Assembly (NCBI GenBank): GCA_902800395.1
Contig: CADCEC010000005.1
Coordinates: 1-64,000, forward strand
Origin: an uncultured Bacteroidota bacterium
Lineage (GTDB): Bacteria > Bacteroidota > Bacteroidia > Bacteroidales > P3
Reading direction: 5' to 3'
DNA length: 64,000 bases
Shown: in pieces, positions 1 to 64,000 of the stretch
Position numbering within the stretch: the stretch's first letter is position 1
How the letters are laid out: each line of letters starts with the position of its first letter
Notes under the pieces: generated by a model
The model's input: the letters and a program-made list of their open reading frames with translations, nothing else
Databases searched by the model: none
What the model was told of the DNA's origin: nothing
Position numbers and translations under genes: made by a program

Positions 1-496
1 CTGCGCCGCCCTACCCCTTCCGCTTCTCTTCCGCTTCTTCGGCGGCTTCGCCGCCTCACTCTCCCCCGCGCTCTCGTGGGCGGCTGGCGCCGCCCCCTCG
101 CCCCCCTCTCCTACACTATGAAATCGCGTCTCTCCGAGACGCACATGGGGATAGGTGTTCCTCTATCCCCAGACTGCGAAAATCAGAGATTTTCTTGTCA
201 GGGGTTATTGAGATTGAGCCTCTCCGAGGCTTGTTTTGTTACCGTCACATGTCATAAACTTTTTTTCTTTTGCCATAATTGCTTAAACGTTTAAGGATTA
301 ATTTATTATCTAATTTTTCGTAATCGATATGAGGGTACAAATATAGGAAACTTTGCCGATATAGCAAAATTATTTTTCGTCCCCTCGTCCCAAAGGGACG
401 TCTCCCAGCCCCGTCAGGGGCGCCAGATCTTAGCCGTGGGCAAGAGGAGTGCCAGTGACACTCCGGGCAGAGTCTTGTGTAGAGCAGCCCACGGTA
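1..496. other. Intergenic region with stem-loops
   Basis: No supported gene. Several clean stem-loops are visible: GCGTCTC/GAGACGC at 126-142 and TGGGGATAG/CTATCCCCA at 146-171. A minus-strand TATATTTG-like promoter element lies near 347-354. A REP-like palindromic element occupies about 386-442. Confidence 0.5.
386..442. repeat. REP-like dispersed palindromic element, copy A
   Basis: Contains the hairpin CGTCCC-aaa-GGGACG at 386-400, then a CCCC/GGGG hairpin followed by a GCGCCAGATCTTAGCCG block. Variants of the same block occur at 3236-3275, 42541-42633 and 54671-54753, always between genes. It is therefore a dispersed intergenic repeat family of this genome. Function unknown; transcription termination or a REP-like role are possibilities. 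Confidence 0.6.
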
Positions 497-709
497 TCAG
501 AAGCACCCCTCACACAGAGCCCCTTCGGGGCGACACATCCCTTCGGTTATTCTATCCATCTCCCGGGCTTGAACCCGTTCCGCCTTGCTCTCCGCCACCG
601 CCCGTTTCACAAATGCCAGACAGCGCTCATGTTCCGCGTTGAAGTCGTCGGCCGTTAGCCGATTCTCGTTGAATTCAAGATGCAGGTCGCTTACAAACTG
701 GATTTTCAT
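497..709 (-). pseudogene. Metallophosphoesterase remnant
   Basis: The first residues, MKIQFVSDLHLEF, are the classic N-terminus of a calcineurin-like phosphoesterase, with the metal-binding D-x-H. After about 17 residues the sequence jumps to a stretch (ADDFNAEHERCLAFV) that resembles a region much further into such proteins, and it stops at 70 residues, far short of the usual 230-280. The metal-ligand GD and GNH motifs are absent. I read it as an internally deleted, C-terminally truncated pseudogene. Its promoter and operator (723-778) appear intact, so a short product could still be made. Confidence 0.6.
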
Positions 710-722
710 AATGACATTTTAG

Positions 723-778
723 TTGTGTTCAAAATAATTGAACACAAGAAAATTTTGAACAATATTTATGCAAAGATA
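723..778 (-). promoter_or_regulatory. Promoter and inverted-repeat operator
   Basis: Read on the minus strand, a TATCTTTG -7 element (771-778) is followed by a perfect 10-bp inverted repeat, TTGTGTTCAA-N5-TTGAACACAA (723-747). An extra TTGTTCAAAA-like half-site lies between them (about 755-764). The repeat sits just downstream of the expected transcription start, the usual place for a repressor operator. It controls the truncated phosphoesterase gene. Confidence 0.6.
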
Positions 779-840
779 CACATTTTCTTTGATATAACAT
801 GGTGGATGATACATCTCCAATACTTTTACACAGTTTCATA

Positions 841-1500
841 TTATCCCTCATGCATTTTCACACAAAATTCCGAAAAGATTTCCTTGTACAGCTCCACCAC
901 CTGTCGCATGGTCCTGATATAACGTTTTAACTTCTCGCCGTTCAAAGGAGAACGCTTACCGTTGAACAAACTGATTTCTTGAAAACTGTCAACAAACTCC
1001 CCATATCCAATCTCCCCTATCTGATATAACAGCAAATCTTCGGCATAGACGTAGTAATACAGATTGCAGAAAGCCTTGAAACCATAATAATCATCGGCCT
1101 CATACACCCTTTCGCAGAATAGTTCCACCATCTCTGGCACAAACCATCCGCCCTTGAACATCTCCAGGTAGTGCCGGTACTCCTTGTATGTCTGTATCGA
1201 CTCGTCAACATCCTCGTCATGAGAGCTCAACAGATCTGTGGGCTTAGTCTCTTTTAGAGACATTTGGTTTAGGATAGCTGCCATCATCTCTGCCTGTTGA
1301 TACGACATGCGTTCCTCGCTCATTGCCAGCTGGCGCAAGTCCATCATGACATGATACCTCCCGTACGTCAGCGTCAGTTGACAGGCAAGCATTGCCTCCA
1401 GCGCCCGCATCCGATGCTTGTATCCGAGCCCGTACTGTGGCCGCAGCTGCCTCACGGTCTCTTCCGTGAAGTATCCCTGGAGTGTTGTTATTTGTCCCAT
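841..1500 (-). CDS. Hypothetical protein, 219 aa
   Basis: Not recognised. The 219-residue product is predicted mostly helical, rich in Tyr, Met, Glu and Leu, with no signal peptide, membrane segment or obvious catalytic motif. The middle (about residues 85-105) is acidic and probably a linker. The ATG at 1500 is the natural start. A 46-bp block upstream (1548-1593) is nearly identical to one upstream of the gene at 2577-2912, so the two are probably co-regulated although a DUF5131 gene on the other strand lies between them. Confidence 0.65.
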   Translation of the reverse strand: MGQITTLQGYFTEETVRQLRPQYGLGYKHRMRALEAMLACQLTLTYGRYHVMMDLRQLAMSEERMSYQQAEMMAAILNQMSLKETKPTDLLSSHDEDVDESIQTYKEYRHYLEMFKGGWFVPEMVELFCERVYEADDYYGFKAFCNLYYYVYAEDLLLYQIGEIGYGEFVDSFQEISLFNGKRSPLNGEKLKRYIRTMRQVVELYKEIFSEFCVKMHEG

Positions 1501-1774
1501 GATTGTGCGTTTGTTATTGTTGGTTTGTATTAATTTGTTTGCGTTTTGTTAAACTTTCTACCCATAAAGTATGGATATTCCGAAAATGTTACACGTCGCA
1601 ATAAAAATGTCTAATTGGACAAAGATGTGGTCGTTTCCAAAATGGAAATAACCACAAAAATAACACTCAATCTTGTAACAATTTCAATTATTACATACCT
1701 TAATATATGAGGAAAGAGAATGTTCGGGCAATAAAACCGGCAGTAATCCGTTAACTAAATGATTATGAGTTGTT
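1501..1774. other. Intergenic region
   Basis: Holds the shared promoter block at 1548-1593 for the minus-strand gene and, to its right, AT-rich DNA that must carry the promoter of the DUF5131 gene starting at 1775. I could not fix that promoter with confidence. Confidence 0.5.
1548..1593 (-). promoter_or_regulatory. Shared promoter/operator block, copy 1
   Basis: This 46-bp block matches 2930-2975 with about four differences. Each copy lies directly upstream of a minus-strand gene of unknown function, in the same orientation. It contains the palindrome CCATA-ctt-TATGG and a TACTTTAT sequence that resembles but does not match the usual TAnnTTTG element. Such conservation outside coding DNA suggests one regulator or alternative sigma factor serves both genes. 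Confidence 0.6.
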
Positions 1775-2518
1775 ATGGCAACCAAGACCACCAAAATAGA
1801 ATGGACCGACAAGACGTGGAACCCCATCACGGGTTGCACCAAGAGGTCTGCGGGTTGTGCACATTGCTATGCCGAGGTTATGGCGCGACGGCTAAAAGCC
1901 ATGGGGTTGGAGAAATACCGCAACGGTTTCGGGCTGACGCTGCATGAAGACGACCTGGGGGAACCTATGCAATGGCGCAAGCCGCACAACATCTTTGTCT
2001 GCTCCATGAGCGACATCTTCCACGAGGAAGTGCCCTTCGAATTTGTCGACCGCATCATGCGGATTATCATGCTGACCCCACAGCACCGCTACCAGATACT
2101 CACCAAACGTGCCGAGCGAATGGCCGAGTATTTCTCCACAAGGCTCGTCCCCCGCAATGTCTGGTTGGGTGTTACGGTTGAGTGCGAGGCCTCCAAGTCG
2201 CGCATCGACTATCTCAGAAAGCTGGATGCCGGCATCAAATTCCTCTCTTGCGAGCCGCTGATAGAGGACTTGGGCGACATGAACCTCGACGGTATCGACT
2301 GGGTCATCGTCGGAGGCGAGAGCGGCCCCCAGGCGCGTCCTATGATGCCGGAATGGGTCATCAACATCAAGCGCCAGGTCGAGCAACAAGGTGCCGCCTT
2401 CTTCTTCAAGCAATGGGGCACTTGGGGCAGCGATGGCGTAAAGCGCAACAAACACGCTAATGGCAAACTCCTCTTTGGCGAAGTCATCCAGCAGATGCCG
2501 GAAAAGGTAGCCGTTTGA
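1775..2518 (+). CDS. DUF5131 (phage Gp37/Gp68) family protein
   Basis: The 247-residue product begins with the family signature WTDKTWNPITGC followed by GCAHCYA, a CX6CX2C-type cysteine cluster at about residues 21-32 that resembles a radical-SAM [4Fe-4S] binding site. Also typical are FVCSMSDIFHE, the ILTKRAERM stretch, WLGVTVE and VIVGGESGPQARPM, which together suggest a TIM-barrel radical-SAM-like fold. Family members are common in phages and mobile elements, often beside a three-Cys-motif partner gene; no such partner is visible here. The biochemical role is unknown. It is transcribed opposite to both neighbours and ends in a strong bidirectional hairpin. Confidence 0.85.
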   Translation: MATKTTKIEWTDKTWNPITGCTKRSAGCAHCYAEVMARRLKAMGLEKYRNGFGLTLHEDDLGEPMQWRKPHNIFVCSMSDIFHEEVPFEFVDRIMRIIMLTPQHRYQILTKRAERMAEYFSTRLVPRNVWLGVTVECEASKSRIDYLRKLDAGIKFLSCEPLIEDLGDMNLDGIDWVIVGGESGPQARPMMPEWVINIKRQVEQQGAAFFFKQWGTWGSDGVKRNKHANGKLLFGEVIQQMPEKVAV

Positions 2519-2548
2519 GTAGTATACAGGTTATGTAATCACACATCT

Positions 2549-2578
2549 GACCATTTTCGTGGATTCACGAAAATGGTC
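2549..2578. terminator. Bidirectional terminator hairpin
   Basis: A perfect 13-bp stem, GACCATTTTCGTG / CACGAAAATGGTC with loop GATT, separates the convergent DUF5131 gene and the 111-residue gene. It is followed by a T-containing stretch on the plus strand. The minus-strand gene's TGA stop lies inside the stem. Confidence 0.75.
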
Positions 2579-2912
2579 ATTTCTTTATATCTCCAACCGT
2601 ATTTTTCATCAAAGTCAATATCCTCCGTCTCGCACTTTGATACGAGGCGGCCTCGTTCAGTATCATGGTGGCTTGAAGATATACCTTTCGGGGTATCGGC
2701 ACGAACCCATCAAAGCCGCCATCAGTTGCCATCATCGGGAACACCGAGGGGTACACCCTGTCTGTCGCCATCACATGCCAACGGACTTTATACACCTCTC
2801 TGCAGTCGTCAATGGTTTGAACATCATCGAGAACCTCCAGTAAGATTGGTGCCATACGCTGTCCTTTCCTCCATTGGAAGAAGGTGTTGTGTTTCTTTAT
2901 TCTGTTTGCCAT
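2577..2912 (-). CDS. Hypothetical protein, 111 aa
   Basis: Not recognised. I chose the ATG at 2912 (MANRIKKHN) over an in-frame TTG two codons upstream. The small protein has a basic N-terminus, a VREVYKVRW-like central segment, and a C-terminal helical part. It shares its upstream block (2930-2975) with the 219-residue gene at 841-1500, which argues for a common regulon. Confidence 0.55.
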   Translation of the reverse strand: MANRIKKHNTFFQWRKGQRMAPILLEVLDDVQTIDDCREVYKVRWHVMATDRVYPSVFPMMATDGGFDGFVPIPRKVYLQATMILNEAASYQSARRRILTLMKNTVGDIKK

Positions 2913-2929
2913 TTCCAATTCCGTTTTTC

Positions 2930-2975
2930 GTTAAACTTTCTACCCATAAAGTATGGCAATTCCGGAAATGTTACA
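2930..2975 (-). promoter_or_regulatory. Shared promoter/operator block, copy 2
   Basis: Second copy of the block described at 1548-1593, with the same CCATA/TATGG palindrome and flanking TGTAACATTT and GTAGAAAGTTTAAC segments. It begins 18 bases upstream of the ATG of the 111-residue gene. Confidence 0.6.
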
Positions 2976-3038
2976 TTTTTCAAAAAATGTACTGCCACCA
3001 TTACTACAACAAATCTGGTAGTGAGTTTGGGACTCTGC

Positions 3039-3071
3039 CGTAATCCTGGAGTAATCCTGCGGTAATCCTGC
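3039..3071. repeat. 11-bp tandem array (GTAATCCTG core)
   Basis: Three consecutive 11-bp units share NGTAATCCTGN: CGTAATCCTGG, AGTAATCCTGC, GGTAATCCTGC. Confidence 0.75.
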
Positions 3072-3103
3072 TTAGGGGGACGGCATACCCTTGCATCGGA
3101 GAT

Positions 3104-3194
3104 GGCAAGCCTTTCGCAAGCACTAGGCAAGCATCTCGCAAGCATTTCGCAAGCCCGTGAGCTTGCCATATCCTTGCCTACACCTTGCCAATGG
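3104..3194. repeat. 11-bp array, direct then inverted units
   Basis: Five direct 11-bp units built on GGCAAGC/CGCAAGC (3104-3158) are followed by three 11-bp units built on the reverse complement CTTGCC (3162-3194). The two halves can pair, so the region could form a cruciform or RNA hairpin. Confidence 0.75.
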
Positions 3195-3235
3195 TATGCG
3201 AAATCGGGCACAAGTGCGGCAGAAGGGTAGGGCAA

Positions 3236-3321
3236 TCCCCAGCCCCATCGGGGCGCCAGGCCTTAGCTGTGGGCATTAACCGACAGTCGCGAGCACCGCT
3301 GAAATAAATCAAATGCAGCGA
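3236..3321. repeat. REP-like element, copy B, with 31-bp segment
   Basis: An AGCCCCATCGGGGCGCCAGG hairpin is followed by CTTAGCTGTGGGC, as in copy A. It extends into a 31-bp segment (3291-3321) that recurs perfectly in inverted orientation at 42333-42363. Confidence 0.65.
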
Positions 3322-3403
3322 GCAAGCCCCCGGTATATGTACACCCTCATCCTCCATCCTTTGCCCACCTTCTCATGACGGGTTCTTCCCCTTATCCCGC
3401 CAC

Positions 3404-3447
3404 GGGTCCTCCTTTGGTGTTCCTTTGGTCCTCCTTGGGTGTCCTTA
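3404..3447. repeat. 11-bp tandem array (TCCTCCTT units)
   Basis: Four 11-bp units: GGGTCCTCCTT, TGGTGTTCCTT, TGGTCCTCCTT, GGGTGTCCTTA. Confidence 0.7.
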
Positions 3448-3607
3448 CTATAGGCAAACTGGATGATTCAGGGTGGAGCATTACACCATGCTTGCCATGT
3501 CGACAAAAATTAATTTGTTTATGTTGTGGAAAAAGCGTAATTTTGCAACGCAAAATTAGCAAGGAAAGCTAACACGGACAACTAATATAAAACGCAGATA
3601 GACAGCC

Positions 3608-3980
3608 ATGGGCAACGAAATACAATTCATATTATACCAGCTTCCCGACGAAGAAGGCAGGATTCAGGTGGTTATCAAAGACGAGACCATTTGGGCTACA
3701 CAAAAAGCAATGGCCCAAATGTTTGATGTCGGAGTACCTGATATCAGCAAGCATCTGAAGAAGAAATTCGAGACAGGTGAACTAGATAAAAACACGACTA
3801 TTTCCAAAATGGAAACTGTCGTAAACAGAGCTATTAGAGGCAACGTGCTAGAGGATGTGGTTGTTTCCCAAATGGAAATAGCCACTCGCACTCAAAGAAT
3901 ACAAACTCTTCAACCCCACGCAGCAAATCGACTCCGACTTCGACAAAGAAGTGAGAGGACTGTTGGAAGGAAGGGAGTAG
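3608..3980 (+). pseudogene. RhuM-family protein, internally deleted and frameshifted
   Basis: The N-terminal part matches RhuM-type virulence proteins: EIQFILYQLPDEEG, then VVIKDETIWATQKAMAQMF and the DISKHLKKKFETGEL segment. The family continues for roughly 300 residues, but here the sequence departs after about residue 95. In another frame, bases about 3890-3980 encode LALKEYKLFNPTQQIDSDFD plus a short tail ending in TAG, which resembles the family's C-terminus. An internal deletion plus frameshift therefore explains the locus. The first frame reads on to 3991. Promoter elements upstream (3514-3545) look intact. Confidence 0.75.
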
Positions 3981-4098
3981 CAAGGGGGTAGTAAGGGCGT
4001 AGCGTAGGCGTTCAGTAGGCAAAGAAGAGGATAAGAAGACTCCAAGAAGAGGGATAGAAGGAAGATAGTAAGAAGGAAGAAACGAATAACGTAATAAG
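3973..4098. repeat. Two abutting 11-bp arrays
   Basis: From 3973 to 4016 four units follow the pattern GGGNGTAGNAA. From 4022 to 4098 about seven units follow a degenerate AAGAAGAGGAT pattern. Both keep an 11-bp step although their unit sequences differ. They fill most of the gap between the rhuM remnant and the KAP NTPase gene. Confidence 0.7.
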
Positions 4099-4118
4099 AA
4101 TCATAACCAATCAGCCAT

Positions 4119-5972
4119 ATGGACGGAAATGCGATAAAAGGAGTTGTTGAAGAGTATCTAGATAAGGAGCTCACCGATTATGCCATAATGATTGATGGTG
4201 TATGGGGTTGTGGGAAATCCTTTTTTGTTGAGAATGATTTGGCTTGCTCTATACGGAACATTGACTGTCCATATATTGAGCCAACCAAGAAATACATCCC
4301 GATTGTCTATAGCTTATACGGCGCTGAGTCTGCTGAGAAGATCCTGTTGGACATCAGACGGGAAATAGCACTTTCCACACTCGAACACGATAACAAAAAG
4401 AAGAAAACATTCCACAAATCCCATCCCTCGAAAACAGAATCGGTAATTTCTACACTCATAGGTGGATTCGCAGACTTTTGGGGTGTCGACAGCAAGCGAT
4501 TACTTCCCTTATTCAATTTGATCAATATCCCCAAAAACATTGTGCTGATTTTCGATGACTTGGAGCGCTCGAAGATGTCTGCCAAAGAGGTCTTGGGTGT
4601 TGTCAACCAGTTTGCCGAAAGAGATAAGAGCAAGGTCATCGTGATTTGCAATGAACCAAAAGATGACAATGAATTCAAACAATTCAAAGAGAAGACAATA
4701 AGATACACCCTGCACTATTCGCCCTCGACGGAAGAGAAGTTCGACAGTATAGTCAAGGAATGGTTCAAGAACAGATCGTCCGCTTATCAGTCATTCCTCG
4801 TGTCCCATAAAACCCTAATTTTGGACATATTCCGACTCGGTGAATGCACCAACTTGAGGACACTTATCTTTATCCTCGACATATTCGAAAAGATTTTCAA
4901 AGAGATATCGGATCGTCAGTTTGCCGACGACTTCCGTAAAGGATATCTTTCGTTTGCATGCATTTATTCGATAGAGTACAAGTCCGGCGCCAGCGCAAGT
5001 GATTTGGATTGGTTGGCCTGTCATACCACTCCATATACTACAGCCACAATTTTCGATATTGCCCGAAGCGGATATGAGCAACCCAACGAAAAGAAAAATC
5101 CTTTCATTGAGAAAATCTCCCGGTATGGCGATTACCTGAGGACATCTTTTTCTTCAAAAGCCATAGCCCGATATATCCAACATGGAGACCTCGACAAACC
5201 CGTGTTTGAGGCTGAAATGAAGAATGAGGAAGAAGAATATATTGAAAAGAGGAAAACTGATTACGGACAGTGTCTCCTCAAAATGATGGATTGGAGGATA
5301 ATTGACGACACCGGTCTCGATAAACTGCTTTCTCGCGTAGAAGACTTTCTCAAGCAAGACCGATACACCCCTTGTGATATCTCTGTTTTGTATGCACGAT
5401 ACCTGGAGTTGAAAATGAACAATATCCGCTGCCTGGATATTGACGATGCTGTCTTCTTCGACGCCATTGATAGGCAAAAGAGCAATTGGACTCTGTTGTT
5501 TGATGGTGATTTGTATAAATGGGAGAAAAAAGACAACCCCTATGATTCCAGGTATGAGAAACTGGAACAGTATATTGTCGACATCAATAACGACTTCCGG
5601 GAAAGACGAAAAGCAGAGAGAAATGGGGAACTATTGAATCTTATCCGAAAGGGCGACCCGGACGAGTACCGGCAATATACAAACCGTATTGACATAGAGC
5701 AGTTGCTATCTCTTCCTGTCAATGAGCTGTGGGAAGCCATATCCCATTCAGACAAGGATATACAGCACCTTTTTGTCAAACAGATGATGGAACTGTTCCC
5801 GTTTGGGACAGACCAACCCGACAAACTTGCTTTCATAGGGCAACTTCTGCCGCATATGCAGGAGGTGCTGGCCGGTGGCCCTTTCGACTTCAAGATGATG
5901 AAATACAAGCCACTTGCATTGCGTCTGCAGCAGATTCTCAAAAGTGCTACCGGAGAGAAAACCGTTCAATAG
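4119..5972 (+). CDS. KAP-type P-loop NTPase, 617 aa
   Basis: Walker A is GVWGCGKS at residues 27-34, and Walker B is IVLIFDDLERS near residues 140-150, with the two acidic residues and following Arg typical of KAP/STAND-like P-loop proteins. VIVICNEPKDD afterwards looks like sensor 1. The C-terminal 400 residues are helical and of unknown function. No membrane segments are evident, unlike many KAP proteins. Such ATPases are frequent in defence islands, where they are thought to sense or signal infection. An HNH nuclease gene (broken here) starts 29 bases downstream, so the two probably formed a two-gene system. Family assignment is fairly sure; the role is inference. Confidence 0.75.
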   Translation: MDGNAIKGVVEEYLDKELTDYAIMIDGVWGCGKSFFVENDLACSIRNIDCPYIEPTKKYIPIVYSLYGAESAEKILLDIRREIALSTLEHDNKKKKTFHKSHPSKTESVISTLIGGFADFWGVDSKRLLPLFNLINIPKNIVLIFDDLERSKMSAKEVLGVVNQFAERDKSKVIVICNEPKDDNEFKQFKEKTIRYTLHYSPSTEEKFDSIVKEWFKNRSSAYQSFLVSHKTLILDIFRLGECTNLRTLIFILDIFEKIFKEISDRQFADDFRKGYLSFACIYSIEYKSGASASDLDWLACHTTPYTTATIFDIARSGYEQPNEKKNPFIEKISRYGDYLRTSFSSKAIARYIQHGDLDKPVFEAEMKNEEEEYIEKRKTDYGQCLLKMMDWRIIDDTGLDKLLSRVEDFLKQDRYTPCDISVLYARYLELKMNNIRCLDIDDAVFFDAIDRQKSNWTLLFDGDLYKWEKKDNPYDSRYEKLEQYIVDINNDFRERRKAERNGELLNLIRKGDPDEYRQYTNRIDIEQLLSLPVNELWEAISHSDKDIQHLFVKQMMELFPFGTDQPDKLAFIGQLLPHMQEVLAGGPFDFKMMKYKPLALRLQQILKSATGEKTVQ

Positions 5973-6001
5973 TAGTATACCGGTTTTACAATCAAGATGC
6001 T

Positions 6002-6706
6002 ATGAAACCCAATAAGCAATATTACGGTGATAGCTGACTAGATTATTTCTGTGCATTTTGCGGTGGGCCGGCAGAGACCGAGGACCATGTCCCGTCACGG
6101 TGCTTTCTTGACAAGCCTTACCCTCCTGAATTGCCGGTCATACCCTGCTGCCATAAATGCAATCACGACTTTTCAATAGACGAAGAGTATGTTTCTTGCC
6201 ACATCGACTGTATGAAAGCCCGCACGGCAGACCCGTCACTAATACAAAGAGTTAAAACCCGTGATACTCTCCTGCACTCTCCAAAGCTACAGGAAAGAAT
6301 TGCGTCTCAAATAAAAGAATATGGCGAGCATCACTTTTTTGATTACGAAAAAGACCGCTTTAAGAACGTCGTCCGTAAGTTGGCATTTGGACATCTTGCA
6401 TTTGAAAACGATTATCTTACTTGGGATAGCATTTTCCTGTTTTCCACGTGGTTGGTTTCTGAGATGACGGAACTCCAGCGAGCAACATTTTTTAAGCCAT
6501 ATAACGGAGACTTGTTGCCTGAAGTCAACAGTCATGGCCTGGAGCACATTCTGCTTTTCGGCAACGCCAATAATGAGACACATTTTACCGCCCCTTGGAT
6601 TACCGTCCAAGAAGGCAGGTATGCATACTGCGTTTCGCCCGATGGCAATAGAGTTAAATTTGTAATTGCTGATTTTGTTGCCGTGGAAGTATATGTGAAT
6701 CAATAG
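6002..6706 (+). pseudogene. HNH endonuclease interrupted by an in-frame TGA
   Basis: An ATG at 6002 opens a frame reading MKPNKQYYGDS, then TGA at 6035-6037, and the same frame continues as LDYFCAFCGGPAETEDHVPS, then PVIPCCHKCNHDFSIDEEYV. CxxC, the DHVPS segment and CxxCN are the zinc-binding and catalytic elements of an HNH_5-like nuclease. No ATG, GTG or TTG occurs between the stop and a TTG at 6131, which lies after the catalytic DH. A TGG to TGA change (Trp to stop) would explain it. The rest of the frame (to 6706) is open. The gene directly follows the KAP NTPase, so its loss may have disarmed that system. Confidence 0.75.
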
Positions 6707-6850
6707 CATCCAAAACCATACGGAGCCTTGTTCGTCAAATGGAGAAGGTATCTGGGAAATACCGTTTTTTGCAAATCCGACATAATTATTATATAGGTAT
6801 ACAATAAAAAATTTTTTTTTGCGTTTTACCTTATCGAAAATAAGGTAAAA
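6707..6850. promoter_or_regulatory. Leader with 11-bp inverted repeat before the defence operon
   Basis: A perfect inverted repeat, TTTTACCTTAT-cgaaa-ATAAGGTAAAA (6824-6850), ends exactly at the ATG of the first methyltransferase. It could be an operator for autoregulation or a hairpin masking the start codon. No convincing TAnnTTTG element is visible; a T-run ending in TTG precedes the repeat. Confidence 0.65.
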
Positions 6851-8062
6851 ATGGCAAAACCGACGTGCATAGATTTGTTTGCGGGCTGCGGGGGTCTCTC
6901 CCTCGATTTGTACCTTGCTGGTTGGCAAGGTCTTTTTGCCATTGAAAAAAACGCATTCCCTTTCGAGACACTTAAGCATAACCTCGTCGACAACAAAAAA
7001 CATTTCGACTGGCCCGATTGGCTTCCTCAAACCAATCACGGCATTAATGATGTACTTGATAAATATCAGAACCAGCTGAAAGCTTTGCGGGGCAAAGTCG
7101 ATTTGGTGGCCGGAGGTCCCCCTTGTCAGGGGTTCTCTATGGCTGGCAAACGTGTCGAAGACGATGGGCGCAACCAATTGGTCTTTTCCTACATCAATTT
7201 CATCGATTTGGTGCGTCCCCGTATGCTCCTCTTCGAGAATGTCAAGGGATTCACCTATGCATTCGACAAAAAGAAGGACAACGATGCTGAGCCCTACTCG
7301 CATAAGGTGATTCGTGGATTGCAGAAGTTGGGGTATAAAGTCAAACCATATGTCTTTGACTTCTCCAACTACGGTGTTCTCCAACGTCGCAAACGTTTCA
7401 TTTTAGTGGGCGTCCAAAATGGATTGGGCAACCCCGACAACTTCGAGCAGCAGTTATCGGCTCATCGTGATGCTTTCTTGAAAAGCAAAGGGTTGAAGCC
7501 TACAGCAACTCTGCAGGAGGTCATATCCGATTTGCTTCGCAGCAATGGGGAACTTCCCACGCCAGACCGGAGAGGCTTCAATTCTGGGGTATATGGCAAA
7601 GGAAGAATAAGCAATTACGCAAAGGTGATGCGTGGGGATTATCCGAAGACGCATACCATTCCGGACAGTCATAGCTTTGCCCATCATTCACCTGACAAGA
7701 CGGCCTTATTCCAACGCCTTCTGTCCGAATACCAACCCAGAGGCAAACGCATTGATGGCAAATCCCGTGAGGCTTGGGGCATCAAGCAGCGTGGAATAAC
7801 GGTGTTAGACCCTAATGCCGTTTCGCCAACCATAACAGGACAGCCCGACGACTATCTGCATTATGCCGAACCTCGCATTATGACCGTCCGGGAGTGCGCC
7901 CGCATCCAGTCGTTCCCCGATTGGTACGAGATAAGAGCAAAATATACCACGGGGGGAGATATGCGCAAGCTTGAGGTGCCACGCTACTCTCAAGTCGGCA
8001 ATGCCATACCGCCACTCTTTGCAGAGTTGGCAGGGAAAGTAGCGAAACAAATATTGTATTAA
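6851..8062 (+). CDS. DNA (cytosine-5) methyltransferase 1
   Basis: This 403-residue C5 methyltransferase has the family motifs in order. Motif I is DLFAGCGGLS (9-18). Motif IV is GGPPCQGFS with the catalytic Cys at residue 92. ENVKGF is motif VI, QRRKRFILVG motif VIII, and QVGNAIPP motif X near the end. It transfers a methyl group from SAM to cytosine, presumably protecting host DNA. It is the first gene of a tight operon; the HamA-like gene follows after 20 bases. The target recognition region (about residues 200-330) is unlike those of the two methyltransferases downstream, so it should have its own target. Confidence 0.9.
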   Translation: MAKPTCIDLFAGCGGLSLDLYLAGWQGLFAIEKNAFPFETLKHNLVDNKKHFDWPDWLPQTNHGINDVLDKYQNQLKALRGKVDLVAGGPPCQGFSMAGKRVEDDGRNQLVFSYINFIDLVRPRMLLFENVKGFTYAFDKKKDNDAEPYSHKVIRGLQKLGYKVKPYVFDFSNYGVLQRRKRFILVGVQNGLGNPDNFEQQLSAHRDAFLKSKGLKPTATLQEVISDLLRSNGELPTPDRRGFNSGVYGKGRISNYAKVMRGDYPKTHTIPDSHSFAHHSPDKTALFQRLLSEYQPRGKRIDGKSREAWGIKQRGITVLDPNAVSPTITGQPDDYLHYAEPRIMTVRECARIQSFPDWYEIRAKYTTGGDMRKLEVPRYSQVGNAIPPLFAELAGKVAKQILY

Positions 8063-8082
8063 CAGAAAGTGGATGTGCGATT

Positions 8083-8916
8083 ATGAATAATGTCTTCAAG
8101 AAAATAGATGTAAGGGTTTTTGACAAATTCCTAGACAAATTTGCTGAAAAATACATCGAGCAACGCACAGCATTATCTTCGTCAGTTATCGAAGAGGCGT
8201 TAAAAGTATCGGAAGGACTTGGAACTGGGTTTGATTTATCTCAAATAAAATCAATTGTTAAACAAAACGCTGTATATATTGACCCAATAAGAGAAAAAGG
8301 CGATACACCCGATCCCGTCAACGATATATATCGTAGCGATTTAGGAGAATTACTGACAACATATTATTTCGAAGAAAAGCTTGACGATGGCCAACGTTAT
8401 ATCATCCCGGCAAAGAACATTAGCACCCGAGAACGTTATGATATGCCAGGGAGAGGTATTGATGCCATTGGATACCGCATCAAAGAAGATGGAACGTATG
8501 AATTACTCATTGCTGAAGCTAAGGTTTCTGGCCAAAAACAGAACCCTCCTGCTGTTGTTGACCAAACAGGTGATTCCATATACAAAACCCACAAAAAATA
8601 CCATGATAATCCCGACACATTGAAGCAACGATTAGTTGAGTTTTCCAAAAATTTGGACACAAAAGATGTAATTGCAATAATGTTTTTTGTAATTAGTTTG
8701 GAAAACAAAACCAACAATTGTGAAATTACCTATGGCTGTGGTCTAGTACGCGACTATACATGTGTTGATGAGACAAAAGATTATGGCAAGATGCAATCCA
8801 ACGCAAATGAATTTGCTCCAGGTAATATTCATTTTGCTATCTTGTCTTTTACAGAAGAGACTATAGATAGTACGATAGACTTGTTTTATAAAAAAGTTCA
8901 GGAGCTTACAAAATGA
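8083..8916 (+). CDS. HamA-like (DUF1837-type) nuclease, 277 aa
   Basis: The central region has the layout of the Hachiman effector HamA: RSDLGELLTTYYFEE, then PGRGIDAIGY with Asp127, then LLIAEAK with Glu145 and Lys147. This D...ExK arrangement fits a PD-(D/E)XK nuclease. The next gene is a Ski2-like helicase whose ATG overlaps this stop (ATGA), exactly the HamA-HamB pairing. In Hachiman the helicase senses DNA and releases HamA to degrade it. Here the pair is preceded and followed by cytosine methyltransferases, which is not the minimal two-gene Hachiman layout. The family call rests on motif pattern and neighbour and needs a profile search. Confidence 0.6.
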   Translation: MNNVFKKIDVRVFDKFLDKFAEKYIEQRTALSSSVIEEALKVSEGLGTGFDLSQIKSIVKQNAVYIDPIREKGDTPDPVNDIYRSDLGELLTTYYFEEKLDDGQRYIIPAKNISTRERYDMPGRGIDAIGYRIKEDGTYELLIAEAKVSGQKQNPPAVVDQTGDSIYKTHKKYHDNPDTLKQRLVEFSKNLDTKDVIAIMFFVISLENKTNNCEITYGCGLVRDYTCVDETKDYGKMQSNANEFAPGNIHFAILSFTEETIDSTIDLFYKKVQELTK

Positions 8917-11900
8917 AATCGAGCAATCCTATTATAGCAAGTCTGTTGTCTGATGAAAAAATTCAGGCGCTACTTGATAAGCAAGAAAGAACTTATTGGG
9001 AATCTACTATTGGCATAACTGATGGCAGGAACGTTACCGAATCAATGTCATTGCCTAAAATAACTTTCTTGTTTACCATGTTTTCCTTCGAGAATCCAAA
9101 GAAACAAGATGTCGCTGAATTGGCATATAAATTACTGAAAACCTTCCCTATAGAAGACATGTCCCAACGGATAGAGTGGAACGATTTGGTAAATCTACAG
9201 GTAAGTGATGAGTATCTGCCTTACCATTTCCTACTTGCAAGCGTTGCTTTGCTGTCCAACAAAACCATATCGGCTCGACTGTCCTTGTCCAACTATGTGG
9301 AGCCGCAAATCGAGGAATCCGATTGGGGGAAACGAATGATTGCAGGGACTATTCATTCATTGCTCTATCTAATTAGGAAACAAGAGGGTTTCAACGATAT
9401 CCGAAAGGCCATAAATCAGATAGACAAGCTCCGACAAGAACAATCCTTGTTCGAGTCCAACCATCTGAATGCCTTTAATGCCGGTCGACAAACCGAGGAG
9501 GCATTATGGCTGGTTGCCCTATATCATACTTCCAAGGCGGTTGTAGAAACAGCACAGTATATTCTGCACGGGTACAGCTATCCAGGTCGAAAAATCGACA
9601 CCATTGTCCGTCAACACATCGACATTGCCCGAAAACTAACCAAAGCCGAGCGCTTCAAAAGCATCCTGAACATTATCGAGTCTGACCTATATAGCTTGAT
9701 AGCCAATTCCATCTGGACGGGGACCACATTCCAAGAGAAAGTGAAATTGTTATGCAAGCAAAAAAGTGGGTTAGGAATGTTGGAACTGCTTCCGTCGCAA
9801 CGGGATGCTATGAGCAAGAACCTTTTCGACGTTGCGGCCAATGCCATCGTTCTCCAAATGCCCACCAGTGCCGGAAAAACCTTGTTGGCCGAATTCAATA
9901 TCGTTGTCACCAAATCCCTGTTGCCGCAGTCAAAGGTGGTCTATGTTGTACCGTCGAGGGCTTTGGTCAACCAGGTATATCACGATTTGAGGACGGATTT
10001 GTCATCGTTGGGTCTCTCTGTTGAAAAAACGTCCTCAGTGAACGAAGTGGACCCCTCTGAAGACGCTTTCCTGCAAGCTGACGAAATAGATGTGTTGATT
10101 TCAACTCCCGAGAAGTTGGATTTGCTTGTCAGAAGAGATCACCCGTCGGTACGCGACGTCTCGATGTTCATCGTGGACGAGGCACATACCATTCGCAATG
10201 GTGCAAGAGGAGCACGATTGGAATTGTTGATTGCCATCTTGAGGAGAGAACGCCCCAATGCGAAGTACATGCTCCTTTCCCCCTTCCTCCCCGGTGACAA
10301 AACTTCCATTCAGGAATGGTTGGGTGGAGGAAACACCATCGAAGTCCAGTGGAAACCTTCCGAAAAAGTTGTGTTTGGCGTAAAGGTTACAGAAAAAAAG
10401 GTGAAAACGCAAATGGTTCCCTCGCCATACGCCGCTCCTTATCAACAAGAATACTCTTCAGAAGAACCCATAGATATTCCTCTTCAAACCACTGCCGACA
10501 AAGAAAGGATACTTGAATACACCTGTAAGCGTTTTGTGGAAAGAGGCAAAACCCAACTGATACTCTGCCAAGGAAGGCCTTCCGCCAATAATACGGCTAA
10601 AGACATCTTCAATTGGGTTGATGCACCAAATAGCCTTGATGCTGATATTCAGTTGGTCCAAAAATATTTGGAGGAGGAAATGGGATGTGCAACCCTTTTC
10701 TCCCAATTGCTCTCAAAGAGGATTGCCGTGCATCATGCGGGCCTTTCCGATGAAACCAAACTGCTGATTGAGCATCTTATCCGTGAGAGGCAAATCCAGT
10801 ACGTATGTGCTACCACCACCGTTGCCGAGGGCGTTAATTTCCCTGTTTCTTCAGTCTATTTCGATTCCTATTACCGAGGACAGTCCAGAAAAGAAAATCT
10901 TCTGTCGTCAAATGACTTCTGGAACATTGCGGGTCGTGCAGGAAGAACCATGGTGGATGATTTCGGAAAAATCATCTTGCCTTTCAACACAAAACAGAAC
11001 AAGGAGTTGGGGTTGGGTATTGTCAACAAAAGCACCGAGGAGATTGCTAGTGTTTTGGCCCGGCTGTTTGATGACAGGCAAAGGATTATCACCACTCTGG
11101 AAACCGACGACCATGCTCTAAATCAATTGTCGTATGAGTATGCAGATTCCTTTGCCCCGCTGTTCCAATATTTTATTCATCTGTTGCATGTGTCGAAGAA
11201 CGAGTATGTTCAAGATGTGGAAGATTTGTTCAAGGACACCTTTATATACAGCAAGCTGAGCCTCACCGAGCAGGCTGACTTCATTGACTTGTGCAAGAAG
11301 ATTTATCAGACTATTGAAGCCAAGTATTCTTCGCAAACAGGTCTATTGAGCTTTGCCGACAAGACGGGATTCTCAGTGCCTTCGGTACTGAAGATTATGA
11401 AGGAAAAATCACAGAACATGTTAATATCCGACCTTGACAGTTGGAAACCGGAGAATCTTTTCAATAGGAGAGACTCGTCCAACTTGACCGAGAAGATTCG
11501 TGTGGTTGCTGCACTTCCCGAAACTGGATTGGGTACGGATTCCAAAGTGTCTGAATTTAACCCCGAGATAGTTGCGAAGGTGTTGATTGCTTGGGTACAT
11601 GGAGACAAATTGAACAGCATATCATCGCTACACCCCAGTTTTCAGAATGACGACATCACAAGCCAAATTACAAGTTTTGTGAATTATATGAACAGTGCAC
11701 GGTTCAAGGCATCGTGGGGGTTGAGTGCATTGGAAGGCATTGTCAAAGGTGTTAATACCGAGGTAAAAGACAGTTATGTACCGTCGTACGTTTACTATGG
11801 TGTGGACGACAAGAAAGCCTTGGCTCTTCGCATGGTAGGCATTCCTCGCAGCCTATCTCCGAGTCTATCGCAAGCCATCACAGATGAAGTGTCGAACTAC

Positions 11901-12032
11901 TCTTTTGTTAGGCTTCGCAAGACCATCAGTGACTTGCCCTTGCGTGACTGGGATGCATTAACTCCGGCACATTCAAAACTGTCAGGTGAAGAGTGGAAGA
12001 GGATTGTCGGTATTTTGATGGAAGGGAGGTGA
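8913..12032 (+). CDS. HamB-like superfamily 2 helicase, 1039 aa
   Basis: A long N-terminal helical domain (about 1-300) precedes a Ski2-like helicase core. Walker A is MPTSAGKTLLAE near residues 316-327, motif Ia is VYVVPSRALV, motif II is VDEAH near 420, motif V is ATTTVAEGVNFP and motif VI is IAGRAGR near 673. The C-terminal 350 residues are helical. A Hel308/Ski2-like core next to a DUF1837-like nuclease is the Hachiman arrangement. It overlaps the upstream gene by 4 bases and ends two bases before the next methyltransferase start. Likely an ATP-driven translocase that couples DNA sensing to the HamA-like nuclease. Confidence 0.75.
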   Translation: MKSSNPIIASLLSDEKIQALLDKQERTYWESTIGITDGRNVTESMSLPKITFLFTMFSFENPKKQDVAELAYKLLKTFPIEDMSQRIEWNDLVNLQVSDEYLPYHFLLASVALLSNKTISARLSLSNYVEPQIEESDWGKRMIAGTIHSLLYLIRKQEGFNDIRKAINQIDKLRQEQSLFESNHLNAFNAGRQTEEALWLVALYHTSKAVVETAQYILHGYSYPGRKIDTIVRQHIDIARKLTKAERFKSILNIIESDLYSLIANSIWTGTTFQEKVKLLCKQKSGLGMLELLPSQRDAMSKNLFDVAANAIVLQMPTSAGKTLLAEFNIVVTKSLLPQSKVVYVVPSRALVNQVYHDLRTDLSSLGLSVEKTSSVNEVDPSEDAFLQADEIDVLISTPEKLDLLVRRDHPSVRDVSMFIVDEAHTIRNGARGARLELLIAILRRERPNAKYMLLSPFLPGDKTSIQEWLGGGNTIEVQWKPSEKVVFGVKVTEKKVKTQMVPSPYAAPYQQEYSSEEPIDIPLQTTADKERILEYTCKRFVERGKTQLILCQGRPSANNTAKDIFNWVDAPNSLDADIQLVQKYLEEEMGCATLFSQLLSKRIAVHHAGLSDETKLLIEHLIRERQIQYVCATTTVAEGVNFPVSSVYFDSYYRGQSRKENLLSSNDFWNIAGRAGRTMVDDFGKIILPFNTKQNKELGLGIVNKSTEEIASVLARLFDDRQRIITTLETDDHALNQLSYEYADSFAPLFQYFIHLLHVSKNEYVQDVEDLFKDTFIYSKLSLTEQADFIDLCKKIYQTIEAKYSSQTGLLSFADKTGFSVPSVLKIMKEKSQNMLISDLDSWKPENLFNRRDSSNLTEKIRVVAALPETGLGTDSKVSEFNPEIVAKVLIAWVHGDKLNSISSLHPSFQNDDITSQITSFVNYMNSARFKASWGLSALEGIVKGVNTEVKDSYVPSYVYYGVDDKKALALRMVGIPRSLSPSLSQAITDEVSNYSFVRLRKTISDLPLRDWDALTPAHSKLSGEEWKRIVGILMEGR

Positions 12033-12034
12033 TT

Positions 12035-13246
12035 ATGCCGAAAAAGAAATATACATTCATAGACTTATTCGCAGGCTGCGGAGGGCTATCGGAAGGATTC
12101 TACCGAGAAGGATTCGAGGCTCTTGCTCATGTGGAAATAGACCACTGGGCTTGTGAAACATTGCGGACAAGGATGAAGTATTATGGGTATAAAGAGTATG
12201 AGAAAGAAGTAATTGAACACGACATAACATCAAAAGACATCCTTGAAAGAATTGACAATGCTGTAGATGGAAGAACTATTGACATCATCATAGGAGGTCC
12301 ACCTTGCCAGGCATATTCAACAGCAGGTAGAGTTAGAGATGGCAAGAAAATGGCAACCGATCCTCGCAATTATCTCTTTGAGAGTTATGTGAAGATTCTG
12401 GAACATTATCAGCCGAAATTCTTTGTTTTTGAGAATGTAACCGGTCTTCTTTCTGCTCAAGTTGAGGGTGCTCCAATATTCCCAAAGGTACTTAAGTCTT
12501 TGGGTAAGAGGTATAAGGTGATTGGCAATCCCGAAATACTTGTTCTTAATACTGCTGATTATGGTGTTCCCCAACTGCGCAAAAGGGTAATAATCATCGG
12601 TGTACGGAAGGATGTCGACAAAGATCCTTTGCAACTGTACCAAGATGTTGTAAAGACTCATTGGAATCCAGAAACTCCAGAATTCGAAAGAAAAGGCAGA
12701 AAACACTTTGTTGACGTAAAACAGGCAATAGGTGACTTGCCACCCGTTGAGCCCGGATATGACGCATCAACAGAAGAATACAACTATCCTTGCAATAATG
12801 ATTTTTTGAAAAGAATAGGGAAGAAAGGTACTCACCCCCTGATGGATCATTTTGCCCGTAAACATAACGACTTGGATAGAGAAAGATTTCAGGTTATGAT
12901 TCATAATCATTGGTCTTTCGGTCAGCTCAGACGAGCAATGCCGCAATATGAGCACGAACACGCACGAGTATTTGATAACAGCTATGTGGTTCAGTGGTGG
13001 GATTTGCCGTCCAAGACAATTCTCGCCCATATTCACAAGGATGGCTTTCAATTCATACATCCTGATGAAGCACAGAGGCGTACTTTTACCGTTCGGGAAG
13101 CTGCCAGAATACAATCCTTCCCTGATGACTTTGAGTTTAAAGGTTCTCGGGGTGAAAAATACAAACAGATTGGGAATGCCGTTCCTCCCCTTTTTGCAGA
13201 GGCTTTGGCAAAATCTGTAAAAAAGAATTTAGAAGATATTGAGTAA
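12035..13246 (+). CDS. DNA (cytosine-5) methyltransferase 2
   Basis: A 403-residue C5 methyltransferase starting at the ATG at 12035, behind a GGGAGG ribosome-binding-like sequence and two bases after the helicase stop. Motif I is DLFAGCGGLSEG (10-21), motif IV GGPPCQAYSTAG (catalytic Cys91), motif VI FENVTG, motif VIII QLRKRVIIIG, and motif X QIGNAVPP. Together with the next gene it makes the methyltransferase pair expected of a LlaJI/BsuMI-like system, in which two enzymes each methylate one strand of an asymmetric site. Base composition is more AT-rich than in the genes further down. Confidence 0.9.
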   Translation: MPKKKYTFIDLFAGCGGLSEGFYREGFEALAHVEIDHWACETLRTRMKYYGYKEYEKEVIEHDITSKDILERIDNAVDGRTIDIIIGGPPCQAYSTAGRVRDGKKMATDPRNYLFESYVKILEHYQPKFFVFENVTGLLSAQVEGAPIFPKVLKSLGKRYKVIGNPEILVLNTADYGVPQLRKRVIIIGVRKDVDKDPLQLYQDVVKTHWNPETPEFERKGRKHFVDVKQAIGDLPPVEPGYDASTEEYNYPCNNDFLKRIGKKGTHPLMDHFARKHNDLDRERFQVMIHNHWSFGQLRRAMPQYEHEHARVFDNSYVVQWWDLPSKTILAHIHKDGFQFIHPDEAQRRTFTVREAARIQSFPDDFEFKGSRGEKYKQIGNAVPPLFAEALAKSVKKNLEDIE

Positions 13247-14751
13247 TGATATTTGAGGATGTTGGACATATCACTAATAAAGAAGAATTCCTTGAAAAGA
13301 TTCTGGTATATATCCGTTTGGTAGAAGTATTGGCCGAGCGACAGAATATCAGTATACCCCAAGTATCCATTCCTTCTGTTGATATGATTAAAGAAATGAA
13401 GGATATGGGAGTAATATATTCGGAAGGAGACCTCACTCTACTTAAGAAAACTATTGCGGGCATTTATGATAGATTTTTGTCTGCGTTGTCCTTTTACTTG
13501 ACCCACCAACAGTTGTATGGCAATCAGCTCGACAAATTGAACAACAAAAAACGCAAAGAACTCCAGAAAAAAGAGGCAAAAACACATAAGCCTAAGATGG
13601 TTGATTTCTTTGCGGGAGCAGGAGGACTTAGTTGCGGCTTTACTCAGGCAGGGTTCAAAGTTTGCTTTGCCAACGATTTTGAAGAGGTTTGTGTAAGAAC
13701 ATATCGATACAATCACCCCGAACTCCCTTCTGACAAAGTATTAAAAGAAGACATTAGAAAGATTGTTTCAAACATTGAGAACTATGTGACAGAAGATGTT
13801 GACATTGTGGTAGGAGGACCTCCTTGCCAAGGTTTCAGTAGTGCAAATCAACAGCGCATTATTGATGACCCGCGAAATGAACTATACAAATATTATATTG
13901 AAGCGATAAAGAGAATCTGTCCTAAATTCGTAGTGATGGAAAATGTTAGAGGGATGCTCTCTGTCGCAAATCAGGTTGTTGAAGACTACAAATCCATCCT
14001 GATACAAAAAGATGGTAAAGAGTATTCCTACGATGTTGCTTATCGTTTGTTTAATTCTGTAAACTTTGGAGTGTCTCAAAACAGAGAGAGGTTGATCTAT
14101 GTAGCCATCAGAAATGATATCACTAAATCCAAGCACATTACTCCAGAGCTTCTTTTCCAAAAAATAGAACAAGCTTGTGAAGAGAATCCTCACTATAATT
14201 TACAGTCAGCTCTTGAATTCATAAAACCACTTGATGCACCTCGCATTAAAGGTCAGACGGAAGTGGATGATGAAAAAACTGGAATGAAAATTGGGATAAA
14301 CAACTATGATAGCTGTGGAAATCTTTATCTGAAAAACATTAACTCTGCACGAAAACTACCTTATGTATTCAACCACAAGGCTCGCTATTGTAGCGAAGTA
14401 AACTACGAAATCTTCAAACGTCTGGAACAAGGTGAAGATGCTACAAATCCCAAAATAGCAGACATTATGCCATATGCGCACAGAAATGGGATTTTCAAGG
14501 ATAAGTATTTCAAACTATATGCAGACAAGCCTTGCAGAACCATTACTGCTCACATGAAGATGGATTGCTTGTCACACATTCATCCATATCAAGTGAGAAG
14601 TCTAACACCTCGTGAAGCTGCAAGAGTTCAGTCTTTTCCAGATGACTATCTCTTTCTTGGAGCTTATCTAAAAACCTATATGCAGATAGGTAATGCTGTG
14701 CCAGTATTGATGGCCAAACAAATAGCAACAATAATAAAAAAATATATATGA
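13246..14751 (+). CDS. DNA (cytosine-5) methyltransferase 3 with N-terminal extension
   Basis: 501 residues. The catalytic domain begins only at about residue 117: motif I is DFFAGAGGLSCGF (120-132), motif IV GGPPCQGFSSAN with Cys194, motif VI MENVRGM, and motif X QIGNAVPV. The first 115 residues form a helical, charged domain not found in simple C5 enzymes; it may bind a partner such as the downstream McrB-like protein, which is inference. The ATG overlaps the previous TAA by one base (TAATG), and the stop overlaps the next start (ATGA). It pairs with methyltransferase 2 in the LlaJI-like module. Confidence 0.88.
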   Translation: MIFEDVGHITNKEEFLEKILVYIRLVEVLAERQNISIPQVSIPSVDMIKEMKDMGVIYSEGDLTLLKKTIAGIYDRFLSALSFYLTHQQLYGNQLDKLNNKKRKELQKKEAKTHKPKMVDFFAGAGGLSCGFTQAGFKVCFANDFEEVCVRTYRYNHPELPSDKVLKEDIRKIVSNIENYVTEDVDIVVGGPPCQGFSSANQQRIIDDPRNELYKYYIEAIKRICPKFVVMENVRGMLSVANQVVEDYKSILIQKDGKEYSYDVAYRLFNSVNFGVSQNRERLIYVAIRNDITKSKHITPELLFQKIEQACEENPHYNLQSALEFIKPLDAPRIKGQTEVDDEKTGMKIGINNYDSCGNLYLKNINSARKLPYVFNHKARYCSEVNYEIFKRLEQGEDATNPKIADIMPYAHRNGIFKDKYFKLYADKPCRTITAHMKMDCLSHIHPYQVRSLTPREAARVQSFPDDYLFLGAYLKTYMQIGNAVPVLMAKQIATIIKKYI

Positions 14752-16358
14752 TAAAGTCCGTCTTCTTCTACAAAGAATTGACTCCAGCTGAAGTTGGCAA
14801 AACTGGAACACATGAAATTTACATTCGTTTGCCAAATAATTTTGATTACGAAGCATTCTTTGGCAATATTGCCACAGAAAATGGACCCGTGTTGGAAGTC
14901 AACTTCACTGCTATTGACACAACAAATTCTAATAATGATTCTGTCAATCTTAGATTTGTGTATTTCATAAACTCTAATAGAGAGAAAAGGATACCAAGTT
15001 TAGGTGAGTTATTTAAACTTCATAATGTCCAAGAAGAAGACATCGTTTGCATTGAGAGCCGAGAAAACAGTTCCAAGAAGTCTTTTTATATTCATTTTTA
15101 CAAGAAGGGAGAGATAACAATTTCCCCATCTTCCGTTTTCTTTATGAGAACGGGAGAAGAAATAGTTACTGATCCTGAAAATATCCTAATATCTCAATCT
15201 CTCCAGCAAATCTTCTATGGTGCTCCTGGCACTGGTAAGTCAAACACCATTAAAAACAGTACTGAACAAGCAGAAAAAGAAGGTCGAGTTTTCAGAACCA
15301 CATTTCATCCCGACAGCGACTACTCTACATTTGTGGGTTGCTATAAGCCTGGAATGAAGTCCGCTGACCGGATTTATTCGGCAGAAGAATTGGCAGTAAA
15401 ACTAAAAGAGATTAAGAACTCGGGCGTCACCTACCCTTGCCATAAGTTTGCTGCTCAATATTGGAAGTCACTTAAGGACCTTTCGGTAGATACCATCAAA
15501 CAGATATTGATAGCATGTGGGTTTACGGAATCTATGAACGTGGAAGTCTCCAAAGGTGTTGCTATTGGGCAAGAGTACCTTAACAAAGATGAGGACGGAA
15601 AAATCGTCTATACCTTCACCCCACAAGCCTTCACCAATGCGTATGTGAAAGCGTGGAACACCGAGGAGAATGTCTATTTGATTATTGAGGAAATTAATCG
15701 TGGCAACTGCGCCCAGATATTCGGTGATTTGTTCCAGCTGCTCGACCGCAGGAGTGACGGCTTCTCGGAATATCCTGTGGATGCCGACAGCGACCTCGCA
15801 GAACATATCCGCAAGGAACTTGTCAACAGCCAACGTACAGACTTCCCAGAAGGAGTGAAAGAGGGCAAGAAATTGGTGCTCCCCAGCAACCTCTACATCT
15901 GGGCGACGATGAACACCAGCGACCAGAGCCTCTTCCCCATCGATAGCGCCTTCAAGCGTCGCTGGGATTGGAAATACATACCCATCGAGAATGCCGGCAA
16001 AAACTGGCGAATCAAGGTCAATAACAACGAATATGACTGGTACCAGTTCCTCGAAGCCGTCAACAAGGAGGTGTTCACCCTCACCCATAGCGAGGACAAG
16101 CAGCTGGGATACTTCTTCGCAAAGGCTCAAAACAACGTCATTGATGCCGAAACGCTGGTGAACAAGGTGTATTTCTACCTCTGGACGGATGTGTTCAAAG
16201 ACTACGAATATGAGAGTCAGAAGGCTTTCCGCAAACCGAACAGTACGGAGGCCATCTCGTTCAAAGACTTCTTCGCGGGCGGCAAGATAGATGAAACAAT
16301 GGCCGAACAAGTGCTGATCAATCTTGAACTCAACAAACCGGTAGAAAGCGCCGAATGA
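14748..16358 (+). CDS. McrB-like AAA+ GTPase (LlaJI R1 type)
   Basis: 536 residues. An N-terminal domain of about 150 residues, probably DNA recognition, precedes an McrB-type AAA+ core: Walker A YGAPGTGKS (about 158-166), FHPDSDYSTFVG, IIEEINRGNCAQIFGDLFQL around Walker B, and the TMNTSDQSLFPID sensor with an Arg finger in AFKRRW. In McrBC and LlaJI this protein translocates DNA using GTP and recruits the nuclease subunit, here the next gene, which overlaps by 4 bases. Codon usage changes part-way: roughly the first 700 bases are AT-rich, the rest GC-rich like the following gene, which suggests recombination inside the gene. Confidence 0.85.
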   Translation: MIKSVFFYKELTPAEVGKTGTHEIYIRLPNNFDYEAFFGNIATENGPVLEVNFTAIDTTNSNNDSVNLRFVYFINSNREKRIPSLGELFKLHNVQEEDIVCIESRENSSKKSFYIHFYKKGEITISPSSVFFMRTGEEIVTDPENILISQSLQQIFYGAPGTGKSNTIKNSTEQAEKEGRVFRTTFHPDSDYSTFVGCYKPGMKSADRIYSAEELAVKLKEIKNSGVTYPCHKFAAQYWKSLKDLSVDTIKQILIACGFTESMNVEVSKGVAIGQEYLNKDEDGKIVYTFTPQAFTNAYVKAWNTEENVYLIIEEINRGNCAQIFGDLFQLLDRRSDGFSEYPVDADSDLAEHIRKELVNSQRTDFPEGVKEGKKLVLPSNLYIWATMNTSDQSLFPIDSAFKRRWDWKYIPIENAGKNWRIKVNNNEYDWYQFLEAVNKEVFTLTHSEDKQLGYFFAKAQNNVIDAETLVNKVYFYLWTDVFKDYEYESQKAFRKPNSTEAISFKDFFAGGKIDETMAEQVLINLELNKPVESAE

Positions 16359-18532
16359 AAATCCTAATAGAGGAATACCAGTATGACGCCGCACTTGTGC
16401 GCGATGTGCTTTACGGCATCGATGCGCTGCAGAACGTGGAAGGCAAAGTGTCGCTGAGCTATGTGGGTTATTTCTACAACCCCAAGCTGAACGACACGGT
16501 GTTCATACTGCCCAAGGTGCTGATGGACGAGAGTGGGAAGGTATTCGGAAACAAAACGCCCGAAAGCCTTATTCACCCCCATACCAGCGGCCTCAACAAC
16601 CAGGAACGGGCATTCCTCTATGAGTTCGCTGTGTGGATTTACCGCGCGGTGGATGTGTACCAGCATTCGCACCCTGAGAGCGACATCGTGTACCACCGCA
16701 AACTGTCGCAGGTGGGTCGCGGGATGCGCAAACGCACCAACACGCTACTCGACATACTGTTGTCGCTCATCCAGTTCAACAAAGACAACCGCTCCTACAT
16801 CACCTTTGTCCTGAAGAACATCCACTCGGGTTACAACAAGATCAACTGGACGCGCACCATCAGTCACTCGCAGGCGATAGTGCAGGACGACAGCCCCATC
16901 TACCTGAATCCCGTCAACAAGAAGCGGAAGGTGAACTTCGACGAGGAACTGCTGATTATCTACTACAGTATCCTCAACTATATCAGCGACACCTACGGAT
17001 TCCACGTGGACATCATGATGGGTTTCCCGCTGATAAAGGGGGCGCAGTTCGAGAACTACCTGAACGGCCGCGGGGTGGTGCGCCTGCGCCAGATCAAGTA
17101 CAAATACTTCTCCGACAAATCGCTTGAATTGTGGAACCTCTGCTACGCTTTCTTCGCCCACAGTACCGAGATAACCACCAGCACGGAGCTGAAAGAATAC
17201 CTGCTGGTGAAGAACTTCTATGTGGTGTTTGAGGCCATCATCGACGAGTTGATAGGTGACAGCAAGGACGAACTTCCGCCAGACTTCAAGGAACAGAAAG
17301 ACGGCAAGCTGGTCGACCACCTCTACACCTATCCGGGATTGATAGAGGCCGACGAAGAACAGCGTACCTACTACATAGGCGACAGCAAATACTACAAGAT
17401 TGGCGGGCAGCTGGGCGATACCTCCATCTATAAGCAATACACCTACGCCCGTAACATCGTGCAGTACAACATCGACTTGTGGATGGATTTAAAAGAGGGT
17501 GATAAAAAGCCCGATGTACGGTTGCGCGATGATGTGACCGAAGGCTACAACGTGATACCCAACTTCTTCATCAGCGCCGCGATGGAGAAGGACGATTATA
17601 GCTATAACCACCGCGAGATTAAGCTGACCAAAGTATCCGGCAAGAGGAATCCCGAAATCAAGTTCCAGTTCAAAGACCGGTTGTTCGACCGTGACACCAT
17701 GCTGCTCTCGCGCTACAACGTGAATTTCCTCTTTGTCGTTTCGCTCTACGCCCGCAACCGTCAGTCGGAGAAAGCGGAGTGGAAGAATGAGGTGCGGAAG
17801 CAGTTCAGGGAACGGATACGGCAGGTGTTGGCGGAGGAATACAGTTTCTTCCCGATGCGGTCGCGAGGGGTAGTGCTTGACGACTATATGACCGAGCATT
17901 TCCGCCAGCTGAACGGCAAGGTATTCACCCCGTTCCAAGACCGCGAAATTCTCACTCTAGCGCTGCATACACCCAACAAGGTGTTGACTCAGGAGCAAGC
18001 GGGGTTGATAGAAATGATGAAGGCGGATTTCGATATTGACGAGCATTACAAACTGGGAGATGAGCCGCAGTTGCCCCCCGCCACCAACTTACAATTTAGC
18101 ACCAATGACTATGTGCTTGTCGGATATTACAAAGACGAAGACCATCTCAAATGGATACTGGAGAAGCATCTGTACAATGTACGCGCAGGCAAAGACCGCG
18201 GAACACTCGATTTGACGCCAAGTGTATGCGCTGCGAGATATTTCCTGCTATACGGCAAGGACGGGGTGTGTAAGTTCCGACTGAAACCTGGCGGAGTGCA
18301 TGTGTGGAGTAAGGATGAGTTGGCGAAGAGCGGATACCCGACGAACCCGAGACACGATTATTATTTGGTCTTTTCCATCGAAGAGAGTATAACATCGGGC
18401 GATTTTGCCAAAATGAGTTTTGACAGAGAGAAGCTCAAGGCGCTGCTGAACAAATTTGGTAAAGATCATGCCGGCCACGACAAAGGCGCAGTGGCGGTAC
18501 CATTCTCCGAGTTGGTGAGCTGTAAAGCATAG
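16355..18532 (+). CDS. LlaJI-family restriction endonuclease subunit, 725 aa
   Basis: The product resembles the LlaJI restriction subunit (McrC-related): VSLSYVGYFYNPKLNDTVFI near the N-terminus, VNFDEELLIIYYSIL in the middle, and YYIGDSKYYKIGG near residues 341-353, where the DSK is the likely catalytic D-x-K of a PD-(D/E)XK nuclease. A further 200 residues follow. In LlaJI and BsuMI systems this subunit works with the McrB-like protein to cut unmethylated sites protected by two C5 methyltransferases. The start overlaps the McrB-like stop (ATGA). It is the last gene of the 11.7-kb operon. GC-rich codon usage sets it apart from the first part of the operon. Confidence 0.82.
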   Translation: MKILIEEYQYDAALVRDVLYGIDALQNVEGKVSLSYVGYFYNPKLNDTVFILPKVLMDESGKVFGNKTPESLIHPHTSGLNNQERAFLYEFAVWIYRAVDVYQHSHPESDIVYHRKLSQVGRGMRKRTNTLLDILLSLIQFNKDNRSYITFVLKNIHSGYNKINWTRTISHSQAIVQDDSPIYLNPVNKKRKVNFDEELLIIYYSILNYISDTYGFHVDIMMGFPLIKGAQFENYLNGRGVVRLRQIKYKYFSDKSLELWNLCYAFFAHSTEITTSTELKEYLLVKNFYVVFEAIIDELIGDSKDELPPDFKEQKDGKLVDHLYTYPGLIEADEEQRTYYIGDSKYYKIGGQLGDTSIYKQYTYARNIVQYNIDLWMDLKEGDKKPDVRLRDDVTEGYNVIPNFFISAAMEKDDYSYNHREIKLTKVSGKRNPEIKFQFKDRLFDRDTMLLSRYNVNFLFVVSLYARNRQSEKAEWKNEVRKQFRERIRQVLAEEYSFFPMRSRGVVLDDYMTEHFRQLNGKVFTPFQDREILTLALHTPNKVLTQEQAGLIEMMKADFDIDEHYKLGDEPQLPPATNLQFSTNDYVLVGYYKDEDHLKWILEKHLYNVRAGKDRGTLDLTPSVCAARYFLLYGKDGVCKFRLKPGGVHVWSKDELAKSGYPTNPRHDYYLVFSIEESITSGDFAKMSFDREKLKALLNKFGKDHAGHDKGAVAVPFSELVSCKA

Positions 18533-18683
18533 CACACGATGACCGACAAGAGACAGGCACTTGTCTCAAGGGAAGATGTATGATGTAAGATGGGATATTG
18601 GAAAAACGGACAAAAATATGCTATTTTATTTTGGAAAAACGGACAAAATGTGTATCTTTGCATTGTGAAAAACGGACGAATGT
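18533..18683 (+). promoter_or_regulatory. Promoter with three 33-bp-phased GAAAAACGGAC repeats
   Basis: Copies of GAAAAACGGAC start at 18601, 18634 and 18667, exactly 33 bp apart; the first two share an 18-bp identical core, TTGGAAAAACGGACAAAA. A TATCTTTG -7 element (18653-18660) lies between copies 2 and 3, and the ATG of the ATPase gene follows at 18684. Binding sites on one face of the helix, three turns apart, suggest cooperative repression, perhaps by the downstream product or a partner. Confidence 0.7.
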
Positions 18684-20036
18684 ATGCTTAAACGAAAGAT
18701 TGATAGTTACATAGAACAGTTTTACAAGCGAACAAACAAGGCACTGCTAGTGACTGGGGCCCGGCAGACGGGTAAGTCGTTCTCGATACGCCAATATGGT
18801 ACGACGCACTACGAAAACTTTGTAGAGATCAACTTCATAGAACAGCCCGATGCAGCAGATATTTTGAAGGGGGCGAAAAGCAGTCAGGACATTTTGGTGC
18901 GTCTGTCGCTGCTGACGAGCACACCGCTGGTGGCAGGAAAGACACTCGTGTTCTTCGACGAGGTACAGGAGTGCCCTGAGATAGTGACAGCCATCAAGTT
19001 TCTGGTGGACGAGGGCAGCTATCGCTACATCCTGAGCGGTTCGTTGCTTGGCGTGGAGCTGAAAGACCTGCGTTCAGAGCCTGTGGGCTATATGGACGTG
19101 AAGGATATGTATCCGCTGGACCTAGAGGAGTTCTTCATGGCGATGGGTGTGTCGGGGCAGGTGACGGACGGCCTGCAAAAGGCATTCGAAGAGAGGCAAC
19201 CTGTGGACGAATTTGTTCACAAGAAGATGATGGAGCTGTTCAGGCTTTATCTCATCGTGGGCGGCATGCCTGCGGCTGTGCAGAAATACATCGATACGCA
19301 TAATCTGCAGGACGTGATGGCAGAACAGCAGGCCATCATCAGGCTCTATAAACGTGACATTACGAAATATGACAAGAACCACAAACTTTATATCGACGAG
19401 ATTTTCGACCTGATACCATCGGAACTGAATGCGAAGAACAAGCGCTTCATCCTGAAGGACCTGAACGAGAACCTGAAATTCTCGCGCTATGAGAACAGTT
19501 TCCTGTGGCTGAAGAATGCTGGCGTGGCGCTACCTACGTATAACGTTGAAGAGCCCGTAGTGCCGCTGAAACTGTCGCGTAGCAGAAACCTGTTTAAGTT
19601 GTTCCAGAGCGACATCGGACTGTTGGCATGTCAGTATGCCGAAGGTATCCAGTTGCGTATCATCAACGACGAGAAGGGTATCAACTATGGCGCGATTTTC
19701 GAGAATGTGGTGGCCCAGGAACTGCAGGCCCATGGCTTCGAACTCTACTACTTCAACAGCAAGAAGCAGGGCGAACTAGACTTCATCATCGAGAAGGACG
19801 GCCATACGCTGCCCATCGAGGTGAAGTCGGGCAAGGACTATCAGCGTCACAACGCCTTGAGCAACGTGATGGACAATGAGGACTACGAAATTCCTCGTGC
19901 CCTGGTGTTCTGTAATGATAACGTAAGCACGAGCGGAAAGATTGTTTTCCTGCCCATATATATGATTGCATATCTGAAGAAGGATGTCATCGGTGAGGTT
20001 ATTTACGACGTAGATTTGGAGGGATTAGTTAACTGA
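18684..20036 (+). CDS. ATP-binding protein with AAA_14 and DUF4143 domains
   Basis: 450 residues. Walker A is GARQTGKS (24-31), Walker B VFFDEVQECP near 91-100, then ILSGSLLG, PLDLEEFF and the DUF4143 nuclease-like C-terminal part with NYGAIFENVVAQEL and GELDFIIEKDG followed by PIEVKSG. The D...E-x-K pattern resembles a PD-(D/E)XK fold, as in related archaeal ATPases. Function is not established for the family, which is abundant in Bacteroidetes and shows mobile-like distribution. The vsr gene starts two bases after its stop, so they are co-transcribed. Its promoter carries the 33-bp-phased repeats. Confidence 0.85.
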   Translation: MLKRKIDSYIEQFYKRTNKALLVTGARQTGKSFSIRQYGTTHYENFVEINFIEQPDAADILKGAKSSQDILVRLSLLTSTPLVAGKTLVFFDEVQECPEIVTAIKFLVDEGSYRYILSGSLLGVELKDLRSEPVGYMDVKDMYPLDLEEFFMAMGVSGQVTDGLQKAFEERQPVDEFVHKKMMELFRLYLIVGGMPAAVQKYIDTHNLQDVMAEQQAIIRLYKRDITKYDKNHKLYIDEIFDLIPSELNAKNKRFILKDLNENLKFSRYENSFLWLKNAGVALPTYNVEEPVVPLKLSRSRNLFKLFQSDIGLLACQYAEGIQLRIINDEKGINYGAIFENVVAQELQAHGFELYYFNSKKQGELDFIIEKDGHTLPIEVKSGKDYQRHNALSNVMDNEDYEIPRALVFCNDNVSTSGKIVFLPIYMIAYLKKDVIGEVIYDVDLEGLVN

Positions 20037-20038
20037 CA

Positions 20039-20608
20039 ATGACCGACAGGATGACACCGGAGCAGCGGCATCGCTGTATGTCGCACATCCGCAGCAAGGA
20101 CACGAAGCCCGAGCTTAAGGTGAGGCAGTGGCTGTGGAGCCACGGGTACCGCTATCGGCTCAACGTGAAATCGGTGCCGGGGAAGCCCGATATCGTGATG
20201 CGGCCCTACAGGACAGCGATATTCGTCAACGGGTGCTTCTGGCACGGACACGGGGTGGCGGAGCCACCAGTTAATAGTTTAGAGATAAAAGTTAATAGTT
20301 TAGAATTGGTTAGTTCTGAGTGTTGCAAGATTCCAAATACCAATAGGGAGTTCTGGGTCGGGAAGATACGCCGCAACCAGGAGCGCGACCAAGAGAACTA
20401 CCGAGTGTTGCAGGAGAACGGCTGGCAGGTGATCGTCATCTGGGAGTGCCAACTCAAGCCCGCCCTCATCGACCACACCATGCGCGAGGTGGAGCAGTTG
20501 CTCAATGACAACCTCCGCTCGCTCTACAAGCACCACACCCCCATCCCTTACAGTACCGAGGAGGAGACCCCTTTGCCGATGGCGGCAGAGGGTGAAACGG
20601 AGTATTGA
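20039..20608 (+). CDS. vsr: Vsr-type DNA mismatch endonuclease with repeat-derived insertion
   Basis: 189 residues. Matches very short patch repair endonuclease: RCMSHIRSKDTKPEL, GYRYRLNVKSVPGKPDIV with Asp51, FVNGCFWHGH with two His, then EFWVGKIRRNQERD and WQVIVIWECQL. It nicks T:G mismatches left by deamination of 5-methylcytosine, in keeping with three C5 methyltransferases upstream. Between HGH and the usual Cys-containing segment lies an extra stretch of about 20 residues (roughly 72-94) encoded by exact 7-base units (GTTAATA, GTTTAGA, GATAAAA; 20270-20304). The frame is kept, but the insertion sits beside the zinc-binding region and may affect activity. An alternative start at Met5 is possible. 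Confidence 0.88.
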   Translation: MTDRMTPEQRHRCMSHIRSKDTKPELKVRQWLWSHGYRYRLNVKSVPGKPDIVMRPYRTAIFVNGCFWHGHGVAEPPVNSLEIKVNSLELVSSECCKIPNTNREFWVGKIRRNQERDQENYRVLQENGWQVIVIWECQLKPALIDHTMREVEQLLNDNLRSLYKHHTPIPYSTEEETPLPMAAEGETEY

Positions 20609-20897
20609 AGCTCCTAAAAAATTCGTTTGAAAAAATGCGATGAAAAGGTATTTTTTCGTTTGAAAAAATGCGACAGAACTACGAAAAGTCGCTGGAAAAA
20701 TTACGTCATAACAATAAAAAATCGTTAGAAAAATTACGACAAACATGTAAATAGTCGCAATAATTTTGTATCTTTGCATTCAGAAAAAGATACATATTCA
20801 TATGTTAAGAGGAACAAATGGGCAGGTACCTGTTCCGTATGAAGGCCTGAACACCGATGAATATAGCTGGTTACATAATATAAAATTTGATTTTCGA
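20609..20897 (+). promoter_or_regulatory. Promoter with four or five 33-bp-phased repeats
   Basis: Motifs beginning TCG and carrying GAAAAA start at 20623, 20656, 20689 and 20722, each 33 bp after the last; a weaker TCGCAATAA follows at 20755. The first two share TTCGTTTGAAAAAATGCGA. A TATCTTTG -7 element at 20769-20776 follows. Upstream is the vsr stop. A frame through 20801-20897 joins the C69 peptidase gene but encodes no recognisable signal peptide, so I treat it as leader. The similarity in period and GAAAAA core to 18598-18682 suggests related regulators. Confidence 0.65.
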
Positions 20898-22724
20898 ATG
20901 AAACGATTAGTCCTTATTCTTTCACTTTTCACCTTTGACTTCGTCAACGCAGCTTGGCTTCGGAAAAGCAAACTAGTTTGTTTTTCTCTCATCTTTTGCT
21001 GCTTTCACCTCTCACCTTTCACCTCGAACGCCTGCACCAACCTTATCATCGGCAAGAAGGCCTCGAAGGACGGCAGCGTGATGTGCAGCTACAACTGCGA
21101 CGGCTTCGGTTTCGCGGGCTCGCTGTTCTACAGCCCTGCAGGGCGCCACACTCCCGGCGAGCCGGTGGCTATCCACGGATGGGGACCGCAGCACGAGGGG
21201 CAATACGTGAAGCAGGTGGAGTATACCTTGGGCGTCGTGGGGCTGATGAACGAGCGGCAGGTGACCATCGTAGAGAGCACTTTCGACGGTCGTCTAGAGC
21301 TGCAGAACCGCGAAGGGCTGCTCGACTATTTCAGCCTGATGCGGCTGGCGCTGCAACGTTCGTCCACTGCCCGCGAGGCCATCCGCTGCATGGCGGAGCT
21401 GGTGGAGGAATACGGCTACAACAGCACGGGCGAGAGCATCACCATCTGCGACCCCGACGAGGCATGGATTATGGAGATTGTAGGCAAGGGGCCCGGTCGC
21501 AAGGGCGCCGTATGGGTGGCGCTGCGCATCCCCGATAGCTGCATCTGCGCCCACGCCAACCTCAGCCGCATACGGCAGTTTCCGCAAGAGGGATGGGAGT
21601 GGAAGGTGGAAAACGGCGAGTGGAAGGTAAAATCACAGAACGTAAAGAAATTACAGTACTGCAAGAGCATCAACAGCAAGCACCTGGAGAATATCGACAA
21701 TCGGCGGGTGGAGTGCGTCTATGCCTGGGATGTGGTCGACTTTGCCCGCGAGAAGGGCTTTTATAACGGTCCCGACCAGGAGTTCTCGTTCCGCGACGCC
21801 TACTGCCCCATCGACTTCGAGAATGTGCGCTATGCCGACGCCCGCGTGTGGAGCTTCTTCCGCCACCACCGCTCGGATATGGACCAGTATCTGCCGTATA
21901 TCAACGGTGAGTTCGACAAGTGCGACCACCTGCCGCTGTGGGTGAAGCCCGACGAGCCGCTCTCGCTGCAAGACGTGCAGCGCGACATGCGCGACCACTT
22001 CGAGGGCACACCGCTCGACATGACTGCCGACATGACCGCCGGCCCCTGGGGGATGCCCATCCGTCCGCTGCCCATGCACTTCAAGGACAGCCAGGGGAAT
22101 GACTTCTTCCGCGAGCGCCCCATCGCCACGCAGCAGAGCGGTTTCACGATGACCTGCCAGATGCGCTCGTGGCTGCCCGACGACGTGGGCGGCGTCACGT
22201 GGTTCAACTGTGACGATGCCGATATGGTGGCATACGTGCCGCTCTACTGCTGCATCACGCAGGTGCCCGACTGTTTCCGCCCCGAGAACAACCCGCGCAC
22301 GGAGTTCAGCTTCGAGTCGGCCTTCTGGATGAACAACTGGGTGGCCAACATGGTTTATCCGCGCTATTCGATGATGATTGGCGACCTGCGGGCGGCGCAG
22401 CGCGAATTGGAGGACTACTATTTCGCCGACCAGGACAGCGTGCTCCTCGCCGTCAGCAAGATGACCTCCGCCGACCGGCGCGACTTCCTGAACAAGAAAA
22501 GCATCGCCTATGCCGACCGCATGATGCAGCGGTGGGACAGGCTGGCAAAATACCTTATCGTGAAGTACAACGACCAGGTGGTGCGAAAGGTGGACGAGAA
22601 CGGCAACTTCCAGCGCTGGGGCTACGACACACCGGGTTACGACCAGCAGTTCATCGATGCCGTCGCTCCTGCCACCGGCGACCGCTACCGCCTGGAGAAA
22701 GTCATCGACCGCCGCGAGCGGTAG
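20898..22724 (+). CDS. C69-family dipeptidase-like secreted peptidase, 608 aa
   Basis: The start at 20898 (MKRLVLILSLFTF) gives a hydrophobic leader. The mature enzyme would begin near Cys46 in NACTNLIIGKKASKDGSVMC, the N-terminal nucleophile Cys of C69/Ntn-type peptidases. Other family features include YTLGVVGLMNERQV, the ARE.IRCMAELVEEYGY stretch, DPDEAWIMEIVG and GPWGMPIRPLP. Predicted to hydrolyse dipeptides in the periplasm or at the surface. Oddities: the leader is partly encoded by heptamers (CTTTCAC type, 20924-20944 and 21001-21022), and residues about 232-265 (WEWKVENGEWKV and following) are an insertion built on GTGGAAG-type repeats. Confidence 0.85.
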   Translation: MKRLVLILSLFTFDFVNAAWLRKSKLVCFSLIFCCFHLSPFTSNACTNLIIGKKASKDGSVMCSYNCDGFGFAGSLFYSPAGRHTPGEPVAIHGWGPQHEGQYVKQVEYTLGVVGLMNERQVTIVESTFDGRLELQNREGLLDYFSLMRLALQRSSTAREAIRCMAELVEEYGYNSTGESITICDPDEAWIMEIVGKGPGRKGAVWVALRIPDSCICAHANLSRIRQFPQEGWEWKVENGEWKVKSQNVKKLQYCKSINSKHLENIDNRRVECVYAWDVVDFAREKGFYNGPDQEFSFRDAYCPIDFENVRYADARVWSFFRHHRSDMDQYLPYINGEFDKCDHLPLWVKPDEPLSLQDVQRDMRDHFEGTPLDMTADMTAGPWGMPIRPLPMHFKDSQGNDFFRERPIATQQSGFTMTCQMRSWLPDDVGGVTWFNCDDADMVAYVPLYCCITQVPDCFRPENNPRTEFSFESAFWMNNWVANMVYPRYSMMIGDLRAAQRELEDYYFADQDSVLLAVSKMTSADRRDFLNKKSIAYADRMMQRWDRLAKYLIVKYNDQVVRKVDENGNFQRWGYDTPGYDQQFIDAVAPATGDRYRLEKVIDRRER

Positions 22725-22743
22725 AAACAATAAAAAATCGAAA

Positions 22744-23643
22744 ATGGAAACGACTAAGCAACGCGTAATAGGTATCGGAGAAACGGTCCTTGACATTCTC
22801 TTCAAGGGCGACCAGCCGCAAAAAGCCGTGCCTGGCGGGTCGACGTTCAACAGCATCGTGTCGCTCGGCCGGGCAAGCGTGAACTGCGCTATGGTGACAG
22901 ATGTAGGCGGCGACCACATCGGCGACATCATCTGCCGCTATCTGCAGGACAACGGCGTGTCGGACGAATATGTCTGCCGCCACCCCAACGTCAAGTCGCA
23001 CATCTCGCTGGCCTTCCTCGACGAGCACAACGATGCGCAGTATATCTTCTACAAAGACCACGCGTCGGTATCGCTGGACGGGCCGCTGCCCGTGTTCAGT
23101 AAAGACGACGTGGTGCTTTTCGGCTCTTTCTTCGCCATCAACCCTGTGATACGCCCCGTGGTGGGCAAGCTGCTGCGCGAGGCCCGCGAGGCGGGTGCCT
23201 GGCTCTACTACGACGTCAACTTCCGCAAGAACCATATCGCCGACCTACCTGATACGATGCCCAACATCGAGGAGAATATGCGGCTGGCCGACGTGGTGCG
23301 CGGCTCGACGGAGGATTTCGGCTTCCTCTTTGGCCTCCACGACGGAGAGGCTATCTACGAGCGTGTGCGCCGCTATTGCCCGACGCTGATACTTACCGAC
23401 GGCGCGCGTCCGATACGCCTCTACACTCCCGAGGGCTGCGAGAGCTACCCCGTGGAGCCCATCGAGACCGTCAGCACCGTTGGCGCCGGCGACAATTTCA
23501 ACGCCGGCTACATCTACGCCAAACTCAAGGGCATCGACAACCGTATCGGTATGGCACAGAAATGGAGCCAGGATGTCTGTCGCCAGCTGGGCAACAACAT
23601 CAGCGACGAGTTGGTCGCCACACTCAAAAAACAAGCATTATGA
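22744..23643 (+). CDS. PfkB-family carbohydrate kinase, 299 aa
   Basis: The ATG at 22744 begins METTKQRVIGIGETVLDILF, the usual N-terminus of ribokinase/fructokinase-like enzymes. GGSTFNSIVSLGRAS is the substrate-binding GG region, and TVSTVGAGDNFNAGYIYAKL near residues 240-260 carries the GAGD anion hole with the catalytic Asp. It phosphorylates a sugar with ATP; the substrate cannot be told from sequence. It lies 19 bases after the peptidase gene, and its stop overlaps the ATG of the thioesterase gene, so the three form an operon. Confidence 0.88.
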   Translation: METTKQRVIGIGETVLDILFKGDQPQKAVPGGSTFNSIVSLGRASVNCAMVTDVGGDHIGDIICRYLQDNGVSDEYVCRHPNVKSHISLAFLDEHNDAQYIFYKDHASVSLDGPLPVFSKDDVVLFGSFFAINPVIRPVVGKLLREAREAGAWLYYDVNFRKNHIADLPDTMPNIEENMRLADVVRGSTEDFGFLFGLHDGEAIYERVRRYCPTLILTDGARPIRLYTPEGCESYPVEPIETVSTVGAGDNFNAGYIYAKLKGIDNRIGMAQKWSQDVCRQLGNNISDELVATLKKQAL

Positions 23644-24053
23644 CAAATATACAAGAAATACTGAACACCACCGACCGCTTCGCGGCGAATGCCGGCTGCC
23701 AGATTACCGAAGTGGATGCGACGCACGCGGTGGCAGAGATGACGGTGACGAAGGAGCATCTGAACGCCGGCGGCGTGTGTCAGGGAGGTGCCCTCTTCAC
23801 GCTGGCCGACTTGGCAATGGCCGCATTGATGAATCATCAAGGCAACTTGACTTTCGGTATCAGCAGCAATGTGATGTTCCTCTCGAGTGCCGTAGAGGGC
23901 GACCGACTGTGGGCAGAAGCCGTCAGCATTAACGACCACCGCAAACTGCCCTCCGTCGAGGTGCGTGTCACCAATCAGGACGGCCGTCTCATCTGTCACC
24001 TCACCGGCATGGGCTATCGAAAGGACGTACCGCTTGGGAAGTACAATCTTTGA
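23640..24053 (+). CDS. PaaI-family hotdog thioesterase, 137 aa
   Basis: Begins MTNIQEILNTTDRFAANAGC at an ATG overlapping the kinase stop (ATGA). The hotdog signature is clear: HLNAGGVCQGGALFTLADLA (about 41-60) with the conserved Gly-rich helix start and acidic catalytic residue, then LTFGISSNVMFLSSA. Such enzymes hydrolyse acyl-CoA thioesters, often phenylacetyl-type. The last 53 bases overlap the 3' end of the convergent miaA gene. Confidence 0.85.
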   Translation: MTNIQEILNTTDRFAANAGCQITEVDATHAVAEMTVTKEHLNAGGVCQGGALFTLADLAMAALMNHQGNLTFGISSNVMFLSSAVEGDRLWAEAVSINDHRKLPSVEVRVTNQDGRLICHLTGMGYRKDVPLGKYNL

Positions 24054-24945
24054 CAATAATTTCCGCTTTTTCCTCGAGCGGTAGCGTGCCGTCAATCCAG
24101 CGGATGGCGACGCCGTTGCGCTCCATGCGGCGGAACCAGGTCATCTGGCGTTTGGCAAAACGGCGGATGTCGGTGAAGAGGTCGCGGAAGAGTTCCTCTT
24201 TCGTGCACTCGCCCATCAGATAGCGTGTCACGTGTCGGTACTCGAGTCCGTAACGCATCAGTCGCTCAGGTTTCACACCCTCGTCCAACAGTCGCTGCAC
24301 CTCGTCGGTCATTCCTTCCTCCATGCGGCAACGGAGACGGGCTTCGATGCGCTCGATGACCACTTCGCGTGGCAGCAGGAGTCCGTAGATTCGATGTTCC
24401 ATCTCGGGTGCCTGCGTGCAGGCTTCGGGGTGGGAGAGGGCAAACTCCTGTATCTCGAGGGCGCGCACCAAGCGTTCGCGCGTCTCGGTGTCGGTGTGGT
24501 TGTGCAACTTGATATAAGAAGCCAGCCTCTCTGTCAGCTCCTCATCAGAGAAAGCCTCGAGCGAACGGCGGTAGTTCTCATCTACCGGCGCATCGGCCAG
24601 CCGGTAGCCACGCACCACGGCATCGATATAAAGTCCGGTGCCGCCACAGAGGATAGGTTGGCGGTCGCGAGAGACGATGTCGGCAAAGGCCGCGTTGAAG
24701 TCGCGCAGGAAACGGTAGGCGCTGTACTCCTCGCCTGGGTTGCAGATATCTATTATATGATAGGGGATATGTGTGCCGTGAAGGTCGTAGTCGGCGAGAT
24801 CCTTGCCGGTGCCGATGTCCATCCCGCGGAATACCTGCCGCGAGTCGGCACTGATAATCTCGCCACCCAGACGATAAGCTACCTCGGCCGCCAGCGCCGT
24901 CTTGCCGGTGGCCGTAGGCCCTAGAATAGTTATCAAACTATTCAT
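24001..24945 (-). CDS. miaA: tRNA dimethylallyltransferase MiaA
   Basis: 314 residues. P-loop GPTATGKT (9-16), ISADSRQVFRGMDIGTGK, PYHIIDICNPGEEYSAYRF, and GGTGLYIDAVVRGY are diagnostic of MiaA. It adds a dimethylallyl group to A37 of tRNAs reading UNN codons. The ATG overlaps the last 8 bases of the upstream PorE-like gene, so the two are translationally coupled. Confidence 0.95.
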   Translation of the reverse strand: MNSLITILGPTATGKTALAAEVAYRLGGEIISADSRQVFRGMDIGTGKDLADYDLHGTHIPYHIIDICNPGEEYSAYRFLRDFNAAFADIVSRDRQPILCGGTGLYIDAVVRGYRLADAPVDENYRRSLEAFSDEELTERLASYIKLHNHTDTETRERLVRALEIQEFALSHPEACTQAPEMEHRIYGLLLPREVVIERIEARLRCRMEEGMTDEVQRLLDEGVKPERLMRYGLEYRHVTRYLMGECTKEELFRDLFTDIRRFAKRQMTWFRRMERNGVAIRWIDGTLPLEEKAEIIVKDCTSQAVRPFDSPCR

Positions 24946-27685
24946 CCAAGAAGATGAGCCTCGAGCGCTGCTTGTCGAACTCGTACTTGCCGAACTCCAG
25001 CAGGCCCGCGCGGTTGATGATGAACTTGTAATCGATGCCTTTCACTACCACCACCTCGACATTCTCGCGGCGCTGCTCGCCAATCTGCATAGTCTTAAAG
25101 ATGATGGTGGCACGGTCGAGGATGTTGCCTTCGGGGTCGAAGGAGAGGTCGCGCAGGGGGAAGTCTTCCTTGGTGAGACGCTGCTGATAGAGCAGGCTCA
25201 TGGCCTCCTCCCACGAGATGGCGATGGGTTCGGCGTAGCGCTCGTCGATGAGCATGGGAACTGTTATGCCGTTGGCGATGCAGGACATCTCGCCACGTGT
25301 GGAGTTAATCATGGTGACGAAGACGGTGCTCTCGTCGTGGACGATGGTGGTCTGCGGCTCAGGCTTCTCCTCTTCGTCCTCAGGACGCTGCACGAGGTCC
25401 ACCACCTTACCGTCACCGTCCTTCTTGGTGGTGAGGTTCTCCACCATGTTGCGCGGCACATAGTCTTCGCGCAGCACGAGGAACTCGATGCGGCGGTTCA
25501 GCGAGTGCGCCGCCTGCTGCTGGTCGCCCTTGAGGGTGGCGATATAGTCGCATTCCATCACCGTGCCGGCGGAAAAGGTATACTTCTGCCCGTTGAGGGT
25601 CACGGTGACATCCTTGTCGAGCACTCGCGGCACACGGTCGGCGTAACCCTTGGCCACCAGGCGCTCACGGTCGATGCCGCGGTTCACCAGGTAGTCCACC
25701 ACGCTCTGGGCACGACGCTGCGAGAGGGTGTCGTTGGTCATTCCAATATAAGGCTGACAGTCGGTATGGGAGCGAATCTCCACCACGAGGTTGGGGTTGT
25801 TCTCCATGACGAGGTAGAGGTCCATAAGGGAATCCATGAACTGCGCCTGCAGGTCGGATTTCGCCAGGTCGAACTGAATCTCCGGCAGCACGATGGGACG
25901 ACGCGGTACGGGGTCCATGCGGAAGTCCTGCACGATGGTCTTGTTGGTGAAATAGCCACGGGTGCTGGCGGAACCCTCCACGCTGTAATAGCTCTGCTTC
26001 GAGAGGTACAGCTTGTACACCACATCGCGGCGCACAAGGGTGCTGTCGAACTTGTAGAAGCCCTTCTTGTCGGTGCGGGTCTCAATATTGGTGCCGTCGG
26101 AACCCACGAGTTTCACACGTACGTCCTTCATCAGCTGCATCGACTTCTCGTCGCGCACGGTGCCTTGGATAGCGTAGTTCAGGCCCGGAAGCTCAAAGTA
26201 GAACAGGTTATCGTTGATGGGAGGATTCTGAGTGCTGCGGTTTTCATTCTGTTTGCTGCGGTTGTGGGGGTCGTCATAAGGACGGTTCGACGAGAAATAG
26301 CCACGCTCGAGGATGTTGTTCTTGCTGTCGTCGGGATAGAAGACAATGGACATCTCGTCGTAGGACGAGTTGATTGGGATGCCCAGATTCTCGGGTGTGG
26401 AGAACTTGCCGTTAGGGTTGAGCTTGGTGCTGAAGAGGTCCTGTCCGCCTACGCCTGGATGGCCGTCGGAGGAGAAGTACATCAGCGAGTCGTTGCGCAG
26501 CACCGGCATAATCTCACGTCCGGGGGTGTTGATGATGGAAGAGAGGTTCACGGGACGCCCGAAATCGTCGGCGGTGGACTTACGGGTGGCTCTCCAGAGG
26601 TCATACTCTCCAAAGCCGCCCGGCATGTCGGACGAGAAATAGAGCGTCAGACCGTCGCTGCTGATGGCGGGGTAAAGGAAACTGTAGGCGGTGTCGCCCA
26701 GATGTACGTACACGGGTGTCGACCACTCGCCGGGGGCCACCTCCTCGCCACTCTCTTGCACAGGCTCCTCGGTCTCGGCCTCTTGACCTTTCTTGGGTTT
26801 CTTCGATTTTTTCTTCTTCTTGCTGTCCTTCTTGGCGTCTTTCTTACCCTTCTTGTCGAGGGTTTGGACGGCTTTGGTGGCGGTGTAGATGCGGCAGGTC
26901 ATCGTCTCATTCTCTCGCACGTCGCAGCGCGAGAAGAAGATGGTGTTGCCGTCGGGCGTGAACGAAGCCTCACCTTCGTTGACGGCGGTGTTGATTTTGC
27001 CGCTCTTGTCCCACGGCTCGGGCTCGGAGACCCACTGTCCGTTGCGGTCCATGAAGACCTGATAGATATCGGAATAGGCTTGGTCGGTCCAGGGGTCTTT
27101 GCTGACGGCCTCCTCGTCGGAGAAACGGGAAGAGGTGAAGACAATCTTCGTGGTGTCGTCGCCCACAAAACGAGGCGCGAAATCGTTGAAGTTGCTGCAC
27201 CACTCGCTCATCTTCTTGATGGTGTGGCGCGTGCGGTTGTTCGACAGATGGTTCACATAGATGAGCGACTCCTTGCGCTTGACGGCGTAGGAATCCGAGG
27301 GCTCAAACTCCAAATACTTGGTGTAATACATATCGGCCTCGTCGAACTTCTCCTGGAAACGGCACATCTCGGCGAGGTTGAAATAGAGCTTGCGCTCGAG
27401 CTTGTAGTATTCCTCGTCGGCCAGACGCTTGTAGATGCGTTCGGCGCGGGGATAGTTGTAGGTCAGTCGGTAGCACTCGCCAATCTGGAAATAGACGCGG
27501 TTCTTCTCAGCCTTGTTGTCCTTGATTTTTTCGTAGGCAGCCTCGTATTCCTTCACAGCCTCGACGAAGCGGTTCTGGTCGAAGAGTTCGTCGGCTTTTG
27601 CGGCCAGACTTTTCTGAGCGCTCGCTCCCACGCTTGCTACCAAGGCAAAAAGGAGCAGTAGGAGACCTTTTTTCAGCATTTTCAT
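24938..27685 (-). CDS. PorE-like OmpA-family protein with TPR and WD40-like repeats
   Basis: 915 residues with signal peptide MKMLKKGLLLLLFALVASVG cleaved near ASAQ. Order of parts: TPR-like helices (about 25-150), a PD40/WD40-like propeller (about 165-510), a carboxypeptidase-regulatory-like domain (IQGTVRDEKSMQLMKDVRV, about 530-590), and an OmpA C-terminal domain (about 600-720) with RSHTDCQPYIGMTNDTLSQR and the RAQSVVDYLVNRGI helix that binds peptidoglycan; about 190 residues follow. A Lys-rich tract interrupts the propeller. The architecture matches PorE of the type IX secretion/gliding machinery, though several Bacteroidetes paralogues share it. Minus-strand promoter element TATTTTAG at about 27779-27786. 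Confidence 0.82.
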   Translation of the reverse strand: MKMLKKGLLLLLFALVASVGASAQKSLAAKADELFDQNRFVEAVKEYEAAYEKIKDNKAEKNRVYFQIGECYRLTYNYPRAERIYKRLADEEYYKLERKLYFNLAEMCRFQEKFDEADMYYTKYLEFEPSDSYAVKRKESLIYVNHLSNNRTRHTIKKMSEWCSNFNDFAPRFVGDDTTKIVFTSSRFSDEEAVSKDPWTDQAYSDIYQVFMDRNGQWVSEPEPWDKSGKINTAVNEGEASFTPDGNTIFFSRCDVRENETMTCRIYTATKAVQTLDKKGKKDAKKDSKKKKKSKKPKKGQEAETEEPVQESGEEVAPGEWSTPVYVHLGDTAYSFLYPAISSDGLTLYFSSDMPGGFGEYDLWRATRKSTADDFGRPVNLSSIINTPGREIMPVLRNDSLMYFSSDGHPGVGGQDLFSTKLNPNGKFSTPENLGIPINSSYDEMSIVFYPDDSKNNILERGYFSSNRPYDDPHNRSKQNENRSTQNPPINDNLFYFELPGLNYAIQGTVRDEKSMQLMKDVRVKLVGSDGTNIETRTDKKGFYKFDSTLVRRDVVYKLYLSKQSYYSVEGSASTRGYFTNKTIVQDFRMDPVPRRPIVLPEIQFDLAKSDLQAQFMDSLMDLYLVMENNPNLVVEIRSHTDCQPYIGMTNDTLSQRRAQSVVDYLVNRGIDRERLVAKGYADRVPRVLDKDVTVTLNGQKYTFSAGTVMECDYIATLKGDQQQAAHSLNRRIEFLVLREDYVPRNMVENLTTKKDGDGKVVDLVQRPEDEEEKPEPQTTIVHDESTVFVTMINSTRGEMSCIANGITVPMLIDERYAEPIAISWEEAMSLLYQQRLTKEDFPLRDLSFDPEGNILDRATIIFKTMQIGEQRRENVEVVVVKGIDYKFIINRAGLLEFGKYEFDKQRSRLIFLDE

Positions 27686-27855
27686 ATATATACTTCTATT
27701 TCTTTTTTACACGTATCAATATCAAAACCAACTCATTAAAAGGGTTTTGAGTCCCGTTCAATGCGTTAATTCAAATTGCTAAAATACGAACTTTTTCCGA
27801 AACAGCCAAAAAAAAGTTGGGGAGGGGTAACGTTTAAAGTTTAACGTTTAACGTT

Positions 27856-27937
27856 TAAAGGGGGGCGGTGCCGGCGGAAAGGGGATGGTGCCGGCGGAAA
27901 GGGGATGGTGCCGGCGGAAAGGGGATGGTGCCGGCGA
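27856..27937. repeat. 20-bp tandem repeat, about four copies
   Basis: The unit GGGGATGGTGCCGGCGGAAA is repeated about four times; the first and last copies vary slightly. Its GGTGCCGGCGG core recurs singly at about 28867, 28957, 29898, and 30549, each time next to AGTTTAA heptamers. Confidence 0.8.
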
Positions 27938-28043
27938 AAGTGGAACAGGCGGTTAGTGATGGTGCAGGAACCGAGGGGGCGGGAGTTGGGGATGATAGGT
28001 CGTTGTTGCCGGTCCCGACAACCTATCATCTCCGACGGGGGTA

Positions 28044-28098
28044 GGAGATAGTATGGTGTTGGTACGGAGATGGTACGGTGTTGATACGGTGTTGATAT
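28044..28098. repeat. 11-bp tandem array (GGTGTTGATAC units)
   Basis: Five 11-bp units: GGAGATAGTAT, GGTGTTGGTAC, GGAGATGGTAC, GGTGTTGATAC, GGTGTTGATAT. Confidence 0.75.
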
Positions 28099-28260
28099 CT
28101 TCTCGCTACTGATTATCAGTGTGTTGTATGTTTATTAAAGCAATAAAATGCACATAACCAGAGAATTACATGTGTTTTTCATACTTGTAACGATGTGTTT
28201 TGGAGATAAGGAGGTAAGGAGATAAGACAAATGATGTTTTTGGGGGGAATGCTGGATACG

Positions 28261-28295
28261 AAAAAAGCAAAGGGCACTCTTGGTGGAGTGCCCTT
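28261..28295 (-). terminator. Intrinsic terminator
   Basis: Stem AAGGGCACTC/GAGTGCCCTT followed, on the minus strand, by a T-run. It lies downstream of the 156-residue DUF6266 gene. Confidence 0.8.
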
Positions 28296-28326
28296 GCTGG
28301 TGTTCCTCGTCGGGTGTGGAGGCCTA

Positions 28327-28797
28327 TTAGCTGATGGTGCCGGAGCCGAGGTAGCGGGAGTTGGAGATTTCGCCTTCGTTGTCGGGGCCGGCGCCGACGG
28401 CGAAGCCCCAGACGTGGACGCGGTGGGCGGCGCCGAACTGTGCCTCGGGGAGGTGGCCCATGGCGATGACGAGCTCGGTGTAGTCGACGGTGGCGGCACC
28501 TGGGGTGTCGGCGTGGACGCAGCCCCAGTTTTCGTGGACGAAGATGTTGCCTTCGGTGGTGCGCTTGCGACGTGCCACCTCGAAGAGGCCGATGCGGATG
28601 GCGGAGAGGAAGGCGCCGGAGAGGCTGTTGATGGCGCCGAAACGGGTTTGGACGAGGGCTTGTGCCTCAGAGGAGGTGTGGGTACCCTTGGGGCGCACGT
28701 AGGCGCGCATGACGGGTTTGCCTTTCCAAAAGGAACCGACGACGGTTCCGACTTTTCCATAGAATCCATCGAGGATTCCCATACGAACTTTTCCCAT
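28327..28797 (-). CDS. DUF6266 family protein, 156 aa
   Basis: Begins MGKVRMGILDGFYGKVGTVV, then GSFWKGKPVMRAYVRPKG, the usual start of DUF6266 proteins, which are confined to Bacteroidetes and of unknown function. It shares CVHADTPGAATVDYTEL and the final YLGSGTIS with the 228-residue gene at 29117-29803, so the two are paralogues. No signal peptide or membrane segment. Composite repeat modules lie on both sides. Confidence 0.8.
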   Translation of the reverse strand: MGKVRMGILDGFYGKVGTVVGSFWKGKPVMRAYVRPKGTHTSSEAQALVQTRFGAINSLSGAFLSAIRIGLFEVARRKRTTEGNIFVHENWGCVHADTPGAATVDYTELVIAMGHLPEAQFGAAHRVHVWGFAVGAGPDNEGEISNSRYLGSGTIS

Positions 28798-29116
28798 AGT
28801 GATTGTAGTTTTTGGTTAGTTAAAAAGGTTTAAAGTTTAAAGTTTAAGGTTTAAAGTTTAAAGTTTAAAGAGGGCGGTGCCGGCGGTTGTTTTTGGGGGG
28901 AGTGACAGGGAGTGAGAGGGAGTAAAGTTTAAAGTTTAAGGTTTAAAGTTTAAAGGGGGCGGTGCCGGCGGTTGTTTTTGGGGGGAGTGAGAGGGAGTGA
29001 GAGGGAGTAAAGTTTAAAGTTTAAGGTTTAAAGTTTAAAGGGGGGGCGGGGGCGGCGAGATGGATGCTGCGGCGGTGCCGCAGCGTACGCTTAGGGACGG
29101 GGAGGCTGGTGGAGGG
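28798..29116. repeat. Composite repeat modules between DUF6266 paralogues
   Basis: Three blocks alternate: AGTTTAA-type heptamers (28829-28865, 28924-28954, 29009-29040), a GGTGCCGGCGG core, and TTGTTTTTGGGGGGAGTGA followed by GAGGGAGT units. Near the end is a 30-bp segment (29066-29095) with the hairpin GCTGCGGC-ggt-GCCGCAGC, repeated at about 29939-29968. Confidence 0.75.
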
Positions 29117-29803
29117 TTATGAGATGGTGCCGGAGCCGAGGTAGAGGGAGTTGGAGGCCATGCGGGGGTAGATGTTGCAGGCGCAGTCTTCGTTGTACCA
29201 GGGTTCCTCTTCGGTGCTGAGGGTGAAGCCCCAGACGTGGACGCGGTGGCCGTTCCAGGAGGCAGGGACGGTGGCGGTGAGCGATTGGTCGTCGCGGTGG
29301 CCTTCCTTGAGGACTCCGGCACCGGCTTCGGGGCTGTAGACAAGGAGGATGACCTTGTCGTTGCGGCCGCAGAGGGTGTTCTGGTCGTTGGGGTCGGTGA
29401 TGGGGACTTCGACACTGAGGGGTTCGGCGAAGGAGGCGTTGCCGAAGAAGACGTTGGCGAGGGTGCCGCTGGCAATATGAAGCTCGGTGTAGTCGACGGT
29501 GGCGGCACCGGGGGTGTCGGCATGGACGCAGTCCCAGTTGGCCTTGAGGAAGAGGTTGCGGGTGAGGGTGCGCTGGGTGTCGGCGAGGTGGCCGAAGCCG
29601 AGGTTGACGGCGGCGCCGATGGAGTTCATGAGGCTGTTGACGGCCTTGAAGCGAGTGCGGACGAGCTGCTGCTTTTCCGAGTTGCGGTCCTTGACGAAGG
29701 GGTTGTAGCCGCGGAAGACCTGACGGCCTTTCCAGAGGTAGCCGATGGCGGGACCGAGTTTTCCGATTTGAGGGCCCATGTAGCCCTGAGAGTTTTTGGA
29801 CAT
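29117..29803 (-). CDS. DUF6266 family protein, 228 aa
   Basis: MSKNSQGYMGPQIGKLGPAI, then GYLWKGRQVFRGYNPFVKDR, is the family N-terminus. It shares internal and C-terminal segments with the 156-residue paralogue downstream but has an additional 60-70 residues in the middle (a predicted beta-rich domain with PLSVEVPITDPN and KVILLVYSPEAG). Function unknown. It lies in the same orientation as the DUF4248, primase-like and DUF3987-like genes, which together look like one element-derived cluster. Confidence 0.78.
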   Translation of the reverse strand: MSKNSQGYMGPQIGKLGPAIGYLWKGRQVFRGYNPFVKDRNSEKQQLVRTRFKAVNSLMNSIGAAVNLGFGHLADTQRTLTRNLFLKANWDCVHADTPGAATVDYTELHIASGTLANVFFGNASFAEPLSVEVPITDPNDQNTLCGRNDKVILLVYSPEAGAGVLKEGHRDDQSLTATVPASWNGHRVHVWGFTLSTEEEPWYNEDCACNIYPRMASNSLYLGSGTIS

Positions 29804-30303
29804 GATGATAGGAGTTTAAGAGTTGATAGGTTGATAGGTTAAAGGGAGTGAGAGGGAGTAAAGTTTAAAGTTTAAGGTTTAAAGTTTAAAGGGGGGCGGT
29901 GCCGGCGAGATGGGGGGGGAGAGGGTGGAGGCGGAGGGCTGCGGCGGTGCCGCAGCGTACGCTTAGGAGGTGGGTAGTTGGTGGATAGTTGGTGGTTATT
30001 TGAATGGGGGGCAGGATGTCAAAGAGCTCTTTGGGGTTCTGAATTCTGATGCAAAGATACGACCTTTTTTATTGGGCTTCTGACGATTGCGGGGGATGGC
30101 TGCCGATTACTTCCGATTGTAACGTTTAAAGGTTAATGGTTAAAGTTTAAAGGTTAAAGAAGCAGCGGCAAAATTGCCGCTGAGGTGGATGAATTTTTGG
30201 TTTTTGAGGGGGAGAGAAAGAGAGCCCGCCGGGGAAACCGGCGGGCACAGTGGGGGGTGGGGCGCCAGCCGAGAACGGCTGGCGCTTTGGGTGGCTGGCG
30301 CTC
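29804..30303. repeat. Composite repeat modules and hairpins
   Basis: Another heptamer block (about 29860-29891) with the GGTGCCGGCG core, the second copy of the 30-bp GCTGCGGC hairpin segment (about 29939-29968), more heptamers (30121-30160), and two strong GC hairpins: GCCCGCCGG/CCGGCGGGC (30224-30246) and GCGCCAGCCG-AGAA-CGGCTGGCGC (about 30270-30293). The hairpins probably end transcription of the DUF4248 gene. No gene seen. Confidence 0.65.
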
Positions 30304-30522
30304 TTATGGGGCACCGAGCCAGTCGACGATGGATTGGACTTGGCGGGGGGTGAAGGTTTTGCACTTGGGATAGTAGCCGATGGATTGAAGCTCGTCCCAG
30401 AGCATGTCGTTGCGGCGGATGAGTGCCATGAGGTGCTTGACGGCGGTTTCGGGGGTGCTGTCGGGGAAGAAGAGGAGGGCAAGTTCTTTCTTTGTATATG
30501 CTCTAATGGTGAAAGTGTTCAT
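30304..30522 (-). CDS. DUF4248 family protein, 72 aa
   Basis: The pattern FTIRAYTKKELALLFFPDST, then LIRRNDMLWDEL and FTPRQVQSIVDWLGAP, is that of DUF4248, small proteins common in Bacteroides and Prevotella and thought to bind DNA by a helix-turn-helix-like fold. They usually sit beside VirE/DUF3987-type genes, as here. Confidence 0.8.
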   Translation of the reverse strand: MNTFTIRAYTKKELALLFFPDSTPETAVKHLMALIRRNDMLWDELQSIGYYPKCKTFTPRQVQSIVDWLGAP

Positions 30523-30610
30523 GATAAAGTTTAAAGTTTAAAGGGGGGGCGGTGCCGGCGGTTGTTTTTGGGGGGAGTGAGAGGGAGTGAGGGGAAGTAA
30601 AGTTTAAAGT
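30523..30610. repeat. Heptamer and GGTGCCGGCGG module
   Basis: AGTTTAA heptamers at about 30525-30542 and 30599-30623 flank a GGTGCCGGCGG plus GAGGGAGT block. The second heptamer run reaches the stop codon of the primase-like gene. Confidence 0.7.
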
Positions 30611-31555
30611 TTAAAGTTTAAAGTGGGCGGGGCCGGCGGAGGGGGCTGCCAGCCGAACACGGCTGGCAAGTTGGAGGTAGTAGTCGGAGAAGTCTTTGCA
30701 GGAGGGCGGGAGGTGGTGGTGCTGGAGGTTGGGGAGGAGGTCTTTGAGCTGGAGGAAGAGTCGCTCGCCGGGAGCGTCGCGGTCGGGGAACATGTGGAAG
30801 CTCAACGATAACGAAGACGAAAACGATAACAGCTGGTCGAGGTCTTTTCGTTTCAGCAGGGTGGCCGAGGGGATGGCGATGGCTTTGTGGCCGGAGGAGA
30901 GCATGGCCCAGCAGTCGCTGCAGCCTTCGGTGATGTAGAGGGGTTCGCCCTTGTGGAGGCGGTTGAGGACGGGGAGGTTGTAGATGCCACACTGGGAGCC
31001 TTGTGGGAAGCGGAAGCGCGGCTGCGCCCCCTTCTGCAAGTTGCGATTTTGGATGCCTGTGAGGTTCCCTTCGCGGTCATAGTAAGGAATCTGCAGCCAG
31101 TTCACGCCCTGTCGGTCGCGCCACGAAGACAACCGGCACCAAGCAACGACCCTCGGGTCAAGTTTGCGCTCCGCGAAGAGGAATTGCCGTGCCTCTGGCG
31201 AAAGCCACGGTCTTTCAAAGAACTTCTCGTACCGCTGTGCATCGAAGGAGGGAGTGGAGTTTATAGATGATAGATTATAGATAATAGTTGGGGTTTCGTA
31301 GGAGCCGTTGGAGAGCCAGGAGCAGGCTTCTTTGAAGTCCTTGTGGAGGAGGTGCATGACGAGGTCGATGGTCCCTCCGTGCGCCCCGCACACAAAGCAC
31401 CTGTAGGTGCTCTTCCTCACGTTGAACGAAAGGCTCGCGTGGTGGTCGTCATGAAACGGGCAGAGCGCCTTGTGCCTCGTGACCTCCATCCCCATCCGTT
31501 CCGCGACCCCCTCAATGGGGAGGTCGCGGAGCATCTGTAATTCAAACTTTTCCAT
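30611..31555 (-). CDS. CHC2 zinc-finger primase-like protein, 314 aa
   Basis: CHC2 zinc-finger: ALCPFHDDHHASLSFNV then TYRCFVCGAHGGTIDLVM (about residues 30-66) with the C-x2-H...C-x2-C ligands. A Toprim-like part follows: PLYITEGCSDCWAML near 190-205, and the FHMFPDRDAPGERL segment near 255-268. At 314 residues it is shorter than DnaG (about 600-700) and lacks the helicase-interaction domain, as in mobile-element primases. It starts three bases after the stop of the upstream DUF3987-like gene, so the two are probably translated together and may act in replication of an element. Confidence 0.8.
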   Translation of the reverse strand: MEKFELQMLRDLPIEGVAERMGMEVTRHKALCPFHDDHHASLSFNVRKSTYRCFVCGAHGGTIDLVMHLLHKDFKEACSWLSNGSYETPTIIYNLSSINSTPSFDAQRYEKFFERPWLSPEARQFLFAERKLDPRVVAWCRLSSWRDRQGVNWLQIPYYDREGNLTGIQNRNLQKGAQPRFRFPQGSQCGIYNLPVLNRLHKGEPLYITEGCSDCWAMLSSGHKAIAIPSATLLKRKDLDQLLSFSSSLSLSFHMFPDRDAPGERLFLQLKDLLPNLQHHHLPPSCKDFSDYYLQLASRVRLAAPSAGPAHFKL

Positions 31556-31557
31556 AG

Positions 31558-32862
31558 TTACTTACCTTTAAGATAAAGTTCCGTCTTGGTGTAGAGGCCG
31601 GTTTCGTCGTTGCGCGTGATGAAGCCGCGGTACAGCCATTGACTTAACTGGTGTTTAGCACCTTCCTTGCTTTTGCCCATTTGGGTGCGGAGTGCCTCGA
31701 GCTGTGCCTCGTTGAAGGTGTCGGGCAGGTCGTCGAGCATGTTCTTGGGGCCGCTCTTGCCGGCCTCTGTCGTGCTGGTATCACCCTCTTTCAGCAGGTC
31801 GCTGAAGATTTGCATCTTGCTCCAGATGTCGTGGTAGACGAGCCATTCCACCACGTCGCCCATCGATTTGGTCCAGGTCTGATTGTTGAGCACCCACAAT
31901 ACGCAGCCTGCCTTCCAGGCCGACACCAGTGCTCGCTTTGAGGCATCCCACAGTACGTCGTCGTCGGTGAGGTCGGCCAGTGAGGCCATATCGGCGGCCA
32001 GTTGGTCGGTGAGCTTGTTCAGCGGCTGGATGACGAAGCGGCCTTTGCAGATGTCGAGTCTTACCAAGAACTCATCCAGCTTGCGGTAGAAGTCCTCTGT
32101 GTAGCGGCCCTGCCGGGGGATGCGTCCTTCACGACTGGTGCGGGCCTTGTAGGAGAAGACCATGCGGCCGAAGGTGCCGTTGAAGAGGTCGTTACGATAG
32201 AACTTGCGGGTGGCGAAGGGTGTTGAAGAGATGGTGAGGTTGGCGCGAAGGACGGGGTTGCCCGTGATGCCGTCGGCGGTGGCACGCAGGGCGCCGGCGC
32301 GTTGCTTATCATATATATTACGCAACATCTGGCTTATTTGCTTATGGCCTCCGCACATGCGGTCGGCCATTTCCACCTCGGGCATATTAAGGTACTGGGT
32401 ACGGCCGCCGAGGGCTTCGCAGGCCATTGCGTTTTGCAAGAAAGCCGCCGAGGTAACGTCCGAAGGCGGGAACCAGAAGGCCACGTCGGGACGGGCGGGC
32501 TTTTCCTTGTTGGCCGATTTGGTCTTCATCTGCTTCTGCCACTCGACGAGTTTCTTGAGTTCCTCCTCGTCGTGCTGGCGGAAGTCGCGACAGATGGCCT
32601 CCACGAGGTTCGACAATTGGCCTTTGTTACCCCCACTTTCGGCCACGAGGTTGGCCATTTGGCCACAAAGTTCCTTCCAACTGAGGTCCGGATACTGAAA
32701 TTCAGAACCGCTCAGATGTGCTCCGAGGACGGGGAAAAGCATCGGAACGAGGGGTTCGTACATGTCTTTTGACACCTGAGAGAGCAGGATTTTGATGCAT
32801 TCTGTCCCCTTTCCGAGGGTTGGCATCTGGGGAGCCGATTGTTTGCTGATATCGTATTTCAT
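31558..32862 (-). CDS. Possible DUF3987-like protein, 434 aa
   Basis: I chose the ATG at 32862 (MKYDISKQSAPQMP); the frame is open 17 codons further. Recognisable stretches include YEPLVPMLFPVLGAHLSGSE, NKGQLSNLVEAICRDFR, ARPDVAFWFPPSDVTSAAFL, RTQYLNMPEVEMADRM and GNPVLRANLTISSTP. These resemble the DUF3987-type proteins that accompany DUF4248 genes in Bacteroides. A classical Walker A is not visible; GGNKGQL sits where it would be expected, so ATPase activity is doubtful. Probable role in element replication, inferred from the primase-like neighbour. The family name is uncertain. Confidence 0.5.
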   Translation of the reverse strand: MKYDISKQSAPQMPTLGKGTECIKILLSQVSKDMYEPLVPMLFPVLGAHLSGSEFQYPDLSWKELCGQMANLVAESGGNKGQLSNLVEAICRDFRQHDEEELKKLVEWQKQMKTKSANKEKPARPDVAFWFPPSDVTSAAFLQNAMACEALGGRTQYLNMPEVEMADRMCGGHKQISQMLRNIYDKQRAGALRATADGITGNPVLRANLTISSTPFATRKFYRNDLFNGTFGRMVFSYKARTSREGRIPRQGRYTEDFYRKLDEFLVRLDICKGRFVIQPLNKLTDQLAADMASLADLTDDDVLWDASKRALVSAWKAGCVLWVLNNQTWTKSMGDVVEWLVYHDIWSKMQIFSDLLKEGDTSTTEAGKSGPKNMLDDLPDTFNEAQLEALRTQMGKSKEGAKHQLSQWLYRGFITRNDETGLYTKTELYLKGK

Positions 32863-33055
32863 TGTGTGTTTGCTTTTTAGGTGAATAAATTTGCTTTTGA
32901 GAATCACAATCACAGTATCACAGTTCGTTTTTTGAGGGGTATCAGTTTTCTTATTCTTTATATATATTACTTATTATTAATTAGTTATATAATATATAAA
33001 AGGGTGATTGATATCCATTATTTTAACTGTGATACTGTGATTGTGATAATGACAT
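32863..33055. promoter_or_regulatory. AT-rich spacer bounded by a 23-bp perfect inverted repeat
   Basis: The 23-bp segment at 32903-32925 is the exact reverse complement of 33025-33047. The right arm contains three TGTGAT units (AACTGTGATACTGTGAT, then TGTGAT). Between the arms are 99 mostly A/T bases. It lies directly upstream of the DUF3987-like and primase-like genes and downstream of a small hypothetical gene. A replication origin with iteron-like sites or a regulatory hairpin are both possible. Confidence 0.65.
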
Positions 33056-33457
33056 TTACTTTTTCGAGCCTTTCTTTCCTACGCGGCCAGCGACCATAGC
33101 ATCCACTTTCTGCGCTATCGCCAGTGCCTGGTGCACGAGGCGGTCGGGAAGGATGTCGAGCTGATCCTTGGGCATGGTGAAGACGAAGTAGTAGCGGTTG
33201 TCGCGGCCGAGGGTGAGGGTGCTGTTGTCCTCGCGGAAGAGGGGTGTGCCCTTCTTGCGGCGGGGACGCTCGGTGATGTAGACGTTGCCGTCGCGCATGG
33301 CCTGCACCTTGCAGTCGGCGATGAAGGGGTCCATTTCCGCGAATTCGGTGGAGGTGAAGTCGAGAAGGTGCTGGTTGTCGTTGATGGTTCCGAAGGTCAT
33401 CATGCCGTTGAGGGTTGTGGTTCTTTCGATTTGGATTTTTCTACTATGGGTTTTCAT
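33056..33457 (-). CDS. Hypothetical protein, 133 aa
   Basis: Start chosen at 33457 (MKTHSRKIQIERTTTLNG); the open frame extends 24 codons upstream through sequence that looks like leader. The protein has a basic N-terminus, a Lys/Arg-rich turn (TERPRRKKGTPLF) and a C-terminal amphipathic helix with a basic tail (VGKKGSKK), which suggests nucleic-acid binding. Not recognised. It precedes the inverted repeat and the DUF3987-like gene in the same orientation. Confidence 0.6.
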   Translation of the reverse strand: MKTHSRKIQIERTTTLNGMMTFGTINDNQHLLDFTSTEFAEMDPFIADCKVQAMRDGNVYITERPRRKKGTPLFREDNSTLTLGRDNRYYFVFTMPKDQLDILPDRLVHQALAIAQKVDAMVAGRVGKKGSKK

Positions 33458-33733
33458 TTTAAGTTGAATTGCGAGAGAAGTGTCGGAAGGGTGGCCACCC
33501 GTAATCTCGCGAGACTTCCTCCGCCTCAACTCTGGTTAATAAATCGTTTCGGATGCAAAGGTAGGGCGGTTTTCCGACCCTGCAATGGACTTCAATGGAC
33601 TTAAGTCCATACTACCCCCAAACTCCTCCCGCAAACCCTCCTTATGAAAACGCAAAAGGGTGTCCCTCAACAGGAACACCCTTTGTCGGCTCTCGCCTTT
33701 CTTAGTCCGAAAACAATGGACTAAGTCCATCAA
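33458..33733. other. Intergenic region with terminator
   Basis: No gene supported. Contains a terminator hairpin at 33656-33686 and a few TTAGTCCAT/GGACTTAAGTCCAT motifs (33588-33610, 33700-33735) that read as short palindromic sites. Confidence 0.5.
33656..33686. terminator. Terminator hairpin
   Basis: AAGGGTGT...ACACCCTT stem with CC/GG pairs inside a 7-base loop, followed by TTTG. It lies downstream of the 182-residue gene on the minus strand, where an A-rich flank becomes a T-rich tail. Confidence 0.65.
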
Positions 33734-34282
33734 TTAGTCCGCAAATCTGATCGCTTTCCGTATCACTATGGCAATCTTCCCCGTCTGCTCGTCGCACATC
33801 TCCTTGTTCTTCGATATATTGGTGTTTCTCAGCCCCGTAATCTCTTTCCCTCCTGCCAGACAAAACACCTTCTCGGCCAACTCACACTCACTTCCAAGAT
33901 ACTGCATCACAAACGATTTCACTAGGTATTTTGCCTTCCACGGAATCCTTCGCGTCAGCGGCACTCTGGCATATTCCGGCCCCTTCAGAGCGGCAAGCCA
34001 CTCTTCCTCCGACACCTCCCCCACAAAGACCCCTTCCTGCTTTACCTTCCGCAAACTCCACTCCAGGTGCTTCAACCCATGCAGCACCGCCAGCACCTCC
34101 CGGTCATCCCGCCTCAGTTGGAAGTGCGGCAGATTCCCCACTGGCAGCAAAGCGGCCACCTCTTTCTCCGGCGGGTTCAGCAGCGGTGGTGCATACCCTA
34201 AAGCTCTGCCTTGAATAATGGCGTTCTCCAGAGATGCTTTCCACTGCTCCAGATTATTGATTCTTTTATCATAGTCTTCCAT
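33734..34282 (-). CDS. Hypothetical protein, 182 aa
   Basis: Not recognised. The N-terminal 30 residues form a coiled-coil-like helix (MEDYDKRINNLEQWKASLEN). The middle contains EVLAVLHGLKHLEWSLRKV, and the C-terminal part is basic. The pattern recalls small Bacteroidetes element proteins without a defined role. Its start overlaps the end of a 59-residue gene upstream by 14 bases, so the two are co-translated. Confidence 0.6.
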   Translation of the reverse strand: MEDYDKRINNLEQWKASLENAIIQGRALGYAPPLLNPPEKEVAALLPVGNLPHFQLRRDDREVLAVLHGLKHLEWSLRKVKQEGVFVGEVSEEEWLAALKGPEYARVPLTRRIPWKAKYLVKSFVMQYLGSECELAEKVFCLAGGKEITGLRNTNISKNKEMCDEQTGKIAIVIRKAIRFAD

Positions 34283-34448
34283 GCTTCAAACACTCCTTCA
34301 CTAAACAATTCAACATCTGTTTCAACTCGCCAACCATCATCTCCTGCCTCTTCCTTTCCATCTTTTCTTTCTTCAGTTGCGACTTTAGCTTTACGCATTC
34401 CGCCCTCAGTCGGTCGTTCTCCTTGCTTTCGGTAATTTTACTCTTCAT
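34269..34448 (-). CDS. Small coiled-coil protein, 59 aa
   Basis: A 59-codon frame from ATG at 34448 to TGA at 34271-34269. The product is almost wholly charged helix: NDRLRAECVKLKSQLKKEKM, then ERKRQEMMVGELKQML, with heptad Leu/Met spacing typical of a coiled coil. It overlaps the next gene's start by 14 bases, and a minus-strand TAATTTTG promoter element lies upstream at about 34567-34574. Likely a real small gene; function unknown. Confidence 0.6.
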   Translation of the reverse strand: MKSKITESKENDRLRAECVKLKSQLKKEKMERKRQEMMVGELKQMLNCLVKECLKHGRL

Positions 34449-34854
34449 AACCTTCTGTGTTTTTGTATAAATGTTTAATAATCAGTTGTTTGTGCTTTCA
34501 AGAGAGTCAGAAACAAAGCGCAAGGTCCTGATAACCTTGCACCAAGAGCGCCCTCTTGTTTTGTTTTCTCGGGTACAAAATTACGGAGAAAAACCAAGCC
34601 GGAGGAGTTTATTTATTAACATGCGCAGTTACGAGCGTGGCCGATACATGCACCTTTCACACAATCAATTTGTAATTCATTTGAAAAAAAAATTTCACGA
34701 AAAGTTATCAACAGGGGTGAAATCCTTCTGCATTTGACTCACTTCCCATTTACTTCGCTACGCTCAATTTACAAGATGTTCGCAGCCTTCGACACACGTT
34801 TCACGTTTCACAAACTCGTATTATATATTACTGATTTATTCCAATAGTTACGAA

Positions 34855-34914
34855 ATGGAAGACCCCTTCTTCCGCGAGTGGATTCTGGCCAGCGACGAAT
34901 CCCAGTTCGCTTGA
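34855..34914 (+). other. Possible 19-codon frame or gene fragment
   Basis: ATG to TGA encodes MEDPFFREWILASDESQFA. It is GC-rich against an AT-rich background and is followed at once by a strong terminator, so it is either a tiny gene or the 3' end of a lost gene. Confidence 0.25.
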
Positions 34915-34935
34915 TTATCCATATCTTGCCCCACA

Positions 34936-34972
34936 AGCGGAGCTCCACGATGGGCTCCGCTCTTTTTCTTTT
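34936..34972 (+). terminator. Intrinsic terminator
   Basis: Stem AGCGGAGC/GCTCCGCT with a 10-base loop, followed by CTTTTTCTTTT. Confidence 0.8.
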
Positions 34973-34992
34973 GCTAATCCAGAAATAAGTTG

Positions 34993-35000
34993 TATCTTTG
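34993..35000 (+). promoter_or_regulatory. Promoter -7 element of the type I locus
   Basis: TATCTTTG followed by CA, the strong Bacteroidetes -7 form. Transcription from here would begin about 70-80 bases before the structured leader and read toward the 246-residue gene and hsdMSR. Confidence 0.75.
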
Positions 35001-35080
35001 CAAATTGAAAATCAAACGATAAAAAGTAACTAAAACCGATTATTATAGACAGATAGAGTAATTGTAAATACATAATTTAA

Positions 35081-35236
35081 AGCGTTTTTGCTTTTCTTTG
35101 TAAGACCGAAATCTGGACCATTTCGACTATCATTACACAAGAAAGGGAAACGCTCACGGTATCCGTGGGCTTTCTTGTTCGTAATGATAGGTTGTCCAGA
35201 ACCTCGGTCTTGAACAGAAGTTCACGGACCTTTTTT
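35081..35236 (+). ncRNA. Structured leader RNA with mutually exclusive hairpin and terminator
   Basis: A long hairpin can form from five stacked stems: AAGACCGA (35102-35109) with TCGGTCTT (35204-35211), TGGAC (35114-35118) with GTCCA (35194-35198), CTATCATTAC (35127-35136) with GTAATGATAG (35181-35190), ACAAGAAAG (35137-35145) with CTTTCTTGT (35170-35178), and CACGG with CCGTG at the tip. The GGTC of the last strand can instead form a terminator: GGTC-t-TGAAC-agaa-GTTCA-cg-GACC then six T (35206-35236). A third pairing, AGCGTTT (35081-35087) with AAACGCT (35148-35154), would break the long hairpin. This is the design of a transcription attenuator. A 9-codon frame, MIGCPEPRS (35184-35213), lies within it. 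No Rfam family was recognised. Confidence 0.65.
35206..35236 (+). terminator. Attenuator-type intrinsic terminator
   Basis: GGTC/GACC outer stem and TGAAC/GTTCA inner stem with an AGAA loop, followed by TTTTTT. It competes with the leader hairpin for the GGTC segment. Confidence 0.75.
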
Positions 35237-35294
35237 ATTATATATTGAAACGAACAGAACTGAGAAACACAATACGATATCACCTGAGCAGCAG

Positions 35295-36035
35295 ATGAAG
35301 AATGACGCGGACATAGAACAATTCCAGTATTCACAGATACAGAACTACCCATACGAACGGTGGTTTCGTGAGGTGAGGTATAGCGGAAAGACATTAACAG
35401 AAACTGAACGAAAAGAGTTTCTCGCTGCATCAGAGAAAGTGATTGCCTCTTATTCTAGAGGGTTGCCTTTGATTACATCACAACTAGAAAGATCCAAAGA
35501 GTTACACGATGAGTACCATGAAATCTATCGGACCTTGCTCTCGGTTATGCTCTTTACACTCTTAATAGTGATTGACTGTATCGTCGCCTGTAAATTATTC
35601 ATGATGGCCGACAAGGATTATGACCGTCGTTTTACGCGTGGCAAAATGAAGATTATTCTTAATGAGGGATTCAAGAAACTTTATGGTTTTGACGAAAAAA
35701 CGCACAAGAAATCAGAGTGGAATAGACTTGCCACGATATTGAAATATTTCCCAGAAAAAATTCAAAAACAATACCAAGAACTGTCATCTTTGCTTGAGGA
35801 GCAATCCAAATCTTCTTCATGGTGGAAGGATGAACGCGATTTGGAAACACACCTTGACGCAGATAAACTATATGCTTCAAGATGCGAAGATGTTATTGAG
35901 AGTAAGGTAATGACGGATTCTATAAAGCTTATCAATGCTCTTTTTGCAGGATATGCTTTTTTAACCAACATGAATGCATGTGTCTTCAATTTTCTTCTCG
36001 AAACATATCGGCGTGGAGAATTGAGAGAGGAATAA
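35295..36035 (+). CDS. Possible HEPN-type protein with hydrophobic segment, 246 aa
   Basis: Not matched to a named family. Residues 81-103 form a strongly hydrophobic segment (LLSVMLFTLLIVID and on), either a transmembrane helix or a buried core helix. Further on, WWKDERDLETHLDADKLYASR contains R181-x4-H186, the RX4-6H pattern of HEPN ribonucleases, within a helical setting. It is followed after 27 bases by hsdM and preceded by the attenuator leader. HEPN anticodon nucleases such as PrrC occur in other type I loci as suicidal back-ups, so a toxin or RNase role is a reasonable guess, not a demonstrated one. Confidence 0.5.
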   Translation: MKNDADIEQFQYSQIQNYPYERWFREVRYSGKTLTETERKEFLAASEKVIASYSRGLPLITSQLERSKELHDEYHEIYRTLLSVMLFTLLIVIDCIVACKLFMMADKDYDRRFTRGKMKIILNEGFKKLYGFDEKTHKKSEWNRLATILKYFPEKIQKQYQELSSLLEEQSKSSSWWKDERDLETHLDADKLYASRCEDVIESKVMTDSIKLINALFAGYAFLTNMNACVFNFLLETYRRGELREE

Positions 36036-36062
36036 ACAGATCATCGAATTGAAATAATCACT

Positions 36063-37673
36063 ATGGCTAAAAGAACTACAAAAAAAGAAGAAACCATCAA
36101 CCTTGATGCTATCCTATTCAAGTGCAGGGATATTTTGAGAAATGCGAAGAACTCGGGCTCTTTCTTCGAGAAGCGCGACATGATGCTGACGCTCGTGTTT
36201 CTGCGTTTCATTGGTGAGAAATACGAAGACGGCGTGGCGAAGCTGCGCGAAAAGCTTATCAAAGAGGGTTTAGATCCTGATGATGAGAATATCATTAAAG
36301 CATTCTTTGAGGATGCTACCTTTGCTGACGGCACTTTCGACCTTCCGAAAGAATCGCAGTGGAATACCATTATCAACACTCCTGCGCCTCAGTTGAATGT
36401 GGCTCTCGATACGGCTTTGAAGGGCATCAGCTCGACCAATCCGCAGCTGAAGGGCTGCTTTGTTGAAGGTACATTTACTCAGCGTAACCTGGGTGCCAAC
36501 GATATCAAGAAGGTGGTTGACGAGGTGAATAAAATCAGCCACAAGGCTTTCGGTGAGGAGAAAGACCTGATTGGTCGTGTTTATGAGTATTTCTTGAAGG
36601 AGTTTGCCGTTAACGCCACCAAGGAAGAGGGCGAATTCTATACACCGCACGATGTGGTTCAGCTTATCGCTACCGTTATCGAGCCTTTCGATGGAACGCT
36701 TTACGACCCTTGCTGTGGTTCGGGCGGTATGTTTATACAGAGTTCCGAACTGGTGAAAGCCAAACAGGGCGATATCAGCACTATCAATGTTTACGGACAG
36801 GAGAAAGAGGCGGCCACCTACCGACTGGCAAAGATGAACCTCGCTTTGCGTGGTATAAGCCATAATCTGGGAGATGAGAGCGATTCGTCTTTCCTGAACG
36901 ATTTGCACAAAGGGCTTTACTTCGACTATATCATGGCCAATCCTCCGTTCAATCTCAAAGGATGGTGGGACGATAATTTGGAAGGAGATCCTCGCTGGAC
37001 GGATTATGCTACCCCACCGGAGAGCAATGCCAACTATGCCTGGATTCTTCACATGCTTTCCCACTTAAAACCGCTTTCGGGCGTGGCTGGTTTCCTGCTG
37101 GCCAATGGTGCATTGGGCGATACCGATGCGCTTGAGATTCGCAAGAAACTGATTGAGAATGATAAGGTGGAAGCCATCATCATTCTTCCAAGAGAGCTAT
37201 TCATCACAACCGATATCAGCGTCACTTTCTGGATTCTGAACCAGAACAAGAAAGGCGGCAAGTACCACGGACGCCAGCTGCGCAACCGCGAGAAAGAGAT
37301 TCTCTTTATGGATTTGCGCCAGTGGACGGAGAACCCGGTTAAGGGCGAACAAAAAAAGAAAGTGTTGCTGACGGCAGAACAGATTCAGCGTGTGGCTGAT
37401 ATCTATCATAAGTGGCAATCTGAAGGAACAGATGGTAAAAATTATGCGGTTCCTGAGTTGTATAAGAGTGTCGGAATAGATGAGATTGAAAAGAACAACT
37501 GGACGCTGGTTCCGAGCAAATACATCGAGTTTATCGACCACGACTTGGAGATTGACTATCCCAAGGAGATGGCTCGCATCCAGAAAGAAATGAAAGCCCT
37601 GATGCAGCAGGAAAAAAACTCGCAGAAGAAACTCGAAGAGGCATTTAAAGGTATTGGCTATGGGATTGACTAA
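36063..37673 (+). CDS. hsdM: Type I restriction-modification methyltransferase subunit HsdM
   Basis: 536 residues. An N-terminal helical domain (HsdM_N) is followed by the adenine methyltransferase core: EEGEFYTPHDVVQLI, DPCCGSGGMFI (motif I, about 216-226), and ANPPFNLKGWW (motif IV with NPPF, about 292-302), then GVAGFLLANGALG. It methylates adenine with SAM as part of M2S. Its 3' end overlaps the hsdS start by 14 bases. Confidence 0.93.
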   Translation: MAKRTTKKEETINLDAILFKCRDILRNAKNSGSFFEKRDMMLTLVFLRFIGEKYEDGVAKLREKLIKEGLDPDDENIIKAFFEDATFADGTFDLPKESQWNTIINTPAPQLNVALDTALKGISSTNPQLKGCFVEGTFTQRNLGANDIKKVVDEVNKISHKAFGEEKDLIGRVYEYFLKEFAVNATKEEGEFYTPHDVVQLIATVIEPFDGTLYDPCCGSGGMFIQSSELVKAKQGDISTINVYGQEKEAATYRLAKMNLALRGISHNLGDESDSSFLNDLHKGLYFDYIMANPPFNLKGWWDDNLEGDPRWTDYATPPESNANYAWILHMLSHLKPLSGVAGFLLANGALGDTDALEIRKKLIENDKVEAIIILPRELFITTDISVTFWILNQNKKGGKYHGRQLRNREKEILFMDLRQWTENPVKGEQKKKVLLTAEQIQRVADIYHKWQSEGTDGKNYAVPELYKSVGIDEIEKNNWTLVPSKYIEFIDHDLEIDYPKEMARIQKEMKALMQQEKNSQKKLEEAFKGIGYGID

Positions 37674-38763
37674 GTATAAACTGGGCGAACTGATTACGGT
37701 TTGTGATGAGCGTAACTCGTTAGGCCTGACGAATTTCTATGGGCTGAATATCAACAAGGAGTTTATGCCAACTGTTGCAAATACCGAAGGTTTGGACGAA
37801 TCAAAATACAAGGTTGTCCGCAACAAGAAGTTCGTATTTAGTGGTATGCAAACAGGACGAGACGAATGTATCAGAATCAGTATGTACACTGGTAAAGAAC
37901 CAATTATTGTTTCTCCAGCATATACAACATTTGAGGTTTCGCGTGAGGATCTTGTTATACCTGATTATTTCTTCATGCTATTCTTGTCACATGAAAAAGA
38001 TCGTTATGGAGCTTTCTGTAGTGATGGTAGCATTCGCTCAAACTTAGATTGGGAAAGATTCATTGATTTTGATATCACCCTTCCGGATATCGATGTCCAG
38101 CGCAAATATGTTGATGTTTATCTGGCTCTGCAAAACAATCTTGCCGCTTACCAAAGTAAAGTGGAGGATTTGAAGCTGGTTTGCGATGGGTATATTGAAG
38201 ATTTGAGGAAGAGAATAACCCCGGAAGAAATAGAACCATACATCAGATGTGTTGATGAAAAAAATGAAGGATTATCCATAACATTAACTCAAGGTGTAGA
38301 TGTTAATATGCAGTTCATATCTGCAAAAAGAGAGGCAGAAGATCAAGAAGGAACAAAAATAGTTAGAACCGGACAATTTGCATTTAATAAAGTTGTAAAA
38401 AGCAATGGTACAAAGTTACCGATAGCATTACGTGAAGGTCCTGATTGTGTTATTTCCAGTTCTTATGAGGTATTTGAAGTGATAGATAAGGATAAGCTTT
38501 ATCCTGAATATTTAATGTTGTGGCTATCTCGTTCTGAGACACATCGTCAATGTGGATATAGGTCATATGGAACAACCAGAGATGTTTTTCCATTTGAAGA
38601 ATTGTGTAAATTGAAATTTCCGATACCAGATATTACTATTCAAAAAAATATAGCCAACATTTACAGTTGCTATATTCAACGACAAAAGATAGCTGCCCAA
38701 CTGAAAGAGCAACTGAACAATCTCTGCCCGATATTGATTAAAGGCTCACTCCAACCCAACTAA
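37660..38763 (+). CDS. hsdS: Type I specificity subunit HsdS
   Basis: 367 residues from the ATG at 37660 (MGLTKYKLGELITVCDERN). Two target recognition domains are visible: the first with KYKVVRNKKFVFSGMQTGRD and the central helix QRKYVDVYLALQNNLAAYQS, the second with IVRTGQFAFNKVVKSNGTKL, then IQKNIANIYSCYIQRQKIAA. Each half binds one part of a split DNA target. No second hsdS copy, invertase or flanking inverted repeat is present, so phase variation is not indicated. The base composition of TRD2 is markedly more AT-rich than hsdM or hsdR, fitting domain exchange. Confidence 0.9.
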   Translation: MGLTKYKLGELITVCDERNSLGLTNFYGLNINKEFMPTVANTEGLDESKYKVVRNKKFVFSGMQTGRDECIRISMYTGKEPIIVSPAYTTFEVSREDLVIPDYFFMLFLSHEKDRYGAFCSDGSIRSNLDWERFIDFDITLPDIDVQRKYVDVYLALQNNLAAYQSKVEDLKLVCDGYIEDLRKRITPEEIEPYIRCVDEKNEGLSITLTQGVDVNMQFISAKREAEDQEGTKIVRTGQFAFNKVVKSNGTKLPIALREGPDCVISSSYEVFEVIDKDKLYPEYLMLWLSRSETHRQCGYRSYGTTRDVFPFEELCKLKFPIPDITIQKNIANIYSCYIQRQKIAAQLKEQLNNLCPILIKGSLQPN

Positions 38764-38775
38764 TATTCTGTAATC

Positions 38776-41700
38776 ATGGCAAAGCTTAAGAACATCAACG
38801 GCCACTTTGTGGAGAGCGACTATGAAAACGCGCTCATCTCTTTCCTTGAGAATGAAGATTGGCAATACGTTTATGGCGATAACATACCACGAGCCAACAA
38901 AAAGGAAGTCCTTTATATGGACGACCTGCTGCAGTTTCTGAAGCAGAGCAATCCTGAACTGGACGACGATGATGTTCAAAAGATAGCCGACAACGTCCGC
39001 TTGGTGGGAGCCGAGTCGGACTTTGCCACATTGCACAAGGTTTATGGTTGGATGGTCGATGGTGTTCAGTTTATCTCAAAAAAGGGTGAGGCCAAGATGG
39101 TTTCGCTAATCGATTTTGAGAATACTGACAACAATATCTTCAGAGTTGTCAACCAATTCAGCGTTGAATACATCAACAACGGCTTGACAAAGACGCGTCG
39201 TCCTGATGTGCTGCTTTATGTGAACGGAATGCCGGTTTGTATTATCGAGCTTAAGAATCCGGCTGATGCCAATGCTACAGTTCACGACGCTTGGGAACAG
39301 ATCAATATCCGCTATTGGAGAGATATTCCACATCTGCTGCACTATTGTCCGCTTGCCTGCATCAGCGATGGAGTGAACACTAGATTAGGAACAGTAAGAA
39401 CACCCTACGAGCATTTTTATGCCTGGCGCAGGGTGAATGATGGCGACAAGATTTCAACCATGCCGTATGATGAGCTGGAAACCATGGTGAAGGGTGTTTA
39501 TCGGCCAGAGCGATTCTTGGAAATATTTAGAGATTACATCTATTTCCGTGATAAGATTTATGATCATGATGAAGTGGAAATAGTGTGCCGATACCCACAG
39601 TTTTTCGCCACACGATTGCTTCGCGAAAGTGTTATCAAATCGGTAAGAAACCGTAGCGGAAAAGGTGGAACATACTTTGGCGCCACAGGTTGCGGAAAGA
39701 CTTTCACAATGGCATTTCTTGCCCGTCAGTTATCGATGCGTTGCACGGAAGAAATAGGCTCGCCCACCATATTGATGATTGTTGACCGTGACGATTTACA
39801 GAAGCAAGGTTCACAGTTATTTACCAAGAGTACGGAGTTTTTAGGTTTAGGTGAAGTAAAAGTTGTTCCAAGCAGAAGAATACTCCGACAGGAACTGGCA
39901 GCACGCCAGAGTGGCGGTTTCTACATCTGCACCATTCAGAAGTTCTGCGACAGACAAGAGGATAAAATAGGTCTCATCAACGAACGTGCAAACATTATTT
40001 GCTTTAGTGACGAAGCCCACAGAACACAGATAGAAGGCTCACGCAGAATCCAATTCAGCGAAGATGCCGATGCCAACATGAAGGCCATGATATCGAAGCC
40101 ATACGCTAAGGTGTTGCGCGAAGCTTTGCCGAATGCTACCTTTGTTGGCTTTACCGGTACTCCTATAGCCGAAACCTATCAAACTTTCGGTGAAGAAATT
40201 GACCGTTACACAATGGATCAGTCGGTGGCCGATGGTATTACTGTTCCTATCAAATATCACCCGAGAATAGCCAAGGTGCTTCTCAACCAAAACAAGGTAA
40301 AAGACATCGAGGCTTATTATTCGAAGTGTGCCGATGAAGGTTCGACAAAAGAAGACATCCTCAAGAGCAAGAAGGCAATGAGCTCGCTCGAAGTTATTTT
40401 GGGCGATCCTGACCGATTGGACAAATTAGCAATTGATATTCACGACCATTATGTGGCAGCAACAGCAGTTGACCCGGATAGGGTTCAGAAGGCTATGATT
40501 GTATGCGCCAACAGGAAGATTGCCTATAATCTGTTGATGAAATTCAAGGAGCATTATCCCGAATGGTTCGTTGAGAAGAAAACACCAGAAGGCGTCGTGG
40601 TATCGGAGTCAGAATTGAAGAAGCTAAAGGAAATGCCAACCATTGCGATGGTGTCAAGTGTGGGAAGCAACGACGAGCCTGATATGTACAACTATCTCGG
40701 TGGAGTTAAGAACGACCAGCGTTCAGATCAGATGGATGTAGCCTTTAAACAGGAGCACTCCAATTTCAGGATAGTGATTGTGGTGGATATGTGGATAACA
40801 GGTTTTGATGTCGAGTGCCTTACCTATATGTACAACGACAAACCGTTGCAAAAGCACTCGCTCATCCAAACCATCAGCCGTGTCAACCGCAAATATCCAG
40901 GCAAGAACTATGGCTTGATTGTTGACTATATTGGCATTCGCGACCACATGATGGAAGCCATCAAAGTGTATGGAGGAGAGGGTGGCTCGGTGGCTCCAAC
41001 ACCAGATGACATAGAACAGGCAACAATGATATTCCGTGAATATCTGGAAATGCTGAAGAACCTGTTTAAGAATTACGACCTCACACCATTCCTCAATGCT
41101 GAGTCAGATCCTGCTTTGAGATTCAAGCTGCTGGCCAAAGCTGCCGAATATGTGTTCCAATCGACCGATGAATTGAACTCAGTCAGTACCGATGGTAAGA
41201 AGGTTAAGAAGGTGTCGTTTAAGACCTACTTCCTGCAGGTGGTGAAGAGAATGCGCAAAGCCTACGACCTCTGTCAGCCATCGGGCGAGCTTGGAGAGGA
41301 AGAATCGGCACTAGCACAATGCTTTATGGCAATAGCCGGTATGGTTTACAAGATGAGCGGCACGGACGCACCAGATACCGATACCATGAACCGCCACGTG
41401 TCGAAGATGGTTGAAGAAGCTTTGAGATACAACAATGTTGAGAGTGTTCTTGAAGAAGGAGACGAAATGGACATTTTTGGTCCTGAATTTACAGAAAGGC
41501 TTGAAGATATCAAGATGCCAGCAACGAAGTTGGAAGTGCTGATTAAGCTTTTGCGCAAACAGATTACGGAATACGGAAAAACCAACCAAGTGGCATCGAA
41601 AAAATTCCAAGAGATGCTGGAGGCGACCATCAAACAATATCACGAACGCCGCAAGTTCCTCTCTGAGCAGGAAGCTGGTGCTACTCAAGAAGCAACAGCC

Positions 41701-42216
41701 GAAAGCATCCTGCAAAGTGCAACCGAACAGGCTTTGGAGATTTTGAAAGGCATGCAAGCCGACCGCGAGAGCTTCCGCAAACTGGGATTGACGTTTGAGG
41801 AAAAGGCTTTCTATGATATCCTGATTCAGTTGCGCGATAAACACAATTTCGTATATGGTGAAGACAAGACCGTAGATGGAATTGTTGTAAATGACAAATG
41901 TAAGAGTCTTGCTTGCAAGATTCGTGAAATCATCGATGCCAAATCATCCTTTGCCGACTGGCTAAACAACCAGAATGTCCGTAACCAACTGAAACAAGAC
42001 ATCAAGATATGCCTTGTGAAGAACGGCTATCCCCCGCAATACACACCAGAGGTGTTCAGAGAAGTAATGGATCAAGTGGAGAATTTCAAGGAGAATGAGG
42101 AGCAGGATTATGAAGGAACGGCAGTTCCATCCTATCATAAAATCATTCCATATATTGTAGAGGACGAAAAGGGCGAAATGCTAAAAGCAGCAGAAGACGA
42201 GACACCGTATAAATAG
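38776..42216 (+). CDS. hsdR: Type I restriction endonuclease subunit HsdR
   Basis: 1146 residues. N-terminal nuclease domain with RRPDVLLYVNGMPVCIIELK (D143, E155, K157 by count), then an SF2 translocase core: GATGCGKT Walker A near 302-309, IICFSDEAH (motif II) near 410, FVGFTGTP, and QTISRVNRKYPGKNYGLIVD (motif VI region) near 700. The C-terminal part interacts with HsdM. It pumps unmodified DNA and cleaves at a distance. It follows hsdS by 12 bases. The presence of the complete motifs suggests an active enzyme. Confidence 0.93.
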   Translation: MAKLKNINGHFVESDYENALISFLENEDWQYVYGDNIPRANKKEVLYMDDLLQFLKQSNPELDDDDVQKIADNVRLVGAESDFATLHKVYGWMVDGVQFISKKGEAKMVSLIDFENTDNNIFRVVNQFSVEYINNGLTKTRRPDVLLYVNGMPVCIIELKNPADANATVHDAWEQINIRYWRDIPHLLHYCPLACISDGVNTRLGTVRTPYEHFYAWRRVNDGDKISTMPYDELETMVKGVYRPERFLEIFRDYIYFRDKIYDHDEVEIVCRYPQFFATRLLRESVIKSVRNRSGKGGTYFGATGCGKTFTMAFLARQLSMRCTEEIGSPTILMIVDRDDLQKQGSQLFTKSTEFLGLGEVKVVPSRRILRQELAARQSGGFYICTIQKFCDRQEDKIGLINERANIICFSDEAHRTQIEGSRRIQFSEDADANMKAMISKPYAKVLREALPNATFVGFTGTPIAETYQTFGEEIDRYTMDQSVADGITVPIKYHPRIAKVLLNQNKVKDIEAYYSKCADEGSTKEDILKSKKAMSSLEVILGDPDRLDKLAIDIHDHYVAATAVDPDRVQKAMIVCANRKIAYNLLMKFKEHYPEWFVEKKTPEGVVVSESELKKLKEMPTIAMVSSVGSNDEPDMYNYLGGVKNDQRSDQMDVAFKQEHSNFRIVIVVDMWITGFDVECLTYMYNDKPLQKHSLIQTISRVNRKYPGKNYGLIVDYIGIRDHMMEAIKVYGGEGGSVAPTPDDIEQATMIFREYLEMLKNLFKNYDLTPFLNAESDPALRFKLLAKAAEYVFQSTDELNSVSTDGKKVKKVSFKTYFLQVVKRMRKAYDLCQPSGELGEEESALAQCFMAIAGMVYKMSGTDAPDTDTMNRHVSKMVEEALRYNNVESVLEEGDEMDIFGPEFTERLEDIKMPATKLEVLIKLLRKQITEYGKTNQVASKKFQEMLEATIKQYHERRKFLSEQEAGATQEATAESILQSATEQALEILKGMQADRESFRKLGLTFEEKAFYDILIQLRDKHNFVYGEDKTVDGIVVNDKCKSLACKIREIIDAKSSFADWLNNQNVRNQLKQDIKICLVKNGYPPQYTPEVFREVMDQVENFKENEEQDYEGTAVPSYHKIIPYIVEDEKGEMLKAAEDETPYK

Positions 42217-42332
42217 CATATCGACCCAAAGGTTTTTCATACTACCCGTAGGGGAACTGAACACCTCTGAATTAAAATAAATGTAGTGAAGAACCCTATT
42301 TTTTAATGTGAAGCGAGGCGGCCACGAGTTAT

Positions 42333-42363
42333 TCGCTGCATTTGATTTATTTCAGCGGTGCTC
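42333..42363. repeat. 31-bp segment, inverted partner of 3291-3321
   Basis: Exact reverse complement of 3291-3321. It is followed by CATGGGCATACCAGG, reminiscent of the REP family context of the other copy. Confidence 0.75.
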
Positions 42364-42540
42364 ATGGGCATACCAGGCTGCCCCAATTTTTTCAGGTAAT
42401 CAGGTAATATAGTGAATTCTTTTCATCGGTAAAGCGGCATATTATGTATTTTCAAGAAATGGCGTTATTTTTCATTGGGCCATGGGAACAATCCTCTGCC
42501 ATAAGATTGATTATGTGGGATAACCACTGGTGGGTGGGTG

Positions 42541-42633
42541 TCGCCCCGCAGGGGCTCAAGGGGGGAGAGGGGGCGTTTGTGTACCGGGGGCTGGCGCCCC
42601 CGGCTAAGATCTGGCGCCCGCGTTGCGGGCTTG
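42541..42633. repeat. REP-like element, copy D
   Basis: CCCCGCAGGGG hairpin, then CGGGGGCTGGCGCCCCCGG and CTAAGATCTGGCGCCCGCG with a CGTTGCGGGC tail. Same family as copies at 386-442, 3236-3275, and 54671-54753. Confidence 0.65.
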
Positions 42634-42857
42634 GATTCAATTTATACTTCACAACAAGAAGGCTCCGGCCCCGCAGAAAACAGATGAGGGGACGGTGGTA
42701 TACTTTTCAATTACTATTTACGATAGGGATCCTTATATATAATAACGCAAAAAGCGCCCCAAAAGTTTTTTTGGGGGAGGGGTGCGACTTTTGCTATTTT
42801 TTAACCTTGGGCGCGATGGGTGTGGTTCTTTTTTCGGTGAGATATAACTTTTTTTTG

Positions 42858-42865
42858 TATTTTTG
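42858..42865 (+). promoter_or_regulatory. Enolase promoter -7 element
   Basis: TATTTTTG followed by CA, about 50 bases before the eno start codon. Confidence 0.75.
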
Positions 42866-42908
42866 CAACTTCGAATTTGGAAATAAAATATTAAACAAAT
42901 TAATCTAA

Positions 42909-44207
<1,299 letters not shown>

Positions 44208-44257
44208 ACCTCGCCGTGAAATTGAAAGAATAACCCGAGGTTGTACACAAGTAATAA

Positions 44258-44291
44258 CAAGCCCCGAAAGTTGAAAAACTTTCGGGGCTTG
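44258..44291. terminator. Bidirectional terminator
   Basis: Perfect 15-bp stem CAAGCCCCGAAAGTT/AACTTTCGGGGCTTG with a GAAA loop, between eno and the convergent tRNA gene. Confidence 0.9.
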
Positions 44292-44301
44292 TTGAATTTT
44301 G

Positions 44302-44374
44302 TGGAGTAGATGGGACTCGAACCCACTACCTTTTGATTGCGAACCAAATGCTCTACCAGATGAGCTACTACCCC
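44302..44374 (-). tRNA. tRNA-Ala (anticodon CGC)
   Basis: Read on the minus strand, a full cloverleaf: acceptor GGGGTAG/CTACTCC with the G3-U70 pair that marks alanine tRNAs, D arm AGCTC...GAGC, anticodon stem TTTGG/TCAAA with loop TTCGCAA, T arm GTGGG-TTCGAGT-CCCAT, and discriminator A. CCA is not encoded. Confidence 0.88.
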
Positions 44375-44429
44375 AAATTTTTGAGGGTGCAAAGATACTA
44401 ACAATTTTTCAATTGGAGAAAAATATTTT

Positions 44430-45308
44430 TTAATTTGCAGTCACCCAACGGTTTTTGCCACGGAAGTCGGTGTGGACAGTGGGCGAAAACCCCTGCTCAC
44501 GGAATAAAGTACAGACTTCGTCAGCTAAGGATTCGTTGATTTCCGTCACCATGAGACCGTCCTTTGCAAGATGTTTTTTGGCGATGGCTGCGATGGCGTG
44601 GTAGAAGCGCAGTGGGTCGTCGTCGGGGACGAAGAGGGCAAGAGCAGGGTCGAAATCAAGGACGTTGCGCTGCATCTGCGCCCGCTCGCATTCCCGAACG
44701 TAGGGAGGATTGGAGATGATTAAGTGGAAAGTGGAAAGTGGAAAGTGGAAAGTTTCTGAGAGTACGTCGGCTTGCAGGAAGGTTATCTCGGTGTCGTTGA
44801 TGGCAGCATTTCGGCGGGCAATGGCGAGGGCATTTTCCGAGATATCGACAGCAATCACCTCGGCCTGCGGAAAGGCTTTCTTCAGCGCGATGTCGATGCA
44901 GCCGCTGCCGGTGCAAAGGTCGAGGATTTTACTCCCCTCTTCGTGCAGAGAGGGGCTGGAGATGAGGCTATTGACGAGTTCTTCGGTTTCGGGGCGGGGG
45001 ATGAGGACGTCGGGACCCACTTCGATGCGGCAGCCACAGAAGTCGGTGTGGCCGATGATGTGCTGGATGGGCCGGTAGTGTTTGAGGTCCTCGAGGGCCC
45101 AGTGGAAACGCAGCAGGTCGCTCTGGTCGATGGTCTGTTCCTTGGAGGTCAGCAGCCGCACTTTATCCCACCCGAGAAAGGCCTCAAAAAGCATGTCGAC
45201 ATACACGCCCACCTCGCCAGAGCCATAAAGTCCGTCCAGTTCCTCATGAAAGAGGGACATGATGTCGCGAACACGATTGGAACGGAAGCGAAGATTACGT
45301 GTGTTCAT
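44430..45308 (-). CDS. prmC: Peptide chain release factor glutamine methyltransferase PrmC
   Basis: 292 residues. SAM-binding KILDLCTGSGCIDIAL (motif I) and LIISNPPYVRECE with the NPPY that binds the release-factor glutamine. It methylates the GGQ glutamine of RF1 and RF2. Just before NPPY, the loop is encoded by a tandem GTGGAAA heptamer (about 44723-44755), giving ETFHFPLSTFHL. The enzyme core seems intact, so the insertion is probably tolerated. 31 bases separate it from the RNase H gene upstream. Confidence 0.92.
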   Translation of the reverse strand: MNTRNLRFRSNRVRDIMSLFHEELDGLYGSGEVGVYVDMLFEAFLGWDKVRLLTSKEQTIDQSDLLRFHWALEDLKHYRPIQHIIGHTDFCGCRIEVGPDVLIPRPETEELVNSLISSPSLHEEGSKILDLCTGSGCIDIALKKAFPQAEVIAVDISENALAIARRNAAINDTEITFLQADVLSETFHFPLSTFHLIISNPPYVRECERAQMQRNVLDFDPALALFVPDDDPLRFYHAIAAIAKKHLAKDGLMVTEINESLADEVCTLFREQGFSPTVHTDFRGKNRWVTAN

Positions 45309-45339
45309 TGGATTTATGGATTACGCCGCAGGCGGGAGA

Positions 45340-46017
45340 TTACTTGCGTCCGAAGTCTGCCGGTATCTCACCCCAGCGGTCGGTGTCCCACTTGCGAATC
45401 TCGGTGGTGTAGGTGTTTGTTTTCAGCCAGTTTTCGGCACGGTGGACATAGTCCCACAACTCGGCGGTGGAGGCGTCCAGCGCCAGTTTGCTCTTGCACT
45501 GTTTCTGCCGCACCCACGAGATGGCGTTGACGGAGTCGGAATAGATAATCTGGTTGAGGCGGTGTTTCTTCAGGTAGCTGAGACCGTGGACGATGGCGAG
45601 GAACTCGCCGATGTTGTTGGTGCCTTTGGGTGCCTGATAGTGGAAAATGCGCGTGCGTGTGGGGATATAGATGCCCTGATACTCCATCATGCCGGGGTTG
45701 CCGCTGCAGGCGGCATCGACGGCGAGGGCGTCGAGGATGGGTGGGTTCTCGGCATCGGGCCGGATGGCAGTCATGCCATTCTCGTCGACGAAGAGGATGC
45801 TAGTTGAACTAGTTTTTCTAGTAGAACTAGTATCACTAGAGGCCACCACGCTGCTATAGGGCAGCTTGATGGCCGCTTCGGCCTCCTGTAGGGTGTCGAA
45901 ACTCTTGTACTGCGCCCCTACAACGCCGTGGACCTGCTCCTTGCAGGTGTCCCAGTCGGTGTAGATGCCGGGCTGTTTGCCCTGCCAGACGACGTAGTAT
46001 TTCTGCTTCTTGGACAT
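45340..46017 (-). CDS. Viroplasmin-RNase H1 fusion protein
   Basis: Start at 46017 (MSKKQKYYVVWQGKQPGIYT). The first 50 residues are a caulimovirus-viroplasmin domain that binds RNA/DNA hybrids. A Ser/Thr-rich linker follows, then an RNase H1 domain with DAACSGNPGMMEYQGIY, GTNNIGEFLAIVHGL and YSDSVNAISWV carrying the D-E-D catalytic residues. It degrades RNA in hybrids. The linker is encoded by four exact 9-bp CTAGTNNNN units (45800-45839). CTAG is rare in most bacterial genomes, so five in 40 bases is striking. Confidence 0.88.
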   Translation of the reverse strand: MSKKQKYYVVWQGKQPGIYTDWDTCKEQVHGVVGAQYKSFDTLQEAEAAIKLPYSSVVASSDTSSTRKTSSTSILFVDENGMTAIRPDAENPPILDALAVDAACSGNPGMMEYQGIYIPTRTRIFHYQAPKGTNNIGEFLAIVHGLSYLKKHRLNQIIYSDSVNAISWVRQKQCKSKLALDASTAELWDYVHRAENWLKTNTYTTEIRKWDTDRWGEIPADFGRK

Positions 46018-46073
46018 GGTTCTTTTTTTTAGGGAGTTCAGGGAGTTCAAGGAGTTCGGGACAAATGCGTTTT

Positions 46074-46694
46074 TTATTTCCAGCGGAGGGTTTCTATCAG
46101 GTGGTCGACGTCGGCTTGCATATAGTTGAGCACGGGAGCCAGCGAGTCGTTGTTAGGGGCTTGGTCGATGATGACCTCGCCATGGAGGAAATGGGCGTTG
46201 CTGTCGGTGACGACGAATTGGCAGGTAGAGGCTACGTCGCGCCCCTGGATGCGCCAAATGGTGGCATAGACTTGGTTTTCGGGCACCTGAATAAGGTTTT
46301 CCTCGATACCCGTCGCCACCTTGTAGTGGTACTGGAGCATGCGCATGGCGGTGTCGACTTGGGCCTGCAGGTCGTCGCGTCCGGCGAGGGGCTTATACAT
46401 CAGCTCTACATAGCCGCTCCACTGAGGGTAGCAGAGTTCGAGGGTGGCGCCACGTCGGCTGCTTTTGGCCTGGGAGATGAGGGCGTGACGGTTCATCTCG
46501 AAGAGAAAGGGTGCAGGAAACATGGTTCCTCCGAGGCTGTCGGGAACCCTCACCGTGTCTACCGTCACATACGCTTGTTCCGGCATGTCGACGCGCAGAT
46601 ATGCCTTCGGCTTGGGCTGTGGCACCTCGCCATCGCCGCAGGCCGACAGCAATATCGCCGCCAGAATTCCTATCACTATATTCTTGATTCTCAT
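46074..46694 (-). CDS. gldD: Gliding motility lipoprotein GldD
   Basis: 206 residues with lipoprotein signal: MRIKNIVIGILAAILLSAC, the Cys being lipidated. KPKAYLRVDMPEQAYVTV, LELCYPQWSGYVELMYKPL and the near-C-terminal FVVTDSNAHFLHGEVII match GldD, needed for gliding or type IX secretion in Bacteroidetes; many non-gliding Bacteroidales retain it. An AACTTTA heptamer array lies directly upstream of the start codon. Confidence 0.82.
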   Translation of the reverse strand: MRIKNIVIGILAAILLSACGDGEVPQPKPKAYLRVDMPEQAYVTVDTVRVPDSLGGTMFPAPFLFEMNRHALISQAKSSRRGATLELCYPQWSGYVELMYKPLAGRDDLQAQVDTAMRMLQYHYKVATGIEENLIQVPENQVYATIWRIQGRDVASTCQFVVTDSNAHFLHGEVIIDQAPNNDSLAPVLNYMQADVDHLIETLRWK

Positions 46695-46828
46695 TAACTT
46701 TAAACTTTAAACTCTAAACTTTAAACTTTATTTCGTATCTTTGATTCGCTCCGCTCACGTCGGTACTTCATTTCGGATATGTCAAAAAAAAATTTTGCCA
46801 CATCGCTCAACTTTCGTACCTTTGCAGC
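46695..46828 (+). promoter_or_regulatory. Heptamer array and two plus-strand promoters
   Basis: AACTTTA-type heptamers (46695-46730) run into a TATCTTTG element (46736-46743). A second -7 element, TACCTTTG (46817-46824), with a TTTTG about 20 bases upstream, lies only four bases before the next ATG, which implies a nearly leaderless transcript. Confidence 0.6.
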
Positions 46829-47182
46829 ATGAATTTTCTCTCTTATCTACTACGTGCGAAGACGCAGTTCAGCCTGCATTCGCCTTTTGTCTACCGGCTC
46901 TACACCGAGGTGCTGACCTCGCATTGTCCCGGTCGCGGGCGTTCCGCCGCCGATATCCTCTGGCGCCTCGAAGAGTATTACGGCCTCCCGCATCCCACTT
47001 CCCATTTTCCACTTTCCACTCCCGACGGACTTTTCCTCGTTGTCGACCATCCCCACCGCGACGAAAGACATTGGCGTGAACTCATCAACAGTCCCGAGTG
47101 GCAGGTTACGCTCGACCTCTTCACTGTGGGCATCGCCATAGCCAACACTCGTCTCTCCAAACAGCATTTTATCCTGCGCTAG
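46829..47182 (+). CDS. Shortened SAM-methyltransferase-like protein, 117 aa
   Basis: The N-terminus (MNFLSYLLRAKTQFSLHSPF, then VYRLYTEVL) and C-terminus (VTLDLFTVGIAIANTRLSKQ, then HFILR) resemble the two ends of a Bacteroidetes class I methyltransferase of about 240 residues. The SAM-binding core with its GxGxG motif is missing. At the join is HPTSHFPLST, encoded by TTTCCAC heptamers (46996-47022). It therefore looks like an internal deletion at a heptamer tract. Whether the product is functional is doubtful. Confidence 0.55.
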   Translation: MNFLSYLLRAKTQFSLHSPFVYRLYTEVLTSHCPGRGRSAADILWRLEEYYGLPHPTSHFPLSTPDGLFLVVDHPHRDERHWRELINSPEWQVTLDLFTVGIAIANTRLSKQHFILR

Positions 47183-47198
47183 GTTTCCCCAGGTCTTC

Positions 47199-47864
47199 CT
47201 AGGACCCCATATTTCTTCCATCGAGCATCGGCACAAAGCTGTAGGTGCCGAATTTTTCTACCTTCCACTCCTCTTTCTTTTCTCCCTCCTTGGTGATGCG
47301 CAGCATCTCCTGCTCCTCCTCTCCCAACGGTATCACCATGATACCGCCCACCTTTAACTGCTCCATCAGCGGCGCGGGAATCTCCGGGGCTCCGCAGGTG
47401 ACGATGATGCGGTCATAGGGGCCGTAGTTCACTTCCGTAAGTCCTTGGTAACCGTCGCCGAGAAAACATCTTACACGATATCCTAGTTCCGCAAGCAGCT
47501 TGCGCGTTTGGTCGAAGAGACCTTTCTGTCGCTCGACGGAGAAGACCTTGGCGCCCATCTTGCAGAGCACTGCAGCCTGGTAGCCGCTGCCGGTACCAAT
47601 CTCCAGTACTTTCATGCCGGGCTGCACACAGAGCAGCTGGCTCTGCATGGCCACGGTGGAGGGTCGCGAGATGGTCTGGTCGCAGCCGATTTTGAGGGCA
47701 CGGTCCTCGTAGGCCATCGTGTCGAGGGCGCTGTCGAGGAACCAGTGGCGTTGCACTTCGCCTATTGCCTTCAGCACCGCCTCGTCACTGATGCCGCTGT
47801 CGCGTAATTGCGCAACGAGTTGCTCGCGGAGACCTTTATGTTTGAATGTGTCTTGTCGTGTCAT
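47199..47864 (-). CDS. pcm: Protein-L-isoaspartate O-methyltransferase
   Basis: 221 residues from ATG at 47864, overlapping the thiL stop (ATGA). Signature: QTISRPSTVAMQSQLL, VLEIGTGSGYQAAVL (SAM motif I), RIIVTCGAPEIPAPLMEQL, and GGIMVIPLG. It repairs isoaspartyl residues in damaged proteins. A Lys/Glu tract with WKVEKF near the C-terminus (GEKKEEWKVEKF) recalls the heptamer-coded insertions elsewhere. Confidence 0.93.
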   Translation of the reverse strand: MTRQDTFKHKGLREQLVAQLRDSGISDEAVLKAIGEVQRHWFLDSALDTMAYEDRALKIGCDQTISRPSTVAMQSQLLCVQPGMKVLEIGTGSGYQAAVLCKMGAKVFSVERQKGLFDQTRKLLAELGYRVRCFLGDGYQGLTEVNYGPYDRIIVTCGAPEIPAPLMEQLKVGGIMVIPLGEEEQEMLRITKEGEKKEEWKVEKFGTYSFVPMLDGRNMGS

Positions 47865-48886
47865 TGTGCAGTAAACCCTTGCGCCTTGAGTTCGATGGTC
47901 GTGTTCTGCGGTGTCACCATGACGGCAGGCATGCCGCTTTCGGTGACATAGCCGATAATGTGGATACCCTCCATCTCCTTGATTTTCTCGTAGTCCTTCT
48001 GACTGACAGTGAAGAGCAGCTCGTAGTCCTTGCCGCCGTTGAGGGCGCAACTCACGGGCAACATGTTCTTGCTCATCTCGGAGCAGACGCGTGAGCACTG
48101 GTAGTCGATGGGCAGTCTTTCTTCATAGACCTCGCAACCGCAGCCCGAGGCGCGGCAGAGGTGCAGTAGGCTGTCTGCCAACCCTTCGCTGACATCGGTC
48201 ATCGCGGTGGGCACCACCTCGCGCTCGGCAAGGCTTTTGACGATGTCCATGCGGGGTTCTGGCTTGAGGAAACGTTCGAGGACATAGTCGAAGCCGGCGA
48301 GGTCGGGCTGGAAGTCAGGGTTGGCCTGGTAGGTCACCTTTTCGCGCTCGAGGACCAGGAGGCCGGCGTAGGCGCTGCCGAGGTCGCCGCTGACACAGAT
48401 AAGGTCGTTGTGCTGGGCACCGCGGCGGTGGGTGATTTTTTCCTCTTCAACCTCTCCGACGACGGTGACGGTAATCACCATGCCGGCACGCGTGCTGGCG
48501 GTGTCGCCACCCACGAGGCTCACGTCATAGCGCTCGCAGCAGAGACGGATGCCGGCGTAGAGTTCGTCCATGGCCTCCACCGAGTAGCGGTTGCTCACGG
48601 CCACGGAGACCAGCGCCTGCCGCGGGGTGCCGTTCATGGCGGCGATATTGCTGATGGCGATGGCTACAGACTTGTAACCCAAGTGCTTGAGAGGCGTGTA
48701 CATCATGTCGAAGTCCACCCCCTCCACCATCGTCTGGGTGGTGACGAGGGTACGCTTGGGGCCTTCCCCGAGCACGGCGCAGTCGTCATACTGACAGCCG
48801 CTGCCTTCGGTGAGGCGGTCGATGAGCGCCACCTTGCCATAGTGGCTTATTTCAGTTCTTCCTTCTTGATATTGTAACTGTTCCAT
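47861..48886 (-). CDS. thiL: Thiamine-monophosphate kinase
   Basis: 341 residues from ATG at 48886. ThiL signatures: GQYDDCAVL-like start (CQYDDCAVLGEG), TTQTMVEGVDFDMMYTPLKH, LGYKSVAIAISNIAAMNGTP, LVGGDTAST, and TDVSEGLADSLLHL. It phosphorylates thiamine monophosphate to the active cofactor. It overlaps the upstream RNA methyltransferase by about 40 bases and pcm downstream by 4. Confidence 0.93.
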   Translation of the reverse strand: MEQLQYQEGRTEISHYGKVALIDRLTEGSGCQYDDCAVLGEGPKRTLVTTQTMVEGVDFDMMYTPLKHLGYKSVAIAISNIAAMNGTPRQALVSVAVSNRYSVEAMDELYAGIRLCCERYDVSLVGGDTASTRAGMVITVTVVGEVEEEKITHRRGAQHNDLICVSGDLGSAYAGLLVLEREKVTYQANPDFQPDLAGFDYVLERFLKPEPRMDIVKSLAEREVVPTAMTDVSEGLADSLLHLCRASGCGCEVYEERLPIDYQCSRVCSEMSKNMLPVSCALNGGKDYELLFTVSQKDYEKIKEMEGIHIIGYVTESGMPAVMVTPQNTTIELKAQGFTAQ

Positions 48887-49623
48887 AATAAATAATTCAT
48901 CAATATCCCCGCTGCCACGCTGGCGTTGAGGCTCTCGGCGGTGCCTCCGATGTTGGGGATGAGCACGGGGTGCGTCACATGTGCCATTGCCTCGGGACTG
49001 ATGCCGCGGCTCTCGTTGCCGATGAGCAATACCGCCTCTCTTGGAGCGCCGGCATCCTTGCCGGCAATAGGTTCTCCTTGCAACGAAGCCCCGTAGACGG
49101 GCATGCCGCAGGTGGCGAGCCACTCGGGCAGGTCGACATAGTCCACCTGTGTGCGGAGCACAGCACCCATGGAGGCCTGCACCACTTTGGGGTTGTAGCA
49201 AGACACGGTGTCGCGGCTGCAGACCACCCGGCGGATACCGAACCAGTCGGCCGTGCGCAGCATGGTGCCCATGTTGCCGGGATCCTGGATGTGGTCAAGG
49301 GCCAGGATAAGGCCCTTAGGGTCTTTAAGGTCCTTAGGGTCTTTAGAGTCCCGTTCCACCAGCATCCACACCTGGTTGGGGGTCTTGAAATTGGAGAGCC
49401 GCTCGAGCTCTGCCGGACTCACCTCGTAGGTCTTTGTCGCCACCATGCTGTCGGCATAAGTCGACAGCCACTCTTCCGAAGCACACACCACCCGCACCGT
49501 GAATCCCGACGCCAGCACCTCGGCGGCCATTTTGGGACCCTCGACAACAAAAACCGCCTCCTCGTCGCAACGTTTCTGCAGGCGGTAGGCGGCCAATTCC
49601 TTGAGTTTATTTTTACTAATCAA
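48847..49623 (-). CDS. TrmH/SpoU-family RNA 2'-O-methyltransferase, start uncertain
   Basis: About 258 residues. The C-terminal SPOUT domain is clear: ILALDHIQDPGNMGTMLRTA, LLIGNESRGISPE, IPNIGGTAESLNASVAAGIL with the knot-forming motifs 1-3. The N-terminal substrate-binding part has FVVEGPKMAAEVL. The first Met-like codon near a good N-terminus is TTG at 49623; upstream the frame continues through a degenerate repeat (about 49623-49672, encoding FKEFKKSKKLRKLRRL). A 9-bp repeat (49314-49349) encodes SKDPKDLKDPKG between the two domains. Likely methylates rRNA or tRNA. Confidence 0.82.
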   Translation of the reverse strand: MISKNKLKELAAYRLQKRCDEEAVFVVEGPKMAAEVLASGFTVRVVCASEEWLSTYADSMVATKTYEVSPAELERLSNFKTPNQVWMLVERDSKDPKDLKDPKGLILALDHIQDPGNMGTMLRTADWFGIRRVVCSRDTVSCYNPKVVQASMGAVLRTQVDYVDLPEWLATCGMPVYGASLQGEPIAGKDAGAPREAVLLIGNESRGISPEAMAHVTHPVLIPNIGGTAESLNASVAAGILMNYLLWNSYNIKKEELK

Positions 49624-49663
49624 TCTCCTTAACTTCCTTAACTTCTTGGACTTCTTGAACTCC

Positions 49664-50257
49664 TTAAAGTTCAATATACATATTGTTCTCCTGTGCCAGG
49701 CGGCGCAGGTTGATGATGGCGTAGCGCATGCGGCCAAGGGCGGTGTTGATGCTCACGCCGGTGCGGGCGGCGATGTCCTTGAAGTCGCACTTGCCATAAT
49801 GACGCAGAATGACCACACGACGCTGCTCGGGAGGCAGCATCTTCACCAGCTTGCGGATGTTCTGGCTCGTCTGCTTCTTCATGATGGCGTGCTCGACGTT
49901 CTCGTCCTGAATCTTGAGGTTGTCCACCACATCACCTTCGGGCTTGTTGGGCACCAACGGCATCTTGTTGTTGCGGCGGAAATGGTCGACAATGAGGTTG
50001 TGCGCAATACGCATCACCCAATGCACGAACTTGTTCTCGTCCTTGTACAGGCCCGAATTGATGGTCACAATGACCTTGTAGAAGGTGTCCTGGAAGATGT
50101 CATCTGCCGTTTCCTTCTCTTTGACCACCGAAAAAATGTAACCGTACACCTTGCTTTGGTAGCGCTCAAGGAGCACCTCAAAACAGGATGCGTCGCCTTC
50201 TTGGTAGCGTACAATCAGTTCATTGTCTGACAGCTGTCTCGTTTTTACGTCCGTCAT
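49664..50257 (-). CDS. RNA polymerase sigma factor, sigma-70/ECF type
   Basis: 197 residues. Region 2 includes YGYIFSVVKEKETADDIFQD, then FVHWVMRIAHNLIVDHFRR. Region 4 is PPEQRRVVILRHYGKCDFKD, then IAARTGVSINTALGRMRYAI, the helix-turn-helix that reads the -35 element. No anti-sigma gene adjoins it. Its own promoter (minus strand TATTTTTG near 50334-50341) is of the housekeeping type. Confidence 0.9.
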   Translation of the reverse strand: MTDVKTRQLSDNELIVRYQEGDASCFEVLLERYQSKVYGYIFSVVKEKETADDIFQDTFYKVIVTINSGLYKDENKFVHWVMRIAHNLIVDHFRRNNKMPLVPNKPEGDVVDNLKIQDENVEHAIMKKQTSQNIRKLVKMLPPEQRRVVILRHYGKCDFKDIAARTGVSINTALGRMRYAIINLRRLAQENNMYIEL

Positions 50258-50451
50258 ATTCCTCTAATTTTAGGGGGTTAAAACTGATACGGTTGCTTCA
50301 TTCAATACCTGTTGGTTCTACTTTAATTCGGGTGCAAAAATACAACTTTTTTTTAATATGCAAATATTTTTTTTCAAAAATTTCGCATTCCATGCCATCT
50401 TCCACATACTAAAATTGTTCTTTCTGCGTTACCGACAACACCGATAATCTT
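50258..50451. promoter_or_regulatory. Divergent promoter region
   Basis: On the minus strand GTTGTATTTTTGCA (about 50331-50344) is a good promoter for the sigma-factor gene. The plus-strand promoter for the 225-residue gene is less clear. T-rich tract in the middle. Confidence 0.6.
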
Positions 50452-51129
50452 ATGCCCATGGAACTGAAAGAATCTCTCAAAGAGCTGGTTTTCAACAAGA
50501 GTGAACTCAAACGCAACGTCTTCGATGCCACCAAGGAGACTTTCGAACTTTTCCGCACCCAGACGCGTGAACTCATCAAACTCTTCCGTGCCCGCTGCGT
50601 CGAAGAGGGAAAGCAGATTACTTTCGAATTCACCGACCGTGGCGATTTCGAGTTCGAGGTGACGTTCGCAGGCGACGTTCTGCTTTTCATGATGCACACC
50701 AATGTCTTTGAGTTCTCGCGCGACCACCAGGTGATGAAGACTCCCTATGTGAGGGAAGACCCCAAACGCTCTTACTGCGGCGTAATTCATATATATAACT
50801 TCTTGGCCGACAGTATTATATATCAGCGTGACAACGATTTGGGCTATATGATTGGACGCGTGTTCGTCAACAACGAGAAGCACTATTTCATCGAGGGCAA
50901 GCGCGAACTGGGGATGATCTACACCAATTTCAACACCTCCATAGTCACTCCCGAGACCGTCCAGGGGGTCGTCGAATCGGCTATCGAATACACCACCAAT
51001 TTTGATCTTTTGACCCCCCCATACGATGAAGTTAAGCTCGTTTCGGTGGGTGAGATGAGGACCAATTTTGACAAAAAATTACTGGTCACAGGCAAGCGCT
51101 TAGGTTTTCGTTTCCAGGCAGATAACTAA
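50452..51129 (+). CDS. Conserved hypothetical protein, 225 aa
   Basis: Not recognised as a named family, though the sequence has the look of a conserved Bacteroidales protein: ITFEFTDRGDFEFEVTFAGD, VFEFSRDHQVMKTPYVRED, and FLADSIIYQRDNDLGYMIGR. Predicted alpha/beta, soluble, no signal. It stands alone between the divergent sigma-factor gene and tRNA-Glu. Confidence 0.7.
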   Translation: MPMELKESLKELVFNKSELKRNVFDATKETFELFRTQTRELIKLFRARCVEEGKQITFEFTDRGDFEFEVTFAGDVLLFMMHTNVFEFSRDHQVMKTPYVREDPKRSYCGVIHIYNFLADSIIYQRDNDLGYMIGRVFVNNEKHYFIEGKRELGMIYTNFNTSIVTPETVQGVVESAIEYTTNFDLLTPPYDEVKLVSVGEMRTNFDKKLLVTGKRLGFRFQADN

Positions 51130-51192
51130 TTTTTTTTGAAAGATATCAACCGGCGGCGTTGAAAAAAATTTTGCCATGTCGGAAAATGTTCG

Positions 51193-51200
51193 TACTTTTG
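51193..51200 (+). promoter_or_regulatory. Promoter -7 element for tRNA-Glu and rpsT
   Basis: TACTTTTG followed by CA, with TTTTG about 20 bases upstream, 52 bases before the tRNA. Confidence 0.75.
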
Positions 51201-51251
51201 CACCCGCTTTTGAGAGAAAAAATTGAAAAAAAAAGCCTCAAAAAGAGTGAT

Positions 51252-51326
51252 GCCGCGTTCGTCTAGTAGGCCCAGGACGTGAGATTTTCATTCTCAAAAT
51301 CGCGGGTTCGAATCCCGCACGCGGTA
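51252..51326 (+). tRNA. tRNA-Glu (anticodon TTC)
   Basis: Cloverleaf: acceptor GCCGCGT/ACGCGGT, D arm GTCTAGTAGGCCCAGGAC, anticodon stem TGAGA/TCTCA with loop TTTTCAT (anticodon TTC), and T arm CGCGG-GTTCGAAT-CCCGC. G1-U72 wobble at the acceptor end; CCA not encoded. Confidence 0.9.
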
Positions 51327-51368
51327 CAAAATAATATAGTATAAAAGAATAAGAACAACAATTAATTT

Positions 51369-51620
51369 ATGGCACACCACAAGTCTGCAAAAAAGAGAAT
51401 TCGCTCGAGCGAAAAAAGAAGAGTTGAGAACAGATACTACGCCAGAACCATGCGCAACGCCCTGCGCGACTTCCGTGCTCTGGAAGACAAGGCCGTGGCT
51501 ACCGAGCGTCTGCCCAAGATGATCAGCATCATCGACAAGCTGGCCAAACGCAGTGTTATCCACAAGAATAAAGCTGCCAACCTCAAGTCGAAATGCATGC
51601 GTCAGGTCAACGCTATGTAA
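51369..51620 (+). CDS. rpsT: 30S ribosomal protein S20
   Basis: 83 residues, MAHHKSAKKRIRSSEKRRVE, then LPKMISIIDKLAKRSVIHKN: standard S20, basic and helical, binding 16S rRNA. It follows tRNA-Glu by 42 bases and probably shares its transcript, ending at the terminator downstream. Confidence 0.97.
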   Translation: MAHHKSAKKRIRSSEKRRVENRYYARTMRNALRDFRALEDKAVATERLPKMISIIDKLAKRSVIHKNKAANLKSKCMRQVNAM

Positions 51621-51642
51621 TTGCGAATCCTTCTAAGAAAAC

Positions 51643-51676
51643 AAAACCGCTCCTGAAAAGGGGCGGTTTTTGTTTT
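51643..51676 (+). terminator. Intrinsic terminator of rpsT
   Basis: Stem AAAACCGCTCC/GGGGCGGTTTT with a TGAAAA loop, then TTTTTGTTTT. Confidence 0.88.
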
Positions 51677-51690
51677 GCCAGAGAAAGGAC

Positions 51691-53427
51691 CTATCCCAGG
51701 ACTGCAGCTCGTTCGTCGTCGTCCCAGTAGGTCATATTACGGAAGGGGTTGACCTCGTCCTTGTGGCGGCTGGCCACCTTCTGCTCCTCGATATATTTCT
51801 GTATCTCGGCATAACGCTGCTGGTATTGCTGCCAGAGGTCGTCGGTGAGTTTGTCCACTCCTGCTATACGGCAGAGAACGCTGTAGGCGTGGGCCTCACG
51901 CTGAGTAGGATAGGCCTCCCAGAGAGTATCGAAGCGCGCCCTGATAGCCGTCCAGTCTCCCAACTTGCCACTCTCCACATCGGCAATCAACTGTTCCATG
52001 TCTTGTTTGGCAATGAGTTGTCCGCCAATGTTGACCCATTCGGTTTCACGCTTTCCACTTTCCACTTTCTTCACTGCATTCTTTTTCTTCTTCAAGGTGT
52101 TCAGTTCCCCTTCGGGGTGCCACTTTCCACTCTCTAGGTTCTTCATGGCGTAGAAAACAAGCATATCCTCGTAGGCCTTGAGGCCTTCGGCGGCTTTGAG
52201 CACCACCGTGGGGCGTTTGCTTTTCTCCTGACCCTGGGCATAGACGGTGTCGGTAGTGGAGGCCGCCATCCAGGCGCGTAACTGCATTATGCCATGGAAT
52301 ATCTCCTCGGTGGTGTCGGGAGCCAGATTGTCGAACTCGATATGCTGGGCCTTCACCACGCGCTTGTCGCGCTTGGCGAACTTCTTGCTGTTGCGGTCCA
52401 TAGCGTACATGTTGTACATCCACCAGTAGGCAGGCATAATTTCCAGCTGATCCTTGCTCACGTTGTTGTTCACCAGCGCGAAGGGCAGCGTGATGTCCAA
52501 TTCGGCAGGGTAGTCGCCCTTAGCCAGCAGGCAGTAGGAGGCGAAGCGGCTGCTGTGTTTGAACGAGCAGCAGAGGCCCGGCCAGAAACCACGGCCGGCG
52601 GCAATCTCGTTGTCGGCCGTGCGGCTGTTGTGGTTGGAGCCTATGGTGCCGCCGGCGGCGATATTGCTCTGGCCCATGATAAGGCCGGCGATGAGGAACG
52701 AGTTGTTGTGGTGCTGCTCGTGGGCGGGGAAGATGATGCTATTGCCCACCTCGCAGCGCGCCAGGGTCGAGTTGTCGCCCACCACGGTATCGTTGAGTCT
52801 CAAGCCGAACTCCAGGTGCACATGCTCGCCCAGCAGGAAACGCTCGGCGATGACGCCGTGTTCCACGGTGCAGCCGTATCCCACCACGCCGTCACACAGC
52901 GCAAGCGCCCCGTCGATGGTGGTCGGGTCATCGCTGCGCGAGAGGATGCTGGTGTTGCGGATGCAGTTGGTGTTCTTGATGGTGCAGCAGTCGCCCACAC
53001 GGCCACGCTGTCCATCATCGGTGGCGAGGACATCATGGGTCATCTGCTCCAGACGCTCCATGAACTTCTTGCGGCCACGATAGCGGGCCCACATATAGGC
53101 CTCTCCGATGGTCATCCCGGCAAAGGGGAGTATGGCACGGCCCCCATTCTCGTTCATCACCTCGAGGGGTTTGGACGTTCCGCCGCCTGTCATCTCGCCG
53201 ATATTGAACAATGTCACGTTGTCGCCCAGCGTATAGTCGGAGAGCAGGCGCACGTCGCGGATGGTGGCATTGGCGCCGAGGACGCAGTTGCGGAAGGTAG
53301 TGTTCCTCACATTCTTGATACAGAACGGGTCGGCCACCCGCACGGTGGACCAATCGTCGGAGTAGTTACCTTGCCGCTCCAGTTGCTCTATTTCAGCCGG
53401 AGTAAGATTGCGATATTGTTGTGTCAT
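51691..53427 (-). CDS. DUF4954 family left-handed beta-helix protein
   Basis: 578 residues. Hexapeptide-like repeats run through most of it (NCVLGANATIRDVRL, YTLGDNVTLFNIGEM, VVGYGCTVEHGVIAERFLLG, DTVVGDNSTLARCEVGNSI), indicating a left-handed beta-helix related to nucleotidyl/acyl transferases. Function of DUF4954 is unknown. In the C-terminal helical part, residues around 452-500 contain KNLESGKWHPEGEL and KKVESGKRETE, encoded by TTTCCAC heptamers (about 52050-52075 and 52125-52141). It is six bases downstream of nagB in the same operon. Confidence 0.85.
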   Translation of the reverse strand: MTQQYRNLTPAEIEQLERQGNYSDDWSTVRVADPFCIKNVRNTTFRNCVLGANATIRDVRLLSDYTLGDNVTLFNIGEMTGGGTSKPLEVMNENGGRAILPFAGMTIGEAYMWARYRGRKKFMERLEQMTHDVLATDDGQRGRVGDCCTIKNTNCIRNTSILSRSDDPTTIDGALALCDGVVGYGCTVEHGVIAERFLLGEHVHLEFGLRLNDTVVGDNSTLARCEVGNSIIFPAHEQHHNNSFLIAGLIMGQSNIAAGGTIGSNHNSRTADNEIAAGRGFWPGLCCSFKHSSRFASYCLLAKGDYPAELDITLPFALVNNNVSKDQLEIMPAYWWMYNMYAMDRNSKKFAKRDKRVVKAQHIEFDNLAPDTTEEIFHGIMQLRAWMAASTTDTVYAQGQEKSKRPTVVLKAAEGLKAYEDMLVFYAMKNLESGKWHPEGELNTLKKKKNAVKKVESGKRETEWVNIGGQLIAKQDMEQLIADVESGKLGDWTAIRARFDTLWEAYPTQREAHAYSVLCRIAGVDKLTDDLWQQYQQRYAEIQKYIEEQKVASRHKDEVNPFRNMTYWDDDERAAVLG

Positions 53428-53433
53428 GAGCCT

Positions 53434-54255
53434 TTATTTGTAGAGGTTGACATACTCTTCGATGCTACCTTCGATACGTTGCTTATCCTTGAAGTAGTCG
53501 TAGGTGCTCATCTTAAGCTCCACCGCGGCCTCTTCGTCGCAGACGATAACGGCATGGGGGTGCATCTGCAGCATGCTGGAGGTCCACATATGGTTGACAC
53601 CCGTCTCAATCAGGTGGTGCAATGCACGGGCCTTTTTGGGACCGTTGCAGAGGATAAGCACCTCGCGGGCATCCATCACGGTACCCACACCGACGGTGAG
53701 GGCCTGTTTTGGCACCTTGCTCTCGTCGTTGTCGAAGAAACGGCAGTTGGCCTGGATGGTGTTGGTGGTGAGGGTCTTGATGCGGGTACGGCTGGCCAGC
53801 GACGACCCCGGCTCGTTGAAAGCGATATGGCCGTCGGGCCCCACGCCGCCCATGAAGAGTTCCACGCCGCCGGCAGCGGCAATCATCTCCTCATAGTGCT
53901 CGCACTCCGCCTTCAGGTCTTTGGCGTTGCCATCGAGGATGTGGACATTCTCCTTCTTGATGTCGATATGGTTGAAGAAGTTGTTCCACATAAAGCTGTG
54001 GTAGCTCTCGGGGTGGTTCACGTCGAGACCCACATACTCGTCCATGTTGAAAGTCACCACATTCTGGAAACTGAGCACTCCGCACTTGTTCAGTTTCACC
54101 AGGTGCTGGTAGAGTCCGAGGGGGGAACTACCGGTAGGGCATCCGAGGACAAACGGGTGCTCTGCCGTGGGTTTAAAATCGAGGATTCTCTTGGCCACAT
54201 AGTTGGCCGCCCAGACCGACATTTCGTCGTAGTCTTTAGCAATAATAACGCGCAT
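53434..54255 (-). CDS. nagB: Glucosamine-6-phosphate deaminase
   Basis: 273 residues. [39 protein letters not shown] with the catalytic Asp, Glu and His, [17 protein letters not shown], and [15 protein letters not shown] are diagnostic. It converts glucosamine-6-phosphate to fructose-6-phosphate and ammonia. Promoter TATATTTG on the minus strand (54332-54339). Confidence 0.96.
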
Positions 54256-54574
54256 ATTACTGATTATTAAATATTGATATATAGAGGTTTATTCTTATAT
54301 TATACCCCACCCATACCAGTTTCACAAGATGCAAATATACATAAAAATCCCGAATTGCATCCACGCGCACGAAAAAAAAACGGCGAATTACTCTAATTGC
54401 TCAAATGTTAATGGGTGTTAAACACCCCCTCTCAACTCGACCTTTCACCTTTTTGGCCATTTTTCCGATTTAACAAATTTTAAGAAATATAAATCACTAG
54501 AAACCAGTAGTTTGATTAAAAAGTAGAACATGATCGGTTAAAATGCTGTCAATCAGTAGATAAAAGATATCATC

Positions 54575-54618
54575 TTCTTATCAAGTTCTTATCAAATTCT
54601 AATATACTTTTTATCAAA
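54575..54618. repeat. 11-bp array (TTCTTATCAAG units)
   Basis: Four units: TTCTTATCAAG, TTCTTATCAAA, TTCTAATATAC, TTTTTATCAAA. Confidence 0.65.
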
Positions 54619-54670
54619 CTCTACTTCGGTAAAAGATGGTTAAACTTTCATAACAAGTGTTAAAAAGGTA

Positions 54671-54753
54671 AATCTTAGCCCGTTTACGGGCGATATTCTT
54701 TAGCCGAGGGCGTCAGCCCACGGCTAAACTCTGCCGCCCGCGATGCGGGCTGT
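54671..54753. repeat. REP-like element, copy E
   Basis: ATCTTAGCCCGTTTACGGGC, then TTAGCCGAGGGCGTCAGCCC, ACGGCTAA and CTGCCGCCCGCGATGCGGGC. The same words as the other copies in rearranged order. Confidence 0.6.
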
Positions 54754-54765
54754 CTATTTGGGGGA

Positions 54766-55191
54766 TTAGTAGATTTCGAGGATGGTGCCGTCGAAGAGGG
54801 TACGGTACTCGTAGAGAGGGCAGCCGGTGAGGGAGCCCTCGAGGGGGTTGCCATAGATGGTCTCGAACTGGGAATGGCAGTCGGGACAGCGCAACACGGT
54901 GCCGTCCCATCCTGCCAAAGGTTCTAGGCGTACCTCATGGCAATAGGGACAGGCACACTCAAAGGCGGCGAATTCGGTGTAGGAGACACGCCGGACGAAG
55001 ATGCCTTTGTATCCTCGGTTGATGGTGACGGTGCCACCGACGGTCATCAGGGCCGCAAAGTCGGGTTGGTAGATGTTGATGGCACCACCGGCACCGAAAG
55101 GGGTGTCGCAAACGGTGTCGCGACTGCATGCTGCGGTCAGCAGCATGCAGATGGCTAACACTAGACTATTTTTGATGCGGGAAATCGGCAT
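54766..55191 (-). CDS. Rieske-like lipoprotein, 141 aa
   Basis: Lipoprotein signal: MPISRIKNSLVLAICMLLTA then AC. Two CPxCH motifs, CPYCHEVRL and CPDCHSQFE about 20 residues apart, sit where a Rieske protein has CxH and CxxH. GCPLYEYRT fits the end of the Rieske fold. The extra Cys in each motif is unusual; the site could bind a [2Fe-2S] cluster or zinc. Family relation is inferred from layout. It overlaps the upstream cyclotransferase gene by 26 bases. Confidence 0.6.
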   Translation of the reverse strand: MPISRIKNSLVLAICMLLTAACSRDTVCDTPFGAGGAINIYQPDFAALMTVGGTVTINRGYKGIFVRRVSYTEFAAFECACPYCHEVRLEPLAGWDGTVLRCPDCHSQFETIYGNPLEGSLTGCPLYEYRTLFDGTILEIY

Positions 55192-56173
55192 ATAGGGTTT
55201 TCATGGTCACCTCGGCGACGATGCGTAGGGTTTCGGGGCTCACGGAGTTGAGGTCGTCGGAGACGGTATGCCAGTGTTCGAAGAAACTGGTGGTGCCGCT
55301 GTTCTGTACGATATCGACCATGGGGATATGGGCGATGGTGTTGACGAAGTAGTGGTCGTCAAGAATTTCAGGGGTGGACTCGCTGACGAAGATGTTGCTG
55401 TGGCCAAGGGCTTTGGCGGCGTTCCAGAGGTTGTCGGTGAGGCCGGGGGCGAAGTAGCGGCTGATGCCTTCCTGCGTGAAGCGCGGGTGGGTGGTGCCTA
55501 CCATGTCGAAGAGGATGCCGTAGACGTAGTGTGCATAGGGCATGTGGCGGCTGTTGGCCCAGTGTTGGGAACCGAGGCACCAGTTGGTCTCGTCGTGGTT
55601 GGCGGCCCATTCGGGAGCACCCTGGTCTTCGACATCGAAGAGGATGAAGTCGACACCCACAGAGGGGGGCATGGTGCGCATGACGCGTGCCATCTCGAGG
55701 AGGACAGCGGCGCCGGAGGCGCCGTCGTTGGCACCGGGCACGGGGCTGCGGTGGTTGCTCTCAGAGGGGTCGTGGTCGGCCCAGGAGCGGCTGTCCCAGT
55801 GGGCGGCGAGGATGATGCGACGGTCGGCCTGTGGATTGAGGAGGCCTATGATGTTCTTGCCCGGTACTGCGGAGCCGTCCCAGAGCACGGCGCGGAAGTC
55901 CTGTACGATGACGGTGTCGCAGGAACGGCCCATCTGCGCGGTGAGCCATGTGGCACAGCGTTCCCACCCTTTGCTGCCGGGGATGCGGTTGCCGAAGGAG
56001 AGCTGACGCTCGACATAGGCGTAGGCCGAATCGGCGGAGAATTCGGGAGTGGCGACGGAGGAGTAATCCGTTGACGGCGTCGACGCTGCGGAGTCGCTGC
56101 CGCCGGTGCTGTTTTTGCAAGCGAAAAACAGCAGCAGACAGGCTGCTGCTGTTAAGAGGAATGTTTTTTTCAT
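55166..56173 (-). CDS. M28-family glutaminyl-peptide cyclotransferase-like lipoprotein
   Basis: 335 residues with lipoprotein signal ending in FFAC. FGNRIPGSKGWERCATWL, IILAAHWDSRSWAD (zinc His and Asp), PGANDGASGAAVLLEMARVM (zinc Asp), FDVEDQGAPEW (catalytic Glu region) and HIPMVDIVQ with a final FFEHWHTVSDDLN mark the M28/QC fold. It probably cyclises N-terminal Gln of secreted proteins, which in Bacteroidetes are often exposed after signal-peptide cleavage. The efp gene lies 5 bases upstream. Confidence 0.85.
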   Translation of the reverse strand: MKKTFLLTAAACLLLFFACKNSTGGSDSAASTPSTDYSSVATPEFSADSAYAYVERQLSFGNRIPGSKGWERCATWLTAQMGRSCDTVIVQDFRAVLWDGSAVPGKNIIGLLNPQADRRIILAAHWDSRSWADHDPSESNHRSPVPGANDGASGAAVLLEMARVMRTMPPSVGVDFILFDVEDQGAPEWAANHDETNWCLGSQHWANSRHMPYAHYVYGILFDMVGTTHPRFTQEGISRYFAPGLTDNLWNAAKALGHSNIFVSESTPEILDDHYFVNTIAHIPMVDIVQNSGTTSFFEHWHTVSDDLNSVSPETLRIVAEVTMKTLYADFPHQK

Positions 56174-56178
56174 CTCGT

Positions 56179-56742
56179 TTATTTGATGCGTTCGGCGTAT
56201 TCGCCGGTGCGGGTGTCGACTTTGATGCGCTCGCCTTCTTTGATGAAGAGTGGCACGCGGACCTGGACGCCGGGCTCGACGGTGGCGTCTTTCATGGCGT
56301 TGGTGGCGGTGTTGCCGGCGAAACCGGGCTCGGTGTAGGTGACGACGGTCTCGATGAAGGGAGGCAACTCGCAGATGAGCGGGGTCTCGGTGTCGGCCTC
56401 GACGGTGATTTCAACATACTGGCCGTCCTTGAGGAACTGGGGAGCGTTGATGATGGCCTCGGGGATGTAGATTTGCTCGTAGGTCTCGGTGTGCATGAAG
56501 ACGTGCATGTCGCCCTCCTTGTAGAGGTAGGTGTAGGGGCGACGCTCGACGCGCACGATGTCGATTTTGGCACCGCTGGGGAAGGTGTTCTCGAGCATGC
56601 GGCCGGTCTTCACGTTGCGCATCTTGGTACGCACGAAGGCGGCACCCTTGCCGGGTTTCACGTGGAGGAATTCAACGATGGTGTAGATGTCGTTGTTGAA
56701 ATTGATGCAAAGTCCGTTCTTGATATCGGTGGTTGTTGCCAT
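56179..56742 (-). CDS. efp: Elongation factor P
   Basis: 187 residues. The tip loop [10 protein letters not shown] places Lys32 where EF-P carries its functional residue. [19 protein letters not shown] and the C-terminal [20 protein letters not shown] complete the three beta-barrel domains. It rescues ribosomes stalled at polyproline. Confidence 0.96.
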
Positions 56743-56758
56743 AAAATGTAATGTATTA

Positions 56759-57025
56759 TTATTGATTATTATTCTTCTTTTTTTCTTCAGCGAGGAGTTG
56801 TGTGAGACGGCGGAGGTCGGCCTTGAGTTGGTCGTTCTCTTCGTCGGCAGCCTTGCAGCGGTGCCGTTCCATCATCCAGCGGGCGAAGAGGGCCAGGGCG
56901 ACGAGGAGCATGGTGAGGGAGAGCTTGCGGGTGTTGTCGGTCATGAGAAAGTAGACGGCGGTGGCACCGAGGATGATGACGTAGGAAGCTATCTCATAAA
57001 GTTTTATAGCAGTCTTGTGGCTCAT
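56759..57025 (-). CDS. Small membrane protein, 88 aa
   Basis: Two transmembrane helices (about 11-27 and 36-52) followed by a charged coiled-coil tail ([20 protein letters not shown]). Function unknown. Promoter TATTTTTG on the minus strand near 57043-57050; efp follows 16 bases downstream, so they are probably co-transcribed. Confidence 0.7.
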
Positions 57026-57072
57026 TTGCGTTCGGATTTGAAGTGCAAAAATACGAAATTTTTTTAATAATG

Positions 57073-59073
57073 TTATTTTTTTTCAGGGCGGACGACGAGT
57101 TGGTTGTGGACCATGCGCTGCATGTAGGACTGGATGATGGCTTTGAGGCGAAGTGTGAGGTGGTCTATGATTTCTGAATTCTGAATCTTGAATTCTGAAT
57201 TGTCAAGGAGATTGTTTTTCTGGAGGGGGTCGGAGAGGTAGTTGTAGAGGGCGACGGGTTGTTGTCCGTCGAAGAGGAGGAGGAGGCTGTCCTCGACATA
57301 CTGGTAGATGTCGTTGCAGTAGTTGACGGCCCAGTTTTCATCTGCAAGGAGGTTTTTGCCGAAGGCGATGTAGGGTTGGTCGTAGCCGAGGAGAGAAAGG
57401 AGCGTGGGGAGGATGTCGATTTGCTGGGCGACGGTGTTTTGCATGCCGCGGGGGAGGGAACCAGAGGGGTCAAAAAAGACGACGGGTACGGAGAAGACCC
57501 CGAGGGAGGTGCGGTATTGGTCGTGGGAGGAGGCATTGGTGTGGTCGGCTGTGATGACGAAGATGGTGTTGTTGTACCAAGGTTGCTGGCTGGCGGTGTG
57601 GAAGAAGCGTTGGAGGGCGTAGTCGGTGTAGCGGATGCATTTATGGATGGGGAGGTCACCTTCGGGGAAGCGGCTGCGGTATTTGTCAGGAATGTTGAAA
57701 GGGTGGTGGGAGGAGGCTGTGAAGAGAGCGGAGACGAAGGGTTCCGAGAGGTCGTTCAAGGAGAGGGCGAAGAATTGGAGGAAGGGCTCGTCCCAGATGG
57801 CCCAGGTGCCGTCGAAGTCGTTGTCGCCGTTGAAGCGGCTGTCGGCTCCGTATTCGTTGCGGCCGAGGTAATGCTGGAATCCTGTGGTGCGTGCGAAAGC
57901 CTGGAATCCCATGGACCCATTCTCGGCACCGTGGTAGAAGGCTGAAGAGTAGCCTTTGGGGGCGAGGAGGCCAGCGATGCCGCTGATATCGTTGAGGGAA
58001 GAGGAAGTGGTGATGAAGGGTTCGACGAACATGGGTATGGAGGAGAGGATGGAGGGCATGCCGTCGATGCTTTTGCGGCCGTTGGCAAAGGAGTATTGGA
58101 AAGTGAGGGAGTGGGCAGCGAGGGAGTCGAAGAAGGGGGTGAGGGAGGGCTGTCCGGGGTTGAAGAAGCCCGTGTATTCGCGGCCGAAGCTTTCGACGAT
58201 GAGGATGACGACGTTTTTATTGCCCGATTGCAGGATTGCGTTATTGCTTGAGTGGAGGGGTGTATAGAGGGCATCCATTTGGGAGTCGGGCATGTAGTCG
58301 GGGACGACGAAGGGTTTCTTGCCGATGGTGCGGATGAGGGAGAAGGGGGTGTTGAGTACGATGGCTGCTTCGGTAGGACTGTTGACGTACTGGTTGGCGT
58401 TGCTGATGGTGATGGGGCGAATGGCGGTGGTGAAGCCTCCCCGCATGCCGCCGATGGAGAGGGGAATGGCGATGAGGAGGGCGAGGGAGTTGGTGAGGTA
58501 GTATTTGGTTTTATGATGGGAGATATGGGAATTCTGGGAGTTGATGGGGGTGTTCTTGGGTTTGACGTAGAAAAGGACAAGGAGAGCTATAAGGACGAGG
58601 AAGAGGAGAAGGAGGTACCAGTGGTTGAGAATCTCGGTGAAGAGGATGTCACTAAGGTTGCCTTCGTTAGAGAATTCGGAGAAGAAGGTAGCAGTGGTGC
58701 GGCGACCTGTGAAGCGGGAGTAGACGGCGTCGGAGAGGTTGAGGAAGAGAGCGAGGGAGTTGAAGACGATGAAAATGTACTTGCACATAGTGTGCCACCA
58801 GGGGCGTTCCTTGATGTGGAGGGGTAGCAGCATGAGGATAATCCAGAGGGCGTTGGTGTAGAGGATTGCGGAGGTGTCGAAGCGCAGGCTACCGGACAGC
58901 AGGTCGGAAGTCGACAGTGTGTCCCAGCCGGCAGAATAAAGATCCCAGTTCTCGAGGACGAAGGCTATGCGTGCAATCATGTAGACAACATACGCTATAG
59001 CGAGGTTGATGAGGACGGCGAGGAGGTTATTGAATGGGAACGCGCCTATACGAGGAAAGAATATTTTTTTCAT
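57073..59073 (-). CDS. LtaS/MdoB-type sulfatase-fold phosphotransferase, 666 aa
   Basis: Five N-terminal transmembrane helices (within about 1-210) precede a periplasmic sulfatase-fold domain: VVILIVESFGREYTGFF with metal-binding Glu, FANGRKSIDGMPSIL with the nucleophile region (Ser in place of the LtaS Thr), and VITADHTNAS with metal-binding Asp and His. Such enzymes move phosphoglycerol or phosphoethanolamine groups onto surface glycans or lipids. It is the last gene of the lpxD operon. Two repeat-coded insertions occur: INSQNSHISHHK after the helices and DNSEFKIQNSEI near the C-terminus (TTCTGAA heptamers, 57172-57206). Confidence 0.83.
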   Translation of the reverse strand: MKKIFFPRIGAFPFNNLLAVLINLAIAYVVYMIARIAFVLENWDLYSAGWDTLSTSDLLSGSLRFDTSAILYTNALWIILMLLPLHIKERPWWHTMCKYIFIVFNSLALFLNLSDAVYSRFTGRRTTATFFSEFSNEGNLSDILFTEILNHWYLLLLFLVLIALLVLFYVKPKNTPINSQNSHISHHKTKYYLTNSLALLIAIPLSIGGMRGGFTTAIRPITISNANQYVNSPTEAAIVLNTPFSLIRTIGKKPFVVPDYMPDSQMDALYTPLHSSNNAILQSGNKNVVILIVESFGREYTGFFNPGQPSLTPFFDSLAAHSLTFQYSFANGRKSIDGMPSILSSIPMFVEPFITTSSSLNDISGIAGLLAPKGYSSAFYHGAENGSMGFQAFARTTGFQHYLGRNEYGADSRFNGDNDFDGTWAIWDEPFLQFFALSLNDLSEPFVSALFTASSHHPFNIPDKYRSRFPEGDLPIHKCIRYTDYALQRFFHTASQQPWYNNTIFVITADHTNASSHDQYRTSLGVFSVPVVFFDPSGSLPRGMQNTVAQQIDILPTLLSLLGYDQPYIAFGKNLLADENWAVNYCNDIYQYVEDSLLLLFDGQQPVALYNYLSDPLQKNNLLDNSEFKIQNSEIIDHLTLRLKAIIQSYMQRMVHNQLVVRPEKK

Positions 59074-59076
59074 ACT

Positions 59077-60906
59077 TTAGAATTGGAAATAGATAAAGGG
59101 TTGAGGACCTGCGGTAACGAATTGGTAAAGCACCACTGCGGTGAGGACACATGCGGCGGCGATGAGCCAGAGAGGCATGGAGGCGAACCAGAGGCGGTAG
59201 CGGCGTTTGAAGCGTGTGGGTAGCCAGTGGACAATCATGCCTAGTGCGAAGACGAGGAAGACATTCCAATAGTTGGCGAGGATGGCGGGGATTTGCGAGA
59301 GTTCCCAGTGGGAGCCGATTTGATGGACCATCATGGAGGCTGTCTGCCAGGCTTGTTCGTTGGCTTCTGCGGGGTCGAGATTGGAGCCGGAGCGGAAGAA
59401 GAGGCGGGTGAAGGAGATGAAAATGAAGGTAATGGCCACAGCCCAGCCAGTGGAAAAATGATAATTGAAAGTTGAGAATTTGCTGACGCGGTTGAGGAAG
59501 TAGACTAAAGAGAATCCGGCGAGGAGCGCGAAAGAGCAATAGTATAGGAGGTTGAGAAGAGGAAGGTCTGTGGTGTGGCTGGCGATGCCGAGGGCGGCGG
59601 TGACGAGGATAAGGACGAGGAAACGCAGGCTCCAGCGGCAGCCTTTCCACCATTTGTAGACGAGAATGCCGAGTCCGTTGAGTCCACCCCAGGTGATGAA
59701 GTTGAAGGAGGAACCGTGCCAAAGTCCGCCAAGGAGCATGGTGTCCATGTTGTTGACGTTGGTGCCGAGGGTCTTGCGGTGCGAGGGGCGGAAGAAGTAG
59801 AGGAGCAGGATGAGAGCGATGATGACAATGACGGCAATGGTGAAGCCTGTTATCTTCAGCCGGAAGGCGGCGATGAGCAGAATGGCGAAGAGGATGCTGT
59901 AGGAAGTAACACCGGAGGTGCGATTGCCGCCGAGGGGGATGTAGAGGTAGTCGCGCAGCCAGCGAGAGAGCGACATGTGCCAGCGGCGCCAGAAGTCGGT
60001 GGGGTTCTGTGCTTTGTAGGGTGAGTTGAAGTTGACGGGCAGATAAAATCCCATCAGCATGGCCACGCCGATGGCGATATCGGTGTAGCCAGAGAAGTCG
60101 GCATAGACCTGCAGTGAGTAGAGCATCAGGCCGGAGAAGTTCTCGAAGGGCGTGAAGAGGTTGGGATTCTCGAAGATGCGGTCGACGAAGCAAGCGGCCA
60201 GATAGTCGGCAAGGACAAGTTTCTTGATGAGACCATTGACAATCCAGAAGATGGCGATGCCGAACTGGCGACGGGATAGGAAGAAGGGTTTGTAGAGTTG
60301 CGGGACGAACTGGTCGGCACGGAGGATGGGGCCGGCGACGAGCTGGGGGAAGAAGGCGGTGTAGAAGCCGAAATCGAGGATGTTGGAGACGTGAGGAATC
60401 TTGCGTTTGTAGACATCGACGATGTAGCTGATGTTCTGGAAGGTGAAGAAGGAGATGCCAACGGGGAGGATTATCTTGATGGCGATGCTGTATTCGGTGT
60501 TGAAGGTGGCGTTGAATATGTCGGTGAAGAAGTAGGCATATTTGAAGAAGCAGAGGACGCCGAGGTTGACGACTACTCCGATGTTGCGCAGGAGTTTGCG
60601 GCGAGCGGTGGAGAGGGAATGGTCCATCCCGATGCCGAGCATCCAGCCCAGCAGGGTGGAGAAGATGAGCAGAAGGACAAAGAGGCCGGAAGTTTTGTAG
60701 TAGAAGAAGAGACTGAAAAAGAAGAGGTAGCCGTTGCGGATCACACGACGGGAGGTGGGAGAGGAGTATTTTTTATAGGAGACGATGGCGGCGAAAAAGA
60801 CATAGATGATGAAGAAGAGGACCCAGAAATGAATCTGGGTGAAGAGCAAAGGGTGGTCGTCGTTGAAAGCGAAGAGGCTGGCAAGGTATGCTAGGATGTC
60901 GTTCAT
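59077..60906 (-). CDS. MBOAT-family O-acyltransferase, 609 aa
   Basis: Multi-pass membrane protein, AlgI/PatA-like. Diagnostic: SFFTFQNISYIVDVYKRKI, FFPQLVAGPILRADQF, GYTDIAIGVAMLMGFYLPVN, NPTDFWRRWHMSLSRWLRDY and GLWHGSSFNFITWGGLNG with the catalytic His. It passes acetyl or another acyl group across the inner membrane for transfer to a polymer. The SGNH gene upstream overlaps by 4 bases. A degenerate heptamer (about 59456-59484) codes VSKFSTFNYHFST in one loop. Confidence 0.9.
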   Translation of the reverse strand: MNDILAYLASLFAFNDDHPLLFTQIHFWVLFFIIYVFFAAIVSYKKYSSPTSRRVIRNGYLFFFSLFFYYKTSGLFVLLLIFSTLLGWMLGIGMDHSLSTARRKLLRNIGVVVNLGVLCFFKYAYFFTDIFNATFNTEYSIAIKIILPVGISFFTFQNISYIVDVYKRKIPHVSNILDFGFYTAFFPQLVAGPILRADQFVPQLYKPFFLSRRQFGIAIFWIVNGLIKKLVLADYLAACFVDRIFENPNLFTPFENFSGLMLYSLQVYADFSGYTDIAIGVAMLMGFYLPVNFNSPYKAQNPTDFWRRWHMSLSRWLRDYLYIPLGGNRTSGVTSYSILFAILLIAAFRLKITGFTIAVIVIIALILLLYFFRPSHRKTLGTNVNNMDTMLLGGLWHGSSFNFITWGGLNGLGILVYKWWKGCRWSLRFLVLILVTAALGIASHTTDLPLLNLLYYCSFALLAGFSLVYFLNRVSKFSTFNYHFSTGWAVAITFIFISFTRLFFRSGSNLDPAEANEQAWQTASMMVHQIGSHWELSQIPAILANYWNVFLVFALGMIVHWLPTRFKRRYRLWFASMPLWLIAAACVLTAVVLYQFVTAGPQPFIYFQF

Positions 60907-62207
60907 TTCTTCTTACTGGAGTTTTTCTTAGCTTTTGTGGTAATCTGTCGCGCTGCCTCCATCTTATAGGCATCGAAGAGGGCGTTGGAGAAGAGGTTAC
61001 CGATGAGTTGGTAGCCGGCAGTAGTAAAGTGGATGCGGTCTTTCTGAGCCAGACTTTCCTTGTACCAGGTATCCATGGATTTTAGTCCTCCCATCACTTC
61101 GAACTGGTCCCACACGGCACCGCCACAGTCGGTGGCGAGGCGGTAGAACACCTCGCGGGCGAGGAGGCCGTTCCGGTTTACTTCGTAATGGGTGCGGCGT
61201 TTGCGCCGTATGGCGCGGAAGCTGTCGTTGTTGGTGAGAAAGATGAAGGCGCAGTCGGGGTTGACGGAGCGTATAGAATCGATGAGGCTGAGGTAGTTGG
61301 TGCGGAAAGCAACGGTGTCGAAATCGGGAGCGGCAGCATCGTTGATACCGATACCGAAAACAACCATGTCGGGATGCAGCATGCGGAGGTCGCGGGTGAA
61401 GTGTTCGCAACGCAGGTAGCTGGGTAATGCGGCGCCGTTGACACCGATGGAGTGGAACGAGAAGCCTGGCCGACGGTTGCCGAGGAAGATGCCTGTGAGT
61501 GTAAAACTCTCACCCGCCTGACAAGGCAGGATGACGGCAAAGGAGTCGACGGGAAGCCCCAGATTGAAGACATAGCGTTCGGAGACGGTGTCGATATAGG
61601 AGGGGCTCACCTCGAGATATCCCACATTTAGGAGGGGTATCACATTTTCGTCGGAGTGTCCGAAGACGACAACCTTCGTAGTGGCATAGTCGACGGAGGG
61701 TTCGTTCATCACAACGGCCACCTCGGTGAGGGTGTCGGCGGCGGTGATGCTGATACCGCAGAGTCCGAGAGGGTAGGGGAACTCCTTCTGCACGTTGCGT
61801 GAGAGGGAGACCTTCTGGAGGCAGTGGACGCGGTAGTCGCGCGGGTTGTTGCATTTGGCAGCGGCAGAGTAGGGGAATATCATGCCGCGGTTGCCCACAA
61901 GGGTGGGATAGGCGTGCATGAGGTTGCAGCGGATGGTGTTGCTCATGGTGCCGGCCTGCACATGTGAGCCGCCAATATGGACGATGTTGAGATTTCCCTG
62001 TCCTGTGGTGGCCACACGATACCATTTGTCGAAGAAGGCTCTCATCGACGGTGAGGCGGTGTCGTAGCGGAGGTTGTTGCCGTCGTAGTTGATGAATGTG
62101 TATTCCGGCACGTCGACATGCAGTGGGCCGTAGACCTTGTTGTTCTTCGGCTGGCCGCAGGCACAGCAGGAGATGAGGGTCAGTATGAGGAAGAGTTTGC
62201 CTTTCAT
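60903..62207 (-). CDS. SGNH/GDSL hydrolase-type lipoprotein, 434 aa
   Basis: Lipoprotein signal [30 protein letters not shown] is the SGNH block I (Gly-Gly-Ser), MVVFGIGINDAA block III with Asn, and near the end DRIHFTTAGYQLIG is block V with the Asp-x-x-His pair. These enzymes transfer or remove O-acyl groups and are standard partners of MBOAT proteins. Four-base ATGA overlaps on both sides. Confidence 0.82.
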   Translation of the reverse strand: MKGKLFLILTLISCCACGQPKNNKVYGPLHVDVPEYTFINYDGNNLRYDTASPSMRAFFDKWYRVATTGQGNLNIVHIGGSHVQAGTMSNTIRCNLMHAYPTLVGNRGMIFPYSAAAKCNNPRDYRVHCLQKVSLSRNVQKEFPYPLGLCGISITAADTLTEVAVVMNEPSVDYATTKVVVFGHSDENVIPLLNVGYLEVSPSYIDTVSERYVFNLGLPVDSFAVILPCQAGESFTLTGIFLGNRRPGFSFHSIGVNGAALPSYLRCEHFTRDLRMLHPDMVVFGIGINDAAAPDFDTVAFRTNYLSLIDSIRSVNPDCAFIFLTNNDSFRAIRRKRRTHYEVNRNGLLAREVFYRLATDCGGAVWDQFEVMGGLKSMDTWYKESLAQKDRIHFTTAGYQLIGNLFSNALFDAYKMEAARQITTKAKKNSSKKK

Positions 62208-63607
62208 TTCTTGATGGCTTTAAGTCGACGTTTCATAGTGTATAGGCGGTAGCTGTTGTCGAAGGCTGTGGAGAGTCGTTCGCCCATCATGACGGCACCC
62301 TTGGGGGTGAAGTGGACATAGTCGCTGCCAGATAGACCTTGCTTCTTCCAGCTTAGCATGGAGTTCCTGCCCCCCATGGCGTGGTAGATGCTCCAGAAGG
62401 CTGCTCCGTGACGGTTGGCGGTGACCCGCAGGCTGTCGACAAGAGCAGGGAGCATGGGGTAGGTCTGCAGTTTGCCACGTTCGCTGGTGCTCATGTCGGA
62501 GGGCCCGACGAAGAGTATCTTGGCTTGGGGGCAACACTGGTGGAGGTAGTCGATTTGTTTGCCCATGGTGGAGCAATAGGTGGAGATGGCTTTTTTGCTT
62601 TTGATGTAGGGTACGGAGTTTCCGCCGAACTGGAGGATGATCATCGCTACGTCGAGTTGGGCATAGGCTTGTTTGAGCAGTTCTTTGTCGACGGAGGTGA
62701 ACTGCGAACCGGAGCACCCGCGCATAGGGATGTTGTCGACAGCCACTCCGGGGCCGTTGTCGACAGTGACGCAGTAGAGGTCGGCGTCCCCAGTGGTGTT
62801 AATGTTGAAGGAAGCGGTAGCGGAATTGAGGGTCCACAGCATGCTGCCGACACCCTTCTTTTTTGAGGTAAATGATTCTTTGTGTCGCTTTTTCTTCTCC
62901 GAGAGTGTGGCCTTGAGGTTGCCGCTGCGGTTGTTGTAGACCAGACGTATGCGGGAGAAGAGCTTCAGGCGGCTGTCGGTCTTGGAGTTAGAGGAGGCTT
63001 TGATGGAGGTGGAGGCGTTGCCTGCCATACGGAAGCATTGCATCATGGGGCCGTAGTTGCCGCGTGAGCGCACCACTGTGCTGTCGCCGAAGGAGGCCAG
63101 GTGTGTAAGGTTGCCGCTGGCACTCTGCGATACCGACGTGGAGGCGATGATGGTGCGGAAGGGAAGCATACCCGGTCCGCCGCCGCCGAAGTGCTGCTGC
63201 ATGTAGGCACGCAGTTGGTAGCTGATGCGGTCCATCTCGATTTGCGAGTCGCCATAGTGCAGGATGCGCACCACGCGGTTGTCAGAGACTGCATTCTCGG
63301 CTGTGGTCCAGAAGTCGTCGAGGTAGCTCTCGTTAGGTAGCCACAACCGGAGGTCGCTTTGGTCGAAAGAGCTCTGCAGGTAGTTGATGGAATCGCTCAG
63401 GGCTGTAATTTCCTTGGGAATCTTGATGTTTTTGGTGTTCCCGATATTTGCGGAACCTGTGGTATTGGCTTCGGTGAGGTCCTGGATGGTGGGCAGGTAA
63501 TAGGTATGGTCGCCGAGGGTGATGCCCTCACTGGGGAATCCCATACTGACGACCGTCAAACAGGCGACGATGCTGGCGAAGACGGTGGTGATTTTCCAAG
63601 CGCTCAT
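62204..63607 (-). CDS. SGNH hydrolase-type protein, 467 aa
   Basis: N-terminal signal anchor (about 5-24). Block I is [14 protein letters not shown] with Gly-Asp-Ser, block [14 protein letters not shown] with Asn, and block [17 protein letters not shown] with the His of the catalytic pair. It is similar in layout to the neighbouring SGNH lipoprotein and may be its periplasmic partner in acyl transfer. It overlaps both neighbours by 4 bases. Confidence 0.82.
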
Positions 63608-64000
63608 TTCTTCTCCAGATTCTCGATGCGTTGAGCCAGTTTCTCGATATTACGTACTAGCACCTCCACTTTGCGGCGTTTGGAGGATTCCATAGCGGGA
63701 CTGCCGAAGATGGTCTGGTTGCCGGGAACCGAATGGGTCACGCCGCTTTGGGCACCGATGGTCACGTGGTCGCCCACGGTGATGTGTCCGACGAGGCCGG
63801 CCTGACCAGCGATGATGCATTCCTCGCCTACCTTGCAACTGCCGGCGATACCTACCTGTGAAGCCATTGCGGTGTTGCGGCCGATGACGACGTTGTGGGC
63901 TATCTGGCAGAGGTTGTCGACCTTGACTCCCTGATGGAGGATGGTGGACTTCATGGCGGCACGGTCGATGCAAGTGTTGGCGCCCACCTCCACGTCGTCC
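63604..64000 (-). CDS. lpxD: UDP-3-O-acylglucosamine N-acyltransferase LpxD, partial
   Basis: C-terminal 131 residues; the gene continues past the window edge. Left-handed beta-helix hexapeptides ([20 protein letters not shown], then [16 protein letters not shown] and [15 protein letters not shown]) and the final helix [16 protein letters not shown] match LpxD, which adds an acyl chain in lipid A synthesis. In this position it heads an SGNH-SGNH-MBOAT-phosphotransferase operon instead of the usual lpxC-lpxA genes. Confidence 0.85.

Follow-up and report, generated by a model that had tools for sequence, protein, structure and literature searches.

A structured leader RNA ahead of a type I restriction locus represents a large RNA family of Bacteroidia and a putative transcription attenuator

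The leader and its genes

The window, meaning the whole stretch of 64,000 nucleotides analysed here, belongs to a contig of an uncultured Bacteroidota bacterium, and the features of it described below all lie on the forward strand. At 34993-35000 the window carries TATCTTTG, which we take to be a Bacteroidota -7 promoter element from its match to the consensus TAnnTTTG; the element is present exactly where a first-pass annotation of this DNA had placed a promoter. Downstream, a covariance model of the leader RNA (R2) matches 35069-35239 (cmsearch, 161.6 bits, E 8.8e-32; the antisense shadow of the same leader scores 31.5 bits). The first gene after the leader encodes a 246-residue protein (ORF 35295-36035) and is followed by hsdM (36063-37673; N6_Mtase 8.5e-90, HsdM_N 1.6e-12), hsdS (37654-38763, start codon uncertain; Methylase_S 1.1e-12, PADLOC Specificity_I 1.1e-87) and hsdR (38776-42216; T1RH-like_C 5.3e-63, SWI2_SNF2, HSDR_N), the gene order that had been claimed.

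Folding of the leader, proposed earlier as a check, gave a clear result. The segment 35001-35245 reaches -68.1 kcal/mol. Dinucleotide shuffles (n=200) give -43.6 (sd 4.11), which places the leader at z -5.96, and none of them folds as well. The element TAnnTTTG is found upstream of 60/82 and 76/100 distinct copies of the leader in two copy groups; where the copy belongs to another order, the distance to the model start is mostly 6-15 nt.

A separate Rfam match, to Acido-Lenti-1, lies between hsdR and enolase at 42584-42631 (+); its 37.5 bits just exceed the gathering score, which is 37. The taxa given for this motif in the table of PMC2864571 are Acidobacteria and Lentisphaerae, far from the host of the window.

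A large RNA family across Bacteroidia

The window's own genome contains four further long matches to the leader (blastn). They precede a small lipoprotein, a 228-residue protein, a C10-peptidase-like secreted protein and an hsdM-hsdS locus; the first two neighbours were named by eye, the third by Pfam. A covariance model built from four own-genome copies (R1) finds nine places in this genome at E <= 0.001, and a broader model built from 78 sequences (R2) finds seven. With R1, 109/120 genomes of the genus have at least one match at E <= 0.01, with 1 to 12 copies per genome, counts that are lower bounds owing to stricter filters. With R2, matches were obtained in 107/295 genomes and 75/184 genera of a sample of the order, and in 28/296 genomes of a sample of the phylum, 26 of which belong to other orders of the same class.

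Scanned with an exact pattern, genome contigs yielded at least 119 stretches. Among the 80 matches listed, 79 are titled Bacteroidota and one 'uncultured bacterium', and they include Prevotellaceae, Paludibacteraceae, Tannerella, Alistipes, Odoribacter and Symbiothrix. The pattern fixes exact letters in the kissing loops described below, and variation there is hidden among the loci it retrieved. No match to one exact pattern was found in 2.9 million viral contigs, and blastn with the window copy found nothing in plasmid and phage collections; divergent members could be missed by either search.

The leader matches no known RNA family, an outcome on which the first-pass annotation had made its reading depend: Rfam 15 at gathering scores gives nothing over 35001-35240, and at E <= 1 no match overlaps the leader in 30 loci with family members. 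The leader is one copy of a large structured-RNA family that is found across Bacteroidia and is absent from Rfam 15. A search of the open-access literature found no description of this leader family.

The leader precedes many unrelated genes

Counts of orientation, T runs and mini-ORFs start from the 182 copies that differ in their RNA among 199 matches, and 163 distinct copies had enough sequence behind them for orientation to be scored. The next gene lies on the same strand in 152 of these 163 (simple ORF caller), at a median distance of 50 nt; for 121 of the 152 the gap to the model end does not exceed 100 nt. At the same loci the nearest upstream gene shows a strand split of 62:52. The 28 copies scored in other orders split 25 to 3 in favour of a same-strand gene.

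A total of 129 of 145 downstream proteins were scanned with Pfam, 82 of them mostly from the genus and its near kin and 47 forming the other set. In the genus-and-kin set the matches are to ResIII (10), SNF2 (9), PLD-like (8), Mrr_cat_2 (7), BspA repeats (6), N6_Mtase (5) and the Por secretion tail (5). The other set yields BspA repeats (4), FkbM (2) and many single families, and six proteins scanned from other orders comprise three TonB receptors, one sigma factor, one FecR protein and one without a match. Across the 129 and these six, the downstream genes share no single pathway by Pfam. The leader is a general one that stands ahead of many unrelated genes, and the earlier proposal that it is tied to type I restriction does not survive this result.

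Defence genes are frequent behind the leader in the genus. PADLOC's commonest family is matched by 17/82 downstream proteins vs 4/82 upstream ORFs. When all PADLOC families matched are counted, the upstream set has 111 and the downstream set 83; since the upstream set matched more families, defence genes occur on both sides of the leader. Among the downstream proteins of other groups, 0/47 have a PADLOC match. With these numbers, an enrichment of defence genes behind the leader is not established.

Covariation supports a four-way junction with kissing hairpins

The structure was scored in two alignments, A3 (95 distinct rows) and A4 (100 distinct rows), as P0, P1, P2, P3, an apical hairpin, P4 and a loop contact between P2 and P4. 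The alignments overlap in some loci, so that the two covariation results are not independent, and the scored rows of A4 include three antisense shadows that were removed before the orientation counts. In A3 the whole structure has 97.0% of cells paired and double changes in 33/41 pairs, against an average of 76.7% paired in shuffles and 31-43% when partners were slid by 1-3 columns. The corresponding values for A4 are 97.2% and 35/41 pairs, against 73.9% for shuffles and 34-42% for slid partners. The stems thus co-vary in homologues, as the first-pass annotation had asked of its proposal.

The 5' end of the structure is the P0 hairpin at 35080-35093 (35080-35084 with 35089-35093), where 92.4% and 95.9% of cells are paired and 5/5 pairs show double changes in both A3 and A4. 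P1, the closing stem of the junction, joins 35102-35108 to 35205-35211 and is paired in 98.6% and 98.3% of cells, with double changes in 7/7 and 6/7 pairs (A3 and A4). This stem closes the long hairpin AAGACCG/CGGTCTT over 35102-35211 that had been described from the window alone; it lies at those coordinates and is conserved in homologues in both alignments. Within it, covariation also marks two short hairpins, P2 (35108-35124) and P4 (35189-35204). The P2 loop, CTGGAC at 35113-35118, kisses the P4 loop, GTCCAG at 35194-35199. In A3 and A4 alike, 99.5% of the cells of this kissing helix are paired, and 6/6 pairs are doubly changed. The variation comes from rows other than the pattern-fetched ones, because the loops of the latter are fixed by the pattern. 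The P4 stem AGGT/ACCT is paired in 86.9-98.4% of cells in A3 and 90.6% in A4. Between the two hairpins, the lower stem of P3 pairs 35127-35136 with 35181-35190; 98.3% and 98.5% of its cells are paired, and 8/8 scored pairs have double changes.

Taken as sequence evidence, this covariation supports a four-way junction made of a closing stem, two short kissing hairpins and a long central stem. G-U pairs are common overall, with UG in 50/89 cells of one apical pair, which points to a structure acting as RNA rather than as DNA.

Three mutually exclusive helices and a predicted terminator

Four segments of the window leader can pair in alternative ways: segment 1 at 35081-35103, the OFF-fold partner of segment 2; segment 2 at 35133-35159, the 5' strand of upper P3 with the apical hairpin; segment 3 at 35163-35180, which is the 3' strand of upper P3 and doubles as the 5' half of a predicted terminator; and segment 4 at 35212-35227, the 3' half of that terminator. 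Six T follow at 35231-35236, and a T run of at least 5 stands at the end of 3:4 in 177/182 distinct copies.

In a partner-swap test, segments were paired with their own partners or with those of other copies (203 distinct copies, of which 28 belong to other orders). The own partner gives the stronger pairing in all three helices: -18.75 vs -14.71 kcal/mol for 1:2 (z -19.6, n=203), -29.68 vs -19.35 kcal/mol for 2:3 (z -42) and -20.05 vs -15.16 kcal/mol for 3:4 (z -18.3, n=195). The z values are inflated by relatedness, which the control pairings share; in these, 1:3 and 4:2, own partners bring no gain (z +1.5 and +1.2). With short segments, 1:2 gains little (only -9.65 vs -8.72 kcal/mol, own vs mismatched). 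On a fixed alignment, 85.4% of 1:2 cells are paired and the covariation score is reached by 22/500 shuffles; 3:4 has 81.4% of cells paired, above every shuffle, and its number of pair types shows no excess (reached by 403/500 shuffles).

When 3:4 was forced, which was done in 177 of the 182 distinct copies, at least six 1:2 pairs appeared in 176/177 (median 20). The forced fold costs a median of 14.1 kcal/mol relative to the free fold, and 3:4 occurs in the free-energy minimum of only 2/177 copies. Since the ON fold is favoured at equilibrium by this margin, the OFF fold would need kinetics or a factor. For the window copy the free fold has -60.9 kcal/mol, the fold with 3:4 forced -49.9 and that with GGTC/GACC forced -57.5.

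These data bear on the two remaining pairings of the first-pass annotation. Its third pairing, AGCGTTT at 35081-35087 with AAACGCT at 35148-35154, is present and forms part of the conserved, co-varying helix 1:2; it opposes the long hairpin as proposed, in that 1:2 frees the 3' strand for the predicted terminator. The terminator had been placed at 35206-35236, with GGTCTTGAACAGAAGTTCACGGACC before six T. Those letters are there, but the pairing is weakly conserved: a run of at least four exact Watson-Crick pairs at the GGTC/GACC site is found in 31/166 copies vs 17.7 (sd 3.0) with partners permuted. We reject it as a family-wide terminator; in the window copy it may form. The conserved candidate for the terminator helix uses the 3' strand of the central stem and pairs 35163-35180 with 35212-35227. 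Overall, the covariation of exclusive helices supports the proposal of an attenuator-type leader with incompatible folds.

An outer stem of TACGCACAT with ATGTGCGTA around the whole RNA was considered and rejected for the family, with 10/70 non-genus copies in the best 5% and no signal among 96 genus-type copies. In a subset (L119, L131, L163, L165, L175, L178, L184, L186 and others) TACGCACAT before the core pairs with ATGTGCGTA just past the T run and would close the read-through RNA.

Short open reading frames upstream of the leader

The window copy has no ATG between the promoter and segment 1, and so no leader peptide over segment 1; the short ORFs of other members do not lie over segment 1 either. 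In a subset of these members an ORF of 2-6 codons occurs 25-90 nt before the model start, and many members outside the genus have a tiny ORF (GCYTATG...stop) upstream of P0, for example L131, L072, L078 and L077. An in-frame stop within six codons follows 28/29 ATGs in GC[C/T]TATG or AC[C/T]TATG contexts, vs 4 and 10 in the other frames; for ATGs in the chosen contexts the numbers are 39/40 vs 9 and 13. Compared with shuffles, the counts are 49/60 vs 29.1 (sd 3.6) outside the genus-type group and only 30/76 vs 23.6 (sd 3.5) within it. We keep the mini-ORF as a side finding because its contexts were chosen post hoc and the window copy is without one.

The 246-residue protein

In 190 genomes of the family, this protein has nine further full-length homologues, which are 49-66% identical, and 247 genomes of the order gave two weak matches besides the window's own gene. 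hsdM follows 3/9 homologues by Pfam and a fourth, at L011, by eye. The covariance model found the leader in 0/9 of these other homologue loci, each searched with 1500 nt upstream, and the coupling of leader and protein that had been suggested is contradicted. The leader is therefore a local acquisition at the window locus or has been lost elsewhere. On this evidence and that of the varied downstream genes, we reject an exclusive tie of the leader to hsdM or to the 246-residue protein.

The R181-x4-H186 motif picked out by the first-pass annotation holds up, with R181 and H186 invariant in 10/10 sequences (R-x4-6-H). The HEPN identity drawn from it finds no support: the protein has no Pfam, PADLOC or PDB-sequence match, and Foldseek returns nothing at E <= 0.001 (best E 0.15), with none named HEPN among 50 listed of 674. 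Its AlphaFold model is all-helical with a mean pLDDT of 79.3, and the motif sits in a low-confidence stretch (residues 180-196, pLDDT under 50). PrrC-type anticodon nucleases of type I loci combine NTPase and HEPN domains beside the hsd genes. With 246 residues only and no NTPase family match, the protein does not fit this architecture.

The gene ahead of the homologues at L009, L011, L013 and L015 resembles, by eye, members of the phage Gp37/Gp68-like DUF5131 family.

Discussion

We propose that the leader is probably a cis-acting transcription attenuator, a reading that draws on its family, its position, its structure, the covariation of three exclusive helices and the T run. Termination, switching and the trigger are predicted parts of this proposal. 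Polymerase would start at about 35007 and transcribe, in order, segment 1, the P1 5' strand, P2, segments 2 and 3, P4, the P1 3' strand, segment 4, the U run and the gene. Segment 1 would pair with 2 as soon as the latter emerges. If segment 3 then displaces 1 from 2, P1 could close, the P2 and P4 loops kiss and the junction become locked; in this ON fold, segment 4 would stay single-stranded and polymerase would read through. If instead 1:2 persists until segment 4 emerges, 3:4 would form right before the U run and transcription would stop (OFF fold). The outcome may be set by whatever stabilises or opens the junction, be it a protein, a small molecule, a ribosome or the speed of polymerase, with the P1 stem and the kissing loops favouring 2:3 and the junction serving as a built-in sensor or clamp. 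The functions of the downstream genes point to no common signal. When the window copy is forced into the OFF fold, P2 and P4 remain as the tips of two long hairpins, and the modelled kissing contact could therefore hold both halves together in either state.

A riboswitch, in which the four-way junction with kissing loops would be a small-molecule aptamer and 3:4 its expression platform, is possible but rather doubtful. Aptamers with their platforms are usually built in this way, from a junction, a loop-loop contact and a terminator that can be switched, and the sequence around P2 and P4 is strongly conserved. Against this, the downstream genes share no pathway, and a fixed binding core is not seen because the parts conserved best are themselves in helices whose changes compensate one another. 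The placement of the leader ahead of restriction, helicase, surface and glycosyltransferase genes recalls RfaH-type regulons and would fit processive antitermination, in which the leader modifies polymerase and thereby lets it read through long operons gained by horizontal transfer. We consider this unlikely, since antitermination alone leaves three co-varying exclusive helices and a T run before the gene unexplained.

Its own promoter element and T run, with TAnnTTTG at a mostly short distance from the model start in other orders, would suit a free small RNA that acts in trans and merely adjoins genes. The position of the leader relative to its neighbours makes this a poor prospect: 152/163 copies are followed by a same-strand gene, at a median of 50 nt, vs the near-even 62:52 upstream. 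Highly improbable, in our view, is a mobile (MITE-like) repeat that carries a promoter. Up to 12 copies per genome with different genes behind them, and two own-genome copies with a near-identical 5' part, speak for such a repeat, but the stems change by compensation and not by copying, the orientation towards the gene is fixed, and neither the viral contigs (one exact pattern) nor plasmids or phages (blastn) gave a match. We give just as little credence to a HEPN toxin that is linked to type I restriction and controlled by the RNA, a guard resembling an anticodon nuclease. Such a guard could draw on the invariant R-x4-H motif (10/10), on hsdM after 3/9 homologues and at L011, and on the second own-genome leader copy ahead of hsdM-hsdS, yet 0/9 other homologue loci carry the leader and no scan gave a HEPN match.

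Read as an attenuator, the leader is of a kind already known, a structured leader with exclusive helices and a terminator. In trp-type four-segment attenuators, helices 1:2, 2:3 and 3:4 exclude one another, and the last is followed by a T run. The leader family likewise has exclusive 1:2, 2:3 and 3:4 helices and a T run, but differs in the four-way junction with kissing hairpins set between its segments, in that the window copy lacks a leader peptide covering segment 1, and in that its genes do not belong to one amino-acid pathway. Riboswitches with loop-loop contacts include the purine and lysine classes, with which the family shares a kissing-held junction beside a switchable predicted terminator; unlike these classes, it has no Rfam match and stands before unrelated gene sets. 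EAR, put and JUMPstart/ops are structured leaders that modify polymerase. Like them, the family occurs ahead of varied, long surface or horizontally gained operons, and it differs from them in having a co-varying predicted terminator inside the element.

JUMPstart and epsC are listed in PMC2864571, which also presents Bacteroidales-1, Flavo-1 and GUCCY-hairpin as Bacteroidetes RNA motifs found by comparison. Bacteroidales-1 and Flavo-1 are both in Rfam and neither matches the leader. GUCCY-hairpin has no Rfam number there and could overlap the leader family in part. In Flavobacterium psychrophilum, 64 structured 5' regions without Rfam matches were described (PMC9723704), some of which could belong to the leader family; the excerpt of that paper used here describes no comparable multi-gene family. 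Relative to Rfam 15 and the open-access literature, what appears to be new is the family itself, its predicted kissing-hairpin junction within a four-segment attenuator, and its spread.

A more far-reaching and tentative idea, which we would not expect to hold, is a class-wide switch that works by branch migration at the four-way junction and sets the expression of phage- and neighbour-facing genes, perhaps cell by cell. One long fold (P1 with 2:3) would exchange with two long hairpins (1:2 tipped by P2 and 3:4 tipped by P4), the same kissing loops joining both halves in either state. Its targets would be TonB receptors, BspA-type surface proteins, lipoproteins and surface-sugar genes, along with restriction and helicase defence. 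The attenuator proposal itself, if right, would mean a large and so far unlisted regulatory RNA class in a major gut and soil lineage, often with several copies per genome. Surface proteins and restriction systems of Bacteroidota would then have a layer of control in common, and the leader would be a compact two-state RNA whose closing stem and kissing contact rival a terminator.

Repeated and rearranged copies of the leader

Several copies of the leader show features of their own. Two own-genome copies (L003 and L004) are near-identical from the promoter to P0 but have different stems after it, a pattern that homogenisation of the 5' part would produce. In the copy ahead of hsdM-hsdS (L005/L027, on the minus strand of own contig C7), several tens of bases are inserted between P2 and P3, and the 5' part of the leader occurs once more, truncated, directly before hsdM. 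Two copies lie about 3.6 kb apart on the same contig at L043/L246 (G043 contig C7), and two others about 1.6 kb apart at L111, ahead of similar genes. At L251:1254-1357 (-), a SAM-I/IV riboswitch match (54 bits, gathering 41.1) adjoins a leader copy on the opposite strand.
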